From Halopseudomonas salegens (GTDB lineage: Bacteria; Pseudomonadota; Gammaproteobacteria; Pseudomonadales; Pseudomonadaceae): a stretch of 64,000 nucleotides of DNA. The notes under the pieces are model-generated. The model had not been told where the DNA came from. It saw only the letters and a program-made list of their open reading frames with translations, and ran no database searches. The stretch covers positions 2,666,001 through 2,730,000 of the forward strand of contig NZ_LT629787.1 of assembly GCF_900105655.1 (NCBI RefSeq), written 5' to 3'. Both the position numbers and the translations under genes were made by a program. Every line of letters begins with the position of its first letter. Position 1 is the stretch's first letter. This document shows, one piece after another, positions 1 through 64,000 of the stretch.

Positions 1-719
1 CGATCAGCGGCGATTTCCACTGTCTCGAGGATTTCCATCAGTGTCTGGCCTTCATACCACGGGCTCTGTTCGCTGCGGTTGACCACGTTGTCGCCTTTGA
101 GCGCCGACATGGGCACAAAGTGCACACTGTTGCCATCAAGGGTATCCAGCCCGGCAGCGAACTGGCGATAGTCATCGCAGATACGCTCGAACACGGCCTG
201 ATCAAAGCCCATCAGATCCATCTTGTTTACCGCGACAACAATGTGTTTGATGCCCAGCAAGGAGGCGATAAAACTGTGCCGCTTGGTTTGCGTCTGCACG
301 CCGTGTCGGGCATCAATCAGGATGATCGCCAGATCACAGGTCGACGCACCGGTTGCCATATTCCGCGTGTACTGCTCATGGCCGGGGGTATCGGCGATGA
401 TGAACTTGCGCTTGGCCGTAGAGAAATAGCGGTAAGCCACATCAATGGTGATGCCCTGCTCGCGCTCAGCCTGCAAACCATCCACCAACAAGGCCAGATC
501 AACTTCTTCACCGGTAGTACCGGATTTTTTCGAATCCTTGGTAATGGCTTCCAGATGATCTTCATAAATCATCTTGGAATCGTGCAACAAACGCCCGATC
601 AGCGTGCTCTTGCCGTCATCCACATTGCCACAGGTCAGAAACCGCAACAGTTCCTTGCGCTCGTGCTGGGCGAGGTAGGCCAGGATATCCTGGCCGATCA
701 AATCGGATTGGTGACTCAT
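1..719 (-). CDS. cysN: Sulfate adenylyltransferase large subunit (CysN or CysNC fusion), partial
   Basis: GTPase subunit of ATP sulfurylase, which with CysD makes adenosine 5'-phosphosulfate from sulfate and ATP in assimilatory sulfate reduction. Only the first 239 residues are present; the C-terminal part runs off the left edge. An EF-Tu-like GTPase domain is clear: P-loop GNVDDGKST at residues 31-39, then DTPGHEQY and NKMD further on. The ATG at 719 directly follows cysD with a 27-base gap, so the two are an operon. In pseudomonads this gene is usually a CysN-CysC (APS kinase) fusion; whether a kinase domain follows cannot be seen here. Confidence 0.95.
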
Positions 720-746
720 GTAATTCTCTCCGGCCGCATGCTGCGC

Positions 747-1664
747 TTAGAAGTAGCCTTGACGTTTCTTTTCTTCCATCGAACCCGCCGAGTCATGGTC
801 AATGACACGACCCTGGCGCTCGGAGGTTTTGGCCAGCAGCATTTCCTGAATGATGTCAGGCAGGGTGCTGGCGGTTGATTCGACGGCGCCGGTCAAGGGG
901 TAGCAACCCAGAGTGCGGAAGCGCACCATCTTTTTCTGGATACTGGCCTTCTGTTCCGGGGTCAGGTGCTCGAGGATGCGATCATCATCGATCATCACCT
1001 GGGCTCCATTGAGTTCGACGACTTCGCGCTCGGCCGCATAATACAGCGGCACAATCGGGATACTTTCCATGTAGATGTACTGCCAGATATCCAGCTCGGT
1101 CCAGTTCGACAGCGGGAAAACACGGATGCTTTCGCCCTTGTGCACCTTGCCGTTATAGATATTCCACAGTTCCGGACGCTGATTCTTCGGGTCCCAGCGG
1201 TGATGCTTGTCACGGAAGGAATACACCCGTTCCTTGGCGCGGGATTTTTCCTCATCACGCCGGGCACCACCGAAGGCGGCATCAAAGCCATACTTGTCGA
1301 GTGCCTGTTTGAGGCCCTGGGTTTTCATTACATCGGTATGCACCGCGCTGCCATGGGTGAACGGGCCAATGCCCTGGTCCACACCCTCCTGGTTCTTGTG
1401 CACCAGCAGATCGAGATCCATTTCCTCGACCATTTTCTCGCGGAAGGCGTACATTTCACGGAATTTCCAGCCGGTGTCCACATGCAACACCGGGAAGGGC
1501 AAACGCCCCGGATAAAAAGCCTTGCGGGCCAGGTGCAGCATTACAGCCGAATCCTTGCCGATCGAATACAGCATCACAGGATTCTGAAATTCGGCTGCCA
1601 CTTCACGAATGATGTGGATGCTTTCAGCTTCCAGCTGCTTGAGATGAGTCAATTTTTCCAGCAT
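747..1664 (-). CDS. cysD: Sulfate adenylyltransferase small subunit CysD
   Basis: ATP sulfurylase catalytic subunit, 305 residues, acting in the cytoplasm with CysN. It carries the PP-loop SIGKDSAVM near residues 34-42, the conserved [15 protein letters not shown] segment and the C-terminal [11 protein letters not shown] block. The frame is open upstream to 1781, but the ATG at 1664 gives the family's usual N-terminus ([15 protein letters not shown]) and the upstream extension resembles nothing, so 1664 is chosen. It is the first gene of the cysDN operon. A 13-base palindrome lies about 75 bases upstream. Confidence 0.96.
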
Positions 1665-1720
1665 GGCACACTCGCGGATTCTAAAAGGGGTGTCCAGCAC
1701 CCCGAAAACAGGATGCGGGG

Positions 1721-1751
1721 ATTGTAGCAAAGGGTAAAGCTTATAATAAGC
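1721..1751 (-). promoter_or_regulatory. Possible cysD promoter region with a 13-base palindrome
   Basis: On the minus strand a TACAAT box (1721-1726) lies about 57 bases before the cysD start, with a weak -35-like TTATTA 17 bases upstream. The palindrome GCTTATAATAAGC (1739-1751) overlaps the -35 area. A CysB-type activator would be expected for this operon, but I cannot match the palindrome to a known site. Low-confidence prediction from sequence only. Confidence 0.35.
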
Positions 1752-1824
1752 GCTCAATCTAGACTCTTGAGGCATAAGCATATTCGGAAGTGATTGGCAG
1801 TTCTCGCCGATCAGGCCCTGCCGT

Positions 1825-2550
1825 TCATCGATTCAACTCATACACCGCCATATTCACGGCGGAAGCCAGATTCAACGACTCCACTGCGGCAGCACCAGGG
1901 ATAGTGAACCGCCGGGCGTCAAGCCGGGCCAGTGCCTGGTCCGGCACACCGCGAGCCTCGTTGCCAAACAGGTAGCAATCATGCTGCTGAAAGTCTGCAC
2001 TGGTAATGGCATCACCATCGATATCCAGGCAGGCAATACGCGGATAGCGGCTGGCCAGCCCATCCAGACTGACCTCGGTTTCCAGCGGCACGTGGAAGAT
2101 CGCACCCATGCTGGCACGCACCACCTTCGGGTTGTACGGGTCGACACTGCCGGGGCTGAGCAGGCAACGAAAGCCACCGAACCAGGCCAACGTGCGCAAG
2201 ATGGTGCCCAGGTTGCCGGGGTCCTGGACTTCATGCAGGTAGACGGCCCTTTCCCCGGCCAGGGCTGCAGTGCTGGCCGCCGCTGGCAAGGGAGCAACCG
2301 CGATAATACCCTGCGGGTTCCTGGTATCGGCCAACTGTGCCATTTGCTTGTCGCTGAGCATTTGCCGGGGCCAGCTACCGGGCCAGTCCTGATAGGCGCT
2401 GGTGACAAACAACTGCGCCTGTTGCCAGTACGGGTTGCTGGCAGCGGCTTTTTCCAGCTCCAGCACCAGATGCTCGCCTTCGACCAGAAAATGCCCGAGG
2501 GACTGGCGGTATTTCTTCTGCTGCAGTTTTTTTGCGTCATCCAGCTTCAC
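1825..2550 (-). CDS. TrmH/SpoU-family RNA 2'-O-methyltransferase
   Basis: 241-residue SPOUT-class methyltransferase, expected to 2'-O-methylate rRNA or tRNA using S-adenosylmethionine. The N-terminal ~90 residues form a substrate-binding region ([11 protein letters not shown]). The C-terminal half has the three SpoU motifs: [26 protein letters not shown] and [17 protein letters not shown], which form the trefoil-knot cofactor site. Its ATG overlaps the stop of the upstream FAD oxidoreductase by four bases (ATGA), suggesting translational coupling. The exact target nucleotide cannot be told from sequence, so no symbol is given. Confidence 0.88.
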
Positions 2551-4193
2551 GGGCGCGCTTCCTGCACCTGAGCTGTCAGACCGGCATCGGCCAGCATGGC
2601 TTTGGCGACAGCTTCGGCAACCTTGATGCCGTCTACCCCGGCAGACAGGATGCCGCCGGCATAGCCCGCGCCCTCACCGCCCGGATACAGCCCACGGGTG
2701 TTCAGGCTTTGCAGGCTCTCGCGATCGCGGGTAATGCGCACCGGTGATGAGGTACGGGTTTCGATGCCGGTCAGTAGCGCATCGGCACGGTCAAAGCCGC
2801 GAATTTGCCGGCCGAATGCCGGCAAGGCTTCGCGAATGGCTTCAATGGCGTAATCCGGCAGGGCAGACGCCAGATCACCCAGCAGCACGCCGGGTTTGTA
2901 GGAAGGCTCGACCTTGCCGAGTTTTTCCGAGGGCTTGCCGGCAATAAAATCCCCGACCAGTTGCGCAGGTGCGCAGTAATCGCTGCCGCCCAGCTCATAG
3001 GCTTTGCTTTCCAGCTGCTCCTGCAGCACAACGCCAGCCAGGGCATCCCCCGGAAAATCCCGCTCGGGATCAATATTCACCACAATGCCGGAGTTGGCAT
3101 TGCGTTCGTTACGCGAGTATTGACTCATGCCGTTGGTGACCACCCGCCCGGGTTCGGAGGTTGCGGCAACCACGGTACCGCCCGGGCACATGCAGAAGCT
3201 GTACACGGCGCGACCATTCTTGGCGTGATAGACCAGTTTGTAGTCAGCCGCGCCCAGCGCCGGGTGCCCGGCATATTTACCCAGCCTCGCGCGGTCGATC
3301 AGACCCTGCGGATGCTCGATGCGAAAGCCGATGGCGAAGGGCTTGGCTTCGAGAAATACGCCGCGCTGGTGCAGCATGCGAAAGCTGTCGCGGGCGCTGT
3401 GCCCCAACGCCATGACCACATGCCGACTCTCGATCTGCTCGCCATTGGCCAGCTCAACGCCACGCACCTGGCCGTTGTCCAGCAGCAGGTCTGTCACCTT
3501 GTGTTCAAAGCGGATCTCGCCGCCGAGGCTGATGATCTCTTCGCGCATGCGCGAGACCACACCGGTCAGGCGGAAGGTACCGATATGCGGTTTGCTGACG
3601 AACAGGATTTCTTCCGGCGCGCCGGCCTTGACGAATTCCGCCATGACCTTGCGGCCGTAGAACTTCGGGTCCTTGATCTGGCTATACAGCTTGCCATCGG
3701 AAAAAAGACCGGCACCACCTTCACCGAACTGCACGTTGGATTCCGGCGATAGCTGCTTGTTGCGCCACAAGGCCCAGGTGTCCTTGGTCCGCCGGCGCAC
3801 GTCCTTGCCGCGCTCCAGCACAATCGGACGAAAGCCCATCTGCGCCAGCAACAAGGCCGCAAAGAGCCCGCATGGGCCGAGGCCCACCACAATCGGACGT
3901 TCGGTGAAGTCAGCCGGCGCCTGGGCGACCGGATAGTAAGCCGTGTCGGGTGCCGGAAGCACATGCGTATCGTCGGCAAAACGCGCCAGCACCGCCGCCT
4001 CATCCTGCACGCTAAGGTCGATGATGTAGACGAACTTGATCTCGCTGTTCTTCTTGCGCGCATCGTAGCTGCGTTTGAACACGGTAAATTGCAGCAACTC
4101 CTCATCGCGCAGTTGCAGGCGTTGCAATATCGCCGCGCGCAGCGCTGCTTGCGGATGATCAAGGGGTAATGCCAGTTCGGTAACGCGAATCAT
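2547..4193 (-). CDS. NAD(P)/FAD-dependent oxidoreductase (COG2509-type)
   Basis: 548-residue cytoplasmic flavoprotein of unknown substrate. A ~90-residue N-terminal domain (MIRVTELALPLDH) precedes a Rossmann FAD-binding site, VVGLGPCGLFAALLLAQMG, around residue 100. NVQFGEGGAGLFSDGKLY and a C-terminal GLYPGGEGAGYAGGI are typical of this widely conserved 'uncharacterised FAD-dependent dehydrogenase' family. The frame stays open to 4400, but the ATG at 4193 gives the family N-terminus; the extra 69 codons would cover the divergent promoter region shared with rlmE. The 3' end overlaps the RNA methyltransferase start. Confidence 0.87.
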   Translation of the reverse strand: MIRVTELALPLDHPQAALRAAILQRLQLRDEELLQFTVFKRSYDARKKNSEIKFVYIIDLSVQDEAAVLARFADDTHVLPAPDTAYYPVAQAPADFTERPIVVGLGPCGLFAALLLAQMGFRPIVLERGKDVRRRTKDTWALWRNKQLSPESNVQFGEGGAGLFSDGKLYSQIKDPKFYGRKVMAEFVKAGAPEEILFVSKPHIGTFRLTGVVSRMREEIISLGGEIRFEHKVTDLLLDNGQVRGVELANGEQIESRHVVMALGHSARDSFRMLHQRGVFLEAKPFAIGFRIEHPQGLIDRARLGKYAGHPALGAADYKLVYHAKNGRAVYSFCMCPGGTVVAATSEPGRVVTNGMSQYSRNERNANSGIVVNIDPERDFPGDALAGVVLQEQLESKAYELGGSDYCAPAQLVGDFIAGKPSEKLGKVEPSYKPGVLLGDLASALPDYAIEAIREALPAFGRQIRGFDRADALLTGIETRTSSPVRITRDRESLQSLNTRGLYPGGEGAGYAGGILSAGVDGIKVAEAVAKAMLADAGLTAQVQEARP

Positions 4194-4353
4194 GATAGGT
4201 CCTGACGCCGCAGCATGGCTCGGCAGGCTGCAAGAAAAAAGTGCGCCTATTGTACTGCCGCGCCGGTTGCCTGTCAGGCGCTCGGGTGCTTTTGCCGCCA
4301 GCCGGGTGGCGGCGTACAATGCGGGCTTTCCCGCAGCGAACAGAAGATAGCCC

Positions 4354-4977
4354 ATGGCCCGTTCCAAAAGCAGCAAACGCTGGCTCGACGAGCACGTCAA
4401 CGATCCCTTTGTGAAGCAGGCCCAGATAGACGGTTACCGCTCCCGCGCCAGCTACAAGCTGATCGAGATCAACGACAAGGACCGTCTGATCCAGCCCAAT
4501 ATGCTGGTGGTCGATCTGGGTTCGGCGCCGGGCGGCTGGTCCCAGGTCGCGGCCAAACTGGTGGGCCACAAGGGCCGCGTGGTGGCTTCGGACATTCTGG
4601 AAATGGACACCATCGCCGGAGTCGAATTCATCCAGGGTGATTTCACCGAACAGGCCGTGTTTGACCAGATCATGGCCACCCTGGATGGTGCCCTGGCGGA
4701 TGTAGTGATCTCGGATATGGCACCCAACATCAGCGGCGTCAATGCGGCTGACCAGGCTGCGTCCATGTATCTGGTCGAGCTGGCCCTGGATATGGCCTGC
4801 CAGGTACTCAAGCCCAAAGGCAGCTACGTCGCCAAACTCTTCCATGGCGAAGGCTATGATGAATACGTGAAGCTGGTACGTGAGTCCTTCGACAAAGTAT
4901 CGGTTCGCAAGCCAGACTCTTCACGCGGCCGGTCGCGCGAAGTCTATCTGGTAGCCAAAGGGTTCCGCGGGGCTTGA
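4354..4977 (+). CDS. rlmE: 23S rRNA (uridine-2552-2'-O)-methyltransferase RlmE
   Basis: Heat-shock-associated RrmJ/FtsJ methyltransferase, 207 residues, acting on U2552 of the A-loop in the large subunit. [11 protein letters not shown] near residue 53 is the SAM-binding motif; SDMAPN and KLFHGEG contain the conserved Asp and Lys of the catalytic K-D-K-E set. Family length matches. In many gammaproteobacteria it precedes ftsH; here it stands alone, divergent from the FAD oxidoreductase and convergent with the Nif3-like gene five bases downstream. Confidence 0.95.
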
Positions 4978-4982
4978 GGCAG

Positions 4983-5741
4983 TCAGACCGGATTATCAAT
5001 ATCGATAAACACGTGTTGCAGTCCAAAGCGCTCCGCCAGATGCTCGCCTAATGCGCGCACGCCGTAACGCTCGGTAGCGTGGTGACCAGCGGCAAAGTAA
5101 TCAATGCCATTTTCCCGCGCGGCATGCACCGTCGGTTCCGAGATTTCACCGCTGACAAAGGCGTCCACACCCAGGGCAATCGCTTTGTCGATATAGCCCT
5201 GGGCAGCACCGGTGCACCAGGCAATGCGTTTGATCGGGCGGTCATGCCCGGCAATATGCAGCGGTGAGCGCTCCAGTACCTGATCCAGTTGCAGCGCCAG
5301 TTCGGCTCCGCTGCAGGCATGCAGCAATTCGCCGTGTAAGCCAACCGAACGCGGATTGCCTGGCTCCAGCCCACCGCTGATCTGCCAGCCCATAAGCCGG
5401 GCCAGCTGCGTGTTGTTGCCTACCTCAGCATGCACATCCAACGGCAAATGGTAAGCCAGCAGATTAAGTTCGTGACCCAGCAACGCCTTGAGCCGGCGTT
5501 GCTTGCTGCCTACGACGGCCGCAGGCTCACCTTTCCAGAAATAGCCGTGATGCACCAGCAGCAGGTCAGCATCGGCGGCAATTGCGGCATCAACCAATGC
5601 CTGGCTGGCGGTTACGCCGCTGACGATCTTGTGCACGCTGTCACGTCCTTCAACCTGCAAACCATTCGGGCAGTAATCGGCAAAGGCTTCACTGTCCAGC
5701 AGTTGATTGCAGTAGGCGACCAGTTCATTTCGCGCGACCAT
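4983..5741 (-). CDS. Nif3-like dinuclear metal-centre protein (YbgI family)
   Basis: 252 residues, the usual size of the short Nif3/YbgI form, a toroidal hexamer with a two-metal site. Visible motifs are CPNGLQVEG near the N-terminus, LLVHHGYFWKG (metal-binding His pair) and a C-terminal FAAGHHATERYGV segment with the second His/Glu set. ATG 5741 is preceded by GGGAGA at good spacing, so the longer open frame to 5951 is rejected. The biochemical role is unsettled (a GTP cyclohydrolase-like fold). It is divergent from algW, an arrangement known in Pseudomonas. Confidence 0.9.
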   Translation of the reverse strand: MVARNELVAYCNQLLDSEAFADYCPNGLQVEGRDSVHKIVSGVTASQALVDAAIAADADLLLVHHGYFWKGEPAAVVGSKQRRLKALLGHELNLLAYHLPLDVHAEVGNNTQLARLMGWQISGGLEPGNPRSVGLHGELLHACSGAELALQLDQVLERSPLHIAGHDRPIKRIAWCTGAAQGYIDKAIALGVDAFVSGEISEPTVHAARENGIDYFAAGHHATERYGVRALGEHLAERFGLQHVFIDIDNPV

Positions 5742-5883
5742 TCGAGCTTTCTCCCGTGTTGATACCGCCATTGTCCCGACTCGCCGGGCGACTGACAAGC
5801 TACGGGCTGCAGACGCTTGACATCGGTCGTATACTACCGCCATGTGGGTGCCAGGCGCCTGAACTTTGACGGACACCAAATTG

Positions 5884-7020
5884 ATGAAAGAGCTTGTGCG
5901 CAATCTGGCCTGGCCGGCCCTGTGTGGCTTGCTGCTGGCCATATTGATCATCCAGACACAACCGGGCTGGCTGGGCCTGCCGGACTCACCTGACGGCCAG
6001 TATTCATCCGGCGGGCAATTGCTGATGAGTGACGGCCCGGTGTCCTACAGCCGGGGCGTGCAGCGGGCAGCACCAGCCGTGGTCAATATCTACACCAGCA
6101 CCCAGGTCAGTCAGAGCGAAACCCTGCCCTTTGCCAATCCGACCCTGGGCGACTACGCCGAAACCATCCCCAGTCCTTTGCGTCGCCAATCCAGCCTGGG
6201 CTCAGCCGTTATTCTCAGTTCTAACGGCTATCTGCTGACCAACAACCATGTGATTGCCGGAGCAGACGAAATCCTGGTTGCCATGCAGGATGGTCGCGAA
6301 GCCCTGGCCGAGCTGATCGGTACCGATCCGGAAACGGATCTGGCCGTTCTGAAAATCGACCTGCCCAATCTACCCAGCGTGTCGATCAGCAACAGCGATC
6401 AGCAGCGTACCGGTGATGTGGTCATGGCGATTGGCAATCCCTTTGGCCTGGGACAAACCGTGACCATGGGCATCATCAGCGCCACGGGGCGCAATCAGCT
6501 TGGCCTGAATACCTACGAAGACTTTATTCAGACCGATGCAGCGATCAACCAGGGCAACTCCGGCGGGGCATTGATTGATGCGCACGGCCAGCTGATCGGT
6601 ATCAATACGGCGATCTTTTCCCAGTCGGGCGGCTCGCAAGGCATTGGCTTTGCCATTCCGGCCCGCCTGGCGGTCGAAGTGATGCAGGCTATTATCGAGC
6701 ATGGCCGGGTAATTCGTGGCTGGCTTGGGGTTGAAGTTCAGCCCCTGACGCCCGAACTGGCTGAGTCCTTCGGGCTGGAAATTCGTCAGGGCATCGTAAT
6801 TTCCGGTCTGTATCGCAACGGGCCTGCGGCCCAATCCGGCTTGTTGCCCGGCGATGTGATTCTGAGCATCAATAATCAGCGCGTTTCTTCCGGACGCCAG
6901 GCAATGAACCAGGTGGCACGCACACACCCCGGTGACCGGATCGACATTCAGATCCTGCGTGATGGTGAGCCACTGCAATTTGAAGCCGAAGTGGGCATTC
7001 GCCCCAGCTTCGGCAGCTGA
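5884..7020 (+). CDS. algW: Periplasmic serine protease AlgW (DegS-like)
   Basis: 378-residue membrane-anchored HtrA-family protease that starts cleavage of the anti-sigma factor MucA in envelope stress. One N-terminal membrane segment (about residues 8-28) is followed by a trypsin-like domain with catalytic His122 (NNHV), Asp152 (DPETDLAVLK) and Ser226 (GNSGGA), then one PDZ domain (GWLGVEVQPLTPELA). The loop before the nucleophile reads NQGNSGG, where most relatives have NPGNSGG. ATG 5884 is chosen; TTG codons at 5866 and 5881 in frame are alternatives. The sequence resembles Pseudomonas AlgW across its whole length. Confidence 0.93.
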   Translation: MKELVRNLAWPALCGLLLAILIIQTQPGWLGLPDSPDGQYSSGGQLLMSDGPVSYSRGVQRAAPAVVNIYTSTQVSQSETLPFANPTLGDYAETIPSPLRRQSSLGSAVILSSNGYLLTNNHVIAGADEILVAMQDGREALAELIGTDPETDLAVLKIDLPNLPSVSISNSDQQRTGDVVMAIGNPFGLGQTVTMGIISATGRNQLGLNTYEDFIQTDAAINQGNSGGALIDAHGQLIGINTAIFSQSGGSQGIGFAIPARLAVEVMQAIIEHGRVIRGWLGVEVQPLTPELAESFGLEIRQGIVISGLYRNGPAAQSGLLPGDVILSINNQRVSSGRQAMNQVARTHPGDRIDIQILRDGEPLQFEAEVGIRPSFGS

Positions 7021-7026
7021 ACAGGA

Positions 7027-8085
7027 TCAGTCGAGTAGCTGCTCCAGCGCCGATACCAACGCCTGATTCTGTTCTTCGGTACCGATGGTAATACGCAGAA
7101 ACTCGCTGATACGCGGCTTGTTGAAGTGACGCACGATGACGCGTTGTTCACGCAACCCCTGAGCCAGCTTGGCACCCTGGTGTAGCGGGTGACGGACAAA
7201 TACGAAATTGGCGGCCGAGGGCAACACCTCAAAGCCCAGCCGGATCAGTTCAGCCGCCAACCATTCGCGACTGTCGATCACCCGTTGCCGAACGCTGTCA
7301 AACCACTCACGATCGGCGAACGAAGCCGCTGCACCGGCAATTGCCAAACGATCCAGCGGATAGGAATTGAAGCTGTTTTTCAAGCGCTCCAGCGCCTCGA
7401 TCAGCTCCGGATGCCCGACGGCCAGACCAACCCGCAAACCAGCCAGTGAGCGCGATTTGGACAGTGTCTGGGTAACCAGCAGATTGGGGTAGCGATCAAC
7501 CAGCCCAATGGCGGATTCACCACCAAAATCGACATAGGCCTCATCCACCACCACAACTGAATCCGGATTGGCTTGCAGTATCTCTTCGATCTGCGGCAGG
7601 CCGAGCAGAATACCGGTCGGCGCATTCGGGTTGGGGAAGATAATGCCACCATTGGGCTGCTGATAATCCGCTACCCGCAAGGTAAAATCGTCGGCCAATG
7701 GCTGCGGACGGGCGTCGATGCCGTAGAGGCCGCAATACACCGGGTAAAAGCTGTAGGTGATATCCGGATAGAGAATCGGTTCAGTGTGGCGGAACAGCCC
7801 ATTGAATACATGGGCAAGGACTTCATCGGACCCATTGCCGACGAATACCTGAGCGGTCGTGACCTGATAGAAGTCGGCAATGGCTTGTTTCAGCAGATCC
7901 GCATCCGGTGCCGGATACAAACGCAAGCGATCATCCACCTGCTGACGTATGGCCTCCAGCACCCGAGGTGAAGGGCCATAGGGACTTTCATTGGTATTCA
8001 GTTTGACCAGGTTGTCCAGCTTGGGCTGCTCGCCCGGCACATAGGGCACCAGATCGTGAACAAAAGGACTCCAGAACCGGCTCAT
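7027..8085 (-). CDS. hisC: Histidinol-phosphate aminotransferase
   Basis: PLP-dependent class I/II aminotransferase of histidine biosynthesis, 352 residues. It has the family N-terminus [42 protein letters not shown], and the PLP lysine in [17 protein letters not shown] 8085 has AGGAG about eight bases upstream and is preferred over the longer frame to 8145. In Pseudomonas it usually sits with hisD, hisG and murA; those are not next to it here. It converges with algW, leaving only six bases. Confidence 0.93.
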
Positions 8086-8110
8086 GGCCTGACTCCTGCT
8101 GGGAGGCTGA

Positions 8111-8138
8111 CAAAACACGACCTGCGCTGGCGCAGGTC
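8111..8138 (-). terminator. Probable secA terminator
   Basis: Perfect 8-bp stem GACCTGCG / CGCAGGTC with a four-base loop at 8119-8138, followed on the minus strand by GTGTTTTG, a modest U-rich stretch. It lies about 30 bases past the secA stop and just before hisC, so it should partly separate the two transcripts. Confidence 0.6.
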
Positions 8139-8169
8139 GACTCAATACACTACGGCTGGACTGCCCGGT

Positions 8170-10917
8170 CTAATCGATACGCCCGTGACAATGCTTGTAT
8201 TTCTTCCCGGAACCACACGGGCAGGGATCGTTGCGCCCGACCTTGGGCCCGTCACGCGTGACCGGAGCGGCATTCGGCGTACCCGCAGCCGGCTGCTCAG
8301 GTGCTTCCGATTGACCCAGGGCGTTGGCCTCATCATGCTTGAATTGCATGCGTCGAGCCAGATCTTCGGCTTGCTGGCGCAGACGAGCTTCCTCTTCAGC
8401 CGGATCTTCACGACGCACCTGTACATGACTGAGGACACGAATGGTGTCGTGCTTGATCGACTCCAGCATTTCTTCAAACATGTTGAAGGCTTCGCGCTTG
8501 TATTCCTGCTTGGGGTTCTTCTGCGCGTAGCCGCGCAAATGAATCCCCTGACGAAGATGATCCATGGTCGCCAGATGCTCTTTCCACAGGTCATCCAGCA
8601 CCCGCAGCAGCATCTGTTTCTCAAAGGCGCGCAAATTCTCTTTGCCGGCCACTTCTTCCTTGGCTGCGTAGGATTCGATATGGGCATCCAGGATGCGTTG
8701 ACGCAAACCTTCTTCGTGCAATGCACCATCTGCATCCAGCCACTCGGAAATCGGCAGCTTGAGACCCAGCTCTGAATTCAGGTGGTTCTCCAGACCTTCC
8801 ACATCCCACTGCTCCGGCATGCTTTGCGGCGGAATATGCTGACTGACAGCATCGCTCACTACGTCTTCGCGAATAGCCTGAATCGTGTCGCTGACATCAT
8901 CGGCAGCCAGAATTTCGTTGCGCTGCCGGTAGATCACCTTGCGCTGTTCGTTGGCAACGTCATCGTACTCCAGCAACTGCTTGCGAATATCGAAGTTGCG
9001 TCCTTCAACCTTGCGCTGAGCTTTTTCGATGGCGTTGGTGACCATGCGGTGTTCGATCGCCTCGCCCTTCTCCATACCCAGCGCTTTCATGAAGTTCTTC
9101 ACCCGGTCAGAGGCAAAGATGCGCATCAGGCTGTCTTCCAGCGACAGATAGAAACGGCTGGAACCGGGGTCACCCTGACGACCGGCACGACCACGCAACT
9201 GGTTGTCAATCCGACGCGATTCGTGACGCTCGCAGGCAATAATGTGCAAGCCACCGGCATCGAGTACGGCCTGATGACGCTGCTGCCATTCAGTATTGAT
9301 CTGGGCAACCTGCTCGTCAGTCGGGTTCTCCAGCTTGGCGACTTCCGCCTCCCAGCTACCACCCAGAATGATATCGGTACCGCGACCGGCCATATTGGTG
9401 GCGATGGTGACGGCACCCGGGCGACCGGCCTGGGCAATAATCTCGGCTTCTTTCTCGTGGAACTTGGCGTTCAGGACCTGGTGCGGAATATTGGCCTTTT
9501 TCAGTTCACCGGAAACAATCTCCGATGACTCGATAGACGCAGTACCAACCAGAATCGGACGGCCCTGGGCCATGCTTTCCTTGATGTCGGCGACAATGGC
9601 AGCAAATTTCTCTTCGATGGTCAGATAGACCAGATCGTTGTAGTCCTTGCGCGCCATCGGCTTGTTGGTCGGAATCACCACCACGTCGAGACCGTAAATC
9701 TGGCGGAACTCGAAAGCCTCGGTGTCGGCTGTACCGGTCATGCCCGAGAGCTTGTTGTACAGACGGAAGTAGTTCTGGAAGGTGGTTGAGGCCAGGGTCT
9801 GGCTTTCGGCCTGAATATCCAGACCTTCCTTGGCTTCAATCGCCTGATGCAGGCCCTCGGACAAGCGCCGGCCCGGCATGCTGCGTCCGGTATGCTCGTC
9901 AACCAAGATGACCTGATTGTTCTGCACAATATATTCCACATTACGATGAAACAGCGTGTGCGCACGCAAGCCGGAATGCACATGATGCAACAGGCTCAGG
10001 TTACTGGCCGAATACAGGCTTTCACCTTCCGGCAACAGGCCTTCCTTGATCAGCAACTCTTCAATGAACTGGTGGCCGCTTTCGTTCAGTTCGACCTGAC
10101 GGGTTTTCTCGTCAATGTAGTAATGACCGTCTACTTCTTCCTGCTCGCCCTCACCTTCTTCGGCGAGGTAACCACGTGTCAGCCTGGGAATCAGCTTGTT
10201 GATTGCCGCATAGAGCTTGGAGCTGTCCTGAGCCGGGCCGGAAATGATCAGCGGCGTACGCGCCTCATCGATCAGAATGGAATCGACCTCATCGACAATG
10301 GAGAAATTCAGTTCACGCTGGAATTTGTCCTCGAGACGGAAAGCCATGTTGTCGCGCAGGTAATCAAAACCGAATTCATTATTGGTGCCGTAGGTAATAT
10401 CACTGCGATAGGCGGCACGCTTTTCTTCCGGATCCTGAAAGGGCACTACGATGCCGACCGTCATGCCGAGAAACTCATACAGCGGGCGCATCCAGTTGGC
10501 ATCCCGCTTGGCCAGGTAATCATTCACCGTCACCACATGAACGCCGCGACCGGACAAGGCATTCAGATACGCCGGCAAGGTGGCCACCAGGGTCTTGCCT
10601 TCACCGGTTTTCATCTCGGCAATCTTGCCTTCGTGCAGGGTGATCCCCCCGATCATCTGGGCATCAAAGTGACGCATACCCATAATGCGCTTGCTCGCCT
10701 CACGCACCACTGCAAAAGCTTCAGGCAGAATATCGTCCAGGCTTTTGCCATCTGCCAACTGGGCTTTCAGGGCATCCGTCTTGGCCTTCAGCTGTTCGTC
10801 ACTGAGCCCGTTCAGGGCTTCCTCGTGCGCATTGATCGCATTGACAACTTTGCCCATGCGCTTCAACTCGCGCTCGTTTTTGCTTCCAAACAGTTTTTTC
10901 AATAAAGGCGCAAACAT
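8170..10917 (-). CDS. secA: Preprotein translocase ATPase SecA
   Basis: Motor of the Sec export pathway, 915 residues, binding SecYEG and preproteins. Domain landmarks in order: Walker A MKTGEGKT near residue 105, [13 protein letters not shown] (DEAD motif), the preprotein cross-linking domain, the second nucleotide fold with [10 protein letters not shown] and [19 protein letters not shown], and a C-terminal zinc-binding SEC-C tail [17 protein letters not shown] 10917 gives the family N-terminus ([14 protein letters not shown]); the longer frame to 10962 is not used. It lies next to the M23 peptidase gene. Confidence 0.98.
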
Positions 10918-11031
10918 ATTCGATTCGGATTTCCGTTTGATGAGAGGACCGGCCAACGACATCCTGGGACCAGGTCAGTGATCGGGCATTCTACTCTGAT
11001 TCGATGACAGGCATAAACTGCTCTGATCAAC

Positions 11032-11946
11032 TCAACGCAGGGCAATATACCGCGCCGGGTTGACCGCCATGCCATTACGACGAATTTCGAGATGCAAATG
11101 GGGGCCGGTGGAACGACCACTGGTGCCAACTGTCGCAATTTCCTCACCTTTCTGCACCAGATCACCGGTCTCGACGACCAGTTGGCGTGCGTGGGCATAT
11201 CGTGAGGTATAACCGTTGCCGTGAGTGATTTCGACCATATTGCCATAGGCGCCATTACGTCCGGAAAAAGTCACCACGCCGGCGCCTACTGCATATATGG
11301 GCGTGCCGTGTGGTGCGGCAAAATCCAGACCGGTATGCATTGCGGTACGGCCACTGATCGGATCAGTGCGACGTCCGTAGCCGGACGACACATAACCTTC
11401 ATGCACCGGCATGAAATCCAGCAAGGCATTGGCGTCGGTTTGCCGGGTCAGCATCAGCTCTTCCAGCAGCCGCAGCTGCCGGGTGCGATTATCAACCCGG
11501 GCAGACAATTGCTCGAGCAGAGACTGCACATCAGGCTGTTCGATGGTCAAATTGCTCTGCGGGCGCTCGGGGCCACCGACCCCGGGCTCCAGATCAAAGT
11601 CAAACTCACCATCGGACAGATCGGCCAGCTCGGTCAGCCTCTGGCCCAACGCGTCCAGCCGGCTGAGGCGGGTTTGCAGGCGGGCCAGCTGCTGGGTCAT
11701 GCGTTCCAGCTGGGCATGCGAACCATCCAGCTCGGCCTGCAGATCCGGCTCGTCACTCACGTCCAGAATGTCGGCTTCGACAATCGCTTCATAACCGGGT
11801 GACGGCGCGGACATCACCTTCCAGGTAAAACCCGCGAGCATGACGGGCAGTGTGAGCAGCAAGAAGCCGGCAGCCAGAAGCCAGGGAGCCGTCAGCGTCA
11901 ACGAACGCGCCGCTCCATGCCGGCCAGTCAGAATAATGATGTTCAC
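11032..11946 (-). CDS. M23-family murein endopeptidase (LytM domain)
   Basis: 304-residue envelope protein with one N-terminal membrane segment (about residues 18-42), a coiled-coil-like linker (QLERMTQQLARLQTRLSRLD) and a C-terminal LytM/M23 domain. The zinc ligands are visible: MHTGLDFAAPHGTPIYA (His and Asp) and GPHLHLEIR (HxH). It probably cuts or regulates cutting of peptidoglycan cross-links in the periplasm. The start is a GTG at 11946 with GGGGGA eight bases upstream, matching family N-termini that begin (V/M)NIIILTGRHG. It lies upstream of secA on the same strand. Confidence 0.9.
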   Translation of the reverse strand: MNIIILTGRHGAARSLTLTAPWLLAAGFLLLTLPVMLAGFTWKVMSAPSPGYEAIVEADILDVSDEPDLQAELDGSHAQLERMTQQLARLQTRLSRLDALGQRLTELADLSDGEFDFDLEPGVGGPERPQSNLTIEQPDVQSLLEQLSARVDNRTRQLRLLEELMLTRQTDANALLDFMPVHEGYVSSGYGRRTDPISGRTAMHTGLDFAAPHGTPIYAVGAGVVTFSGRNGAYGNMVEITHGNGYTSRYAHARQLVVETGDLVQKGEEIATVGTSGRSTGPHLHLEIRRNGMAVNPARYIALR

Positions 11947-12017
11947 TCGTTTCCCCCAACGCGTGCCTGAGACGATTCTGCTAGGATGATCGCACTCGTT
12001 CAATATCAGGCAGTCAA

Positions 12018-12488
12018 ATGTCTTTATATCCACTTTCTGCGCGCCAACCAGGCGACTTGCTGCGTACCAGCAGCACGTTGCGCGGCCTGTTTCAGCAGGC
12101 ACGGCAGCTCGAGCGACTGCAACTTTTGCTGGATAGCCAATTGGAACCAGCGGCCCGTGAACATTGTCGAATTGCCTCGCTGCGCGATGGCGTCATGCGC
12201 CTGATTGTCAGTAACGGCCACTGGGCTACCCGGCTGCGTTACCAGCAACGACGCCTGATTCGTCAATTACAGGCTTTTAATGAATTCGCCACCTTAACCA
12301 AAATCCACTGCAAGGTACAGCCCGTTAAGCCGCCACGCACTGTGCCGCCGCGCGTTATGCGGCCGTCAAAAGTGGCTGCCGAAAGCTTGCAAACAACTGC
12401 CGAGGGCATTGAAGACCCCACGCTGAGGTCTGCGCTTGAGCGCCTGGCGCGCCATCACCGGCAGAACGCCGGGACTGCTGAGGAATAA
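12018..12488 (+). CDS. DUF721 / DciA-like protein
   Basis: 156-residue basic protein with the DUF721 domain (about residues 8-100; HWATRLRYQQRRLIRQL is the characteristic part). DciA, of the same family, loads the replicative helicase in bacteria without DnaC, so a role in replication is possible. The C-terminal third is low-complexity and rich in Pro, Arg and Ala. Gene neighbours (lpxC, M23 peptidase, secA) match Pseudomonas. Whether it is the functional DciA or a paralogue cannot be decided from sequence. Confidence 0.75.
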   Translation: MSLYPLSARQPGDLLRTSSTLRGLFQQARQLERLQLLLDSQLEPAAREHCRIASLRDGVMRLIVSNGHWATRLRYQQRRLIRQLQAFNEFATLTKIHCKVQPVKPPRTVPPRVMRPSKVAAESLQTTAEGIEDPTLRSALERLARHHRQNAGTAEE

Positions 12489-12518
12489 AAAACGGCCACC
12501 GAGGTGGCCGTAAAAAAA
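12485..12518. terminator. Bidirectional terminator between the DUF721 gene and lpxC
   Basis: Perfect stem ACGGCCAC-CGAG-GTGGCCGT (12492-12511), with an A-rich run on the left and seven A bases on the right (12512-12518). Read from the minus strand after lpxC, the left A-run becomes a U-tract. It lies between convergent genes and fits an intrinsic terminator best for the lpxC transcript. Confidence 0.8.
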
Positions 12519-12533
12519 CGAAACGAGTCAGGG

Positions 12534-13445
12534 TCAGACGGCGGCAGCCGGGCGCATGAAGGAGATCGGCGCAGTGCCGGAATCCTCGAAAGTCACTATG
12601 TCCCAGGCATCCTGATTGGCCAGCAATGAACGCAACAACTTGTTGTTCAGTGCATGACCGGACTTTTCGCCACGGAACTCGCCAACCAGGCTTTTACCCA
12701 GCAGATACAAATCACCAATCGCGTCCAGAATCTTGTGTTTGACGAATTCGTCCTCGTAACGCAGGCCGTCTTCATTCAATACACGGTACTCGTCGACCAC
12801 AATGGCGTTGTCCACACTGCCGCCCAGGGCCAGATTCTGTGAGCGCAGGTATTCGATATCACGCATGAAACCGAAGGTGCGCGCACGACTGACTTCCTTG
12901 ACGAAAGAGGTGCTGGAAAAGTCGACACTGGCGAACTGGCTGCGGCCACGGAAAACCGGGTGATCGAAGTCAATGGCGAAGGACACCTTGAATCCCTCGA
13001 AGGGAACAAAAGTGGCTTTCTTGCCATCTTCTTCAACGCTGACTTCGCGCTTGATGCGAATGAACTGTTTCGGTGCATCCTGCTCCTCGATGCCAGCAGA
13101 CTGGATCAGGAACACGAAAGGCCCGGCACTGCCATCCATGATTGGCACTTCCGGGGCACTCAGTTCAACGACGGCATTGTCGATACCCAAACCAGCCATG
13201 GCTGACAGCAGGTGTTCAACGGTATCGACTTTGGCGCCATCCTTGACCAGGGTGGTAGACATGGTGGTTTCACCGACATTCTCGGCACGCGCCGGAATAT
13301 CCACCATTGGCTCCAGATCAACTCGTCGGAACACGATTCCGCTATCTACCGGCGCCGGCTTCATGGTGAGATAGACCTTTTCACCGGAGTGCAGCCCAAC
13401 ACCGGTTGCCCGGATGGTGTTCTTCAATGTGCGCTGTCTGATCAT
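12534..13445 (-). CDS. lpxC: UDP-3-O-acyl-N-acetylglucosamine deacetylase LpxC
   Basis: Zinc deacetylase of 303 residues that commits UDP-acyl-GlcNAc to lipid A synthesis. Zinc ligands are visible in [11 protein letters not shown] (His) and [14 protein letters not shown] (His and Asp). The N-terminus [21 protein letters not shown] is standard and decides the start at 13445 over an in-frame ATG seven codons earlier. It is the last gene after ftsZ in the dcw region, with about 110 bases between them that probably hold its own promoter. Confidence 0.98.
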
Positions 13446-13555
13446 AGATACCTGGCCTTCGCTCAATTGCGAATTATTGTCAACAAACGGCGTGCATCAT
13501 AGCAAAGTCAACCTTGCTTGGATACCAAACCGCCCTATGCCACCGATTGACCCGA

Positions 13556-14728
13556 TCAATCAGCCTGCCGCCGCAGGAACGCCGGAATATCCAGATAATC
13601 CAGATCATCCGCCGGTTGATTCTGCCGCTGCACCGCGGCGTTGCCACCGGCCGGCTGGTTGCGCATAACGGTCGGGCGATCCAGGTCACGGTAGTTTGGC
13701 GCACTGGCTTCGTTACGCGACGGAGCGGCGGCCTGAGCAGTATTGTCTACCACCTTGACCGGCTTGTCGGACTTGTTGCCAAGCCCCGTGGCCACCACGG
13801 TAACGCGCAACTCATCACGCAGTTCCGGATCAATGACGGTGCCAACCACTACTGTAGCGGTTTCCGAGGCAAATTCCTCAACTGTATTACCCACTTCGGA
13901 GAACTCGCCCAGCGACAGGTCAGGGCCGGCGGTAATGTTGACCAGAATCCCGCGTGCGCCCATCAGGTTGACGTCTTCCAGCAGCGGGCTGCGGATGGCG
14001 GCTTCAGCGGCTTCACGGGCACGGTTCGGACCACTGGCGTGACCGGTACCCATCATTGCCATGCCCATTTCGCTCATGACGGTTTTCACGTCGGCAAAGT
14101 CGACGTTGATCATGCCCGGACGCATGATCAGATCAGCAATGCCCTGTACCGCGCCGAGCAATACGTCGTTGGCCTTGCTGAAGGCTGCCAGCAGACTGGC
14201 GTCCTTGCCCAGTACGGTGAGCAGTTTCTCGTTCGGAATGGTGATCAGCGAATCCACGTGCTGACTCAGTTCACGAATACCTTCTTCCGCCACCTGCATG
14301 CGCTTGCGGCCTTCGAAGGGGAACGGGCGGGTGACGACGGCCACGGTCAGAATACCCATTTCACGCGCCACTTCGGCAACGATGGGTGCTGCACCGGTAC
14401 CGGTACCACCGCCCATGCCTGCGGTAATGAATACCATGTCGGAGCCCTGCAGAACTTCAGCAATACGCTCGCGATCCTCGATCGCCGCTTCGCGACCGAT
14501 CAGCGGGTTGGCGCCGGCGCCCAGACCCTTGGTGACCGTAGATCCCAGCTGCAGAACGGTTCGTGCGCTGACATTTTTCAATGCCTGGGCATCGGTATTG
14601 GCGCAGATGAAATCGACGCCTTCGACATTGTTGGTCACCATGTGCTGCAGGGCATTACCACCACCACCACCAACACCAATGACTTTGATCACTGCATTTT
14701 GCGGTACGTTATCGATCAGTTCGAACAT
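13556..14728 (-). CDS. ftsZ: Cell division protein FtsZ
   Basis: Tubulin-like GTPase of 390 residues that forms the Z-ring. It has the N-terminal GVGGGGGNA, the tubulin signature GGGTGTGAAP, the T7-loop region NVDFADVKTVM, a variable Gln/Asn-rich linker and the conserved C-terminal peptide DYLDIPAFLRRQAD that binds FtsA and ZipA. It lies 75 bases downstream of ftsA in the classical order. Confidence 0.99.
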   Translation of the reverse strand: MFELIDNVPQNAVIKVIGVGGGGGNALQHMVTNNVEGVDFICANTDAQALKNVSARTVLQLGSTVTKGLGAGANPLIGREAAIEDRERIAEVLQGSDMVFITAGMGGGTGTGAAPIVAEVAREMGILTVAVVTRPFPFEGRKRMQVAEEGIRELSQHVDSLITIPNEKLLTVLGKDASLLAAFSKANDVLLGAVQGIADLIMRPGMINVDFADVKTVMSEMGMAMMGTGHASGPNRAREAAEAAIRSPLLEDVNLMGARGILVNITAGPDLSLGEFSEVGNTVEEFASETATVVVGTVIDPELRDELRVTVVATGLGNKSDKPVKVVDNTAQAAAPSRNEASAPNYRDLDRPTVMRNQPAGGNAAVQRQNQPADDLDYLDIPAFLRRQAD

Positions 14729-14803
14729 GATCTTTCTCCTTGAGTACAGACTCGTTTCGTTGCGTTTCGTTGTCGTGCATTTGCCTGCTTGACGCAGGTC
14801 TGG

Positions 14804-16036
14804 TTAAAAATTGCCCTTGAACCAACGGGTCAGACGTCCCCACAGTGGATCCTTGGAAGAATCCGGGCCGCCAGCTGAATGACCACCGTGATGCTGGTGG
14901 CCGTAATGCAGCAGACCGACACTGGTGGCGTAAATCGGATTACGCACCACATCGACCAGCCCCTTGAACTCCTGCGGCACGCCAAGGCGTACCGGCATAT
15001 GGAAAATCTCTTCGGCCAGCTCCACCGCGCCTTCCATCTTGGCGGTGCCGCCGGTCATGACGATGCCGGCCGGTATCATGTCTTCGTACCCGGAACGACG
15101 CAGCTCAGCCTGAATCAGGGTGAACAGCTCGTCGTAGCGTGGCTCGACCACCTCCGCCAGGGCCTGCCGCGACAGGTCGCGCGGCGGGCGCTCACCCACA
15201 CTGGGCACCTTGATGGTTTCTTCCGGACCAGCCAGCTTGGCCAGGGCGCAGGCATAGCGAATCTTGATTTCTTCGGCATACTGGGTCGGCGTACGCAGCG
15301 CCATGGCAATGTCATTGGTGACCTGATCACCGGCAATCGGGATCACGGCGGTATGCCGGATGGCCCCTTCGGTGAAAATCGCGATGTCCGTGGTACCACC
15401 ACCGATATCCACCAGACAGACGCCCAGTTCCTTTTCGTCTTCGGTCAGCGAGGCATAGCTTGAGGCCAGTTGCTCGAGGATCACGTCTTCGACTTCCAGA
15501 CCACAGCGGCGGATGCATTTCTCGATGTTCTGCACCGCGTTCAGGGCGCAGGTCACCACATGAACCTTGGCCTCCAGACGCACGCCGGACATACCCAGGG
15601 GCTCGCGAACGCCTTCCTGGTTATCAATCACGTATTCCTGCGGCAACGAATGCAACACTTTCTGATCCGCAGGGATGGCCACCGCCTGACCGGCCTCCAG
15701 CACCCGCTCGATATCGGCCGGGGCCACTTCACCATCGCGAATCGCAACGATGCCGTGGGAGTTCTGACTGCGAATATGGCTACCGGCAATGCCGGCATAC
15801 ACTGAGTGGATCTGGCAGCCAGCCATCAGCTCGGCTTCCTCGATCGCGCGCTGAATCGATTGCACGGTGGATTCGATATTCACCACCACGCCTTTTTTCA
15901 GACCGCGCGACGGGTGCGAACCGATACCGACAATTTCCAGCTCGCCATCAGCACTGATCTCGCCCACCAGGGCAACCACCTTGGAGGTGCCAATGTCCAG
16001 CCCGACAATCATCTTGCTCCCCTGCTTGTTCGCCAT
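14804..16036 (-). CDS. ftsA: Cell division protein FtsA
   Basis: Actin-like ATPase of 410 residues that tethers FtsZ to the membrane. It shows the phosphate-1 motif VGLDIGTSKVVALVG, phosphate-2 VDIGGGTTDIA and adenosine-binding MTGGTAKMEGA. The C-terminal amphipathic helix WGRLTRWFKGNF is the membrane-targeting sequence. It lies nine bases after ftsQ. Confidence 0.98.
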   Translation of the reverse strand: MANKQGSKMIVGLDIGTSKVVALVGEISADGELEIVGIGSHPSRGLKKGVVVNIESTVQSIQRAIEEAELMAGCQIHSVYAGIAGSHIRSQNSHGIVAIRDGEVAPADIERVLEAGQAVAIPADQKVLHSLPQEYVIDNQEGVREPLGMSGVRLEAKVHVVTCALNAVQNIEKCIRRCGLEVEDVILEQLASSYASLTEDEKELGVCLVDIGGGTTDIAIFTEGAIRHTAVIPIAGDQVTNDIAMALRTPTQYAEEIKIRYACALAKLAGPEETIKVPSVGERPPRDLSRQALAEVVEPRYDELFTLIQAELRRSGYEDMIPAGIVMTGGTAKMEGAVELAEEIFHMPVRLGVPQEFKGLVDVVRNPIYATSVGLLHYGHQHHGGHSAGGPDSSKDPLWGRLTRWFKGNF

Positions 16037-16045
16037 AATGCTCCG

Positions 16046-16909
16046 TTACTCCCCTGCGGTTGTGCTGGTGGGTGAACGCCAGGCCACCGCCATTGCGTTG
16101 CTGTAGCGCAGGTCAACCCGCGCAATCTGATCACGCCGCTCACTGAGCAGGCGCTGATCAACCGTCAGAAAACGTTCCAGCTTGTCATTCAGTCGCTCGC
16201 GTCCGAGGCTGATCACAATTCCCTCCCGCGTGGTCAGGAACCAGCTGCCTCGTTCACGCAACTCAAGTTCGGCAATGCCGAACCCCTGATCACGCAGCTG
16301 CCGGTTGAACTGCTGGTACTGTTGCAAGACGCGTTCTCTCGAGCGCTCCGGACCATTCAGCTGTGGCAAATGGATAAAGCCACTCAGGTCATCCGGGGCG
16401 AATGTACGTCCGGCACTGTTCAGCAAGGCGCCCTCGCCCCAACGCGCAATCGGCAACTGCTCTTCCAGGTGAACCACCAGTTGATCCGGCCATACGCGCT
16501 GTACCGTCGAGTCCGCCACCCAGGGCATTGCCGCCAGATCCGTGCGCAGTGCATGAACATCCAGACCAAAAAAACTGGCCGTCAGGTACGGCTGAACCAC
16601 CGCCTGAATTGACGTCTGATCGATGTACTGCAACTCACCCTGCACGCTGACCAAAGCGATCGGCCGATCAGCCAATGGCAACAGTCGTTGACCCAACTCG
16701 AACAGGCCGACACCGAGGCCCACCAGTAACAGCGGCCAGACGACCTGTTGCAGTTTCGCCCCCAGCCCGCTGAACGCCGGCAAACGCCAGCGTGGCAATC
16801 TGGGCTGCCGCTGCACGGGTGGCGCCACACGCACAGCGCCCCGGCTCGACGCTTTGCGTCGAGTCGAAGCGCCGGCGGCGGCGCGATCGCGAATCAGCGG
16901 CCCAAACAT
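16046..16909 (-). CDS. ftsQ: Cell division protein FtsQ
   Basis: 287-residue bitopic divisome protein linking FtsB/FtsL to other components. A basic, Ala/Arg-rich cytoplasmic segment of ~55 residues precedes one membrane helix (VVWPLLLVGLGVGLFELG), a POTRA domain (PIALVSVQGELQYI) and the FtsQ beta domain (MPWVADSTVQRVWPDQLVV). It lies between ddlB and ftsA with short gaps. Confidence 0.96.
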   Translation of the reverse strand: MFGPLIRDRAAAGASTRRKASSRGAVRVAPPVQRQPRLPRWRLPAFSGLGAKLQQVVWPLLLVGLGVGLFELGQRLLPLADRPIALVSVQGELQYIDQTSIQAVVQPYLTASFFGLDVHALRTDLAAMPWVADSTVQRVWPDQLVVHLEEQLPIARWGEGALLNSAGRTFAPDDLSGFIHLPQLNGPERSRERVLQQYQQFNRQLRDQGFGIAELELRERGSWFLTTREGIVISLGRERLNDKLERFLTVDQRLLSERRDQIARVDLRYSNAMAVAWRSPTSTTAGE

Positions 16910-16918
16910 GGCTCAGCC

Positions 16919-19268
<2,350 letters not shown>

Positions 19269-19275
19269 TTTGCTG

Positions 19276-20349
19276 TTAGCGCGCACGGGCAACCTCCTGG
19301 CAGGCCTTGACCACGTCGTCGGTGGCGTTGGGTTTGGCTTGTTGTCGTGCATTTACGGCCATCTGCTGCAGCATCTCCGGGTGAGAAAACAGGGTCATCA
19401 GTCGCTGCGCCATATCGTCAGTGGTCAGACCATGCTGAGGCAGCAGTTCGGCTGCCCCCTGACTGGCGAGATAACGGGCATTGGCGGTCTGGTGATCGTC
19501 GATGGCATGCGGCAGCGGTATCAGCAAGGAAGGCCGGCCTGCAGCGGCCAGTTCGGCCACAGTCAGCGCGCCTGCCCGGCAAACCACCAGATCGGCCCAT
19601 TCGTAGGCGCCGGCCATATCGGCAATAAATGCTTCGACATGCGCATGCACGCCGGCTTCCTGATAGGCCGCACGGGCCTGCTCAAGATGCTGCTTGCCGC
19701 ACTGATGGACCACTTCCGGGCGTGATTCCGGCGCCAATTGCGCCAACGCCTGCGGCAGCAAGCGATTGAGCGGCAATGCCCCCAGGCTGCCGCCAAGAAT
19801 CAGCAAGCGCGGCCGCCGCTCACCCTGCCAGCCCATATCCGGAACCAGCAGAATCTCGTCACGCACCGGGTTACCTGTGCTGCGCCGTTTGGCATCGCCA
19901 GCAAAGCTGCCCGGAAAGCCTTCGCAGCGGCGTGACGCAAGAAAAGCGAGCAAACGGTTGCTGGTACCTACGACAGCGTTCTGCTCATGAATCACCAGGG
20001 GAATCCGTTTCAGCCAGGCTGCCAAACCACCGGGCCCGGTCACATAACCTCCGGCGCCCAGTACCACCTGTGGTTGCAACGTCCCGAGCAAGCGCAATGA
20101 CTGCCACAGCGCGCGGCTAACCCGCCAGGGCGCCTTCAGCAGGTCCAGCTTGCTCTTGCCACGCAACCCCTGAATATCGATGTAATGAATCGGCAGCCCC
20201 GCCTGGGGAACCAGCTCGGCTTCAATGCCCCGGCGTGTACCCAGCCAATGCACTTCGTAGCCCTGTGCCGCCAGGGCACGAGCGCATGCCAGCGCGGGAA
20301 ACACATGTCCGCCGGTACCACCGGCCATGACCAATACGCGCTTAGGCAT
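19276..20349 (-). CDS. murG: UDP-GlcNAc:lipid I transferase MurG
   Basis: GT28 glycosyltransferase of 357 residues that converts lipid I to lipid II at the inner face of the membrane. It has the N-terminal glycine loop [10 protein letters not shown] (residues 9-18), [23 protein letters not shown] and the donor-binding [15 protein letters not shown]. Its start overlaps the ftsW stop by eight bases. Confidence 0.97.
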
Positions 20350-21523
20350 GGGTCACCTCCCGCTCGGCTTGACGTCGCTCCCAGTCAATCCGCAACAGAA
20401 TGCCCAGGCTGATGCAACAGACGATCAACGAACTACCTCCGTAACTCAAAAATGGCAGGGTCAGGCCCTTGGTTGGCAACAGGCCGGTGTTCACCCCGAC
20501 GTTGATCAGTATCTGTCCGCACCACATGATGGCGATGCCATAAGCCAGATACGCCGCAAACAGCTGATTGCTGCGCTCGGCCCACAGGCCGATGTACAGG
20601 CTGCGCAAGGCAACGAACACCAGCAGGGCAAAAGCCGCCAGCGCCCCGATCAGACCCAGCTCTTCAGCCAGTACGGCAAAGACGAAATCGGTATGCGCTT
20701 CCGGCAGGTAAAACTGTTTCTGGATGCTGTTACCCAGCCCGGCACCCAACCATTCACCGCGCCCGAAGGCAATCAGTGCCTGGGTCAACTGATAACCGCT
20801 ACCGTAGGGGTCATCCCAGGGATTGAGGAAGGCGGTAAGCCGCTGCATGCGATAGGGCGCGGCAGCGACCATTGCGGCGCCAGCAGCGGCGATGGCACCG
20901 AACAGAACGGTAAAGCGCAGCAAGCCAACGCCGGCGAGAAACAACATGCCGACCGCCGCACCCATGAGAATCACGGTGGCACCAAAGTCCGGCTCAGCCA
21001 TCAACAGGGCGCCAATCGGAAACAGGATCAGGAACGGCTTGATAAAGCCCATCCAGCCCTCTTCCACTTCATTCTTGCGGTGCACCAGATACCCAGACAG
21101 GAAGACCACGGCAAACAGCTTGGCCAGCTCTGAAGGCTGCACATTGATGGGGCCCAAGGCGATCCAGCGCCAGCTGCCGTTTACTTCACGGCCAATGCCG
21201 GGAATCAGCACCACAACCAACAGCACAATGGCCAACCCGAGCAGCACAAAACGAAACTGCTCCCAGAACCGCAGCGGTATTGCCAGTGCCGCCAAAGCCG
21301 CACTGACAGCCAACACCAGATAGATGAGCTGACGAATCATGTAATGCAGCGGGTTGCCCAGCGTACCGGCGGCAACTTCCATCGAGGCCGAGGACACCAT
21401 CACCAGTCCAAGACCGAGCAAGACAATCACTGCCAGCAACAGACGCCAGTCAAAATCGAGCCGGCGCGGCCCGATCAGCGGGCCAGCCCAGCTCACAATC
21501 AGAGGTCGCAAGCTGATCAACAT
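20342..21523 (-). CDS. ftsW: Lipid II polymerase FtsW (SEDS family)
   Basis: 393-residue SEDS protein with about ten membrane helices; the septal peptidoglycan glycosyltransferase partner of FtsI. Family blocks include GLVMVSSASMEVAA, NGSWRWIALGPINVQPSE, MAEPDFGATVILMG, the AHTDFVFAVLAEELGLIG stretch and the C-terminal LPFLSYGGSSL. Overlaps with murD upstream (7 bases) and murG downstream suggest tight coupling. Confidence 0.97.
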   Translation of the reverse strand: MLISLRPLIVSWAGPLIGPRRLDFDWRLLLAVIVLLGLGLVMVSSASMEVAAGTLGNPLHYMIRQLIYLVLAVSAALAALAIPLRFWEQFRFVLLGLAIVLLVVVLIPGIGREVNGSWRWIALGPINVQPSELAKLFAVVFLSGYLVHRKNEVEEGWMGFIKPFLILFPIGALLMAEPDFGATVILMGAAVGMLFLAGVGLLRFTVLFGAIAAAGAAMVAAAPYRMQRLTAFLNPWDDPYGSGYQLTQALIAFGRGEWLGAGLGNSIQKQFYLPEAHTDFVFAVLAEELGLIGALAAFALLVFVALRSLYIGLWAERSNQLFAAYLAYGIAIMWCGQILINVGVNTGLLPTKGLTLPFLSYGGSSLIVCCISLGILLRIDWERRQAEREVTHA

Positions 21524-22866
21524 GGCAGCGCCTCCACGGCATCGGCAAAGCGTTGCCCACGCTCCTCAAAACTACTGAACATATCCAGGCTGGCACAGGC
21601 CGGCGACAACAAAACCAGATCGCCGATCTGTGCCAGATCAACCGCAGCAGCAACCGCCTGCTCAATACCGGCGACTTCAATCAATGGCACCCGCCCGTTC
21701 AATATCCGGGCCAGCGATGGCGCATCCTTGCCCAACAAAATCACTGCACGGCAGTGCTGACTGATCGGCTCGACCAGAGGCACCAGGTCAGCGCCCTTGG
21801 CATCGCCACCGGCAATCAGCACCTGTTTGCCGGAAAAACCGGCGGCAAGACCCTGAATCGCAGCCAGCGCGGCGCCCACATTGGTCGCCTTGGAATCGTT
21901 GTACCATTGCACCTGACCACGCTCAGCCACCCATTGGCAGCGATGCGGCAAACCCGTGAAACTCTGGAGTGCAGCCAACATCGCCGACATCGGCAAGCCG
22001 GCCGCATGGCCCAGTGCCAGCGCTGCCAGCGCATTGGCCTGGTTATGCGCACCACGCACCTTCAAGGCACTGACTGGCAGCAAGGGCTTGAACTCGAAGG
22101 CCAGCCAGGTTTCTTCGTTATGACTGAGCAACCCGAAGCCGCGCAAGTCAGGCCTGGACAGGCCAAAGCTCCAGCGTGGCAGCTGATCGGCCACCAGCGG
22201 TTGCGACAAGGCATCATCACGGTTGATCACGATCTGCCTGGCACCCCGGAAAATCCGGTGCTTGGCCTGGTGATAGCTGACCAGATCGACATAACGGTCC
22301 ATGTGGTCTTCGCTGATATTGAGTACGGTGGCCACTTCGGCGTTCAGCCGCTCGGTAGTCTCCAGCTGAAAGCTGGAGACTTCCAACACATAGAGCTCGG
22401 CTTTCTGGTCCAGCAAATCCAGGGCTGGCGTCCCCAGGTTGCCACCAACAGCGACGCGGATACCGGCTGCCTTGGCCATCTCACCAACCAGCGTCGTAAC
22501 TGTACTTTTGGCGTTGGAGCCGGTGATGGCAACAATTGGGGCTTTGGCTTCACGGGCAAACAGCTCGATATCACCGACCAGACTGACACCCGCTGCCTTG
22601 GCTGCCTGCAGGGCCGGGATCGACAAGGCAATGCCCGGGCTGACAATCAACTCGTCAGCCGTGCTCAACAGCGCCGCGTTCAGCTCGCCCAGGTGCAGGT
22701 CAGCCATGGGCGCAAAGCGCTTGAGCTGCTCCAGTCCCGGCGGTTGTGAACGGGTGTCGCAAACAGCAAAGGGCACACCCCGGCCGGCCAAATAGCGGGC
22801 GACCGCAAGCCCGCTACTACCGAGCCCGACGATGATCCGCTGTTTGTCCGTGCTGATAAGTGCCAC
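21517..22866 (-). CDS. murD: UDP-MurNAc-L-Ala:D-glutamate ligase MurD
   Basis: Adds D-glutamate in the cytoplasmic precursor pathway; 449 residues. Visible are the N-terminal IVGLGSSGLAVARYLAGRG, the ATP loop ITGSNAKSTVTTLVG, NISEDHMDRY and the C-terminal LLSPACASLDMFSSFEERG, a hallmark of MurD. It lies 12 bases after mraY. Confidence 0.97.
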   Translation of the reverse strand: MALISTDKQRIIVGLGSSGLAVARYLAGRGVPFAVCDTRSQPPGLEQLKRFAPMADLHLGELNAALLSTADELIVSPGIALSIPALQAAKAAGVSLVGDIELFAREAKAPIVAITGSNAKSTVTTLVGEMAKAAGIRVAVGGNLGTPALDLLDQKAELYVLEVSSFQLETTERLNAEVATVLNISEDHMDRYVDLVSYHQAKHRIFRGARQIVINRDDALSQPLVADQLPRWSFGLSRPDLRGFGLLSHNEETWLAFEFKPLLPVSALKVRGAHNQANALAALALGHAAGLPMSAMLAALQSFTGLPHRCQWVAERGQVQWYNDSKATNVGAALAAIQGLAAGFSGKQVLIAGGDAKGADLVPLVEPISQHCRAVILLGKDAPSLARILNGRVPLIEVAGIEQAVAAAVDLAQIGDLVLLSPACASLDMFSSFEERGQRFADAVEALPC

Positions 22867-22878
22867 AGAACCTTCCTT

Positions 22879-23961
22879 TTAGCGCAATTTCAGTGAAGCC
22901 AGCCCGACCAGCACCAGTACCACGGTGATGATCCAGAAACGCACGATCACGCGCGGTTCCGGCCAGCCTTTGAGTTCAAAATGATGATGAATCGGTGCCA
23001 TGCGAAAAACCCGGCGCCCGGTCAACTTGAATGACGCCACCTGGACAATCACCGACAGGGTTTCCACAACGAATATCCCGCCCATGATGAAGAGCACGAT
23101 CTCCTGCCGCACGATCACCGCGATCACGCCCAGGGCAGCGCCCAGTGACAGTGCTCCGACGTCACCCATGAATATCTGGGCCGGGTAGGTGTTGAACCAG
23201 AGAAAGCCCAATCCGGCACCAATCAACGCACCACAGAAAATAATCAGCTCACCGGAACCCGGAATATGGGGAATCAGCAGGTACTCGGCAAACTGGACGT
23301 TACCCGAGAGGTAAGCAAAGATGCCCAACCCCCCACCGACCATCACCGTCGGCAGAATTGCCAGGCCATCAAGCCCATCCGTCAGGTTTACCGCATTGCT
23401 CGACCCGACGATGACAAAATAGGTCAGCACGATGAACAGCAAACCAAGCTGGAATTCCAGCTGCTTGAAAAACGGTACGATCAGGGTGGTTTCCACCGGC
23501 GTACTGGCTGACCAATAAAGAACGATGGCGGCAATCAGACCAAACACCGATTGCCACAGATATTTCCAGCGCGAAGGCAGGCCACGCGAGTTTTTCTCGA
23601 TCACCTTGCGGTAGTCGTCTACCCAGCCTATGGCCCCGAAACTGATGGTGACGCCAAGCACAACCCAGACGTAAAGATTGCTCAAATCAGCCCACAGCAA
23701 GGTACTCAGGGCAATCGCAACCAGAATCAGTGCACCGCCCATGGTGGGAGTGCCCTTCTTGGACAAATGCGATTGCGGGCCGTCATTGCGTACCGACTGG
23801 CCGATCTGGCGGATCTGCAGGGTACGGATCATCCAGGGGCCGAGAAACAATGCCAGACCCAATGCCGTCAATACGCCGAGAATGCCGCGCAGGGTCAGAT
23901 ACTGGAACACGGCAAAGCCGCTGTGAAACTGTTGCAGGTACTGTGCTAGCCATAACAACAT
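22879..23961 (-). CDS. mraY: Phospho-MurNAc-pentapeptide translocase MraY
   Basis: Ten-helix membrane enzyme of 360 residues that transfers phospho-MurNAc-pentapeptide to undecaprenyl phosphate, forming lipid I. It has [16 protein letters not shown], the Mg-binding region [25 protein letters not shown] and the C-terminal [13 protein letters not shown]. It starts one base after the murF stop. Confidence 0.98.
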
Positions 23962-23962
23962 G

Positions 23963-25331
23963 TCAGCCGGCCCCTTGATGATTGTCTTGTGGGATGAGCA
24001 GACCGGCGACTACCTGTTCCATGGCAGCAGTGCGCGACCCCTTGATCAACACCCGGGTATCCGGACCCAGTTCGGGACGCAGCGCGTCCAGCAATGCCTC
24101 TTTGTCAGTAAAGGCCTGAGCCCCGGGGCCAAATGCTTCCGCGCTCAGGGCTGCCAGAGGACCGCAGGTAAAGAGTGCCTGCAAGCCACGGTTGCGGGCA
24201 TAGTCGCCGACTTCACGGTGGCTGCTGACTTCCCACTCGCCCAGCTCGCCCATATCTCCCAGCGCCAGAATACGCTGGCCGGGCAAGCTGGCGAGCAGGT
24301 CGATCGCCGCTTTCACTGAAGCCGGATTGGCGTTGTAACTGTCGTCAATCACCAGGGCACCTTGCAGCCCACGCTGCGGAAAGGTGCGGCCAGCCACCGG
24401 AGTTACCTGCGCCAGCCCACTTGCAATCTCACCGAGACTGAAGCCCAGCAACAAGGCAGCCGCAGCGGCAGCCAGGGCGTTGGAAACATTGTGCTCACCC
24501 AGCAACGCCAATTGCACTGGCTGGCGCTGCCCAAGATGGCAGAGCGTGAAGTATACGCAGCCGTCAGCATTGCAGCCGATAGCTTCAGCACGCAGTTCGG
24601 CACTCGGGTTTTCAACGGCAAACACCATTGTCTGCCGCTCACCCAGCGTCTGATACCAGGTTTCAAACCATGGACTGTCGAGGTTGAGTACGGCTTTACC
24701 ATCCGCTGGCAAGGCGGTCAGGATTTCGCCTTTGGCCTTGGCCAGCTGTTCGGGTCCGCCGAAACGGCCGACATGCGCCATGCCGGCATTGATCAACACA
24801 CTGATCTGCGGTCGCGCCAGGCTCATGCTGTAAGTCAGGTCACCCGCCTTGGCGGCGCCCATTTCGATCACGGCAAAATCATGCTCGGCGCCCAGCTCCA
24901 GTAGCGTCAGTGGCACGCCCAGTTCGTTGTTCAGGTTACCCCGCGTGGCCAATACCCTGCCGCGCTGGCGCAAAACCGCCGCGAGCATTTCTTTCACGGT
25001 GGTCTTACCGCTGGAACCGGTGATCGCCACCATTGGCTTCAGGTAATCCTGCCGTGCCAGGGCTGCCAGCTGGCCGAGTGCATAGGCGCTGTCCGCTACC
25101 AGAAGCTGCGGCAAAGTATCATCCACCGCGTGCTCGACCAGAGCTGCTGCCGCACCTTGCTCCCGGGCCTGAGCCAGAAAATCGTGGCCATCGACCCGCT
25201 CGCCGGGCAAAGCGACGAACAGGCACCCGGGGCCGGCCTGACGCGAGTCAATCACCACCCGATCAAACTGGGCATCAGTATTCAGCAACCGTCCGGACAA
25301 GGGTTGCACCAGGCTGCTCAAGGTCATTGCT

Positions 25332-25339
<8 letters not shown>
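23963..25339 (-). CDS. murF: UDP-MurNAc-tripeptide--D-Ala-D-Ala ligase MurF
   Basis: 458-residue Mur ligase adding D-Ala-D-Ala to complete the pentapeptide precursor. ATP loop [41 protein letters not shown] and [14 protein letters not shown] are typical. ATG 25339 overlaps the murE stop by eight bases; an ATG four codons later is an alternative. The frame further upstream to 25429 is inside murE and is not coding. Confidence 0.96.
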
Positions 25340-28844
<3,505 letters not shown>

Positions 28845-28848
<4 letters not shown>

Positions 28849-29786
28849 GCCTGTTTCTCCGCAATGCGCAGCACGGCGCTGCGTGCCCGTGGATTGACCG
28901 CCAGTTCGGCAGTACCGGGCTTGATCGCTTTACCGATCAGGGTCAGACGCGTGTGAATATCGCTGTCACGCACTGGCAACCCACGGGGAATCGGTGCTCC
29001 TCTGGATTCCAGACGCATGAACTGCTTGACCAGCCGATCCTCCAGCGAATGGAAGCTGATGACAGCCAGGCGTCCGCCAGGCTTGAGAACGTCAACGGCA
29101 GCAGTCAGTCCCAGTTTGAGATCATCCAGTTCGCGATTGAGAAATATCCGCATACCCTGAAAAGCGCGCGTGGCCGGATGCTTGTGTTTTTCCCAGGCCG
29201 GGTTGGCGTGTCTGATGACTTCGGCCAGATCCAGCGTGCGGGTAAAGGGCTCCTGGGCCCGGCGCGCGACTATGGCCTTGGCCATGCGACGGGAGAAGCG
29301 TTCTTCGCCGTATTCATACATGACATTGGCGATGTCTTCTTCCGCTGCGGTATTGATCCATTCGGCCGCACTCTGGCCACTGCCCGGATCCATGCGCATA
29401 TCCAGTGGGCCATCCTGCATGAAGCTGAATCCACGCTCGGGATCATCCAGTTGCGGCGATGAAACCCCCAGGTCCAGCAATACGCCATCGACTTCGCCGT
29501 ACAAACCGCGAGCTTTCAGCTCTTCGCCCAGATCGGCAAATGAGCGTTTAACAACGACAAAGCGGCCGTCTTCGGCCGCCAGTGCTGTACCGGCCCGGAT
29601 GGCTTCCGGGTCCTTGTCGAAGCCGATCAGCCTGCCTGCAGAGCCCAGTCGGGCCAGCACCTCCCGGCTGTGCCCGCCACGACCAAAGGTGCCATCCACA
29701 TAGAGACCATCCGGCTTTACCGCCAGAGCCTCCAGGGCTTCGTCCAGCAATACGCTGGTGTGTTGATAGGGTGTTGTACTGGTCAT
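28845..29786 (-). CDS. rsmH: 16S rRNA (cytosine-1402-N4)-methyltransferase RsmH
   Basis: SAM-dependent methyltransferase of 313 residues (formerly MraW) modifying C1402 in the decoding centre. Motifs: [27 protein letters not shown] (SAM site), [18 protein letters not shown] and [16 protein letters not shown]. It acts at the same nucleotide as RsmI, encoded in this window at 40.1-41.0 kb. Four-base overlaps join it to mraZ and ftsL. Confidence 0.98.
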
Positions 29787-30238
29787 AAGCTCAAGTTCTG
29801 CAATGCGTCCGGCAAGGCACCGAAATCCTGTTCCTGATCCAGGTAGGCACTGGTCGTGGCTTCCCAGACGTCCTCACTCCACAGCTCGAATTTATCCAGC
29901 TGGCCAACCAGAACGACTTTCTTGTCCAGCCCGGCATGCTCGCGCAACATCGGCGGCACAACGAAGCGCCCACTGTTGTCCAGCTCAATTTCGTTGGCAT
30001 TACCGACCAATAGCCGGTTCAGGCGCTTCACCGCTGGGTTCATGTTGGGGGCGATGCGCAACTGGTCTTCAACCTTGTTCCAGGCCGGCATCGGATAGAT
30101 CCACAGGCAGCGCTCTTCAAGTGCAATAGTCGCAATCAGTTGCCCCTGGCACAGCTCAAGCACGCGGTCGCGATAACGCGCCGGCATTGCGAGCCGCCCC
30201 TTGGCATCCAGATTGATTGCATTTGCTCCACGGAACAC
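29783..30238 (-). CDS. mraZ: Transcriptional regulator MraZ
   Basis: 151-residue protein with two SpoVT/AbrB-like domains ([15 protein letters not shown] and [17 protein letters not shown]); forms ring oligomers and represses the dcw operon by binding tandem TGGGN repeats. Four such repeats with a 10-base period lie 34-68 bases upstream of its start, so autoregulation is expected. First gene of the dcw cluster. Confidence 0.97.
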
Positions 30239-30271
30239 GAGTGCGCCTTCCCCTGCTTAGGTGACTATCCT

Positions 30272-30306
30272 TGCCATTATTTCCCACTTTTTCCCACTTC
30301 ACACCA
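30272..30306 (-). promoter_or_regulatory. MraZ operator: four TGGNN repeats at 10-base period
   Basis: On the minus strand TGGTG (30306-30302), TGGGA (30296-30292), TGGGA (30286-30282) and TGGCA (30276-30272) occur at exact 10-base spacing, that is 5-base boxes separated by 5-base spacers. This matches the known MraZ box arrangement (TGGGN direct repeats, 5-base spacers). The boxes lie just downstream of the predicted start of transcription and before mraZ, a position suited to repression. Confidence 0.85.
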
Positions 30307-30315
30307 CTTCGGCAC

Positions 30316-30344
30316 ACTATAGGAACACGACCCTACAGCGTCAA
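30316..30344 (-). promoter_or_regulatory. Sigma70 promoter of the dcw operon (Pmra)
   Basis: Minus-strand -35 TTGACG (30344-30339) and -10 TATAGT (30321-30316) are separated by exactly 17 bases. Transcription should start near 30309, giving a leader of about 70 bases that contains the MraZ boxes. In the remaining 260 bases up to rnpB (30345-30605) I see no gene, only AT-rich, unremarkable sequence. Confidence 0.8.
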
Positions 30345-30605
30345 GCCGGCAATTGCGGAAAAATCCTTTAATGGCAGGGAGTTACGACGAACGGCAGGGA
30401 TTCAGGTTGAGCAATGGAGGTAAAAACCGAACAAGATCATCCACCCGAAACACAAAGTTAAAGTGAATTATCAAGAGTAAGATTATTTCGTTCTGAGGGG
30501 AGAGGTTTTTGCGCAAAAAATAACCAATAGCGAGCAGTCATGCCACAAGAAGGCGCTTACCGGCCCGAGCCTGACGGCCCGATAGCCGCCAGGATAGAAA
30601 AAATC

Positions 30606-30955
<350 letters not shown>

Positions 30956-30961
30956 GCCACT

Positions 30962-30990
30962 AGGTTAGCCTGCTGGCAGCCCGCCAGCAA
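30962..30990 (-). promoter_or_regulatory. rnpB promoter
   Basis: Minus-strand TTGCTG (30990-30985) and TAACCT (30967-30962) with a 17-base spacer place the start about seven bases downstream, exactly at the predicted 5' end of RNase P RNA (30955). Fit to sigma70 consensus is moderate, but the geometry is ideal. Confidence 0.65.
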
Positions 30991-31016
30991 GCACGATTGG
31001 CAACCCGAGGACAAAA

Positions 31017-31063
31017 TGCACCACAAACCCGCGACCGGAGCGCAAAACGCACCAAAAACGTGC
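31017..31063 (+). promoter_or_regulatory. Two NtrC-like enhancer sites upstream of the guanidine operon
   Basis: GCACCAAAAACGTGC (31049-31063) differs from the NtrC dyad GCACC-N5-GGTGC at one position. A weaker site begins TGCACCA (31017-31023), about 31 bases, three helical turns, further upstream. Their centres lie near -109 and -140 relative to the start predicted for the sigma54 promoter at 31138-31154, essentially the positions of the two strong NtrC sites at the enterobacterial glnA promoter. The first site is convincing, the second only as its partner. Confidence 0.65.
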
Positions 31064-31112
31064 GCAAGCGGAGCAAGAATCAGTCGTCTGAACGGCTCAT
31101 GCGCCGACCCAT

Positions 31113-31136
31113 CTTGTATACAAGCTTGTACACCAG
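31113..31136 (+). promoter_or_regulatory. Tandem 12-base palindrome upstream of the sigma54 promoter
   Basis: CTTGTATACAAG (31113-31124) is a perfect 12-base palindrome, directly followed by an imperfect copy CTTGTACACCAG (31125-31136). The pair lies between the NtrC-like sites and the -24 element, about -52 to -29. TTGTATACAA-type palindromes are often bound by GntR-family or similar dimeric regulators; which protein binds here is unknown. Confidence 0.45.
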
Positions 31137-31137
31137 G

Positions 31138-31154
31138 TTGGCACGGCGCCTGCA
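31138..31154 (+). promoter_or_regulatory. Sigma54 (RpoN) promoter of the guanidine operon
   Basis: TTGGCACG-GCGC-CTGCA matches the -24/-12 consensus (TGGCACG-N4-TTGCA) except for one base, with GG at 31140-31141 and GC at 31152-31153 separated by exactly ten bases. Transcription would begin near 31165, about 75 bases before the riboswitch. With the NtrC-like sites upstream this points to induction under nitrogen limitation. Confidence 0.75.
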
Positions 31155-31238
31155 TTAACTCCTGTGCATCGAGATCCAGGCCTTAAGGGTTCTGAGCATG
31201 CCGAGCCTTGCGCTCGCACATATGGGTACCAATGGACA

Positions 31239-31328
31239 TCTAGGGTTCCGACCTGCCAGGCAGGTGACTGGACCGAGAGTTGTCGACCTCCAGCGGGGGT
31301 TACACGGCGGGATAAAAGCCCGGGAGAC
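31239..31328 (+). ncRNA. Guanidine-I (ykkC) riboswitch aptamer
   Basis: The conserved blocks of the ykkC class occur in order: CTAGGGTTCCG (31240-31250), CTGGACCGAGAG (31268-31279), then ACACGGCGGGATAAAAG and CCCGGGAGA ending at 31327. A stem ACCTCC/GGGGGT (31286-31300) fits the variable helix between the second and third blocks. The class binds guanidinium and usually turns on guanidine carboxylase, carboxyguanidine deiminase or efflux genes; exactly such genes follow. This is the strongest evidence that the downstream 'urea' genes act on guanidine. Confidence 0.93.
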
Positions 31329-31370
31329 ACTCAGACGCCTGAGATCTCTTACCTGTAACCATTGGAGACC
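31288..31370 (+). promoter_or_regulatory. Predicted riboswitch expression platform (Shine-Dalgarno sequestration)
   Basis: GGTTACA (31298-31304), inside the aptamer, is fully complementary to TGTAACC (31354-31360), and CTCCA (31288-31292) is complementary to TGGAG (31363-31367), which contains the Shine-Dalgarno GGAG of the permease gene. The two helices are compatible with each other and exclusive with the aptamer stem ACCTCC/GGGGGT. A small hairpin, CTCAG-ACGC-CTGAG (31330-31343) with GAGA/TCTC flanks, fills the loop. No U-tract follows, so translational rather than transcriptional control is inferred. Guanidine binding would free the ribosome site. Confidence 0.6.
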
Positions 31371-31373
31371 GCC

Positions 31374-32192
31374 ATGCCCCGACTGATGAACCGGCAACCA
31401 GGACGCCCGCTCAAACTGGCACTGGTCCTGCTGCCCTTCGCTCTGCTCCTGTTGCTGTACGTGTACAACTCGCAGGCGCGGCTGGCAGAAAACCCCAATG
31501 ACAAGCTGCTGCCCAGCTTTTCCCAGATGAGCGACGCCGTTGAACGCATGGCCTTTACCGAGGATCGGCGCAGCGGACGTTATCTGCTGTGGGATGATAC
31601 CGCCGCCAGCCTCAAACGCCTGGGTACGGGTTTAGGCATCAGTGCAGCCGTCAGCCTGGTGTTCGGCCTGGCCATGCTGATTCCCTTGCTGCGCATGCCT
31701 TTCTCACCCTTGATTACCGTCATCTCGATGATCCCGCCCCTCTCCATACTGCCGATTCTGTTTATTGTGTTGGGGCTCGGCGAACTGTCCAAGGTGATGC
31801 TGATCGTGATCGGCATCACCCCGGTACTGATACGTGACCTGCAGCAACGGGTCAGCGAGATTCCGACGGAAACCCTGGTCAAAGCGCAAACGCTGGGCGC
31901 CAATACCTGGCAAGTGGTCATCCGCGTAGTCTTGCCTCAACTGCTACCACGCCTACTGCTGGGTCTCAGCCTGGCACTGGGCCCGGCCTGGTTGTTCCTG
32001 ATTGCCGCCGAGGCCATCGCCTCCACCGAAGGCCTGGGCTACCGCATCTTCCTGGTACGTCGCTACCTGGCGATGGACGTGATCCTGCCCTACGTGGCCT
32101 GGATAACCCTGCTCGCTTTCATCATGGACCGGATTCTCAAAGGCACCGGCCGTTTGCTGTTCCCCTGGTTCGAACCCAAAGGAGCTCACTGA
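31374..32192 (+). CDS. ABC transporter permease (SsuC/TauC type), probable guanidine/urea importer
   Basis: 272-residue inner-membrane permease with about six helices and the binding-protein-dependent transport signature around IPTETLVKAQTLGANTWQVV (the EAA loop that contacts the ATPase). Start ATG 31374 has GGAG six bases upstream; a TTG at 31362 is in frame but lies inside that ribosome site. First gene behind the riboswitch. Related 'urea carboxylase associated' transporters have a periplasmic binding protein encoded just upstream; none is present here. Substrate guanidine is inferred from context. Confidence 0.88.
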   Translation: MPRLMNRQPGRPLKLALVLLPFALLLLLYVYNSQARLAENPNDKLLPSFSQMSDAVERMAFTEDRRSGRYLLWDDTAASLKRLGTGLGISAAVSLVFGLAMLIPLLRMPFSPLITVISMIPPLSILPILFIVLGLGELSKVMLIVIGITPVLIRDLQQRVSEIPTETLVKAQTLGANTWQVVIRVVLPQLLPRLLLGLSLALGPAWLFLIAAEAIASTEGLGYRIFLVRRYLAMDVILPYVAWITLLAFIMDRILKGTGRLLFPWFEPKGAH

Positions 32193-32193
32193 T

Positions 32194-32997
32194 ATGAGTG
32201 CCATCGAAATCAAGGGCGTCTGGCAGCAATATGCCGACCTGGTCGTACTGGAAAACATCAACCTTAACGTCGACAGCGGTGAATTCATCACCATGGTCGG
32301 CGCCTCCGGCTGCGGCAAGTCCACGTTCCTGCGTCTGCTGTTGGGTCAGGAAGCACCCAGCAAAGGTGAGTTGCTGCTGGACGGCAAACCGCTGGCAAAA
32401 GAGCCCGGCCCCGATCGTGGCGTGGTTTTTCAGCGTTACTCGGTATTCCCGCATCTGACTGTGCTCGGCAACGTACTGCTTGGGCTGGAGCTACAGGAAT
32501 CCCCATTCCTGGGCCGCTTACTCGGTGCCAAGCGCCGCGAAGCACGCGAAAAAGCCGTCGCCATCCTGGAAAAGGTCGGCCTCGGGCATGCCCTGAACAA
32601 TTACCCACATGCGCTCTCCGGCGGCATGCAGCAACGCCTGGCGATTGCCCAGGCACTGGTCAAAGCGCCGCGCATCCTGCTACTCGACGAGCCATTCGGC
32701 GCGCTGGACCCGGGCATTCGCAAGGACATGCACGACCTGCTGCTGGACTTGTGGAAACAGACCGGTCTGACTGTGTTTATGGTCACCCATGATCTGGCCG
32801 AGGGTTTCACCCTGGGCACGCGTCTGCTGGTCTTTGACAAGACCCGCGTCGATCCTCAAGCACCCGGCGCCTATGGCGCCCGCATCACCTATGACATCCC
32901 GCTGAACAGTGACCGTAAGGCGGCCAAAGCTGCCGTTGACGCTCTGCCTGAAAGCGTCACCCGTTCACTGTCCACTAGCCCAGCGCAAGGAGCCTGA
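32194..32997 (+). CDS. ABC transporter ATP-binding protein (nitrate/sulfonate/taurine type)
   Basis: 267-residue ATPase energising the preceding permease. Walker A is GASGCGKST (near residue 36), the signature LSGGMQQRLAIAQAL, Walker B ILLLDEPFGALD and the switch histidine in FMVTHDLAEG. A C-terminal extension of ~60 residues follows the core. Two bases separate it from the permease, with GGAG upstream, so the two are one unit. Confidence 0.92.
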   Translation: MSAIEIKGVWQQYADLVVLENINLNVDSGEFITMVGASGCGKSTFLRLLLGQEAPSKGELLLDGKPLAKEPGPDRGVVFQRYSVFPHLTVLGNVLLGLELQESPFLGRLLGAKRREAREKAVAILEKVGLGHALNNYPHALSGGMQQRLAIAQALVKAPRILLLDEPFGALDPGIRKDMHDLLLDLWKQTGLTVFMVTHDLAEGFTLGTRLLVFDKTRVDPQAPGAYGARITYDIPLNSDRKAAKAAVDALPESVTRSLSTSPAQGA

Positions 32998-32999
32998 AG

Positions 33000-33728
33000 A
33001 TGACTCTGCCTGCACCCGTTCGCCCCACCCTGTACCGGGAAGTTCTACCCGGCGGTGGGCATACCTCTTTCGTACTGAAACGCGGCCAGTTGCTGCGCCT
33101 GACCGATATCGAAGGCGGCGCCAACGTCGGCCTGCTGCTGTTCAACGCACAGGAGAAAAGCGAACGCCTGAACCTGCCCGACAGCCTCAAGTGCCAACAC
33201 ACCGCCAAACTGACCGCCGGCCACTGCCTGTACTCGGATATGGGCCGGGTGCTGGCAGCCATCGTCAGCGACAGCTGCGGCTGGAGCGACAGTTTCGGTG
33301 GTGTACTGAATGCCGATGAAGTGCAGGAGAAGTATGGCGACGGCAACTATCAACAGCTGCGCAACGGCTTTTACCGCAATGGCGTCGACAACCTGCTGGT
33401 GGAAATGGGCAAATGGGACATGCAGCTGCAGGACCTGCTGATGACCCTGAACCTGTTCAGCAAGGTCACCGTGGATGCCAACGGCCAGTTCCAGTTTCAC
33501 CCCGGCAACAGCAAAGCCGGCGATGTCATCGAACTCTATGCCCCCATGGATACCCTGGTGGTACTGACCGCTCTGCAACACCCGCTGGACCCGAATCCCG
33601 AGTATGCACCCAAGCCGGTCAAGCTGAGCTGGCATCGGGTCAGTGAAGACGGCATCACCGTACTGTGTCGCCGCACCCGCGAGGAAAATGTTCGCGGCCT
33701 GCACAACACCGACCGTATCTTTCTCTGA
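33000..33728 (+). CDS. DUF1989 protein, carboxyguanidine deiminase subunit (urea amidolyase-associated protein 1 type)
   Basis: 242 residues. DUF1989 proteins encoded in pairs with this carboxylase were shown to form a carboxyguanidine deiminase, which converts carboxyguanidine to allophanate and ammonia. Conserved here are [45 protein letters not shown] (Cys/His/Asp-type metal region) and [19 protein letters not shown]. Two bases after the ATPase. The assignment to one or other subunit is by length and resemblance only. Confidence 0.85.
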
Positions 33729-33741
33729 TGAGGGCCAGACC

Positions 33742-34377
33742 ATGACCTTGACCCACAGCGACAAACAGATCGAGCAGGCCAGCTTCCGCAGCACCATTGC
33801 CGCGGGCGAGCCCTTCATGCATGACCTCAAGGCCGGCCAGACCCTGCGTCTGCTCGATCTGGAAGGCAATCAGGCGGTCGATACACTGTTTTTCAGTGCG
33901 ACCAATCCGCGCGAGCGCTATGACGTGCAACGCACCCTGCGCAAACAGAATGCCGTCTACCTGACCACCGGCAGTGTGCTCTACAGCAACCTGGGCAACC
34001 CGATGCTGACGATTACCGCCGATACCTGCGGCCGCCACGACACCCTGGGCGGTGCCTGCGCCCAGGAAAGCAACACCGTGCGCTACGCCCTGAACACCCG
34101 CTACATGCACAGCTGCCGCGACAACTTCCTGCGCGCCGCGCTGCACGACGGTCGCCTGCGCAAGGCCGACATCAGCCACAACATCAATTTCTTCATGAAT
34201 GTGCCGGTGACGCCCGAAGGCGGACTGACGTTTGAAGACGGCATCTCCGGCGCCGGCAAGTACGTTGAACTGGTCGCGCACATGGACACTATAGTCCTGA
34301 TTTCCAACTGCCCCCAACTCAACAACCCTTGCAACGGCTACAACCCGACGCCGGCGGAATACATCGTTTGGGACTAA
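33742..34377 (+). CDS. DUF1989 protein, second carboxyguanidine deiminase subunit (urea amidolyase-associated protein 2 type)
   Basis: 211 residues, a paralogue of the preceding protein: [41 protein letters not shown], and [18 protein letters not shown] align block by block. The start ATG 33742 lies 13 bases after the previous stop; the frame open to 33643 overlaps that gene and is rejected. The C-terminus [12 protein letters not shown] is typical. Expected to form a hetero-oligomer with its neighbour and to bind a divalent metal. Confidence 0.85.
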
Positions 34378-34385
34378 CCCAAAAA

Positions 34386-34472
34386 GCCGCTGAAAGCTGG
34401 AGGCCGAATGCCGCAAGCAGCCACTCACTGCACGCGCAACCTTCCAGCGTCCAGCCTTGAGCCTCCAGCGTT
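34386..34472. repeat. Intergenic CTGGAGGC/GCCTCCAG inverted-repeat element
   Basis: GCTGGAGGC (34396-34404) and GCCTCCAGC (34461-34469) are perfect inverted arms about 56 bases apart, with further short TCCAGC-type repeats between them. A second element of the same style lies at 44527-44661. Just downstream CCGGGACGACCC occurs twice (34483 and 34515) before the carboxylase ribosome site. Similar Gly/Leu-coding-like CTGGAGGCTGAAG repeats are common between pseudomonad genes. It may be a partial terminator or mRNA-stability hairpin inside the operon. Confidence 0.5.
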
Positions 34473-34541
34473 GTAACGCTCACCGGGACGACCCGACGGG
34501 CGACGAAAAAGGAACCGGGACGACCCGGTCGAGGAAAGACC

Positions 34542-37500
34542 ATGTTCAACACCCTGCTGATTGCCAACCGTGGTGCCATTGCCTGCCGCATCCTGCGCAC
34601 CCTGAGAACCCTGGATGTGCGTGGCGTGTCGGTGTATGCCGAAGCGGATGCCGGCAGCCTGCATGTACAGCAGGCCGACCAGGCAATTGCCCTCGGTGAA
34701 GGCGCCGCCTCAACCACTTACCTGAATGTCGACAAGATTCTCGCCGCCGCCCGTGACAGCGGTGCCCAGGCCATCCATCCCGGGTATGGTTTTCTCTCGG
34801 AAAATGCCGCCTTCGCCGAAGCCTGCGAAGCCGCCGGGATTGCCTTTGTCGGCCCGACGCCCGAGCAACTGCGCGTATTCGGCCTGAAGCACACTGCCCG
34901 CGCGCTGGCGAAAAAACATGGCGTACCCATGCTGGAAGGCACCGAGCTGCTGGATAGCCTGGACGAAGCACTGACCGCCGCCGAAGACGTCGGCTACCCC
35001 ATCATGCTGAAAAGCACCGCTGGCGGCGGCGGTATCGGCATGCGCGTGTGCCAGTCAGCCAGTGAACTGAGCGAGGCCTTCGAGGCGGTCAAACGTCTGG
35101 GACAGAACAACTTCAGTGATGCCGGCGTGTTTATCGAAAAATACATCCAGCGCGCCCGCCATCTGGAAGTGCAGGTCTTTGGTGACGGTCAGGGCGAGGT
35201 GTTGGCCCTGGGCGTACGCGACTGCTCGGTACAGCGCCGCAACCAGAAAGTGCTGGAAGAAACCCCCGCGCCCAACCTGCCTGAAGGCATGGCCGAGGCT
35301 TTGTGCGAAGCGGCCATTCAATTGGCCAGCGCCATCAACTATCGCAGCGCCGGCACCGTGGAGTTCGTCTATGACAGCGCCGCCGCGCAGTTCTACTTTC
35401 TCGAAGTGAATACCCGCCTGCAGGTCGAGCACGGCGTCACCGAGCAGGTCTGGGGTGTGGATATCGTCGACTGGATGGTACGTCTGGCTGCCGGTGACCT
35501 GCCCCCGCTCAGCGAGCTCGGCAAGGACCTGCAACCGCGTGGCCACGCCATCCAGGCACGCCTGTATGCCGAAGATCCGGGCCGCGACTTTCAGCCCTGC
35601 CCCGGCCTGCTGACCCAGGTCGACTTCCCCGCCGCTGACGGTCAGCAGGTCCGTATCGATACCTGGGTCGAAGCCGGCTGCGAGATTGCCCCCTACTTTG
35701 ATCCCATGATCGCCAAACTGATCTGCTGGCAGCCCAGCCGCGAGCAGGCCAGTGCCGCACTCGACCAGTTGCTGGCCGACACCCGGCTCTACGGCGTGGA
35801 GACCAATCAGGGCTATCTGCGGCAAATTCTCAATGATGCCCCTTTCACCAGCGGTGAACCCTGGACCCGCTGCCTGGAAGACCTGCAGTATCAGGCAACC
35901 ACCTGCGAAGTGCTGATTGCCGGCACTCAAACTACGGTACAGGATCTGCCTGGCCGTGTTGGCTACTGGGCCGTTGGCGTACCGCCATCCGGCCCGATGG
36001 ATAGCCGCGCCCTGGCATTGGCTAACCGCCTGCTGGGCAACGCAGCGGACGCTGCCAGCCTGGAAATGACCATGAGCGGCCCGACCCTGACATTCAATAC
36101 AGCTACCCAGGTGGTGATTACCGGTGCCCCCATGCCGGTCAGCCTGGATGGCGTGGAACAACCCATGCAGCAGGTGCTTGATATTCCCGCCGGCAGCACA
36201 CTGGGCCTGGGCACCATTGCCGGCGCTGGCGCACGCAGCTATCTTGCCATTCAGGGCGGCTTGCAGGTCCCGGATTACCTGGGCAGCAAGAGCACCTTTA
36301 CCCTCGGCCAATTTGGCGGCCACGGCGGTCGTGCCCTGCGCGCCGGAGATGTGCTGCGCCTGCTGCCACTGGAACAGGTCGCTTCAGCCAGCCTGCCGGC
36401 TGACCTGGTTGCACCCCTCGGCGAGGTGCGCGAGCTAAGGGTCATCTATGGCCCCCATGGCGCGCCGGAATATTTCACGGCTGACTATATCGAGCAGTTT
36501 TTCGCCATCGAATGGGAAGTGCATTTCAATTCCAGCCGCACCGGCGTGCGCCTGATCGGTCCCAGGCCGGAGTGGGCGCGCGAGGATGGCGGCGAAGCCG
36601 GTCTGCACCCGTCCAACATTCACGACAACCCCTACGCGGTGGGCGCTGTCGACTTTACCGGGGATATGCCGGTGATTCTCGGCCCGGATGGCCCCAGCCT
36701 GGGCGGCTTTGTTTGCCCGGTAACCATCATCGAGGCGGACCTGTGGCAGATGGGCCAGCTCAAGGCCGGTGACAAGATCCGCTTTACTCCGGTCAGCATT
36801 GAAACTGCCCGCGAACTGGCGCAGCTGCAAAAAACCGAAATCGCTGAACTGCAGCCACACTGCCCCACGCAAAGCCCGGCTATCGCCCTGGCCTCACCGA
36901 TTATTCTGGATACCGGCAAGGACGATACCCGCCTGGTCGCGCGGCTGTCCGGCGATACTCACTTATTGCTGGAAATCGGCCCGCCGGAGCTGGATCTGGT
37001 CCTGCGTTTCCGCGGCCATGCCCTGATGCAGGCACTGGAAGCCGAGCAACTGGATGGCATTATCGACCTGACCCCGGGCATCCGTTCGCTGCAGGTACAT
37101 TACCAGCCGGAAACCCTGACGCTGGAGAAGCTGCTACGCATCGTCGGCAAGCTGTGGGAACAGGTATGCAGCGCCGAAGATCTGCGCGTGCCCTCACGCA
37201 TCGTACATCTGCCGTTGTCCTGGGATGACCCGGCCTGCCAGCTGGCGATCGAGAAATACATGACCACGGTGCGCAAGGATGCGCCCTGGTGCCCGAGCAA
37301 CCTGGAATTTATCCGCCGCATCAATGACCTGCCGGATCTGGAGGCGGTCTACCGCACGGTGTTCGAGGCCAGCTATCTGGTGATGGGCCTGGGTGATGTG
37401 TATCTGGGCGCACCGGTAGCCACTCCACTGGACCCGCGCCACCGCCTGGTCACCACCAAGTACAACCCGGCACGCACCTGGACCGCCGAAAACTCGGTGG

Positions 37501-38147
37501 GTATCGGCGGCGCCTATATGTGCATCTACGGCATGGAAGGCCCAGGCGGTTACCAGTTTGTCGGTCGCACCCTGCAGGTGTGGAATCGCTATCGCGAAGT
37601 CGAGGCCTTTGGCGGCAAGCCCTGGTTGCTGCGCTTTTTTGACCAGATCCGCTTTCACCCGGTATCGGCTGACGAGTTGCAACAGATTCGCAGCGACTTT
37701 CCGCTTGGTCGCCACTCTGTGCAGATCGAAGACACCGAATTGCGCCTGCAGGACTATCAGGACTTTCTGGATAGCGAAGCCGATGGCATCAGTTCTTTCC
37801 GCCAACAGCAGAAAGCCTCTTTTGAAGCCGAACGCCAGCGCTGGATCGCCAACGGCCAGGCCGACTACCAAAGTGAAGAGGCGGTCGCCGAGACCGGTGA
37901 TGAAGAGCCCTTGCAAGCTGGTCAGCACAGTATCGACAGCCATATCGCCGGCAACCTGTGGCAGGTCCAGGTCAGCGAAGGTGACCAGGTCAACGCCGGC
38001 GATGTGCTGGTGATTCTCGAATCCATGAAGATGGAAATACCTTTGACCGCGCCTTGCAGTGGCGTGGTCAGAACCGTTCATGCCCAACCAGGCTCTCCGG
38101 TTCGTGCCGGGCAGCGGGTCCTTGTTCTGGAGGAATACCCTCAATGA
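34542..38147 (+). CDS. Biotin-dependent guanidine (urea) carboxylase
   Basis: 1201 residues. Domain order: biotin carboxylase with LLIANRGAIACRI at the N-terminus, ATP-grasp (KSTAGGGGIGMRVC; EVNTRLQVEHGVTE) and C-domain to about 445; a carboxyltransferase of KipA-like (TVQDLPGRVGYW, near 465) and KipI-like parts (from about 800); and a biotinyl domain with Lys1163 in ESMKME. The enzyme carboxylates guanidine or urea using ATP and bicarbonate. The guanidine-I riboswitch and paired DUF1989 genes argue for guanidine as true substrate. GAGG lies eight bases before the ATG; the stop overlaps the next gene by four bases. Confidence 0.93.
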   Translation: MFNTLLIANRGAIACRILRTLRTLDVRGVSVYAEADAGSLHVQQADQAIALGEGAASTTYLNVDKILAAARDSGAQAIHPGYGFLSENAAFAEACEAAGIAFVGPTPEQLRVFGLKHTARALAKKHGVPMLEGTELLDSLDEALTAAEDVGYPIMLKSTAGGGGIGMRVCQSASELSEAFEAVKRLGQNNFSDAGVFIEKYIQRARHLEVQVFGDGQGEVLALGVRDCSVQRRNQKVLEETPAPNLPEGMAEALCEAAIQLASAINYRSAGTVEFVYDSAAAQFYFLEVNTRLQVEHGVTEQVWGVDIVDWMVRLAAGDLPPLSELGKDLQPRGHAIQARLYAEDPGRDFQPCPGLLTQVDFPAADGQQVRIDTWVEAGCEIAPYFDPMIAKLICWQPSREQASAALDQLLADTRLYGVETNQGYLRQILNDAPFTSGEPWTRCLEDLQYQATTCEVLIAGTQTTVQDLPGRVGYWAVGVPPSGPMDSRALALANRLLGNAADAASLEMTMSGPTLTFNTATQVVITGAPMPVSLDGVEQPMQQVLDIPAGSTLGLGTIAGAGARSYLAIQGGLQVPDYLGSKSTFTLGQFGGHGGRALRAGDVLRLLPLEQVASASLPADLVAPLGEVRELRVIYGPHGAPEYFTADYIEQFFAIEWEVHFNSSRTGVRLIGPRPEWAREDGGEAGLHPSNIHDNPYAVGAVDFTGDMPVILGPDGPSLGGFVCPVTIIEADLWQMGQLKAGDKIRFTPVSIETARELAQLQKTEIAELQPHCPTQSPAIALASPIILDTGKDDTRLVARLSGDTHLLLEIGPPELDLVLRFRGHALMQALEAEQLDGIIDLTPGIRSLQVHYQPETLTLEKLLRIVGKLWEQVCSAEDLRVPSRIVHLPLSWDDPACQLAIEKYMTTVRKDAPWCPSNLEFIRRINDLPDLEAVYRTVFEASYLVMGLGDVYLGAPVATPLDPRHRLVTTKYNPARTWTAENSVGIGGAYMCIYGMEGPGGYQFVGRTLQVWNRYREVEAFGGKPWLLRFFDQIRFHPVSADELQQIRSDFPLGRHSVQIEDTELRLQDYQDFLDSEADGISSFRQQQKASFEAERQRWIANGQADYQSEEAVAETGDEEPLQAGQHSIDSHIAGNLWQVQVSEGDQVNAGDVLVILESMKMEIPLTAPCSGVVRTVHAQPGSPVRAGQRVLVLEEYPQ

Positions 38148-39946
38148 CGCACTTTGTTCATGACTTGCGCTTGCCCCAACTAGCGGCCAGCTACCGATCT
38201 GGTGCCCTGACCCCGCGCCAACTGCTGCTGGGGCTGCGTACTCAGGCGGAACAACTCAATGAAAGCAACCCGCTGTTTATTCACTTGCTGACCGAAGCCG
38301 AACTGGAGCCATATCTGACCGCGCTGGAGAACAACAATCCGGAAGAGCTGCCGCTCTATGGGGTACCCTTTGCGCTCAAGGACAATATAGACCTGGCCGG
38401 TATCCCGACCACCGCCGCCTGCCCGGCTTATGCCTATACCCCGGAAAAGTCAGCAACCCTGGTACAGCAGCTGATTGACCTGGGCGCGGTACCGCTGGGC
38501 AAATCCAATCTGGACCAGTTTGCGACCGGACTGAACGGCACCCGCTCACCTTACGGTGCCTGTCACAACGCGACCCATCCGGACTATCCTGCTGGCGGCT
38601 CCAGCTCAGGTTCCGCCCTGAGTGTCGCCCTCGGGCTATGCAGTTTTGCTCTGGGTACCGATACTGCAGGCTCCGGCCGGGTGCCGGCAGCACTGAACAA
38701 TCTGGTCGGGCTCAAACAGACCCGGGGCTTGCTGTCAGTCGCCGGCGTTGTACCCGCCTGCCGCACCCTCGACTGTGTGACCTATTTTGCCGCGACCGCT
38801 GCCGAATGCTCAACGCTCCTCGGCCTGACCGCCAAACAGGACAGTGCTGACGACTATAGCCGCACCAATCCGCTATGGAACGCAGCTGATGCCTTCGGCA
38901 CCCCCCGACCGTTCCGCTTTGGCGTGCCCAAAGCGGTCGAGTTTCTCGGTTGTACCGAAAGCCCCGCCCTGTTTGACCAGGCCATCGAACACCTCAAGGC
39001 GATCGGTGGCACCCCGGTAGAGATTGATCTGACGCCTTTTATGGCCGCCGCCAAACTGCTCTATGACGGCCCCTGGGTGGCCGAGCGCTACAGCGTCGCA
39101 GGTCCGTTGATCGAGAGCGATCCCGACGCAGTGCTGCCGGTGATCCGCGCCGTGCTGGAAAAAGCGCCCGACTTCACTGCGCAGGACAGCTTTGAAAACC
39201 AGTACCGTTTGCAGGCGTTCAAGGTCATTTGCGACCGGGTTCTCTCCGACGTTGACTGCATACTGACCCCGACCATTCCGCGCCCGGTCACCCTGGCCGA
39301 ACTGGATGCCGAACCCGTAGCCCGCAACAGTGATCTGGGCTATTACACCAACTTCATGAACCTGCTGGACTACACTGCTGTGGCGGTACCCAGTGGTTTT
39401 ATGGCCAATGGCTTACCCTGGGGCGTGACCCTGTTCAGCCGCGCCTTTACCGATCACTATCTGCTCAGCCTGGCAGCCGCCGTGCAACAGCACAGCGGCT
39501 TGCCCTTGAGTGGTGAACGCTCGCTGGATAGCAGCCTGCCGACGACCCCGGCGCGCAACGATATGGCCCGCGTGGTGGTCTGTGGCGCGCATCTGGATGG
39601 CTTGCCGCTGAACTGGCAATTGCGCCAGCGCGGCGGGCGTTTGCTGCAAGCCACCAAGAGTTCACCCGATTACAAGTTGTATGCTCTCGCTGGTGGGCCA
39701 CCCATGCGCCCAGGCATGCTGCGCGTCAGTGAAGGGGGTCAGGCAATCAAGGTGGAAGTCTGGGAATTACCCAGCCGCGAGCTGGGTTCGTTTTTGACTG
39801 GAATTCCAGCGCCGCTGGGGCTGGGCAAGGTACAGCTGGCCGATGGGCGCTGGGAAACCGGCTTTATTTGCGACCCCTATGGACTTGAGGGGGCTAGCGA
39901 TATCACGGAATTTGGTGGCTGGAAGGCTTGGTTGGCCAGTCGTTGA
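38144..39946 (+). CDS. atzF: Allophanate hydrolase
   Basis: 600-residue amidase-signature enzyme hydrolysing allophanate to ammonia and CO2, last step of the pathway. The Ser-cisSer-Lys triad is visible as Lys79 (ALKDN), Ser153 (GGSSSGS) and Ser177 (DTAGSGR), with the same spacing as in the characterised AtzF. A C-terminal domain of about 120 residues (from MARVVVCGAHLDG), typical of this family, follows. Start ATG 38144 overlaps the carboxylase stop (ATGA). Confidence 0.93.
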   Translation: MTHFVHDLRLPQLAASYRSGALTPRQLLLGLRTQAEQLNESNPLFIHLLTEAELEPYLTALENNNPEELPLYGVPFALKDNIDLAGIPTTAACPAYAYTPEKSATLVQQLIDLGAVPLGKSNLDQFATGLNGTRSPYGACHNATHPDYPAGGSSSGSALSVALGLCSFALGTDTAGSGRVPAALNNLVGLKQTRGLLSVAGVVPACRTLDCVTYFAATAAECSTLLGLTAKQDSADDYSRTNPLWNAADAFGTPRPFRFGVPKAVEFLGCTESPALFDQAIEHLKAIGGTPVEIDLTPFMAAAKLLYDGPWVAERYSVAGPLIESDPDAVLPVIRAVLEKAPDFTAQDSFENQYRLQAFKVICDRVLSDVDCILTPTIPRPVTLAELDAEPVARNSDLGYYTNFMNLLDYTAVAVPSGFMANGLPWGVTLFSRAFTDHYLLSLAAAVQQHSGLPLSGERSLDSSLPTTPARNDMARVVVCGAHLDGLPLNWQLRQRGGRLLQATKSSPDYKLYALAGGPPMRPGMLRVSEGGQAIKVEVWELPSRELGSFLTGIPAPLGLGKVQLADGRWETGFICDPYGLEGASDITEFGGWKAWLASR

Positions 39947-39990
39947 GGTTAATGCGCGGTAATTACAATCTTGAATTGACCGCGCAGGCC

Positions 39991-40120
39991 TGGAGCGGCT
40001 CACAAGCTCATCTGACGCTGACCTGTTGTAGACCGTTAGATGCCAGGGATGGCATCTACGAGCCCCCAGGGAAGGGTTCACGGCGTGTCTACAACAGGTC
40101 AGCGTCAGATGGGCGCTCCA
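39991..40120. repeat. 130-base nested palindromic element (25-bp perfect arms)
   Basis: Perfect 25-base inverted arms at 40009-40033 and 40087-40111, plus outer arms TGGAGCG (39991-39997) and CGCTCCA (40114-40120). The 53-base loop itself holds a perfect hairpin AGATGCCA-GGGA-TGGCATCT (40038-40057). It sits between convergent atzF and rsmI. The form suggests a small palindromic repeat (MITE- or REP-like) that may also stop transcription from both sides. No transposase is present. Confidence 0.8.
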
Positions 40121-40133
40121 ACCTTATGCACGA

Positions 40134-40997
40134 CTAATCTGCTTCACCCGATTTAGCATTTTTTACCAAAGCCCACTGATACAAACGGTTCTTCTTCTCA
40201 CCGGTCAACTTGGCCGCCAGGGCTGCTGCTTGCTTAAGCGGCAACTCTTCCAACAAAATCTCCAGCGTACGCAGCACCTCGGGCGAGAGGGCATCCTCAC
40301 TATCCGGCACTGGTGCCCCTTCAACCAGCAATACGCACTCACCCCGCTGTTGATCGCTATCCGCTCGCACCCACTCCAGCAATTCGGCCACTGGCGCACC
40401 CTTGATGGTTTCGAAGGTCTTGCTCAGCTCGCGGGCGAGTACCACCTGGCGCTCGGGTCCCAGTGCGCTGAGCATGTCCTCGAGGCATTCGAGCAGGCGG
40501 TGCGGCGCTTCGTAGATCAGCCAGGTGCGCGACTCATTGGCCAGGGCCTGCAGACGGTCACGCCGGCCCTTGCTCTTGGCCGGTAAAAAGCCTTCGAAGG
40601 CAAAGCGGTCTGAGGGCAGGCCGGCGGCACTGAGGGCGGCGATCAGAGCGCAAGGGCCGGCGACAGGACACACTTGCACACCGGCTTCACGGGCCTGGCG
40701 CACCAGGTGAAAGCCCGGATCGGAAATCAGCGGTGTGCCGGCATCGGAAATCAGTGCGATGGATTCGCCAGCGAGCAGGCGTTCGACCAGTCGCTGGCTC
40801 TTGTCACGTTCGTTGTGATCATGGCAGGCCGTAGTTGCCGTGCTGATGCCGAAGTGCTGCAGCAGGCGTGCGCTGTGGCGGGTGTCTTCGGCTGCAATCA
40901 GGTCGACATCGCGCAGGATGGCCAACGCTCGCGGGCTGATATCCTGCAGGTTGCCGATCGGCGTTGCCACCACATAAAGGGTTCCACTGACTGTCAT
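40134..40997 (-). CDS. rsmI: 16S rRNA (cytidine-1402-2'-O)-methyltransferase RsmI
   Basis: 287-residue tetrapyrrole-methylase-fold enzyme that 2'-O-methylates C1402 in the decoding centre, the same residue N4-methylated by RsmH. Motifs: [50 protein letters not shown] and [26 protein letters not shown]. It is divergent from lpoA; roughly 150 bases between them hold both promoters. Confidence 0.97.
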
Positions 40998-41146
40998 CTG
41001 GCCGCTCTCGAAAAAAACTGTGATCTATTGTACATAAGCGGGCCTGCCGTGCGTGTCCGTATAGAGATTGACCGCCCCCTTGGTTACAATGCCAGTCCAT
41101 TGATTCATGGTTTCGCCGGAAGCCCTGCCGTGTAAGGACAACACCG

Positions 41147-42969
41147 ATGCGCCGCTCCTATTGCCTACCACTGGCCCTGATCAGCTTTGCCCTGGTGCTC
41201 AGCGCCTGTGCGCCACGCCCCACCCAGCTGTCAGATCTACCGCGTACACCTCAGGCCAGTGTTGAGCAGATACTCAAAGACGCTGATCGCCGCTCGGGGG
41301 TCGAAGCCAATCTGCTGCGGCTGCACGCGGCACAAGCAGCTTTGAATGCTGGCCAACCAGAACGTGTGCAACAGATTCTCGCTCAGATACCACAAAGCGA
41401 ATTACCTGCCGACCAGCAAATTCGCTTTATCAGCCTGCAAGCGCAAAGCGCCCTGGCACTGGATCAAGTGCGAGTGGCTCTGCAGGCCATTCGACATCCA
41501 TCGATCCAGCAACTGGACAGTCAACCGTTGGCTGACCAGATTGCCATCCACAAATTACGCGCCAATGTTCTGGAAGCGAGCGGCGATCGTGTGGCAGCAG
41601 TACGTGAACGCATATACGTAGACGGCCTCCTCAGCGGCAGCGACCAACGCAACAATCGACTGGCGATCTGGGAAATTCTTGAGCACATGGACAGCGCTGC
41701 CCTTCGGCAGGCCGCTGACGACGCGGACGGCGAACTGGCTGGCTGGCTGGAGCTGATACTGGCCAGTCGCGAAGCCGGCAGCCTTGATTTGCAAGTCAGC
41801 CGTATACAGCGCTGGCAGCAAGCCAACCCGGATCACCCGGCCAATCAACCCTTGCCCGCAAGCATTCGCCAACGCCTGGAACTCTATGCGCAGCGACCGC
41901 AACATATCGGCCTGTTATTGCCTTTCCAGGGTAGCCTGGCAGGTCCGGCTCAGGCACTGCGTGATGGGTTTCTTTCTGCGCAATACCAGATTCAGGAACA
42001 GGGACTGCCGCAGCCTCGCGTCAGCCTGTATGACAGCACGCAGTATGCAGACCTGAACCAGTTTTACCGGCAAGCAAAAATTGACGGCGTGCAATGGGTA
42101 ATCGGCCCGCTGGAACGTGACAAGGTCACCCAGCTGGCACAGATGAAGCCCTTGCCGCTGCCTACACTGGCGCTGAATTATACCGACGTCGATGTATCCG
42201 GCCAGGATGACCTGTTCCAGTTCGGCCTGGCGCCGGAAGACGAAGCGCGCTCAGCCGCTCAGGCTGCCTGGCTTCAGGGATACCGCAGCATGGCTGTGGT
42301 GCAGTCGCAAGGCGACTGGGCCGAACGCTCTTACGCTGCCTTCGAACAGGCCTGGCAAGAATTGGGCGGGCAACTGCTGGGGCGAGAGGTGATTGACCAA
42401 CCAGTAGACATGGCGGGCCAAATTGGCAGCCTGTTGCGTATTCGTCAGAGCGAACAACGTGGCCAACGCATTCAACGCCTGCTGGGCAACAGTGTAGTGG
42501 TGCAACCGGCACCGCGCGCAGACCTGGATGCCCTGTTTGTGGCCATTACCCCGCAACAGGGCCGTCAACTGAAACCCATTCTTGCCTTCCAGTATGCGGC
42601 CGACTTGCCGGTAATGGCGACCTCACACGTCTTTCAGCCCGGCAGCGACCCGGCTGACAATCTCGATCTCGAAGGCGTGCTGGTGGCTGAAACGCCCTGG
42701 CTACTGCACCAGACGGATGCGCTGTACCAACCGGTTGTCGACAGCTGGCCTCAAGCCAGCGGCGCTCTGGGTCGCCTGTTTGCCATGGGCGTGGATGCCC
42801 AGCGAATATTCACCTTGCTGCCGCAAATGCAGCTGGATCAGAGTACCCGACTTGAAGGCGCCACGGGCGTGCTCACTCTGAAAGCCGACGGACGAATCAG
42901 CCGCCAGGTCCCTTGGGGCATAGTGCACGATGGCCAACTCAGCGAATGGAAGCCCTTGACGGTAGAACA

Positions 42970-42973
<4 letters not shown>
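41147..42973 (+). CDS. lpoA: Penicillin-binding protein activator LpoA (LppC family lipoprotein)
   Basis: 608-residue outer-membrane lipoprotein that activates PBP1a-type peptidoglycan synthases from the outside. A signal peptide ends in the lipobox LSAC (Cys21). The N-terminal half is TPR-like (LHAAQAALNAGQPERVQQIL); the C-terminal half is a periplasmic-binding-protein fold (HIGLLLPFQGSLAGPAQALR; QWVIGPLERDKVTQLA). Divergent from rsmI and translationally coupled to yraN. Confidence 0.92.
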
Positions 42974-44517
<1,544 letters not shown>

Positions 44518-44526
44518 AGACTTGAA

Positions 44527-44661
44527 AACGCTGGAGGCTGAAGGCAGGAAGACAGGGCGCCGCGTTAGCGTTGAGCACTGTTCCGGGGATACATGCCTTT
44601 GAACACATCAACCAGCCACTCACGCGGGCATTTACCTTGAAGCCTCAAGCCTTCAGCCGTT
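44527..44661. repeat. Second CTGGAGGCTGAAGGC-type inverted repeat
   Basis: GGCTGAAGGC (44536-44545) and GCCTTCAGCC (44649-44658) are perfect 10-base inverted arms, extended imperfectly on both sides. The element fills the space between the BON gene and sspB, and its right arm touches the sspB stop. Its left arm shares CTGGAGGC with the element at 34386-34472. It may help end transcription of the two convergent units. Confidence 0.5.
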
Positions 44662-45055
44662 ATTTAACGACCTTCAGACTCGGCTTGCCGCCAGCGGGGG
44701 GCGTTGGTGGCGTATCGTCTTCCGGCGGCGGGGAGGCAGGCTCCAACTCGAATACCATGCCCTGACCATTTTCACGTGCGTAGATGGCCATGACCGCACC
44801 AATGGGGATCCAGACCTGTTGCGCAACGCCACCAAAGCGACCGTCAAAGCACAACTTGTCGTTGTCCATTTCCAGCGCACGAATCGCGCTGGGTGACAGG
44901 TTGAGTACTATCTGGTTGTCCTCGACAAAACCTTCTGGAACCACGGTATCCGGATGGGCGGCATTGACCAGCACATAGGGAGTACAGTCGTTGTCCAGAA
45001 TCCACTCGTAAAGAGCACGGAGCATGTAGGGACGGCTTGGGCTCATGTCGGCCAT
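44660..45055 (-). CDS. sspB: ClpXP protease specificity-enhancing factor SspB
   Basis: 131-residue adaptor that delivers ssrA-tagged and other substrates to ClpXP. The folded core (RPYMLRALYEWILDNDCTPY; VLNLSPSAIRALEMDN; FGGVAQQVWIPIGAVMAIYA) is followed by a Pro-rich linker and a C-terminal basic tail GGKPSLKVVK that docks on ClpX. ATG 45055 is the family start. Pairs with sspA upstream. Confidence 0.95.
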   Translation of the reverse strand: MADMSPSRPYMLRALYEWILDNDCTPYVLVNAAHPDTVVPEGFVEDNQIVLNLSPSAIRALEMDNDKLCFDGRFGGVAQQVWIPIGAVMAIYARENGQGMVFELEPASPPPEDDTPPTPPAGGKPSLKVVK

Positions 45056-45130
45056 AGGGCAAACTCCTTGGCTGGGCTGGGCCCGCACGCTGGCAAAAGC
45101 CAGCGGCAGGAAGCGGAAAAACGCTGATGC

Positions 45131-45760
45131 TTACTGCATATCCTTTTCCTGCGCGGACAGGCTGGCAAGAAAACCCTCACGCTGGAAAATCCGGTCCATG
45201 TAATCAAGCAAAGGCTTGGCTGGTTTGGGCAACTCGATACCCAATGTCGGCAGACGCCACAAAATGGGCGCGATGCAGCAATCGACCAGGCTGAACTCCT
45301 CGCTCATGAAATAAGGCATCTCGGCAAACACCGGGGCTACGCCGGTCAGGCTTTCACGCAATTCCTTGCGCGCCTGGGTAGCCTGCGCCGCTGTTGTCGA
45401 CGAGTTGTTCAACAAATCAACCAACTGGCACCAGTCGCGCTGCACGCGGTACATCAAGAGACGGGTATTCGCGCGGGCCACCGGATAGACCGGCAACAAC
45501 GGCGGATGTGGAAAACGCTCATCGAGATACTCCATCATGATGTTCGGCTCGTAGAGCACGAGATCACGATCAAGCAAGGTGGGTACGCTGTTGTAAGGAT
45601 TGTTTTCTGCCAGTTCCTGAGGGATTTCCCCCGGCTGGACATTGATAACATCGACAGTTACGCCTTTCTCCGCAAGTACGATACGCACCCGGTGGCAATA
45701 ATGATCGGCAGGATCAGAGAAAAAAGCCATCGAAGAACGCTTGTTGGCGGTAACGCCCAT
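45131..45760 (-). CDS. sspA: Stringent starvation protein A (RNA polymerase-associated)
   Basis: 209-residue glutathione-transferase-fold protein that binds RNA polymerase and affects stationary-phase and virulence genes. GST N-terminal part [21 protein letters not shown] and the C-terminal conserved segment [17 protein letters not shown] are clear. Like other SspA it lacks obvious GST catalytic features. A TATAAT box lies about 90 bases upstream. Confidence 0.95.
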
Positions 45761-45846
45761 ATATCAGTCCTCACTGTCAGCGATTACCCGGTCAACCAAG
45801 CTACGTTGGCCGCAAACGGGCAATCAGCCCTTGCATGCAAAGAAGC

Positions 45847-45895
45847 ATTATACCCCAGAAACAAGCACGCGCCCCAAAAGGGACGCGTGTTTTTT
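45847..45895. terminator. petC terminator hairpin and sspA -10 box
   Basis: CACGCG-C-CCC-AAAA-GGG-A-CGCGTG (45866-45889) forms a stem with one mismatch; six T bases follow on the plus strand, and CTTGTTTC follows on the minus strand after petC. Immediately downstream on the minus strand is a perfect TATAAT (45852-45847), the probable -10 of sspA with a poor -35. So one 50-base stretch ends the bc1 operon and starts sspAB. Confidence 0.65.
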
Positions 45896-45915
45896 ACTGC
45901 AAACCAGCTACGGGG

Positions 45916-46698
45916 TTAGTGAATATCTTTCCAGTATTCCCGCTTGAGCAATACGGCAAAGATAAAGAAGAAGGCCAGATACAGAAGTACGTAGGTACCG
46001 ATGCGATGGCGCTCCAACTTGATCGGATCAGCCGAGTAGGCCAGGAACGCAGCCAGGTTGCGCACCGTGGTATCGAACTCTTCCGCAGTCTGGGTACCGG
46101 TCCCCTCTTCGACATAGAGCACGTCGCACTGCTCTTCCATAACCACTTCACCGGTCAACGGATCCCGCTGTACGCTGCCACCTTCGCGAACCGGAGCCTG
46201 GGCACAGCCTTTCAGCTGACGACCTTGCAACTCCATGAGCACATTGGGCATACCAACATTGGCAAATACTGCATTGTTGGCACCCAACGGACGCGACAGA
46301 TCCTCATAGAAGCTTTTCAGATAGGTATACACCCAATCTTCGCCACGCACGCGGGACACCATGGTCAGGTCAGGTGCCGGAGCACCCAACCAGGCAGCAG
46401 CATCCTCACGGCGCATACCGTTTTTCATGTGCTCACCAATCAGAGTGCCGTCGGTAAAGATCAGGTTTTCCACCATCAGCTCTTCCGAGATACCCAGATC
46501 GTCAGCCACGCGCTGGTAGCGCTGATGTTCAGCCGAATGACAGCCCATGCAATAGTTCACGAAAGTACGCGCCCCATCCTGCAGCGACGCCTTGTCGCTG
46601 AGGTCGATATTGGCTTCTTCCAGCGGGACACCCGCTGGTGCGGCAAGCACCATGCCGGGCATCAGAGCGAATACCAGTGCAGTCAGATATTTTTTCAT
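45916..46698 (-). CDS. petC: Cytochrome c1 of the bc1 complex
   Basis: 260-residue haem subunit of ubiquinol:cytochrome c oxidoreductase. A signal peptide (MKKYLTALVFALMPGMVLA) leads to the periplasmic domain with haem motif CMGCH and distal ligand region PNVLMELQGRQ; a C-terminal membrane anchor (YVLLYLAFFFIFAVLL) ends in REYWKDIH. ATG overlaps the petB stop by one base (TAATG). Confidence 0.97.
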   Translation of the reverse strand: MKKYLTALVFALMPGMVLAAPAGVPLEEANIDLSDKASLQDGARTFVNYCMGCHSAEHQRYQRVADDLGISEELMVENLIFTDGTLIGEHMKNGMRREDAAAWLGAPAPDLTMVSRVRGEDWVYTYLKSFYEDLSRPLGANNAVFANVGMPNVLMELQGRQLKGCAQAPVREGGSVQRDPLTGEVVMEEQCDVLYVEEGTGTQTAEEFDTTVRNLAAFLAYSADPIKLERHRIGTYVLLYLAFFFIFAVLLKREYWKDIH

Positions 46699-47921
46699 TA
46701 GCCAGTAACCCTCTCCGGAACGGGTTTAGTCTTCTCCATCCGCGTATAGAACGGCATCAGAATAAAGAAGGCGAAATACAGAGCGGTACAGATCTGCGAT
46801 ATCAAGGTACGGACTGGCGTGGACGGAATGGCACCCAGAATCCCCAGAATCACGAAGGATACACAGAACGCCAGCAGGGCGATCTTGCTCAACCAGCCCT
46901 TGTAGCGGATTGATCGCACCGGACTACGGTCCAGCCAGGGCAGCACGAACAGCACGGCAATCGCTCCCCCCATGGCCACTACACCCGGGAACGCGGAACC
47001 ACCGATCGCAGGCACTGCGCGCAGAATCGCGTAGAAGGGCGTGAAATACCAGACCGGAGCAATGTGGTCAGGTGTTTTCAATGGGTTGGCCGGCTCAAAA
47101 TTCGGGTGCTCGAGGAAGAAACCACCCATTTCCGGGAAAAAGAACACGATGGTCAGGAACACGAAGAAGAAGACGACGACACCGACCAGATCCTTGACCG
47201 TGTAATAGGGGTGAAACGCAATGCCATCAAGCGGCTTGCCGTTCTCATCCTTCAACTTCTTGATGTCGACACCATCCGGGTTGTTCGAGCCCACCTCATG
47301 CAAGGCAATGATATGCAGCACTACCAGACCAAGCAGCACGATCGGCAGAGCAACCACATGCAAGGCAAAGAAGCGGTTCAGGGTAATGCCCGAAATCAGG
47401 TAATCACCCCGCACCCACTGGGCCAGATCAGGACCAATGAAAGGAATGGCACCGAACAGCGAGATGATCACCTGGGCACCCCAGTAGGACATCTGCCCCC
47501 ACGGCAGCAGATAACCCATGAAGGCTTCCGCCATGAGGATCAGATAGATCAACATACCGAACAGCCAGACCAGCTCGCGTGGTTTCTGATAGGAACCGTA
47601 CAACAAGGCACGCAACATGTGCAGGTAAACCACCACGAAGAACATCGAGGCGCCAGTGGAGTGCAGGTAACGCAGCAACCAGCCGTACTCAACATCACGC
47701 ATGATGTATTCGATCGAGGCAAATGCACCTGCAGCCGAGGGCTCATAGCTCATGGTCAACCAGATACCGGTGACAATCTGATTCACCAGAACCAGCATCG
47801 CCAGGGAGCCAAAGAAGTAGAAGAAATTGAAGTTCTTCGGCGCCCAGTACTTGGTCAGGTGATCTTCGACCACCTTGGAGACGCCCATGCGCTCGTTGAC
47901 CCAGTTCATCAATTTACTCAT
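46698..47921 (-). CDS. petB: Cytochrome b of the bc1 complex
   Basis: 407 residues, a full-length (fused b6/IV type) cytochrome b with eight membrane helices binding two haems and quinone. Conserved parts: WLLRYLHSTGASMFF and HVVALPIVLLGLVVLH with histidine ligands, GYLLPWGQMSYWGA (Qo site), and the PEWY-equivalent written PVWYFTPFYAILRA. The start touches the petA stop by one base (TGATG). Confidence 0.97.
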   Translation of the reverse strand: MSKLMNWVNERMGVSKVVEDHLTKYWAPKNFNFFYFFGSLAMLVLVNQIVTGIWLTMSYEPSAAGAFASIEYIMRDVEYGWLLRYLHSTGASMFFVVVYLHMLRALLYGSYQKPRELVWLFGMLIYLILMAEAFMGYLLPWGQMSYWGAQVIISLFGAIPFIGPDLAQWVRGDYLISGITLNRFFALHVVALPIVLLGLVVLHIIALHEVGSNNPDGVDIKKLKDENGKPLDGIAFHPYYTVKDLVGVVVFFFVFLTIVFFFPEMGGFFLEHPNFEPANPLKTPDHIAPVWYFTPFYAILRAVPAIGGSAFPGVVAMGGAIAVLFVLPWLDRSPVRSIRYKGWLSKIALLAFCVSFVILGILGAIPSTPVRTLISQICTALYFAFFILMPFYTRMEKTKPVPERVTG

Positions 47922-48514
47922 CAGGCAGTCTCCTCATCCACGCCAACCACGATGACATCATCGGTCTCATAGGAATGCGGCGGAACCGGCAGGTTCAACG
48001 GAGCAGGCTGCCCGCGCCAGACGCGACCAGACATATCGTAATGCGAACCGTGACAGGGACAGTAGTAACCACCCTTCCAGTCAGCTCCCATATCGGCGGC
48101 ACCCACTGTCGGACGGAACAGCGGCGAACAACCCAGGTGTGTGCAGATTCCGACCACTACCAGAATTTCGGGCTTGATCGATCGAGTACGCGGATCAATG
48201 TAGTCCGGACTGTCACAGGCCTGCGATTGCGGATCTGCCAGGATGGCCTCATTCTCAGCCAGAATCTCCAGCGCTTCAGCACTGCGCCGGGTAACAAAAA
48301 TCGGCTGACCGCGCCATTCGGCAACGATTTGCTGACCTTGCTCCAGCTTGCTGATATTCACACTCACCGGCGCACCCGCTGCCCTGGCCCGGGCGCTGGG
48401 GAACCATGAACCCACAAAGGGAACAGCCGCCCCAACAGCTCCGGCAGCGCCCACCACAGTGGTGGCGGCTACCAGGAAGCGACGCCGGCCACTATTCACG
48501 CCGTCATTACTCAT
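47921..48514 (-). CDS. petA: Rieske iron-sulfur protein of the bc1 complex
   Basis: 197 residues, exported by Tat: N-terminus [19 protein letters not shown] carries the twin-arginine motif RRRFL and stays as membrane anchor. The 2Fe-2S ligands are CTHLGC and CPCHGSHYD. An in-frame ATG five codons upstream (48529) is possible but MSNDG is the usual start. First gene of petABC. Confidence 0.97.
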
Positions 48515-48648
48515 CCAGTCGTCTCCCATCAGCTAATCAGCCCCTTGCCGGGGCCTTATAAAGTTTCAACAGCATGCACAAAATGAATCAGATGGTAATG
48601 AAAAACCCCTTTTTTGACAAGGCGATAGTGCATGCTGTAACGATTGAG

Positions 48649-48689
48649 CAAAAAAAACGCCCGGCCCCGTAAACGGGTTGCCGGGCGTT
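48649..48689 (-). terminator. Intrinsic terminator of rplM-rpsI
   Basis: On the minus strand AACGCCCGGC (48689-48680) and GCCGGGCGTT (48665-48656) form a 10-bp stem around a 14-base loop, which can itself pair as ACCCGTTTACGGG. A run of eight T bases follows. It lies about 20 bases after the rpsI stop. Confidence 0.9.
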
Positions 48690-48708
48690 CTGTGCGCTAT
48701 GCCGAAGC

Positions 48709-49098
48709 TTAACGCTTGGAGTATTGCGGACGCTTGCGCGCTTTACGCAGACCGACTTTCTTACGCTCGACCTCACGTGCATCACGGGTAACGTAACCCG
48801 CTTTACGCAGTTCGCCACGCAGAGTCTCGTCGTATTCCATCAGAGCACGGGTGATGCCATGACGGATAGCACCGGCCTGACCGGTAGTTCCACCACCGCG
48901 AACGGTGACAAAAACATCAAACTTTTCTGTGCTCTCGGTCAGCTCCAGCGGCTGGCGTACGACCATGCGCGCTGTTTCGCGGCCGAAGAAGTTCTCCAGC
49001 GAACGATTGTTGACGGAGATATTGCCGTTGCCCGGACGCAGGAACACCCGAGCGGTGGCTGTTTTACGACGGCCAGTACCGTAGTTTTGCGACGCCAT
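48709..49098 (-). CDS. rpsI: 30S ribosomal protein S9
   Basis: 129-residue basic protein whose C-terminal tail (RKRPQYSKR) reaches the P site and contacts tRNA. N-terminus [20 protein letters not shown] is typical. It lies twelve bases after rplM and is followed by a strong terminator. Confidence 0.98.
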
Positions 49099-49110
49099 GA
49101 GTAGCTCCTG

Positions 49111-49539
49111 TTAGATCTTCAGTTCTTGGGGTTGCTGAGCAGCATGAGGATGCGCAGCGCCTTTGTACACTTTCAGCTTGCGGTACATGGCACGACCCAA
49201 GGGATTCTTCGGCAGCATACCCTTTACGGCAGACTCAATGACACGCTCGGGTGCACGCTGGATCAACTTCTCGAAGTTGATCGACTTGATGCCGCCCGGA
49301 AAGCCGGAGTGGCTGTAATAAATCTTGTCCTGAGCCTTGTTGCCGGTCACATGGACCTTCTCGGCATTGACAATAACGATGTAATCACCGGTATCAACGT
49401 GCGGGGTGTACTCGGCCTTGTGCTTGCCGCGCAAGCGACTGGCAACTTCGGTAGCCAGACGACCCAGGGTCAAGCCCTCGGCATCAAGTACGTACCAATC
49501 GCGTTTTACTGTTTCCGGTTTGGCGCTGAAGGTTTTCAT
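49111..49539 (-). CDS. rplM: 50S ribosomal protein L13
   Basis: 142-residue early-assembly protein of the large subunit: [38 protein letters not shown] and [20 protein letters not shown]. Cotranscribed with rpsI. A sigma70-like promoter lies about 40 bases upstream. Confidence 0.98.
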
Positions 49540-49579
49540 TAATCCTAGCCTCAGAGGCCCACTATTTAGAAGAGGGCGA

Positions 49580-49608
49580 ATCTTACAGAATGAAATGTGT
49601 TTTTACAA
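49580..49608 (-). promoter_or_regulatory. rplM-rpsI promoter
   Basis: Minus-strand TTGTAA (49608-49603) and TAAGAT (49585-49580) with a 17-base spacer; a TTGACT overlapping just upstream is an alternative -35. The leader would be about 35 bases. Between this point and the next gene (49609-49845) I see no coding sequence or RNA, only the divergent upstream region of the aldo/keto reductase. Confidence 0.55.
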
Positions 49609-49845
49609 GTCAACAAAGCCTAGACAGACACTCAGTGGGGGCTCTGTGGGTCTGGTGGCATCTGCGCTGTAACAACAACGACAGGCTAGGCATCCTGTCG
49701 AAAGTGGACCGGCATTATGCCAATGGCGTGAGAAATTACAACTATTATTTCATTCGCATGCCACTTGAATGATTACCCCGCGTGGCTCGGCTTTTTGCTA
49801 TCGTCAGCTATGCTCTTTTCACTTTGCCATGCCAAGGAGTTTTCC

Positions 49846-50886
49846 ATGCAATACCGCCCGCTGGGTGACAGCCCCCTCAAGGTCAGCGCGCTATGTCTCG
49901 GCACCATGACCTGGGGCGAGCAGAATACCCGCAATGATGCCTTTGCCCAGATTGACCGCGCCCGCGGCGCCGGCGTCAATTTCATGGATGTGGCCGAAAT
50001 GTATCCGGTACCGCCCATCGAGCCGACCCAGGGCGAGTCCGAACGGATAATCGGGGAATATTTCGCCAGCAGAGGCAAGCGCGAGGACTGGATTCTGGCC
50101 AGCAAGATCACCGGCCCCGGCGCCTGGATGCCGCACATTCGCGAGGGCAAGACCCGCTTTACCCATCAGCACATCCAGAGTGCCGTGGAAGGCAGCCTGA
50201 AGCGACTGCAGACTGACTATATTGACCTTTATCAACTGCACTGGCCTGACCGCAATACCAATTTTTTCGGCAATCTGGGCTATCGTCACAAGCCGGATGA
50301 AGAAATGACCGCGATTGAGGACACCCTGGAAGCACTGGATGTGCAGGTACGGGCCGGCAAGATTCGCAATATCGGCCTGTCCAACGAGACGCCCTGGGGT
50401 GTCATGCGCTTTCTGCAGGTTGCCCGGGAACGCGGCTGGCCGCGCATCGTCTCGGTTCAGAATCCCTACAACCTGCTGAATCGCAGCTACGAAGTGGGCC
50501 TGGCCGAGATTTCCATGCGCGAGAACGTTGGCCTGCTGGCTTACTCCCCGCTGGCCTTTGGCACCCTGAGTGGCAAATACCTGGGTGGCAAACGACCGGA
50601 AAAGGCCCGGCTGACGCTGTTCGAACGTTTCAGCCGCTATACCAACCCGCAAGCCCAGCGCGCCATTGAGGACTACGTCAAACTGGCGCGGGAGCACGGC
50701 ATTGACCCGGCGCAAATGGCTCTGGCCTTTGTCACCCGGCAGCCCTTTGTCACCAGCAATATTATCGGTGCCACGACCATGGATCAGCTGAATCGCAACC
50801 TGAGCAGCATCAATCTGGGACTGAGCGATTCCCTGCTGGAAGCGATTGCGGCGATTCACACCGCCAACCCCAACCCGGCGCCCTAG
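49846..50886 (+). CDS. NADP(H)-dependent aldo/keto reductase (Tas-like)
   Basis: 346-residue cytoplasmic oxidoreductase of the AKR superfamily. It begins MQYRPLGDSPLKVSALCLGTMTWG; MDVAEMYPVPP holds the catalytic Asp and Tyr, VEGSLKRLQTDYIDLYQLHWPD the His region and Lys is in LASKITGP. SNIIGATTMDQLNRNL is the cofactor-binding end. ATG 49846 with AAGGAG upstream is preferred to a frame open from 49765. Physiological substrate unknown. Confidence 0.9.
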   Translation: MQYRPLGDSPLKVSALCLGTMTWGEQNTRNDAFAQIDRARGAGVNFMDVAEMYPVPPIEPTQGESERIIGEYFASRGKREDWILASKITGPGAWMPHIREGKTRFTHQHIQSAVEGSLKRLQTDYIDLYQLHWPDRNTNFFGNLGYRHKPDEEMTAIEDTLEALDVQVRAGKIRNIGLSNETPWGVMRFLQVARERGWPRIVSVQNPYNLLNRSYEVGLAEISMRENVGLLAYSPLAFGTLSGKYLGGKRPEKARLTLFERFSRYTNPQAQRAIEDYVKLAREHGIDPAQMALAFVTRQPFVTSNIIGATTMDQLNRNLSSINLGLSDSLLEAIAAIHTANPNPAP

Positions 50887-50919
50887 CGCCGGGAAACAGA
50901 GGATCCGTCAATTCTGGCG

Positions 50920-52017
50920 TCAGGGTTTGTGCGCGCGGGCAAGGAATTCGTGGGATTGCATTTCCAGCAACCGACTGAGGGTCCGCTGGAACTCGAATTC
51001 CAGCCGCCCGCCGGCATACAGATCCTTGAGCGGCACTTCAGCCGAGATGATCAGCTTGACGTTCCGGTCATAGAATTCGTCGACCATATTGATAAAGCGC
51101 CGGGCCATATCGTCCTTGCTGGCATCCATGCGTTCAACATTGGCAATCAGTACTGCGTGGAAGATACGCGCAAGCTCAATATAGTCGTTCTGGCTGCGTG
51201 GCCCGTCACACAGGGCGCGAAACTCAAACCAGGCAACATCCTCACAGACCCGCAGCGAAGGAATGGAGCGATTTTCCACCGCCAGCACTTCAGCCTCGAC
51301 CACTTCATCCATATCCGGCACCAGTGAATCAAAACTGCGGCGCAGACTCTCATCGGCTTCCGGGTCCAGGGGCCAGTGGTACAACTCGGCCTGCTCCAAT
51401 GCACGCAAGCGATAATCAACGCCGTTGTCGACATTGACGACATCGGTATGCTCATTGATCAGGGCGATCGCCGGGAGGAAGCGCGCACGCTGCAAACCAT
51501 CCTTATAGAGGCCGTCAGGGACGATATTCGAGGTGGCAACCAGGGTCACCCCATTATCGAACAATTCTTCCATCAAGGTAGCCAGAATCATCGCGTCGGT
51601 GATATCCGACACGAAAAACTCATCGAAACAGATCACTCGTGCTTCGTCGGCAAAGTTGCGGGCAATCAGGGTCAGCGGGTTTTTCTCACCCTTGAGGCCT
51701 TTGAGTTCGTGATGCACGCGCTGCATGAAGCGGTGAAAATGGGTGCGCATCTTGCGCTCAAAGGGCAAGGCATCAAAAAAGGTATCCACCAGATAGGTCT
51801 TGCCGCGGCCTACCCCACCCCAGAAATACAGGCCTTTGACCAGGGGCGGACGGCGCCGACGCAATTTACCGAACAGACCGGTGACGCCTCGCTGCTGCTC
51901 GCTGGCTACCAGTTCATCAAACAGGCGCTGCAAATGCTTGACCGCTTGCTCCTGAGCCGGGTCATGCATGAAATCGGGGCGTTTGAGATCAGCCTGATAG
52001 CGTTCAATGGGCGTCAT
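50920..52017 (-). CDS. zapE: Cell division ATPase ZapE (AFG1 family)
   Basis: 365-residue AAA-like ATPase that associates with the division ring in stress and low oxygen. Walker A GGVGRGKTYLVD, Walker B ICFDEFFVSDI, and sensor-like VATSNIVPDGLYKDGLQR are visible. Convergent with the aldo/keto reductase. Confidence 0.94.
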   Translation of the reverse strand: MTPIERYQADLKRPDFMHDPAQEQAVKHLQRLFDELVASEQQRGVTGLFGKLRRRRPPLVKGLYFWGGVGRGKTYLVDTFFDALPFERKMRTHFHRFMQRVHHELKGLKGEKNPLTLIARNFADEARVICFDEFFVSDITDAMILATLMEELFDNGVTLVATSNIVPDGLYKDGLQRARFLPAIALINEHTDVVNVDNGVDYRLRALEQAELYHWPLDPEADESLRRSFDSLVPDMDEVVEAEVLAVENRSIPSLRVCEDVAWFEFRALCDGPRSQNDYIELARIFHAVLIANVERMDASKDDMARRFINMVDEFYDRNVKLIISAEVPLKDLYAGGRLEFEFQRTLSRLLEMQSHEFLARAHKP

Positions 52018-52081
52018 GCGGAGATACCCTGCGAGGATGAAAATGGGGCGCTACTGTAACGCCATGACCTGACCTTGGCAA

Positions 52082-52714
52082 TCAGCCAGCACCATTGAGT
52101 ACCGCTTCCGCTGCCGCCTTGAGCTCCACCAGTTGACCATGGAAGAAATGTCCGGCAGCCGCAAACGCCTGCAACTGTGCATGATCCTCTGCCGCCAGCA
52201 TGCGGCGGGTGGCAGCCGGCGAAACCACTTCATCCGCCTCGGGTACAAAGACCGTAGTGGCCCCGGCCAACGGCAGCAAATCAGCAAAGGGCATGCGCTC
52301 GACCGAAGGTGCAACCAGCAACAGGCGATCCGGCCAGCGCTCCAGCCTGGCGCCGGCTGCGGCAGCCACATAGCCCCCAAAGGAAAACCCCATCAACCAG
52401 AGTTTGCTGACCCCCAGTTCCGTACGCACCCATTCAATGGCAGCCAGGCAATCCTCGGTTTCACCCACGCCATCGGCATAGTCACCGTCGCTCTTGCCGA
52501 CGCCACGGAAATTGAAGCGCAGAGTATGTGCACCAAGATCCCGGGCTGCGCGTTGCAGGGTATGTACTACCTTGTTCTGCATGGCGCCCCCGTGCAGCGG
52601 ATGAGGGTGGCAGATCACTGCAACAGTGTCGGCCCCTGGTTCGCGATGCAGCAGGGCCTCCAGGCCGCCGACAGGACCGTTCAGAGTGATGCGTTCTTCC
52701 AGCGGGCGACTCAT
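52082..52714 (-). CDS. Alpha/beta hydrolase
   Basis: 210-residue serine hydrolase-fold protein of the YsgA/YpfH-like group. It shows CHPHPLHGGAMQNKVVHTL, FNFRGVGKSDGDY, the nucleophile elbow GFSFGGYVAAA and a C-terminal His in GHFFHGQLVEL. The substrate is unknown. A homologous gene stands at this place, between zapE/trpS and yhcB, in Pseudomonas; trpS is not found here. Confidence 0.88.
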   Translation of the reverse strand: MSRPLEERITLNGPVGGLEALLHREPGADTVAVICHPHPLHGGAMQNKVVHTLQRAARDLGAHTLRFNFRGVGKSDGDYADGVGETEDCLAAIEWVRTELGVSKLWLMGFSFGGYVAAAAGARLERWPDRLLLVAPSVERMPFADLLPLAGATTVFVPEADEVVSPAATRRMLAAEDHAQLQAFAAAGHFFHGQLVELKAAAEAVLNGAG

Positions 52715-52872
52715 GAAAACTCTCCTGAATGGGTAGCGTGACTCCGGGCATCGAACCTGCGTCCTGATAGACTGTCACAGTGACAGGAATTGCACCAGCC
52801 AGAGCCCCGGAAACAGCACTGGTCATGGGCGGAAAATGTCGTTACCGTAGGCGACAGGCATCACATTGAACC

Positions 52873-53346
52873 ATGAGGGATCTCACCGTGGAAGCAAGCG
52901 AAAATCTCTGGATTGCAGCCGCCATTGCCTTGGCTATCGGCATCATTATCGGCGTTGTACTGACCCAGATTGCCCGACGCGTCAGCAGCGGCCCAAGCTC
53001 CAGCACGCACGCCCAACTGGAAAGTCTGCAGCTGCGTTTCGAGGAATATCAGCAAGAAGTGGCCAGCCACTTCAAAACCACTGCCGGGCTGGTTTCGCGC
53101 CTGAATCGCGATTACCAGGACATCCAGCAACACATGACGAAAGGTGCCGTCGATCTGGCACCGGACGAGATGACCCGGGAACGACTGCTCGCCAGCCTGC
53201 ACCAGGACACCCCACTGGTTGAAAGCAAACCGCGCGGTAGCGCCCCCAGCGTTTTCGACAGCATGGAGCCACCCCGGGATTATGCACCCAAGCAGGAAGG
53301 CCCCGGCACATTGTCGGAAGACTTCAACTTGAGCAAGAAAGCCTGA
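52873..53346 (+). CDS. YhcB/ZapG-like DUF1043 inner-membrane protein
   Basis: 157 residues: one N-terminal membrane helix (IAAAIALAIGIIIGVVLTQIA), then a coiled-coil region (QLESLQLRFEEYQQEVASHFKTTAGLVSRLN) and a disordered acidic-Pro tail. YhcB links cell envelope synthesis with division in enterobacteria. ATG 52873 is used; a GTG at 52888 (VEASENLW) is an alternative start. Confidence 0.88.
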   Translation: MRDLTVEASENLWIAAAIALAIGIIIGVVLTQIARRVSSGPSSSTHAQLESLQLRFEEYQQEVASHFKTTAGLVSRLNRDYQDIQQHMTKGAVDLAPDEMTRERLLASLHQDTPLVESKPRGSAPSVFDSMEPPRDYAPKQEGPGTLSEDFNLSKKA

Positions 53347-53388
53347 GTGCGCGGCGCTGCTGACACCAGCGCCGCATCTCATCAACTC

Positions 53389-54525
53389 ATGCCCAGCCTG
53401 CCCGACAACCCTTTCCTCAGTCCCGACCCCGAGCAGCCGGAACGCTGGTTGATTCAGGGTGACTGGACACTGGCCGACTACGGCCGCCTGCGGCATCTGG
53501 TCAGCCAGGCGAAAGCGCATGCGATCCACCAGTTCTCGCTGGCGAACCTCGGCCGACTGGACACGGCCGGCGGCCAGATGCTGGTCGAACTTCTCGGTGC
53601 CGATGGCTTGCAGCGCGCCTGTACCGAGGCGGATCTATCGATTGAACGGCAAATCCTGCTACAGCGCATTGCCGACAGCCAGCAGCAGGCACTGCACAGC
53701 AACGACAACGTCAACCAGCCCGGCCTGGTGTCTGAAATTCTTGCCCGCATCGGTCAGGCCATGGTGGTATTCTGGCACCACCTGATCGACCTGCTCGGCT
53801 TTCTCGGTTTGACCCTGGCCAGCTTCACTCGCCTGGCAGTGCAGCCTGCGCGCTGGCGGCCTACTGCAGTCGCCGCACAAATCGAGCAAACTGCGTTGAA
53901 TGCCTTGCCAATTGTAGCCCTGCTGACTTTTATGGTCGGGGCTGTCGTCGCCTTCCTCGGCGCTACCGTGTTGGCAGACTTCGGCGCCACGGTCTTCACC
54001 GTCGACCTGGTCGCTTTTGCTTTCTTGCGCGAATTTGGCGTTCTGCTTGCCGCCATCCTGCTGGCCGGGCGCACTGCCAGCGCCTTCACCGCGCAAATCG
54101 GCTCAATGAAGGCCAATGAAGAAATCGATGCCATCCGCGCCATTGGCCTCAACCCGATGGATCTGCTGGTATTGCCGCGCGTGCTGGCCATGCTGATTGC
54201 CTTGCCGCTACTGACCTTCGTCGCCATTATCAGCGGTATCTTCGGTGGCGCCATGGTCTGTGCCCTGGCGCTGGATATTTCACCGACCATGTTCCTCAGC
54301 CAGATGCAACAGAATGTCGAGATGCGCCACTTTCTGCTCGGTATGGCCAAAGCGCCCGTGTTTGCTCTGCTGATCGCAGTGATAGGCTGCCTTGAGGGGT
54401 TCAGGGTGACCGGCAGCGCCGAGTCGGTCGGCGAACACACGACATCCAGCGTGGTGCAATGCATCTTTGCCGTCATTCTGGTCGATGCCCTGGCGGCCCT
54501 GTTCTACATGGAGATGGGCTGGTGA
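53389..54525 (+). CDS. MlaE-family lipid ABC permease with N-terminal STAS-like domain
   Basis: 378 residues. The first ~120 residues form a STAS/MlaB-like domain (WLIQGDWTLADYGRLRHLVSQ; LGRLDTAGGQMLVELL); the rest is an MlaE permease with about five helices, including TFMVGAVVAFLGATVL, FLREFGVLLAAILLAGRTASAFTAQ and MKANEEIDAIRAIGLNP. It moves lipids between membranes with the next three products. Fusion of MlaB- and MlaE-like parts is known in this subgroup. ATG 53389 is chosen, though no clear ribosome site is seen; a GTG at 53347 touching the yhcB stop is possible. Confidence 0.87.
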   Translation: MPSLPDNPFLSPDPEQPERWLIQGDWTLADYGRLRHLVSQAKAHAIHQFSLANLGRLDTAGGQMLVELLGADGLQRACTEADLSIERQILLQRIADSQQQALHSNDNVNQPGLVSEILARIGQAMVVFWHHLIDLLGFLGLTLASFTRLAVQPARWRPTAVAAQIEQTALNALPIVALLTFMVGAVVAFLGATVLADFGATVFTVDLVAFAFLREFGVLLAAILLAGRTASAFTAQIGSMKANEEIDAIRAIGLNPMDLLVLPRVLAMLIALPLLTFVAIISGIFGGAMVCALALDISPTMFLSQMQQNVEMRHFLLGMAKAPVFALLIAVIGCLEGFRVTGSAESVGEHTTSSVVQCIFAVILVDALAALFYMEMGW

Positions 54526-55325
54526 GCACAACAACGCAACCGCTGGTCCAGGTCCGTGGCCTGGTCAATCGCTTCGGCACCCTGGCCGTACATGAAAACC
54601 TCGATCTGGACATCATGCCCGGGGAAATTCTCGGCGTAGTGGGTGGCTCGGGCACCGGCAAATCGGTCCTGCTACGCTCGATAGTAGGCCTGCATCGGCC
54701 AAATGCCGGTAGCGTGCGCGTCTTTGATGTCGACTTGCAAGCACTCAACGGCGAAGAGCGCAGCCAGTATGAACGCCGCTTCGGCGTGCTGTTCCAGCGG
54801 GGTGCCTTGTTCTCGTCCCTGACCGTCAACGAAAACATTGCGCTGCCACTGATAGAACATGCCAAGCTCAGCCGCAGTGACGCCGAACATCTTGCCGGTA
54901 TCAAGCTGGCCCTGTCCGGGCTGCCTCCTCACGCGGGCAACAAATACCCCTCGGAACTGTCCGGCGGCATGGTCAAGCGTGCCGCACTGGCCCGCGCCCT
55001 GGCACTTGACCCGGATATCCTGTTTCTGGATGAACCCACCGCCGGGCTTGACCCGATTGGTGCAGCCGCCTTTGACCAACTGATCAAAACGCTGCGCGAT
55101 GCGCTTGGTCTCAGTGTCTTTCTGGTCACCCATGACCTGGATACCCTGTACGCTATCTGCGACCGCGTGGCGGTGCTCTCGGAGCGCAAGGTACTGATCG
55201 CCGACCAACTGGACCGTGTTGCGGCCACCGACAACGACTGGATTCAGGACTATTTCAATGGCCCCCGTGGCCGAGCGGCAGCGAAAACCGCTGGCGACAA
55301 TGCAAACAGGGAGGTATCCGCCTGA
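54522..55325 (+). CDS. MlaF-like lipid ABC transporter ATPase
   Basis: 267-residue ATPase. Walker A is GGSGTGKSVLLRS, the signature LSGGMVKRAALARALALDP, Walker B ILFLDEPTAGLDPIGA, followed by FLVTHDLDTLY. The start is a GTG at 54522 overlapping the permease stop (GTGA). Unlike MlaF proper it comes without an MlaC neighbour. Confidence 0.92.
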   Translation: MSTTTQPLVQVRGLVNRFGTLAVHENLDLDIMPGEILGVVGGSGTGKSVLLRSIVGLHRPNAGSVRVFDVDLQALNGEERSQYERRFGVLFQRGALFSSLTVNENIALPLIEHAKLSRSDAEHLAGIKLALSGLPPHAGNKYPSELSGGMVKRAALARALALDPDILFLDEPTAGLDPIGAAAFDQLIKTLRDALGLSVFLVTHDLDTLYAICDRVAVLSERKVLIADQLDRVAATDNDWIQDYFNGPRGRAAAKTAGDNANREVSA

Positions 55326-56263
55326 TGGAAACCCGTGCCCATCATATTGTCATCGGCCTGTTCACCGTACTCGGTGCCCTGGCTGCGATTGTCTTTGCCA
55401 TCTGGTTGAGCAATGCCAGCACCCAGCGAGATCAGCAATACTACACAGTGATCTTCAATGAGGCTGTGACCGGCCTGTCACGCGGTAGCGCTGTGCAATA
55501 CAGCGGCATCCGTATCGGTGATATCAGCGAGCTGCGACTGGATGCTGACGACCCGCGCCGCGTGATTGCGCGTATTCGCGTAGATGCCGACGTACCGATC
55601 AAGATCGACACCCGCGCCCGCCTCTCCTTTACCGGCATTACCGGCTCCTCAGTGATCGAACTCAGCCAGGGCGATCCGGAAAGCCCACGCCTGTCCGGTC
55701 AAAACGGCGAGGACCCGGTCATCATTGCCTCGCCTTCGCCCATTTCCACCCTGCTGGCCAACGGTGAAGATCTGGTCACCAATATCAACCAGCTGGTATC
55801 CAGTGCGCGCTCGATTTTTTCCGAAGAAAACACGGCAAGAATCAGCAATACGCTGAGTGCCGTTGAGCAGGCATCCACCAGCATTGCCGACCAGGGTGAC
55901 AACCTGGGAGAACTGATCAGTGAGCTGACGCTGGTGACCCGCCAGGCAGGTGAAACCCTGAACCACACCAGCGAACTGATGGCGAGTGCCAATCAGCTGC
56001 TGAACAATCAGGGGCAACATACTCTGGATGGGGCGGAAGAGGCTCTGGAGTCGATCGCGCGGACCAGCAAGGCGCTGGAACAGATGGTCGATGACAACAG
56101 TGATGCCCTGAGCAGCGGCCTGCAGGGCCTGGCCCAGCTGGAACCGGCGATCAACGAACTGCGTGGCAGCCTGACCTCGTTGCGCAGCATAACCCGCCGC
56201 CTGGATGACAACCCCAGTCGTTTCCTGCTCGGGCGCGACAGCATGGAGGAATTTGAACCATGA
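55325..56263 (+). CDS. MCE-domain substrate-binding protein (MlaD-like)
   Basis: 312 residues: N-terminal membrane anchor (IVIGLFTVLGALAAIVFAIWL), one MCE domain (EAVTGLSRGSAVQYSGIRIGDI to GITGSSVIELSQ) and a long helical region thought to form a hydrophobic channel. It starts on the last base of the ATPase stop. Confidence 0.93.
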   Translation: METRAHHIVIGLFTVLGALAAIVFAIWLSNASTQRDQQYYTVIFNEAVTGLSRGSAVQYSGIRIGDISELRLDADDPRRVIARIRVDADVPIKIDTRARLSFTGITGSSVIELSQGDPESPRLSGQNGEDPVIIASPSPISTLLANGEDLVTNINQLVSSARSIFSEENTARISNTLSAVEQASTSIADQGDNLGELISELTLVTRQAGETLNHTSELMASANQLLNNQGQHTLDGAEEALESIARTSKALEQMVDDNSDALSSGLQGLAQLEPAINELRGSLTSLRSITRRLDDNPSRFLLGRDSMEEFEP

Positions 56264-56898
56264 ATCGCCTGCACCGATTACTGCCGATATTGCTCGCGAC
56301 CACTGTATTGAGCTTGAACGCCTGCTCGATCTTGCCGGAAGCCGAACCAATCAACGTGTACCAGTTGCCCGACGCTCAAGTCGAGCCACTGTCGCAGCCG
56401 TCACTGCCCCTGGCATTGCGTATCAACACGCCAAGCGCCGGTTTTGTGCACAGCAGCCCACGCATGCTGGTCAATCCGCAAGGCAATCAATTGAGCACCT
56501 ACAAAGGTTCGCGCTGGAGTGACCCGGCACCGGCGTTGATACGCGATTATCTGGTTCACGCGTTCAATGGTGCCGGCCTGGTCTCGGATGTGAGCACCGA
56601 TGAGCAGGCCCTGCATGCCGATGTGCATCTGGGCAGTGAATTACGCCGCTTTCAGGTGGTGTATCCGGATGGGCCGATTCGGGTAGTGATCGACTTCAAG
56701 GCACGCCTGATTGACCCGGGCAGCCGGCGCACCCTGGCCAGCGAAAACTTTTTGATCGAACAACCCTTGAGCGACCCGCACGTGGCCAGCGTGGTGGAAG
56801 GGTATGGGCTGGCTGCCCAGCAACTGGCTGAACAGTTATTGGCCTGGGCAGCCAGAACGCTGGAACACCATCAGGCTGACAGTCCATTTGAACGCTGA
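56260..56898 (+). CDS. ABC-type transport auxiliary lipoprotein (PqiC/YmbA-like)
   Basis: 212-residue lipoprotein with lipobox LNAC (Cys22) and the PqiC/YmbA family fold (VYQLPDAQVEPLSQPSLPLALRI; MLVNPQGNQLSTYKGSRWSDPAP). It should sit in the outer membrane and receive or channel lipid from the MCE protein. Four-base overlap with the MCE gene. The set permease-ATPase-MCE-lipoprotein resembles PA3211-PA3214 of P. aeruginosa. Confidence 0.88.
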   Translation: MNRLHRLLPILLATTVLSLNACSILPEAEPINVYQLPDAQVEPLSQPSLPLALRINTPSAGFVHSSPRMLVNPQGNQLSTYKGSRWSDPAPALIRDYLVHAFNGAGLVSDVSTDEQALHADVHLGSELRRFQVVYPDGPIRVVIDFKARLIDPGSRRTLASENFLIEQPLSDPHVASVVEGYGLAAQQLAEQLLAWAARTLEHHQADSPFER

Positions 56899-56928
56899 CA
56901 GGTGTGCCCCGCGGTTCAGCGCCTGGAC

Positions 56929-58038
56929 TTATCGCTTGTCCTGATGCCACAACAGGTAGGTGTTCCGGCCCATATTCTTGGCGCAATACATCGCCTGGTC
57001 AGCTTTCAGCATCAGGCTGTCGGCATCAGCACCATCATCAGGAAAGACGCTGATGCCAATACTCAGGGTTATCTGCAGGGCATGCCCGTCAATGACCCGC
57101 GGCACAGCAAATTTGGCCAACAACTTTTCCGCAATCAGGGCAGCATCCTGGCGATCCTCGATTTCGCTCAACAGGATAACGAACTCATCACCGCCGTGGC
57201 GGCTGACGGTATCGGTAGCGCGAACACAACCAATCATGTCTGCAGCCAGGTCACGCAACAAGTGATCACCTACCGCATGGCCAAAGGAATCATTGATGGG
57301 CTTGAAATGATCCAGGTCGAGGAACATCAGCGCAACCTGCTTGCCGTGCCGCTTGGCAATGCCTATGGCCTGGGTAAGTCGCTCAACCAGCAACATCCGG
57401 TTGGGCAAACCGGTGAGGCCGTCATGCTGGGCAAGATGGCTCATCTCCTGCACAACCGAGCCGGACAGGCGGGCATCATGAAAAACGATCACCGCACCGG
57501 TCATCCTGCCATGTCGATTATGAATCGGCGCGGCTGAATCTTCGATTGCCATGTCGGTCCCATCGCGCCGAATCAGCATACTGCCGAGTGCCAGGGCTAC
57601 AATGCGGCCTTCGCTGATGGCTCGCTGGGATGGGCTCGTTACCCGTTGCCGGGTAACGCCATCAACGATGCAGAAGACCTCATCCACTGAGCGTCCCAGT
57701 GCCTGTTCGCCCGACCATCCGGTCAGCAGTTCGGCAACCTTGTTGAGATAGATCACAGTGCCTTGCGGATCAACCACCAGTACCGCATCACCAATTGAAT
57801 CCAGGGTGATTTGCGCCATATCCTCGAATGAGACATTACCGACAACACGCGCCGATTTAAAAATCCATGGGTTATCCCTTTCCGTCAGGTAACGCACCAG
57901 ATGTATCCAGGTTTTGCGCAGTTGGCGGATAACCCGCATGCGGGCTGTTTGCGGGCAAGCGGGTTCCTTCACAGTGCCGGAAGCCGCCGCTGAAGGTAAT
58001 TTTGACTTGCGCACACCGGGTTTGGAAGAGGTATCCAT
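56929..58038 (-). CDS. PAS-GGDEF diguanylate cyclase
   Basis: 369 residues. A basic N-terminal region of ~65 residues is followed by a PAS domain (IGDAVLVVDPQGTVIYLNKVAELLTGW) and a GGDEF domain with intact active site HGGDEF. Five residues before it stands RATD, matching the RxxD inhibitory I-site, so product feedback is expected. No EAL domain. ATG 58038 has AGGA eight bases upstream; 58047 and 58089 are alternatives. Input signal unknown; makes cyclic di-GMP. Confidence 0.9.
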   Translation of the reverse strand: MDTSSKPGVRKSKLPSAAASGTVKEPACPQTARMRVIRQLRKTWIHLVRYLTERDNPWIFKSARVVGNVSFEDMAQITLDSIGDAVLVVDPQGTVIYLNKVAELLTGWSGEQALGRSVDEVFCIVDGVTRQRVTSPSQRAISEGRIVALALGSMLIRRDGTDMAIEDSAAPIHNRHGRMTGAVIVFHDARLSGSVVQEMSHLAQHDGLTGLPNRMLLVERLTQAIGIAKRHGKQVALMFLDLDHFKPINDSFGHAVGDHLLRDLAADMIGCVRATDTVSRHGGDEFVILLSEIEDRQDAALIAEKLLAKFAVPRVIDGHALQITLSIGISVFPDDGADADSLMLKADQAMYCAKNMGRNTYLLWHQDKR

Positions 58039-58154
58039 GAGAGCCATCCTAGGCAGGCGATACGCCCCGGTCTGTTCGCGAAACCACACAGAAGAAGAAT
58101 GATTCCAGGCCAGTCAACTCTGGCAACCTGCCCCGACGAACCGGGCGAGCAGCG

Positions 58155-58919
58155 TCAGTGCATATGGTTGCAGGCATTGCCCTTCCTGGGCAGCACCTGT
58201 CCCGGCAAGCTGGAGCACTTCAGCAAGCGATCGGTTTCCCGCTTGACCACTTCGTAGCACTCGCAGCTCAGCAGCTCAAGCTTGGGGCGGTCCAACACTT
58301 CGATATGGCCACGACTATACTTGATGACCCCAAGCTTTTGCAGTCGCCCCGCTGCTTCAGTCACCCCTTCACGGCGCACACCCAGCATGTTGGCGATCAG
58401 TTCCTGGGTCATCTGCAAATGGTTCGACGGCAAACGATCCAGCGAGAGCAGCAGCCAACGACACAACTGCTGGTCAATCGAGTGATGACGATTGCATACC
58501 GCCGTCTGCGCCATCTGGGTAATCAGTGCCTGCGTATAGCGCAGCACCAGCGACATCAAATCGCCGTGACGGTTGAATTCTTCAACCAGCCGCTGCGATG
58601 GCAGCCGGTAAGCGCTACCACCGCTTTGGACCACAGCACGACTGGAGGTGCTGTCCCCTCCCATAAACAGAGAAATACCCACCAGCCCCTCATTACCGAC
58701 CACGGATATTTCCGCCGAGGAACCGTTTTCCATCACGTACAGCAAGGAGACAATGCTGTCGGTTGGAAAGTACAGGTGCCGCATCTTGTCGCCGGGTTCA
58801 TAGAGCACCTTGCCCAGCGGCAGGGCCGTCAGTTCAAGATAGGGAAACAGTCGCAGACGTACATCAGCCGGCAAGGCATTGAGGATATGGTTGTGCGTGG
58901 GCGATACGACAATGGTCAT
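58155..58919 (-). CDS. Crp/Fnr-family transcriptional regulator
   Basis: 254 residues with a cyclic-nucleotide-binding-like domain (LTALPLGKVLYEPGDKMRHLYFP; GSSAEISVVGNEGLVGISLFMGG) and a C-terminal winged helix (LTQELIANMLGVRREGVTEAAGRLQK is the recognition region). It lacks the clustered N-terminal cysteines of FNR and belongs to the group with DSIVSLLYVMENG. A C-terminal tail has three Cys. ATG 58919 is chosen on family length; longer frame to 59111 not supported. Confidence 0.87.
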   Translation of the reverse strand: MTIVVSPTHNHILNALPADVRLRLFPYLELTALPLGKVLYEPGDKMRHLYFPTDSIVSLLYVMENGSSAEISVVGNEGLVGISLFMGGDSTSSRAVVQSGGSAYRLPSQRLVEEFNRHGDLMSLVLRYTQALITQMAQTAVCNRHHSIDQQLCRWLLLSLDRLPSNHLQMTQELIANMLGVRREGVTEAAGRLQKLGVIKYSRGHIEVLDRPKLELLSCECYEVVKRETDRLLKCSSLPGQVLPRKGNACNHMH

Positions 58920-59391
58920 CTGCTGACATTTCCTTTTGGGAGCAAGCCATGAATGTAATGACGAGTGACTGGTCGCGGGTACAACAAGACAACATACACC
59001 GGCTAATCGCCCCGAAAAACGCTGCTTTCGAGGCAACACATCAACCGGGCTCATTGCCTGACCTGCAGAACAATCGCACCAGCTGGTTACAGCACGATAG
59101 CAGATAACCACAGCGGGCTATGTTCGCTACACCACATAGCGGCAAAGAGCATCCGGTTGAGCGCCTGCCGAATGGGCTACTCACCTGTGTGGTTCAACGC
59201 ACAGATAAGCGCCCGGGCGGCACGCATACTGGCGGTGCAAGCATCACCGCAGCTGGCCCAGGAGATTCGTTGGCAGTGGGGACGGTGCCGGCCTTCCCAG
59301 CAGGGTTCCAACGCTGTCCGATCTATCCAGGAGATTCTTCCTTGCAGACTGAATTCAACCAGACGCACTTTCGATCCTCGCGGTGGATGCC
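58920..59391. other. 472-base stretch without a recognised gene
   Basis: Upstream regions of the Crp/Fnr gene (minus) and the Anbu gene (plus). Short open frames cross it (for example 59120-59395 and one from 59157 running into the Anbu gene in another frame), but none has a ribosome site, a family resemblance, or codon use like its neighbours. No RNA element recognised. Confidence 0.5.
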
Positions 59392-60117
59392 ATGACCTAT
59401 TGTGTCGGCGTAATGCTGGAAAGCGGTCTGATCTTCGCTTCGGATTCCCGTACCCATGCCGGCATCGACAATGTTGCCAGTTTCACCAAGCTGAGCCTGT
59501 TCGAGCAGGCCGACCAGCGGGTTATCGTGCTGCTCAGTTCGGGAAACCTGGCAAGCACCCAGGCTGTCATCAGCACCCTCAGGCAAAACGAGGTCAGACC
59601 AGACTGCCCCAGCCTGGGCAACGCCGAGTCCATGTTCGATGCTGCCCTGCTGGTGTCGGATGCCATGCGCCTGGTCAATCAGCGCGACAACCTGCAAACA
59701 ACCACCAAGGCTGTTGATTTCAACGGCTCGTTTATCCTTGGCGGCCAGATCAGGGGGGAGCCACCGCGCCTCTTTCGCATCTACAGCGAAGGCAATTTCA
59801 TCGAGGCCGGAGACCAGACACCCTACTTTCAGATCGGTGAAACCAAATATGGCAAGCCCATCATTGACTGGGCGATCACCCGCTCGAGTACGCTCAATGA
59901 CGCCACCAAATGCATCCTCGTCTCCTTTGACTCGACCATGCGCAGCAATCTGTCCGTCGGCATGCCGATAGACCTGATTTGCTACCAGGGTGACAGCCTT
60001 GCCGTCAGCATGCGCCGGCGCTTCGACCCGGGTGACAGCTATTTCAGCGCCCTGAGCAAAGAATGGAACGCCGGCATCTGCGAGGTTCTCAGTGAGCTGA
60101 CGGACCTGGAGTGGTAA
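59392..60117 (+). CDS. Proteasome-type protease Anbu (bacterial proteasome homologue)
   Basis: 241-residue Ntn-hydrolase-fold protein related to HslV and the 20S beta subunit. The start at ATG 59392 is chosen because it places threonine at position 2 (MTYCVGVMLESGLIFASDSRT), the expected nucleophile after Met removal; a GTG at 59383 would bury it. The conserved ASDSRTHAG and a Lys in ASFTKLSLF follow, and the C-terminus LSELTDLEW is typical. Anbu forms open helical rings; its substrate is unknown. It heads an operon with an amidohydrolase-like and a transglutaminase-like gene. Confidence 0.92.
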   Translation: MTYCVGVMLESGLIFASDSRTHAGIDNVASFTKLSLFEQADQRVIVLLSSGNLASTQAVISTLRQNEVRPDCPSLGNAESMFDAALLVSDAMRLVNQRDNLQTTTKAVDFNGSFILGGQIRGEPPRLFRIYSEGNFIEAGDQTPYFQIGETKYGKPIIDWAITRSSTLNDATKCILVSFDSTMRSNLSVGMPIDLICYQGDSLAVSMRRRFDPGDSYFSALSKEWNAGICEVLSELTDLEW

Positions 60118-60119
60118 CG

Positions 60120-60872
60120 GTGTCGAACACAGCCTACAGACTCCTCGAGCCAGACAAGCAGAATGCGGAGATCGCGCTGGTGATCACCTGCGAACATGCA
60201 AGCAACCAGGTGCCTGCAGCTTACCGGAATCTGTTCGTCAATTGCCGCGCCATACTGGCCAGTCATCGCGGTTTTGATCCAGGCGCCCAGGTCATGGCCA
60301 AGGCCATGGGCATACACTTCGGCGCACCACTGCTGAGCGCCGTGACAAGCCGCTTGCTGGTAGACCTGAATCGCTCCCTCGGGCACCGACACCTGCATAT
60401 GGACAGCGTTCGTCAACTGCCGGCCGGCATTCGGCAAGACATCATCGAGCACTATTACCTGCCTTACCGGAAGGAAGCCGAACGACTGATCAAACAGCAG
60501 ATTGCGCAACGGGGCAAGGTTGTTCACCTCTCCTGCCACAGTTTTACCCACACTCTCAATGGCGTGGTACGCCACGCCGACATCGGCCTGCTCTATGATC
60601 CGGCCCGATCCGGTGAAAGAACCCTCTGCGCAAGCTGGCAAGCCGCGATCAAGGCCTCGGCTCCCTGCCTTGCAGTGCGGCGCAACTTCCCCTATCAGGG
60701 GCGTAACGACGGGCTCACCACGGCGTTGAGGAAAGACTTTCCGCCCGAGGCCTACCTGGGCATCGAGCTGGAACTCAACCAGAAAAATCTGGCCCCTGCC
60801 CAACACTGGGCCGCGCTGCAAAAAACCATTACCACCACTTTGGCAACTGTACTCAGGGGCTATATCTCATGA
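60120..60872 (+). CDS. N-formylglutamate amidohydrolase-like protein
   Basis: 250 residues, FGase (PF05013) family: LVITCEHASNQVPAAYRNLF, the FDPGAQVMAKAMG region, LVDLNRSLGHR, and HLSCHSFTHTLNG with likely metal ligands, as in zinc-dependent relatives. GTG 60120 has GGAG eight bases upstream; a GTG at 60111 is the alternative. No histidine-degradation genes are nearby, so hydrolysis of N-formylglutamate itself is doubtful; another N-acyl or isopeptide substrate is possible. Three bases after Anbu. Confidence 0.85.
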   Translation: MSNTAYRLLEPDKQNAEIALVITCEHASNQVPAAYRNLFVNCRAILASHRGFDPGAQVMAKAMGIHFGAPLLSAVTSRLLVDLNRSLGHRHLHMDSVRQLPAGIRQDIIEHYYLPYRKEAERLIKQQIAQRGKVVHLSCHSFTHTLNGVVRHADIGLLYDPARSGERTLCASWQAAIKASAPCLAVRRNFPYQGRNDGLTTALRKDFPPEAYLGIELELNQKNLAPAQHWAALQKTITTTLATVLRGYIS

Positions 60873-61759
60873 CACCTCAGATTACCCAACTTCAGCACAG
60901 GTCTCACAATATGAAAATACGTATTGGCTATGAACTGGAATTCCATTGCCCCAAACCGACGCCGATGATCCTGACGCTGAATGTGCATTCAACCCGGATC
61001 GCCGATCTGATTACCCCGGATCGCGTGGTCACCGACCCGCCCATCCCGGTCGAGGCTTTTTTTGACCATCACGGCAACCAGCGCGCACGCATCATTGCGC
61101 CCGGCGGCAAGCTGCGGATCACGAACGATACCTGTCTGCATGACAGCGGGCTACCTGATACGGTGAATCCGCAGGCACGCCAGACAGCTGTTGAGCAATT
61201 GCCCAATGAAGCCCTGCAGTTTCTGAGTGGCAGCCGATACTGCGAAACCGATCTGCTGTCCGGGATAGCATGGCAATTGTTCGACAATGACCCTAGTATC
61301 ACCGGTTGGTCACGCGTTCAGGCCATATGTGATTACGTTTACCAGCATATTGAATTTGGCTATGGGCATGCGCGCGTGACCAGAACCGCCTGGGAGGTGT
61401 GGCAGGAAAGGCAAGGGGTATGCCGCGACTTTGCTCACCTGGCCATCGCCTTCTGCCGCTGCATGAATATTCCAGCGCGCTACTGCACCGGTTATCTGGG
61501 CGATATGGGTATTCCGCCGCCGCATGGCGAAATGGATTTTGCAGCCTGGTTCGAAGCCTATCTCGATGGCAGGTGGTACATCTTTGATCCACGCAACAAT
61601 ATGCCGCGTATCGGGCGTATTCTGGTTGCTCGCGGCCGGGATGCCACTGATGTCGCCATCAGCACTGCGTTCGGTGCCAACACACTGACAGCATTCAAGA
61701 TACGCACCGACGAAATTCTGGAGACCGAGTACAGCCCGATGCTGCGGAGTGCTCTGTAA
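60869..61759 (+). CDS. Transglutaminase-like protein
   Basis: 296 residues. An N-terminal beta-rich part (IRIGYELEFHCPKPTPM) precedes a transglutaminase-core domain with the cysteine in QGVCRDFAHLAIAFCR. The usual next motif HAWFE reads AAWFEAYLDGRW, so the standard histidine is alanine, while FDPRNN keeps the Asp. The C-terminal PRIGRILVARGRDATDVAI block is typical of the Anbu-linked group. ATG 60869 overlaps the previous stop and has AGGGG upstream; ATG 60911 is an alternative. May be a protease or amidase, or catalytically weak. Confidence 0.88.
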   Translation: MTPQITQLQHRSHNMKIRIGYELEFHCPKPTPMILTLNVHSTRIADLITPDRVVTDPPIPVEAFFDHHGNQRARIIAPGGKLRITNDTCLHDSGLPDTVNPQARQTAVEQLPNEALQFLSGSRYCETDLLSGIAWQLFDNDPSITGWSRVQAICDYVYQHIEFGYGHARVTRTAWEVWQERQGVCRDFAHLAIAFCRCMNIPARYCTGYLGDMGIPPPHGEMDFAAWFEAYLDGRWYIFDPRNNMPRIGRILVARGRDATDVAISTAFGANTLTAFKIRTDEILETEYSPMLRSAL

Positions 61760-61875
61760 CTCGAGGTGTACGCGCGTACCGATGGCGGTGTGGTTTTCCA
61801 GGCTCAGTCATATATGTGACTTGGCGCACGGAACAACGCGCAACTATCCGGCATAATCCGGAGGTGATTCTGCTT

Positions 61876-61896
61876 CTCCGGCAGGTGCTGCCGGAG
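61876..61896. terminator. Hairpin after the Anbu operon
   Basis: Perfect 9-bp stem CTCCGGCAG-GTG-CTGCCGGAG, about 115 bases past the transglutaminase-like stop. No U-run follows, so it may be a Rho-dependent end, a stability hairpin or a regulator site before the PAS gene. Confidence 0.4.
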
Positions 61897-62046
61897 TACT
61901 CTGCTCTTGCCGGGCGAGTGCTCATCACCGCTCTCAACAACGTCATACCTGTGCTGTGCTGAATCGTTGCATGAGATATTGCTACTTAACCCATCGCGAT
62001 AAGCTACCATCACAGCACTATCCCGATAGCAAGTCCGGAGTCAGGA

Positions 62047-62658
62047 ATGACCACCCCCCTTGAGCAATCCAATGTCTATCGACAACTGCGCCACAAGGCT
62101 GAAACCCAGTTGCAGACAGGAACTACGCTAGCAACCGGTGACTGGTCAGTCGGCGTTGACGCCCTGAGCCTGCTGCATCGGTTGTCCAGCGCCCCCGAAA
62201 GCGCGGAAGACGCTCTCAAGCTGCTGCATGAACTCCAGGTACATCAGGTCGAACTCGACTTGCAGAACGAAGAACTGGCCGCCAATGAACAGGGGCTTGT
62301 CGATGAAGTGCAGCTCTATCAGGACCTTTTCGAAGCTGCCCCCTTTGGCTATTTTCTCATCGACCTGGAAGGCAGGATTATTCAGGCCAGCAGCGTCGCC
62401 GCCGAACTCCTCGACGTTGCCCATGAGGAGCTGGCTGGTCGTACTATCGACAGTTTTTTGCGCGCAAAAAGTCGGCCACAGCTATTGGACTTGCTGCAGC
62501 AGGTTGGCCTGAGTGGCACCAGAGATAGCTGCCTGGCAGAAACCAGCAGAGGCCTTGAGGGGTCCCGGCGTCTGCATTGTCTGGCCTCTACCCGCCCAGG
62601 ACACAGGCAGATTCTGTTAGCCTGTTGTGAATCCATCCAACTGGAGCAACCCCATTAA
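62047..62658 (+). CDS. PAS-domain protein
   Basis: 203 residues. A helical segment (LHELQVHQVELDLQNEELAANEQ), typical of the linker before PAS in chemosensory proteins, is followed by a PAS domain (LYQDLFEAAPFGYFLIDLEGRIIQASSVAAELL). No kinase, GGDEF or DNA-binding domain. It lies 12 bases before the CheB-CheR fusion gene and probably feeds a signal to it or to an encoded kinase beyond the window. Confidence 0.85.
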   Translation: MTTPLEQSNVYRQLRHKAETQLQTGTTLATGDWSVGVDALSLLHRLSSAPESAEDALKLLHELQVHQVELDLQNEELAANEQGLVDEVQLYQDLFEAAPFGYFLIDLEGRIIQASSVAAELLDVAHEELAGRTIDSFLRAKSRPQLLDLLQQVGLSGTRDSCLAETSRGLEGSRRLHCLASTRPGHRQILLACCESIQLEQPH

Positions 62659-62670
62659 CCGCTCATCACC

Positions 62671-64000
62671 ATGGCAGCCCTGACCAACCTGGATGCTCCG
62701 GCTACCCCTCCTGCCAGTGCCCGTATTGTAGGCATTGGCGCCTCGGCCGGCGGCCTTGCACCGCTGGAAGCATTTCTCGCTCAGATCCCGCCGCATAGCC
62801 ACATGGCCTATGTAGTCGTGCAACATCTCGACCCCAACCATAAAGCCATGCTCACTGAAATACTCCAGCGGGTTACCAGCATGCCGGTACGCGAAGCGAC
62901 CCAGGGCATGCCGATTGAGGCTGACTGTGTCTACGTCATTGCACCCAATACCGAACTCAGTGTGGTTGCCGGCATGCTCAACCTCGCCAAGCCCTCGGAG
63001 CCGCGTGGTTTGCGACTGCCGATCAACGTCTTGTTTTCTTCCCTGGCCAGCCATCAGGGCGAACAAGCCATCGGCGTGATCCTCTCCGGCATGGGATCGG
63101 ACGGCACTCTGGGCCTGCAGGCGATCAAGGCCGTGGGCGGCCTCACCGCCGTGCAACAGCCCGATACGGCGCAATCTGACGCCATGCCCTGTAGCGCCAT
63201 CGAGGCCGGCTGTGCGGATATCATTGCGCCACCCGACGAATTGCCGGCCCGCATTTTCGCCTGCCTGAGTCAGGCACCTGACATGAATGATGCCGACGCG
63301 GGGGAACCTGAACCGGAATCCCCCCCCATGCAGCGCATCCTCCGCTTGCTGCAGGAACGCACGCAACACGATTTTTCACTGTACAAGCCAAGTACCCTGA
63401 ACCGCCGTATGGAACGTCGCATGGTGATTCACGATATCGCCAGCCTGTCACTCTATGCCGACTTCCTGCAGCATAATCCCCAGGAACTCGATCTGCTGTT
63501 CAAGGAAGTGCTCATCGGGGTGACCCGTTTTTTCCGCGACAGCAAAGTCTGGCAACAACTGGCGGAAACGACCCTCCCGGATCTATTGGCGCGGCCAGGC
63601 TGCGATCCGCACCTGCGTGCCTGGGTGGTGGGTTGTTCAACCGGTGAAGAGGCCTACTCCCTGGCCATGGTTTTTACCGAGGTCGTGGAAGAGCTGTCAT
63701 CCGCACACCACTTCAGCCTGCAGATTTTTGCCTCTGATCTGAGTCCGGATGCCATTGCCACGGCCCGCCGTGGCGAATACCCGGCGGGCATCAGCGACAG
63801 TGTCTCGCCAGGACGTCTGACGCGTTTTTTCAGCCGGCATAACAACGGCTACAAGATCAACAGCGCAATACGTGACATGGTGCTGTTCGCCCAACAGGAT
63901 GTAGTGCTTGACCCGCCCTTTACCCGACTCGACCTGATCTCCTGTCGCAACCTGCTGATCTATTTCGACCAGAGCCTGCAACGCCGGCTGATTCCCCTGT
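62671..64000 (+). CDS. CheB-CheR fusion chemotaxis-type protein, partial
   Basis: Open to the right edge; 443 codons are present. Residues ~18-200 form a CheB methylesterase domain with the Ser-His-Asp set in GASAGG, VQHLDPNH and GMGSDGT. A CheR methyltransferase follows from about 225: all-alpha N-terminal part (HDFSLYKPSTLNRRMERRM), VGCSTGEEAYSLAM (SAM site), and DLISCRNLLIYFD. Such hybrids usually continue with coiled-coil, PAS and histidine-kinase or GGDEF parts, which are not visible. No receiver domain precedes CheB. Confidence 0.93.
   Translation, partial: MAALTNLDAPATPPASARIVGIGASAGGLAPLEAFLAQIPPHSHMAYVVVQHLDPNHKAMLTEILQRVTSMPVREATQGMPIEADCVYVIAPNTELSVVAGMLNLAKPSEPRGLRLPINVLFSSLASHQGEQAIGVILSGMGSDGTLGLQAIKAVGGLTAVQQPDTAQSDAMPCSAIEAGCADIIAPPDELPARIFACLSQAPDMNDADAGEPEPESPPMQRILRLLQERTQHDFSLYKPSTLNRRMERRMVIHDIASLSLYADFLQHNPQELDLLFKEVLIGVTRFFRDSKVWQQLAETTLPDLLARPGCDPHLRAWVVGCSTGEEAYSLAMVFTEVVEELSSAHHFSLQIFASDLSPDAIATARRGEYPAGISDSVSPGRLTRFFSRHNNGYKINSAIRDMVLFAQQDVVLDPPFTRLDLISCRNLLIYFDQSLQRRLIPL

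Follow-up and report, generated by a model that had tools for sequence, protein, structure and literature searches.

The guanidine uptake and breakdown operon of Halopseudomonas salegens very probably combines an Ntr promoter with guanidine-responsive leader RNAs placed in series with it, an AND-type layout read from the sequence of a 64,000-nucleotide stretch of contig NZ_LT629787.1 (hereafter, the window) and of related loci. An earlier note on this DNA had proposed such joint control by a promoter and an RNA switch. This proposal is supported, as the layout recurs phylum-wide and the genome encodes both NtrC (TIGR01818) and RpoN (TIGR02395), each scoring over the family cut-off. That nitrogen shortage and guanidine are both needed is something that we, like the earlier note, infer from the arrangement. 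The note had recognized one of two riboswitches in the operon, missing the second as well as the divergent RNase P RNA gene (rnpB, 30602-30955 on the reverse strand; Rfam RF00010, 331.7 bits), a neighbor that lies outside the operon.

The six operon genes, all on the forward strand, begin with a TauC/SsuC-like ABC transporter permease (31374-32192, PF00528) and an ABC transporter ATPase (32194-32997, PF00005). These are followed by UAAP1 (33000-33728, TIGR03425 over cut-off), which we take to be a carboxyguanidine deiminase subunit, and UAAP2 (ORF bounds 33643-34377, TIGR03424 over cut-off), presumably the second deiminase subunit, whose match runs from residue 48 and whose start is probably later than the ORF bound. 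The last two genes encode a guanidine carboxylase, called "urea carboxylase" by its family model (34542-38147, TIGR02712), and an allophanate hydrolase (ORF bounds 38054-39946, TIGR02713). Linkage of the deiminase pair to allophanate hydrolase is what characterizes a guanidine carboxylase operon. In addition, Asp704 of the carboxylase aligns with Asn1330 of yeast urea carboxylase, a position at which aspartate is, we assume, diagnostic of guanidine carboxylase. Aspartate occupies this position in 36/36 clade relatives (the members aligned out of 40 loci fetched), as against asparagine in 10/10 paralogues tested; all ten paralogues lack a riboswitch, and nine have a sigma54 element upstream. 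No substrate-binding protein gene is present in the operon, leaving the ABC importer incomplete there. Homologues are encoded elsewhere in the genome, at 2973413-2974459 (matching TIGR03427) and 178469-179503, and because relatives vary in this feature too, the missing gene is not taken to exclude this operon from the guanidine carboxylase type.

Upstream of these genes lies a sigma54 -24/-12 element, TGGCACGGCGCCTGCA (31139-31154, forward strand), which matches 11 of 12 positions of the consensus TGGCACG-N4-TTGCA. Its GG (31140-31141) is followed by ten bases and then by GC (31152-31153), providing the near-consensus GG-N10-GC element required of an NtrC-activated sigma54 promoter and bearing out the claim of the earlier note, which had placed it at 31138-31154. 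Transcription from sigma54 promoters starts 12 nt beyond the C of the -12 GC, which predicts a start (+1) at about 31165. The good candidate for an enhancer is the NtrC-like dyad CGCACCAAAAACGTGCG (31048-31064, forward strand), centered at about -109 and scoring 9/12 strictly, or 11/12 once Y/R is permitted at two ends; the note had seen it at 31049-31063. A second dyad, TGCACCACAAACCCGCG (31017-31033, forward strand, center about -140), is present and weak (8/12), the note having called it the weaker of the two, and its place is not conserved in relatives. Enteric glnA carries two enhancer dyads; because the second dyad is weak here, neither a glnA-style pair nor an exact copy of that arrangement is claimed. 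A single sigma54 promoter would read the whole guanidine operon. RNA polymerase-sigma54 would occupy the -24/-12 element, unable to open the DNA alone, until nitrogen shortage yields phosphorylated NtrC, which would bind the dyad near -109 and loop onto the polymerase, perhaps helped by weaker sites.

The geometry of this promoter is shared with glnK and nirB of the same genome, NtrC/sigma54 promoters in which dyads likewise precede the start of a -24/-12 element by about 70-130 bp. The dyad lies at -91 from the sigma54 element in the window, at -93 in glnK and at -89 in nirB, a stretch chosen for comparison because both patterns coincided there. Two further stretches of the genome were compared, making four in all, and neither the region upstream of ntrC nor that of the first amt gene shows the arrangement. 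Across the genome, TGGCACN5YTGC has 60 matches (15 for the reversed control) and GCACCN5SGTGC has 46 at 30 places (reversed control, 9); by a reading of these two match lists, a dyad in the right orientation 60-130 bp upstream occurs only in the window and at nirB.

Sixty matches genome-wide, together with an rnpB promoter that must sit in the same intergenic region, raise the question of whether promoter and dyads alike match by chance and the operon is read from an unseen promoter. This explanation is highly improbable and already disfavored by conservation. In nine aligned rnpB-adjacent loci, TGGCA and TGCATT of the sigma54 element are invariant though the flanks diverge, and the layout persists at loci where rnpB is not found alongside. 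The proximal dyad likewise has an invariant 5' half-site, GCACCA, and a variable 3' half. In 6/8 rnpB-adjacent relatives, a second dyad is found 22 bp above the proximal one, versus 31 bp in the window, and the two nearest relatives have no second dyad of at least 8/12 at either spacing. The alignment of upstream regions that the earlier note had called for thus upholds the -24/-12 element and the proximal half-site, and not the spacing of the second dyad.

At 38/42 orthologous guanidine-I sites, the stretch 45-112 nt upstream contains a GG-N10-GC element scoring 8/12 or better by the strict measure, a raw count without a shuffle control. Phylum-wide, a sigma54-type element of at least 10/12 lies just upstream of 45/58 guanidine-I sites, compared with a mean of 1.27 and a maximum of 5 of 58 in shuffles, 0/58 in each of two far windows and 2/58 on the opposite strand. 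The earlier note had offered a lack of these sites in relatives as grounds for abandoning its reading; the invariance in nine loci and the recurrence across the phylum point the other way. These site counts are not independent, because the loci share descent, and the pairing is not universal, since 13/58 sites, including three that score under the Rfam cut-off, show no element.

NtrC-like dyads are similarly enriched in the enhancer zone, occurring at 27/45 sigma54-positive sites (shuffles: mean 2.04, maximum 6; far windows, 2/45) and in 75/119 loci fetched by a sigma54-plus-aptamer pattern, a set in which the sigma54 element was part of the selection (shuffles: mean 5.32, maximum 10; far, 2/114). 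A 10/12 dyad is absent at 18/45 sigma54-positive sites; all seven sites with a sigma54 element just 25-27 nt before the aptamer lack one, and the best dyads of Raoultella terrigena reach 9/12 only. A rival reading keeps the sigma54 promoter but assigns its activation to a different enhancer-binding protein, such as a sensor of guanidine or of some other nutrient, and gives NtrC a secondary part or none. The sites without a dyad favor this alternative, as does the number of NtrC-family proteins in the genome, where seven matches exceed 340 bits and only one exceeds the NtrC cut-off. It is nevertheless unlikely, given the enhancer-zone enrichment, the proximal dyad placed as in glnK and nirB, and profile matches that identify no activator among the six operon genes. 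Moreover, a urea carboxylase gene of Burkholderia cenocepacia depends on ntrC, its transcript being down by log2 6.0 in an ntrC mutant according to the RNA-seq results in the available part of PMC5491218. NtrC remains the activator that we favor.

From a start near 31165, the transcript would carry a guanidine-I aptamer in its leader. This aptamer (31229-31328, forward strand; Rfam RF00442, 88.4 bits, E 1.7e-14, cut-off 63) is the sole RF00442 match found in the genome and is a guanidine-I riboswitch by sequence and structure score, with a predicted response to guanidine; the earlier note had identified it as a ykkC aptamer, with a start at 31239 rather than 31229. No intrinsic terminator is found on the forward strand in 30950-31450, which includes the leader, and a terminator mechanism was rejected here, there being no hairpin with a U-tract between aptamer and gene. 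Absence of a terminator is no general rule for guanidine-I sites. Within 70 nt, a U-tract follows 7/42 orthologous sites, the window not among them, and 16/45 sites of the phylum set, the latter count covering sites with a recognizable 3' core pattern and omitting the 11/56 that lack it. A plasmid copy in Pantoea agglomerans shows, by eye, a hairpin and a T-run.

Control of translation may instead involve helix P3 of the aptamer, through a strand swap that is a guess for the window leader. The P3 5' strand CUCCA (31288-31292) can pair with the Shine-Dalgarno sequence UGGAG of the first gene (31363-31367, read from the sequence), as judged from sequence and forced folding, and the P3 3' strand GGUUACACGG (31298-31307) is complementary, with one bulge, to CCUGUAACC (31352-31360), a proposed competitor of P3 suggested by folding and complement counts; all lie on the forward strand. 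Without guanidine, 31352-31360 may invade P3 by pairing with its 3' strand, which would release the 5' strand to mask the Shine-Dalgarno sequence; with guanidine, the aptamer would hold and the first gene would be translated. In the free leader fold, 31299-31304 and 31306 pair with 31353-31359 at probabilities of 0.71-0.74. Folding alone shows no switch, because predicted Shine-Dalgarno accessibility under constrained folding is equal in both states (0.44 when the aptamer is imposed, 0.45 when the leader folds freely). Of the eight rnpB-adjacent relatives, six carry a complement to GGTTACACGG of 7-10 nt (10 and 9 nt for the closest pair, 8 nt for three and 7 nt for one) and the other two (L033 and L036) carry none; 0, 2, 7-9 and 22 of 100 shuffles reach 10, 9, 8 and 7 nt, respectively. 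In the window itself, no contiguous complement exceeds 7 nt, a length that 27/100 shuffles also attain. A pairing of CCAAUGG (31229-31235) with CCAUUGG over the Shine-Dalgarno sequence was rejected, as 27/100 shuffles reach 7 nt and, by eye, the closest relatives lack it.

Within the operon, a guanidine-II (mini-ykkC) riboswitch (34480-34528, forward strand; Rfam RF01068, 35.4 bits, cut-off 32) ends 13 nt ahead of the carboxylase ATG, matches the two-hairpin model and contains a 14-nt direct repeat. It is the only guanidine-II found in the genome, and 25/40 fetched orthologous loci also have one over the cut-off. This RNA would act as a second, independent switch on carboxylase translation, so that nitrogen shortage and guanidine would be read in series as an AND-type gate in which the substrate is sensed at two points.

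Nitrogen control might, however, set amplitude only, with the riboswitches acting as the real switch on transcript that is sufficient even on ammonium, in a graded rather than an AND response. We regard this as possible but improbable. Promoters of the sigma54 type are tight when their activator is absent, which speaks against it. A scan for sigma70 promoters found none upstream of the operon or before guanidine-II, but it also missed any rnpB promoter; this null is therefore weak evidence, and a basal promoter could have escaped so insensitive a scan. In favor of the graded response, three operon proteins are still detected in Vreelandella boliviensis on ammonium, at levels reduced by about three orders of magnitude, and the authors attribute induction to two riboswitches (PMC12508155, available part). 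That experiment cannot separate the effect of nitrogen from that of guanidine, because nitrogen source and guanidine were changed together. The AND-type gate remains the preferred reading.

Both halves of this layout have separate precedents. The two-riboswitch operon is already published, as is sigma54/NtrC control of "urea carboxylase" genes without reference to guanidine. In the operons of V. boliviensis, Raoultella, Klebsiella and Erwinia, as described in the available parts of PMC12508155 and PMC12186494, guanidine-I precedes the operon and guanidine-II the carboxylase, and the ABC importer, deiminase pair, carboxylase and allophanate hydrolase are shared with H. salegens, which differs in having its binding-protein genes outside the operon and a guanidine-I leader in which no intrinsic terminator is found. 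NtrC and rpoN appear in the text of neither paper, sigma54 is absent from PMC12508155 and sigma from PMC12186494. Conversely, a survey of sigma54 regulons (PMC12316311) lists 102 genes of COG3665, with urea carboxylase making up 59% by its identification, and with the B. cenocepacia study (PMC5491218) describes sigma54/NtrC control like that proposed here; the text of neither mentions guanidine, and "riboswitch" occurs only in a reference title of the former and not in the latter. Two NtrC papers were set aside as precedents: in that on Caulobacter (PMC12421884) the riboswitch, in the part available, is a reporter only, and that on P. stutzeri (PMC8443478) mentions neither urea carboxylase nor allophanate nor guanidine in its main text. 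The layout, of which the earlier note had known no description for guanidine carboxylase operons, may be new in its combination, no paper linking guanidine riboswitches with NtrC or RpoN having been found in the open-access literature, but not in its nitrogen-control half.

The circuit would be a riboswitch counterpart of the nas nitrate-assimilation operons, in which general nitrogen control likewise acts in series with substrate-specific control by leader RNA: NtrBC control is joined to NasT antitermination in the leader (PMC5424462, available part), and NasR also acts by leader antitermination (PMC7496416, available part). In contrast to the guanidine operon, whose RNA is predicted to bind the substrate itself, the nas leader is bound by a nitrate-sensing protein; for P. 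denitrificans, NtrC binding at the structural operon is described as not yet assigned to a site (PMC5424462, same part). The gifB transcript of Synechocystis also pairs a global nitrogen regulator, NtcA, with a riboswitch in nitrogen metabolism, but there NtcA represses, the promoter is not of the sigma54 type and the ligand of the RNA is glutamine, which signals nitrogen status and is not a substrate (PMC6316151, available part).

It is fairly probable that, in Pseudomonadota, assimilation operons typically carry guanidine-I as a substrate-specific RNA module below an Ntr-type sigma54 promoter, that sister urea carboxylase operons keep the promoter without a riboswitch, and that published induction by guanidine versus ammonium mixes both controls. 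If so, reported "guanidine induction" of such operons would need re-reading; growth on guanidine versus ammonium is predicted to overstate the riboswitch effect. A starvation promoter feeding the leader RNA would mean that guanidine is treated as a fallback nitrogen source, not as a poison. This also suggests a sequence test that could split assimilation from detoxification guanidine switches. In other gene contexts, no sigma54 element is found at four sites: L219 and L220 precede DMT-like transporter genes (by eye) and L221 a gene of no assigned identity, all three being guanidine-I-like and below the Rfam cut-off, and L195 precedes an agmatinase-like gene (by eye). Searches of plasmids for guanidine-I loci led to Caballeronia and Pantoea, among others.

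A six-gene operon begins at 31374, and rnpB (30602-30955, minus strand) diverges from it. Four elements occupy the region between them: first a weak NtrC-like dyad (31017-31033; 8/12 matches to a 12-position consensus), then a good one (31048-31064; 9/12 strict, 11/12 relaxed), a sigma54 element (31139-31154; 11/12) and, nearest the operon, a guanidine-I aptamer (31229-31328; 88.4 bits). The products of the six genes are a permease, an ATPase, UAAP1 and UAAP2, a carboxylase, and an allophanate hydrolase. An earlier note had described the sigma54 element, the dyad and the aptamer, which are confirmed here, and had placed the two dyad centres near -109 and -140; the same values are obtained with the predicted +1 set 12 nt beyond the C of the sigma54 GC. 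The note recognized guanidine-I and overlooked a guanidine-II riboswitch (34480-34528), which lies inside the operon directly before the carboxylase, an architecture known elsewhere; the RNA half of the arrangement is stronger than it had reported. The genome gave a single hit for guanidine-I and a single hit for guanidine-II, and both hits fall within this operon. An imperfect inverted repeat with 26-nt arms (73%), possibly a repeat element, occupies 34393-34472 between UAAP2 and guanidine-II.

The genome encodes both NtrC and RpoN. The dyad pattern GCACCN5SGTGC has 46 matches at 30 places in it, versus 9 for the reversed control, and the sigma54 pattern TGGCACN5YTGC has 60 versus 15. Comparison of the two lists shows both patterns in order at 60-130 bp in only two places: the window operon and nirB, whose product matches the nitrite reductase NirB model (536 bits for a partial stretch, below the whole-length cut-off of 578). 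Promoters were scanned in four stretches, of which nirB was chosen because both patterns met there. Sigma54 elements with dyads occur at nirB (11/12) and at glnK (10/12; PII over cut-off). The other two stretches, one upstream of ntrC and one at the first amt gene, have 10/12 elements only and no dyads. The dyad is offset from the sigma54 element by -91 in the window, -93 at glnK and -89 at nirB.

Among close relatives, a search of 96 genomes yielded 40 orthologous upstream regions, with partial matches in G015, G017, G020 and G028 left out. One region (L035) ends before the aptamer; the remaining 39 hold 41 guanidine-I sites, 42 including the window. In 38 of the 42, a GG-N10-GC element scoring 8/12 or more under strict matching is located 45-112 nt ahead of the aptamer (a raw count); none at this threshold and distance is seen in loci L063, L064, L065 and L066. 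Guanidine-II exceeds its cut-off in 25/40 regions. Alignment of the upstream regions, as the earlier note had proposed, bears out the -24/-12 element and one dyad: across nine rnpB-adjacent loci, including the window, both cores and the GCACCA half-site of the proximal dyad are invariant, and the dyad's 3' half and much of the intervening sequence vary. In 6/8 rnpB-adjacent relatives a second dyad is placed 22 bp above the proximal one, whereas the distance in the window is 31 bp; G018 and G029, which share the window's extra bases, have no dyad of at least 8/12 at that place. The proximal dyad is therefore well supported, and the second is not. Some genomes of the same family (loci L048 and L050; genomes G276, G040, G049, G456, G347 and G471) have two or three guanidine-I sites, mostly close together and each accompanied by a separate sigma54 element. 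In many relatives that do not belong to the rnpB-adjacent group, an open frame of ~350 codons precedes the permease. The window's ABC importer (31374-32997) has no substrate-binding protein gene in its operon; two homologues (61% and 54% to the protein of a relative) are encoded elsewhere in the genome, at 2973413-2974459 and 178469-179503, the former by eye between glutamine-synthetase-like and TetR-like genes.

The combination of sigma54 element and riboswitch recurs across relatives rather than being local, and it is directly testable. Guanidine-I is present in 43 of 398 genomes of the phylum, at 58 sites (56 fetched loci, the window and L061), of which 55 exceed the Rfam cut-off. A sigma54-type element (at least 10/12 with Y/R/W permitted at three positions, no more than 130 bp upstream) occurs in 45/58 sites, versus 1.27 on average and at most 5 in dinucleotide shuffles, 2/58 on the opposite strand and 0/58 in each of two windows further upstream. 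At 11/12 or better, the count is 43/58 versus a shuffle mean of 0.16. By hand count, the 45 positive sites span 14 of the 20 families having guanidine-I. An NtrC-like dyad of at least 10/12 is found 40-160 bp above the element in 27/45, most at 60-120 bp (shuffle mean 2.04, maximum 6; far window 2/45). Common descent links the sites, so the counts measure strength and should not be read as independent events.

At seven sites outside the window's class (L190, L193, L201, L207, L208, L211 and L215), the element sits just 25-27 nt before the aptamer, so that the transcript would begin almost at the riboswitch; none of the seven has a dyad of at least 10/12. When species genomes were scanned for a sigma54 element with the guanidine-I core downstream of it, at least 119 stretches were returned, and the matches listed include Pseudomonas, Paraburkholderia, Cupriavidus, Raoultella terrigena, Buttiauxella, Alcanivorax, Marinomonas and Gallionella. 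Since the sigma54 element is built into the fetch pattern, dyads alone provide the test here. The 119 loci returned hold 125 matches. Of these matches, 119 have enough upstream DNA, and a dyad is present in 75 of those 119 (5.32 in shuffles, with a maximum of 10; far window 2/114); a subset of 80 of the loci gives 47/77. R. terrigena combines a full-consensus sigma54 element with dyads of only 9/12. At L196, L198 and L206, guanidine-I and sigma54 precede what is by eye a different binding-protein-like gene, with no match to the window operon proteins within 3 kb, and L213 resembles these loci in gene sizes. At L195, guanidine-I precedes an agmatinase-like gene (by eye; possibly a guanidinase) and no sigma54 element is present.

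The carboxylase has Asp704 at the position of yeast Asn1330 (alignment to urea amidolyase chain 5i8i, numbering hand-counted), a difference that we take to separate guanidine from urea carboxylases. Asp is found in 36/36 aligned clade members, drawn from 40 fetched loci with four outside the alignment, and Asn in 10/10 paralogues. One of the 36 (G014) has guanidine-II on a contig that ends before guanidine-I could show. The ten paralogous loci contain no guanidine riboswitch in 6.1 kb, and nine, all except L079, have an 11/12 sigma54 element somewhere within that span; roughly 0.1 per locus is expected by chance, extrapolated from the phylum-wide rate. Seven of these nine also have a dyad of at least 9/12 in the enhancer zone. 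Because paralogues without a riboswitch still carry sigma54 elements and dyads, nitrogen control looks like a feature shared by the two enzymes, with the RNA layer tied to guanidine.

These results support the earlier reading of a nitrogen promoter joined to a guanidine RNA switch; the second dyad is weaker and the RNA half stronger than the note had described. Nitrogen shortage would activate NtrC and turn on the sigma54 promoter, the leader RNA would next test for guanidine, and guanidine-II would gate the carboxylase a second time. A scan found no sigma70-like promoter near the leader, which is weak evidence because it also missed any rnpB promoter. A likely one is visible by eye on the minus strand at 30960-31000 (TTGCTG-N17-TAACCT), some 20-60 bp away from the NtrC-like dyads. 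No intrinsic terminator was detected in the guanidine-I leader. A P3 strand swap may pair GGUUACACGG (31298-31307) with CCUGUAACC (31352-31360), which would release CUCCA (31288-31292) to mask the Shine-Dalgarno. Predicted folds of the free leader favour the core of the first of these pairings (31299-31306 with 31353-31359, probability 0.71-0.74); the full alternative fold reaches -76.0 kcal/mol versus -71.4 with the aptamer enforced (free minimum -79.2). The device is plausible, yet this step is a guess, because predicted Shine-Dalgarno accessibility does not differ between the free (0.45) and aptamer-enforced (0.44) ensembles.

Each half of this control is already in print. The guanidine-I/guanidine-II operon appears in the available portions of PMC12508155 and PMC12186494, neither of which contains the terms NtrC or rpoN. 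Guanidine is absent from the regulon papers PMC12316311 and PMC5491218; excerpts of these give, respectively, 102 COG3665 genes in a sigma54 survey, 59% identified as urea carboxylase, and a log2 6.0 decrease of the urea carboxylase transcript in a B. cenocepacia ntrC mutant. No paper joining a guanidine riboswitch with NtrC/RpoN control was found within the openly accessible literature. The logic matches that of nas nitrate operons, which combine Ntr control with a substrate-specific leader (PMC5424462, in part). According to the accessible text of PMC12508155, every operon protein of V. boliviensis increases on guanidine or methylguanidine, the three still detected on ammonium are lower by roughly three orders of magnitude, and induction is attributed there to the two riboswitches. 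A promoter like the window's could supply part of this induction, because the comparison of guanidine with ammonium also shifts nitrogen status. Onishia taeanensis (L262), presumably a halomonad, has a sigma54 element, a 10/12 dyad and guanidine-I.
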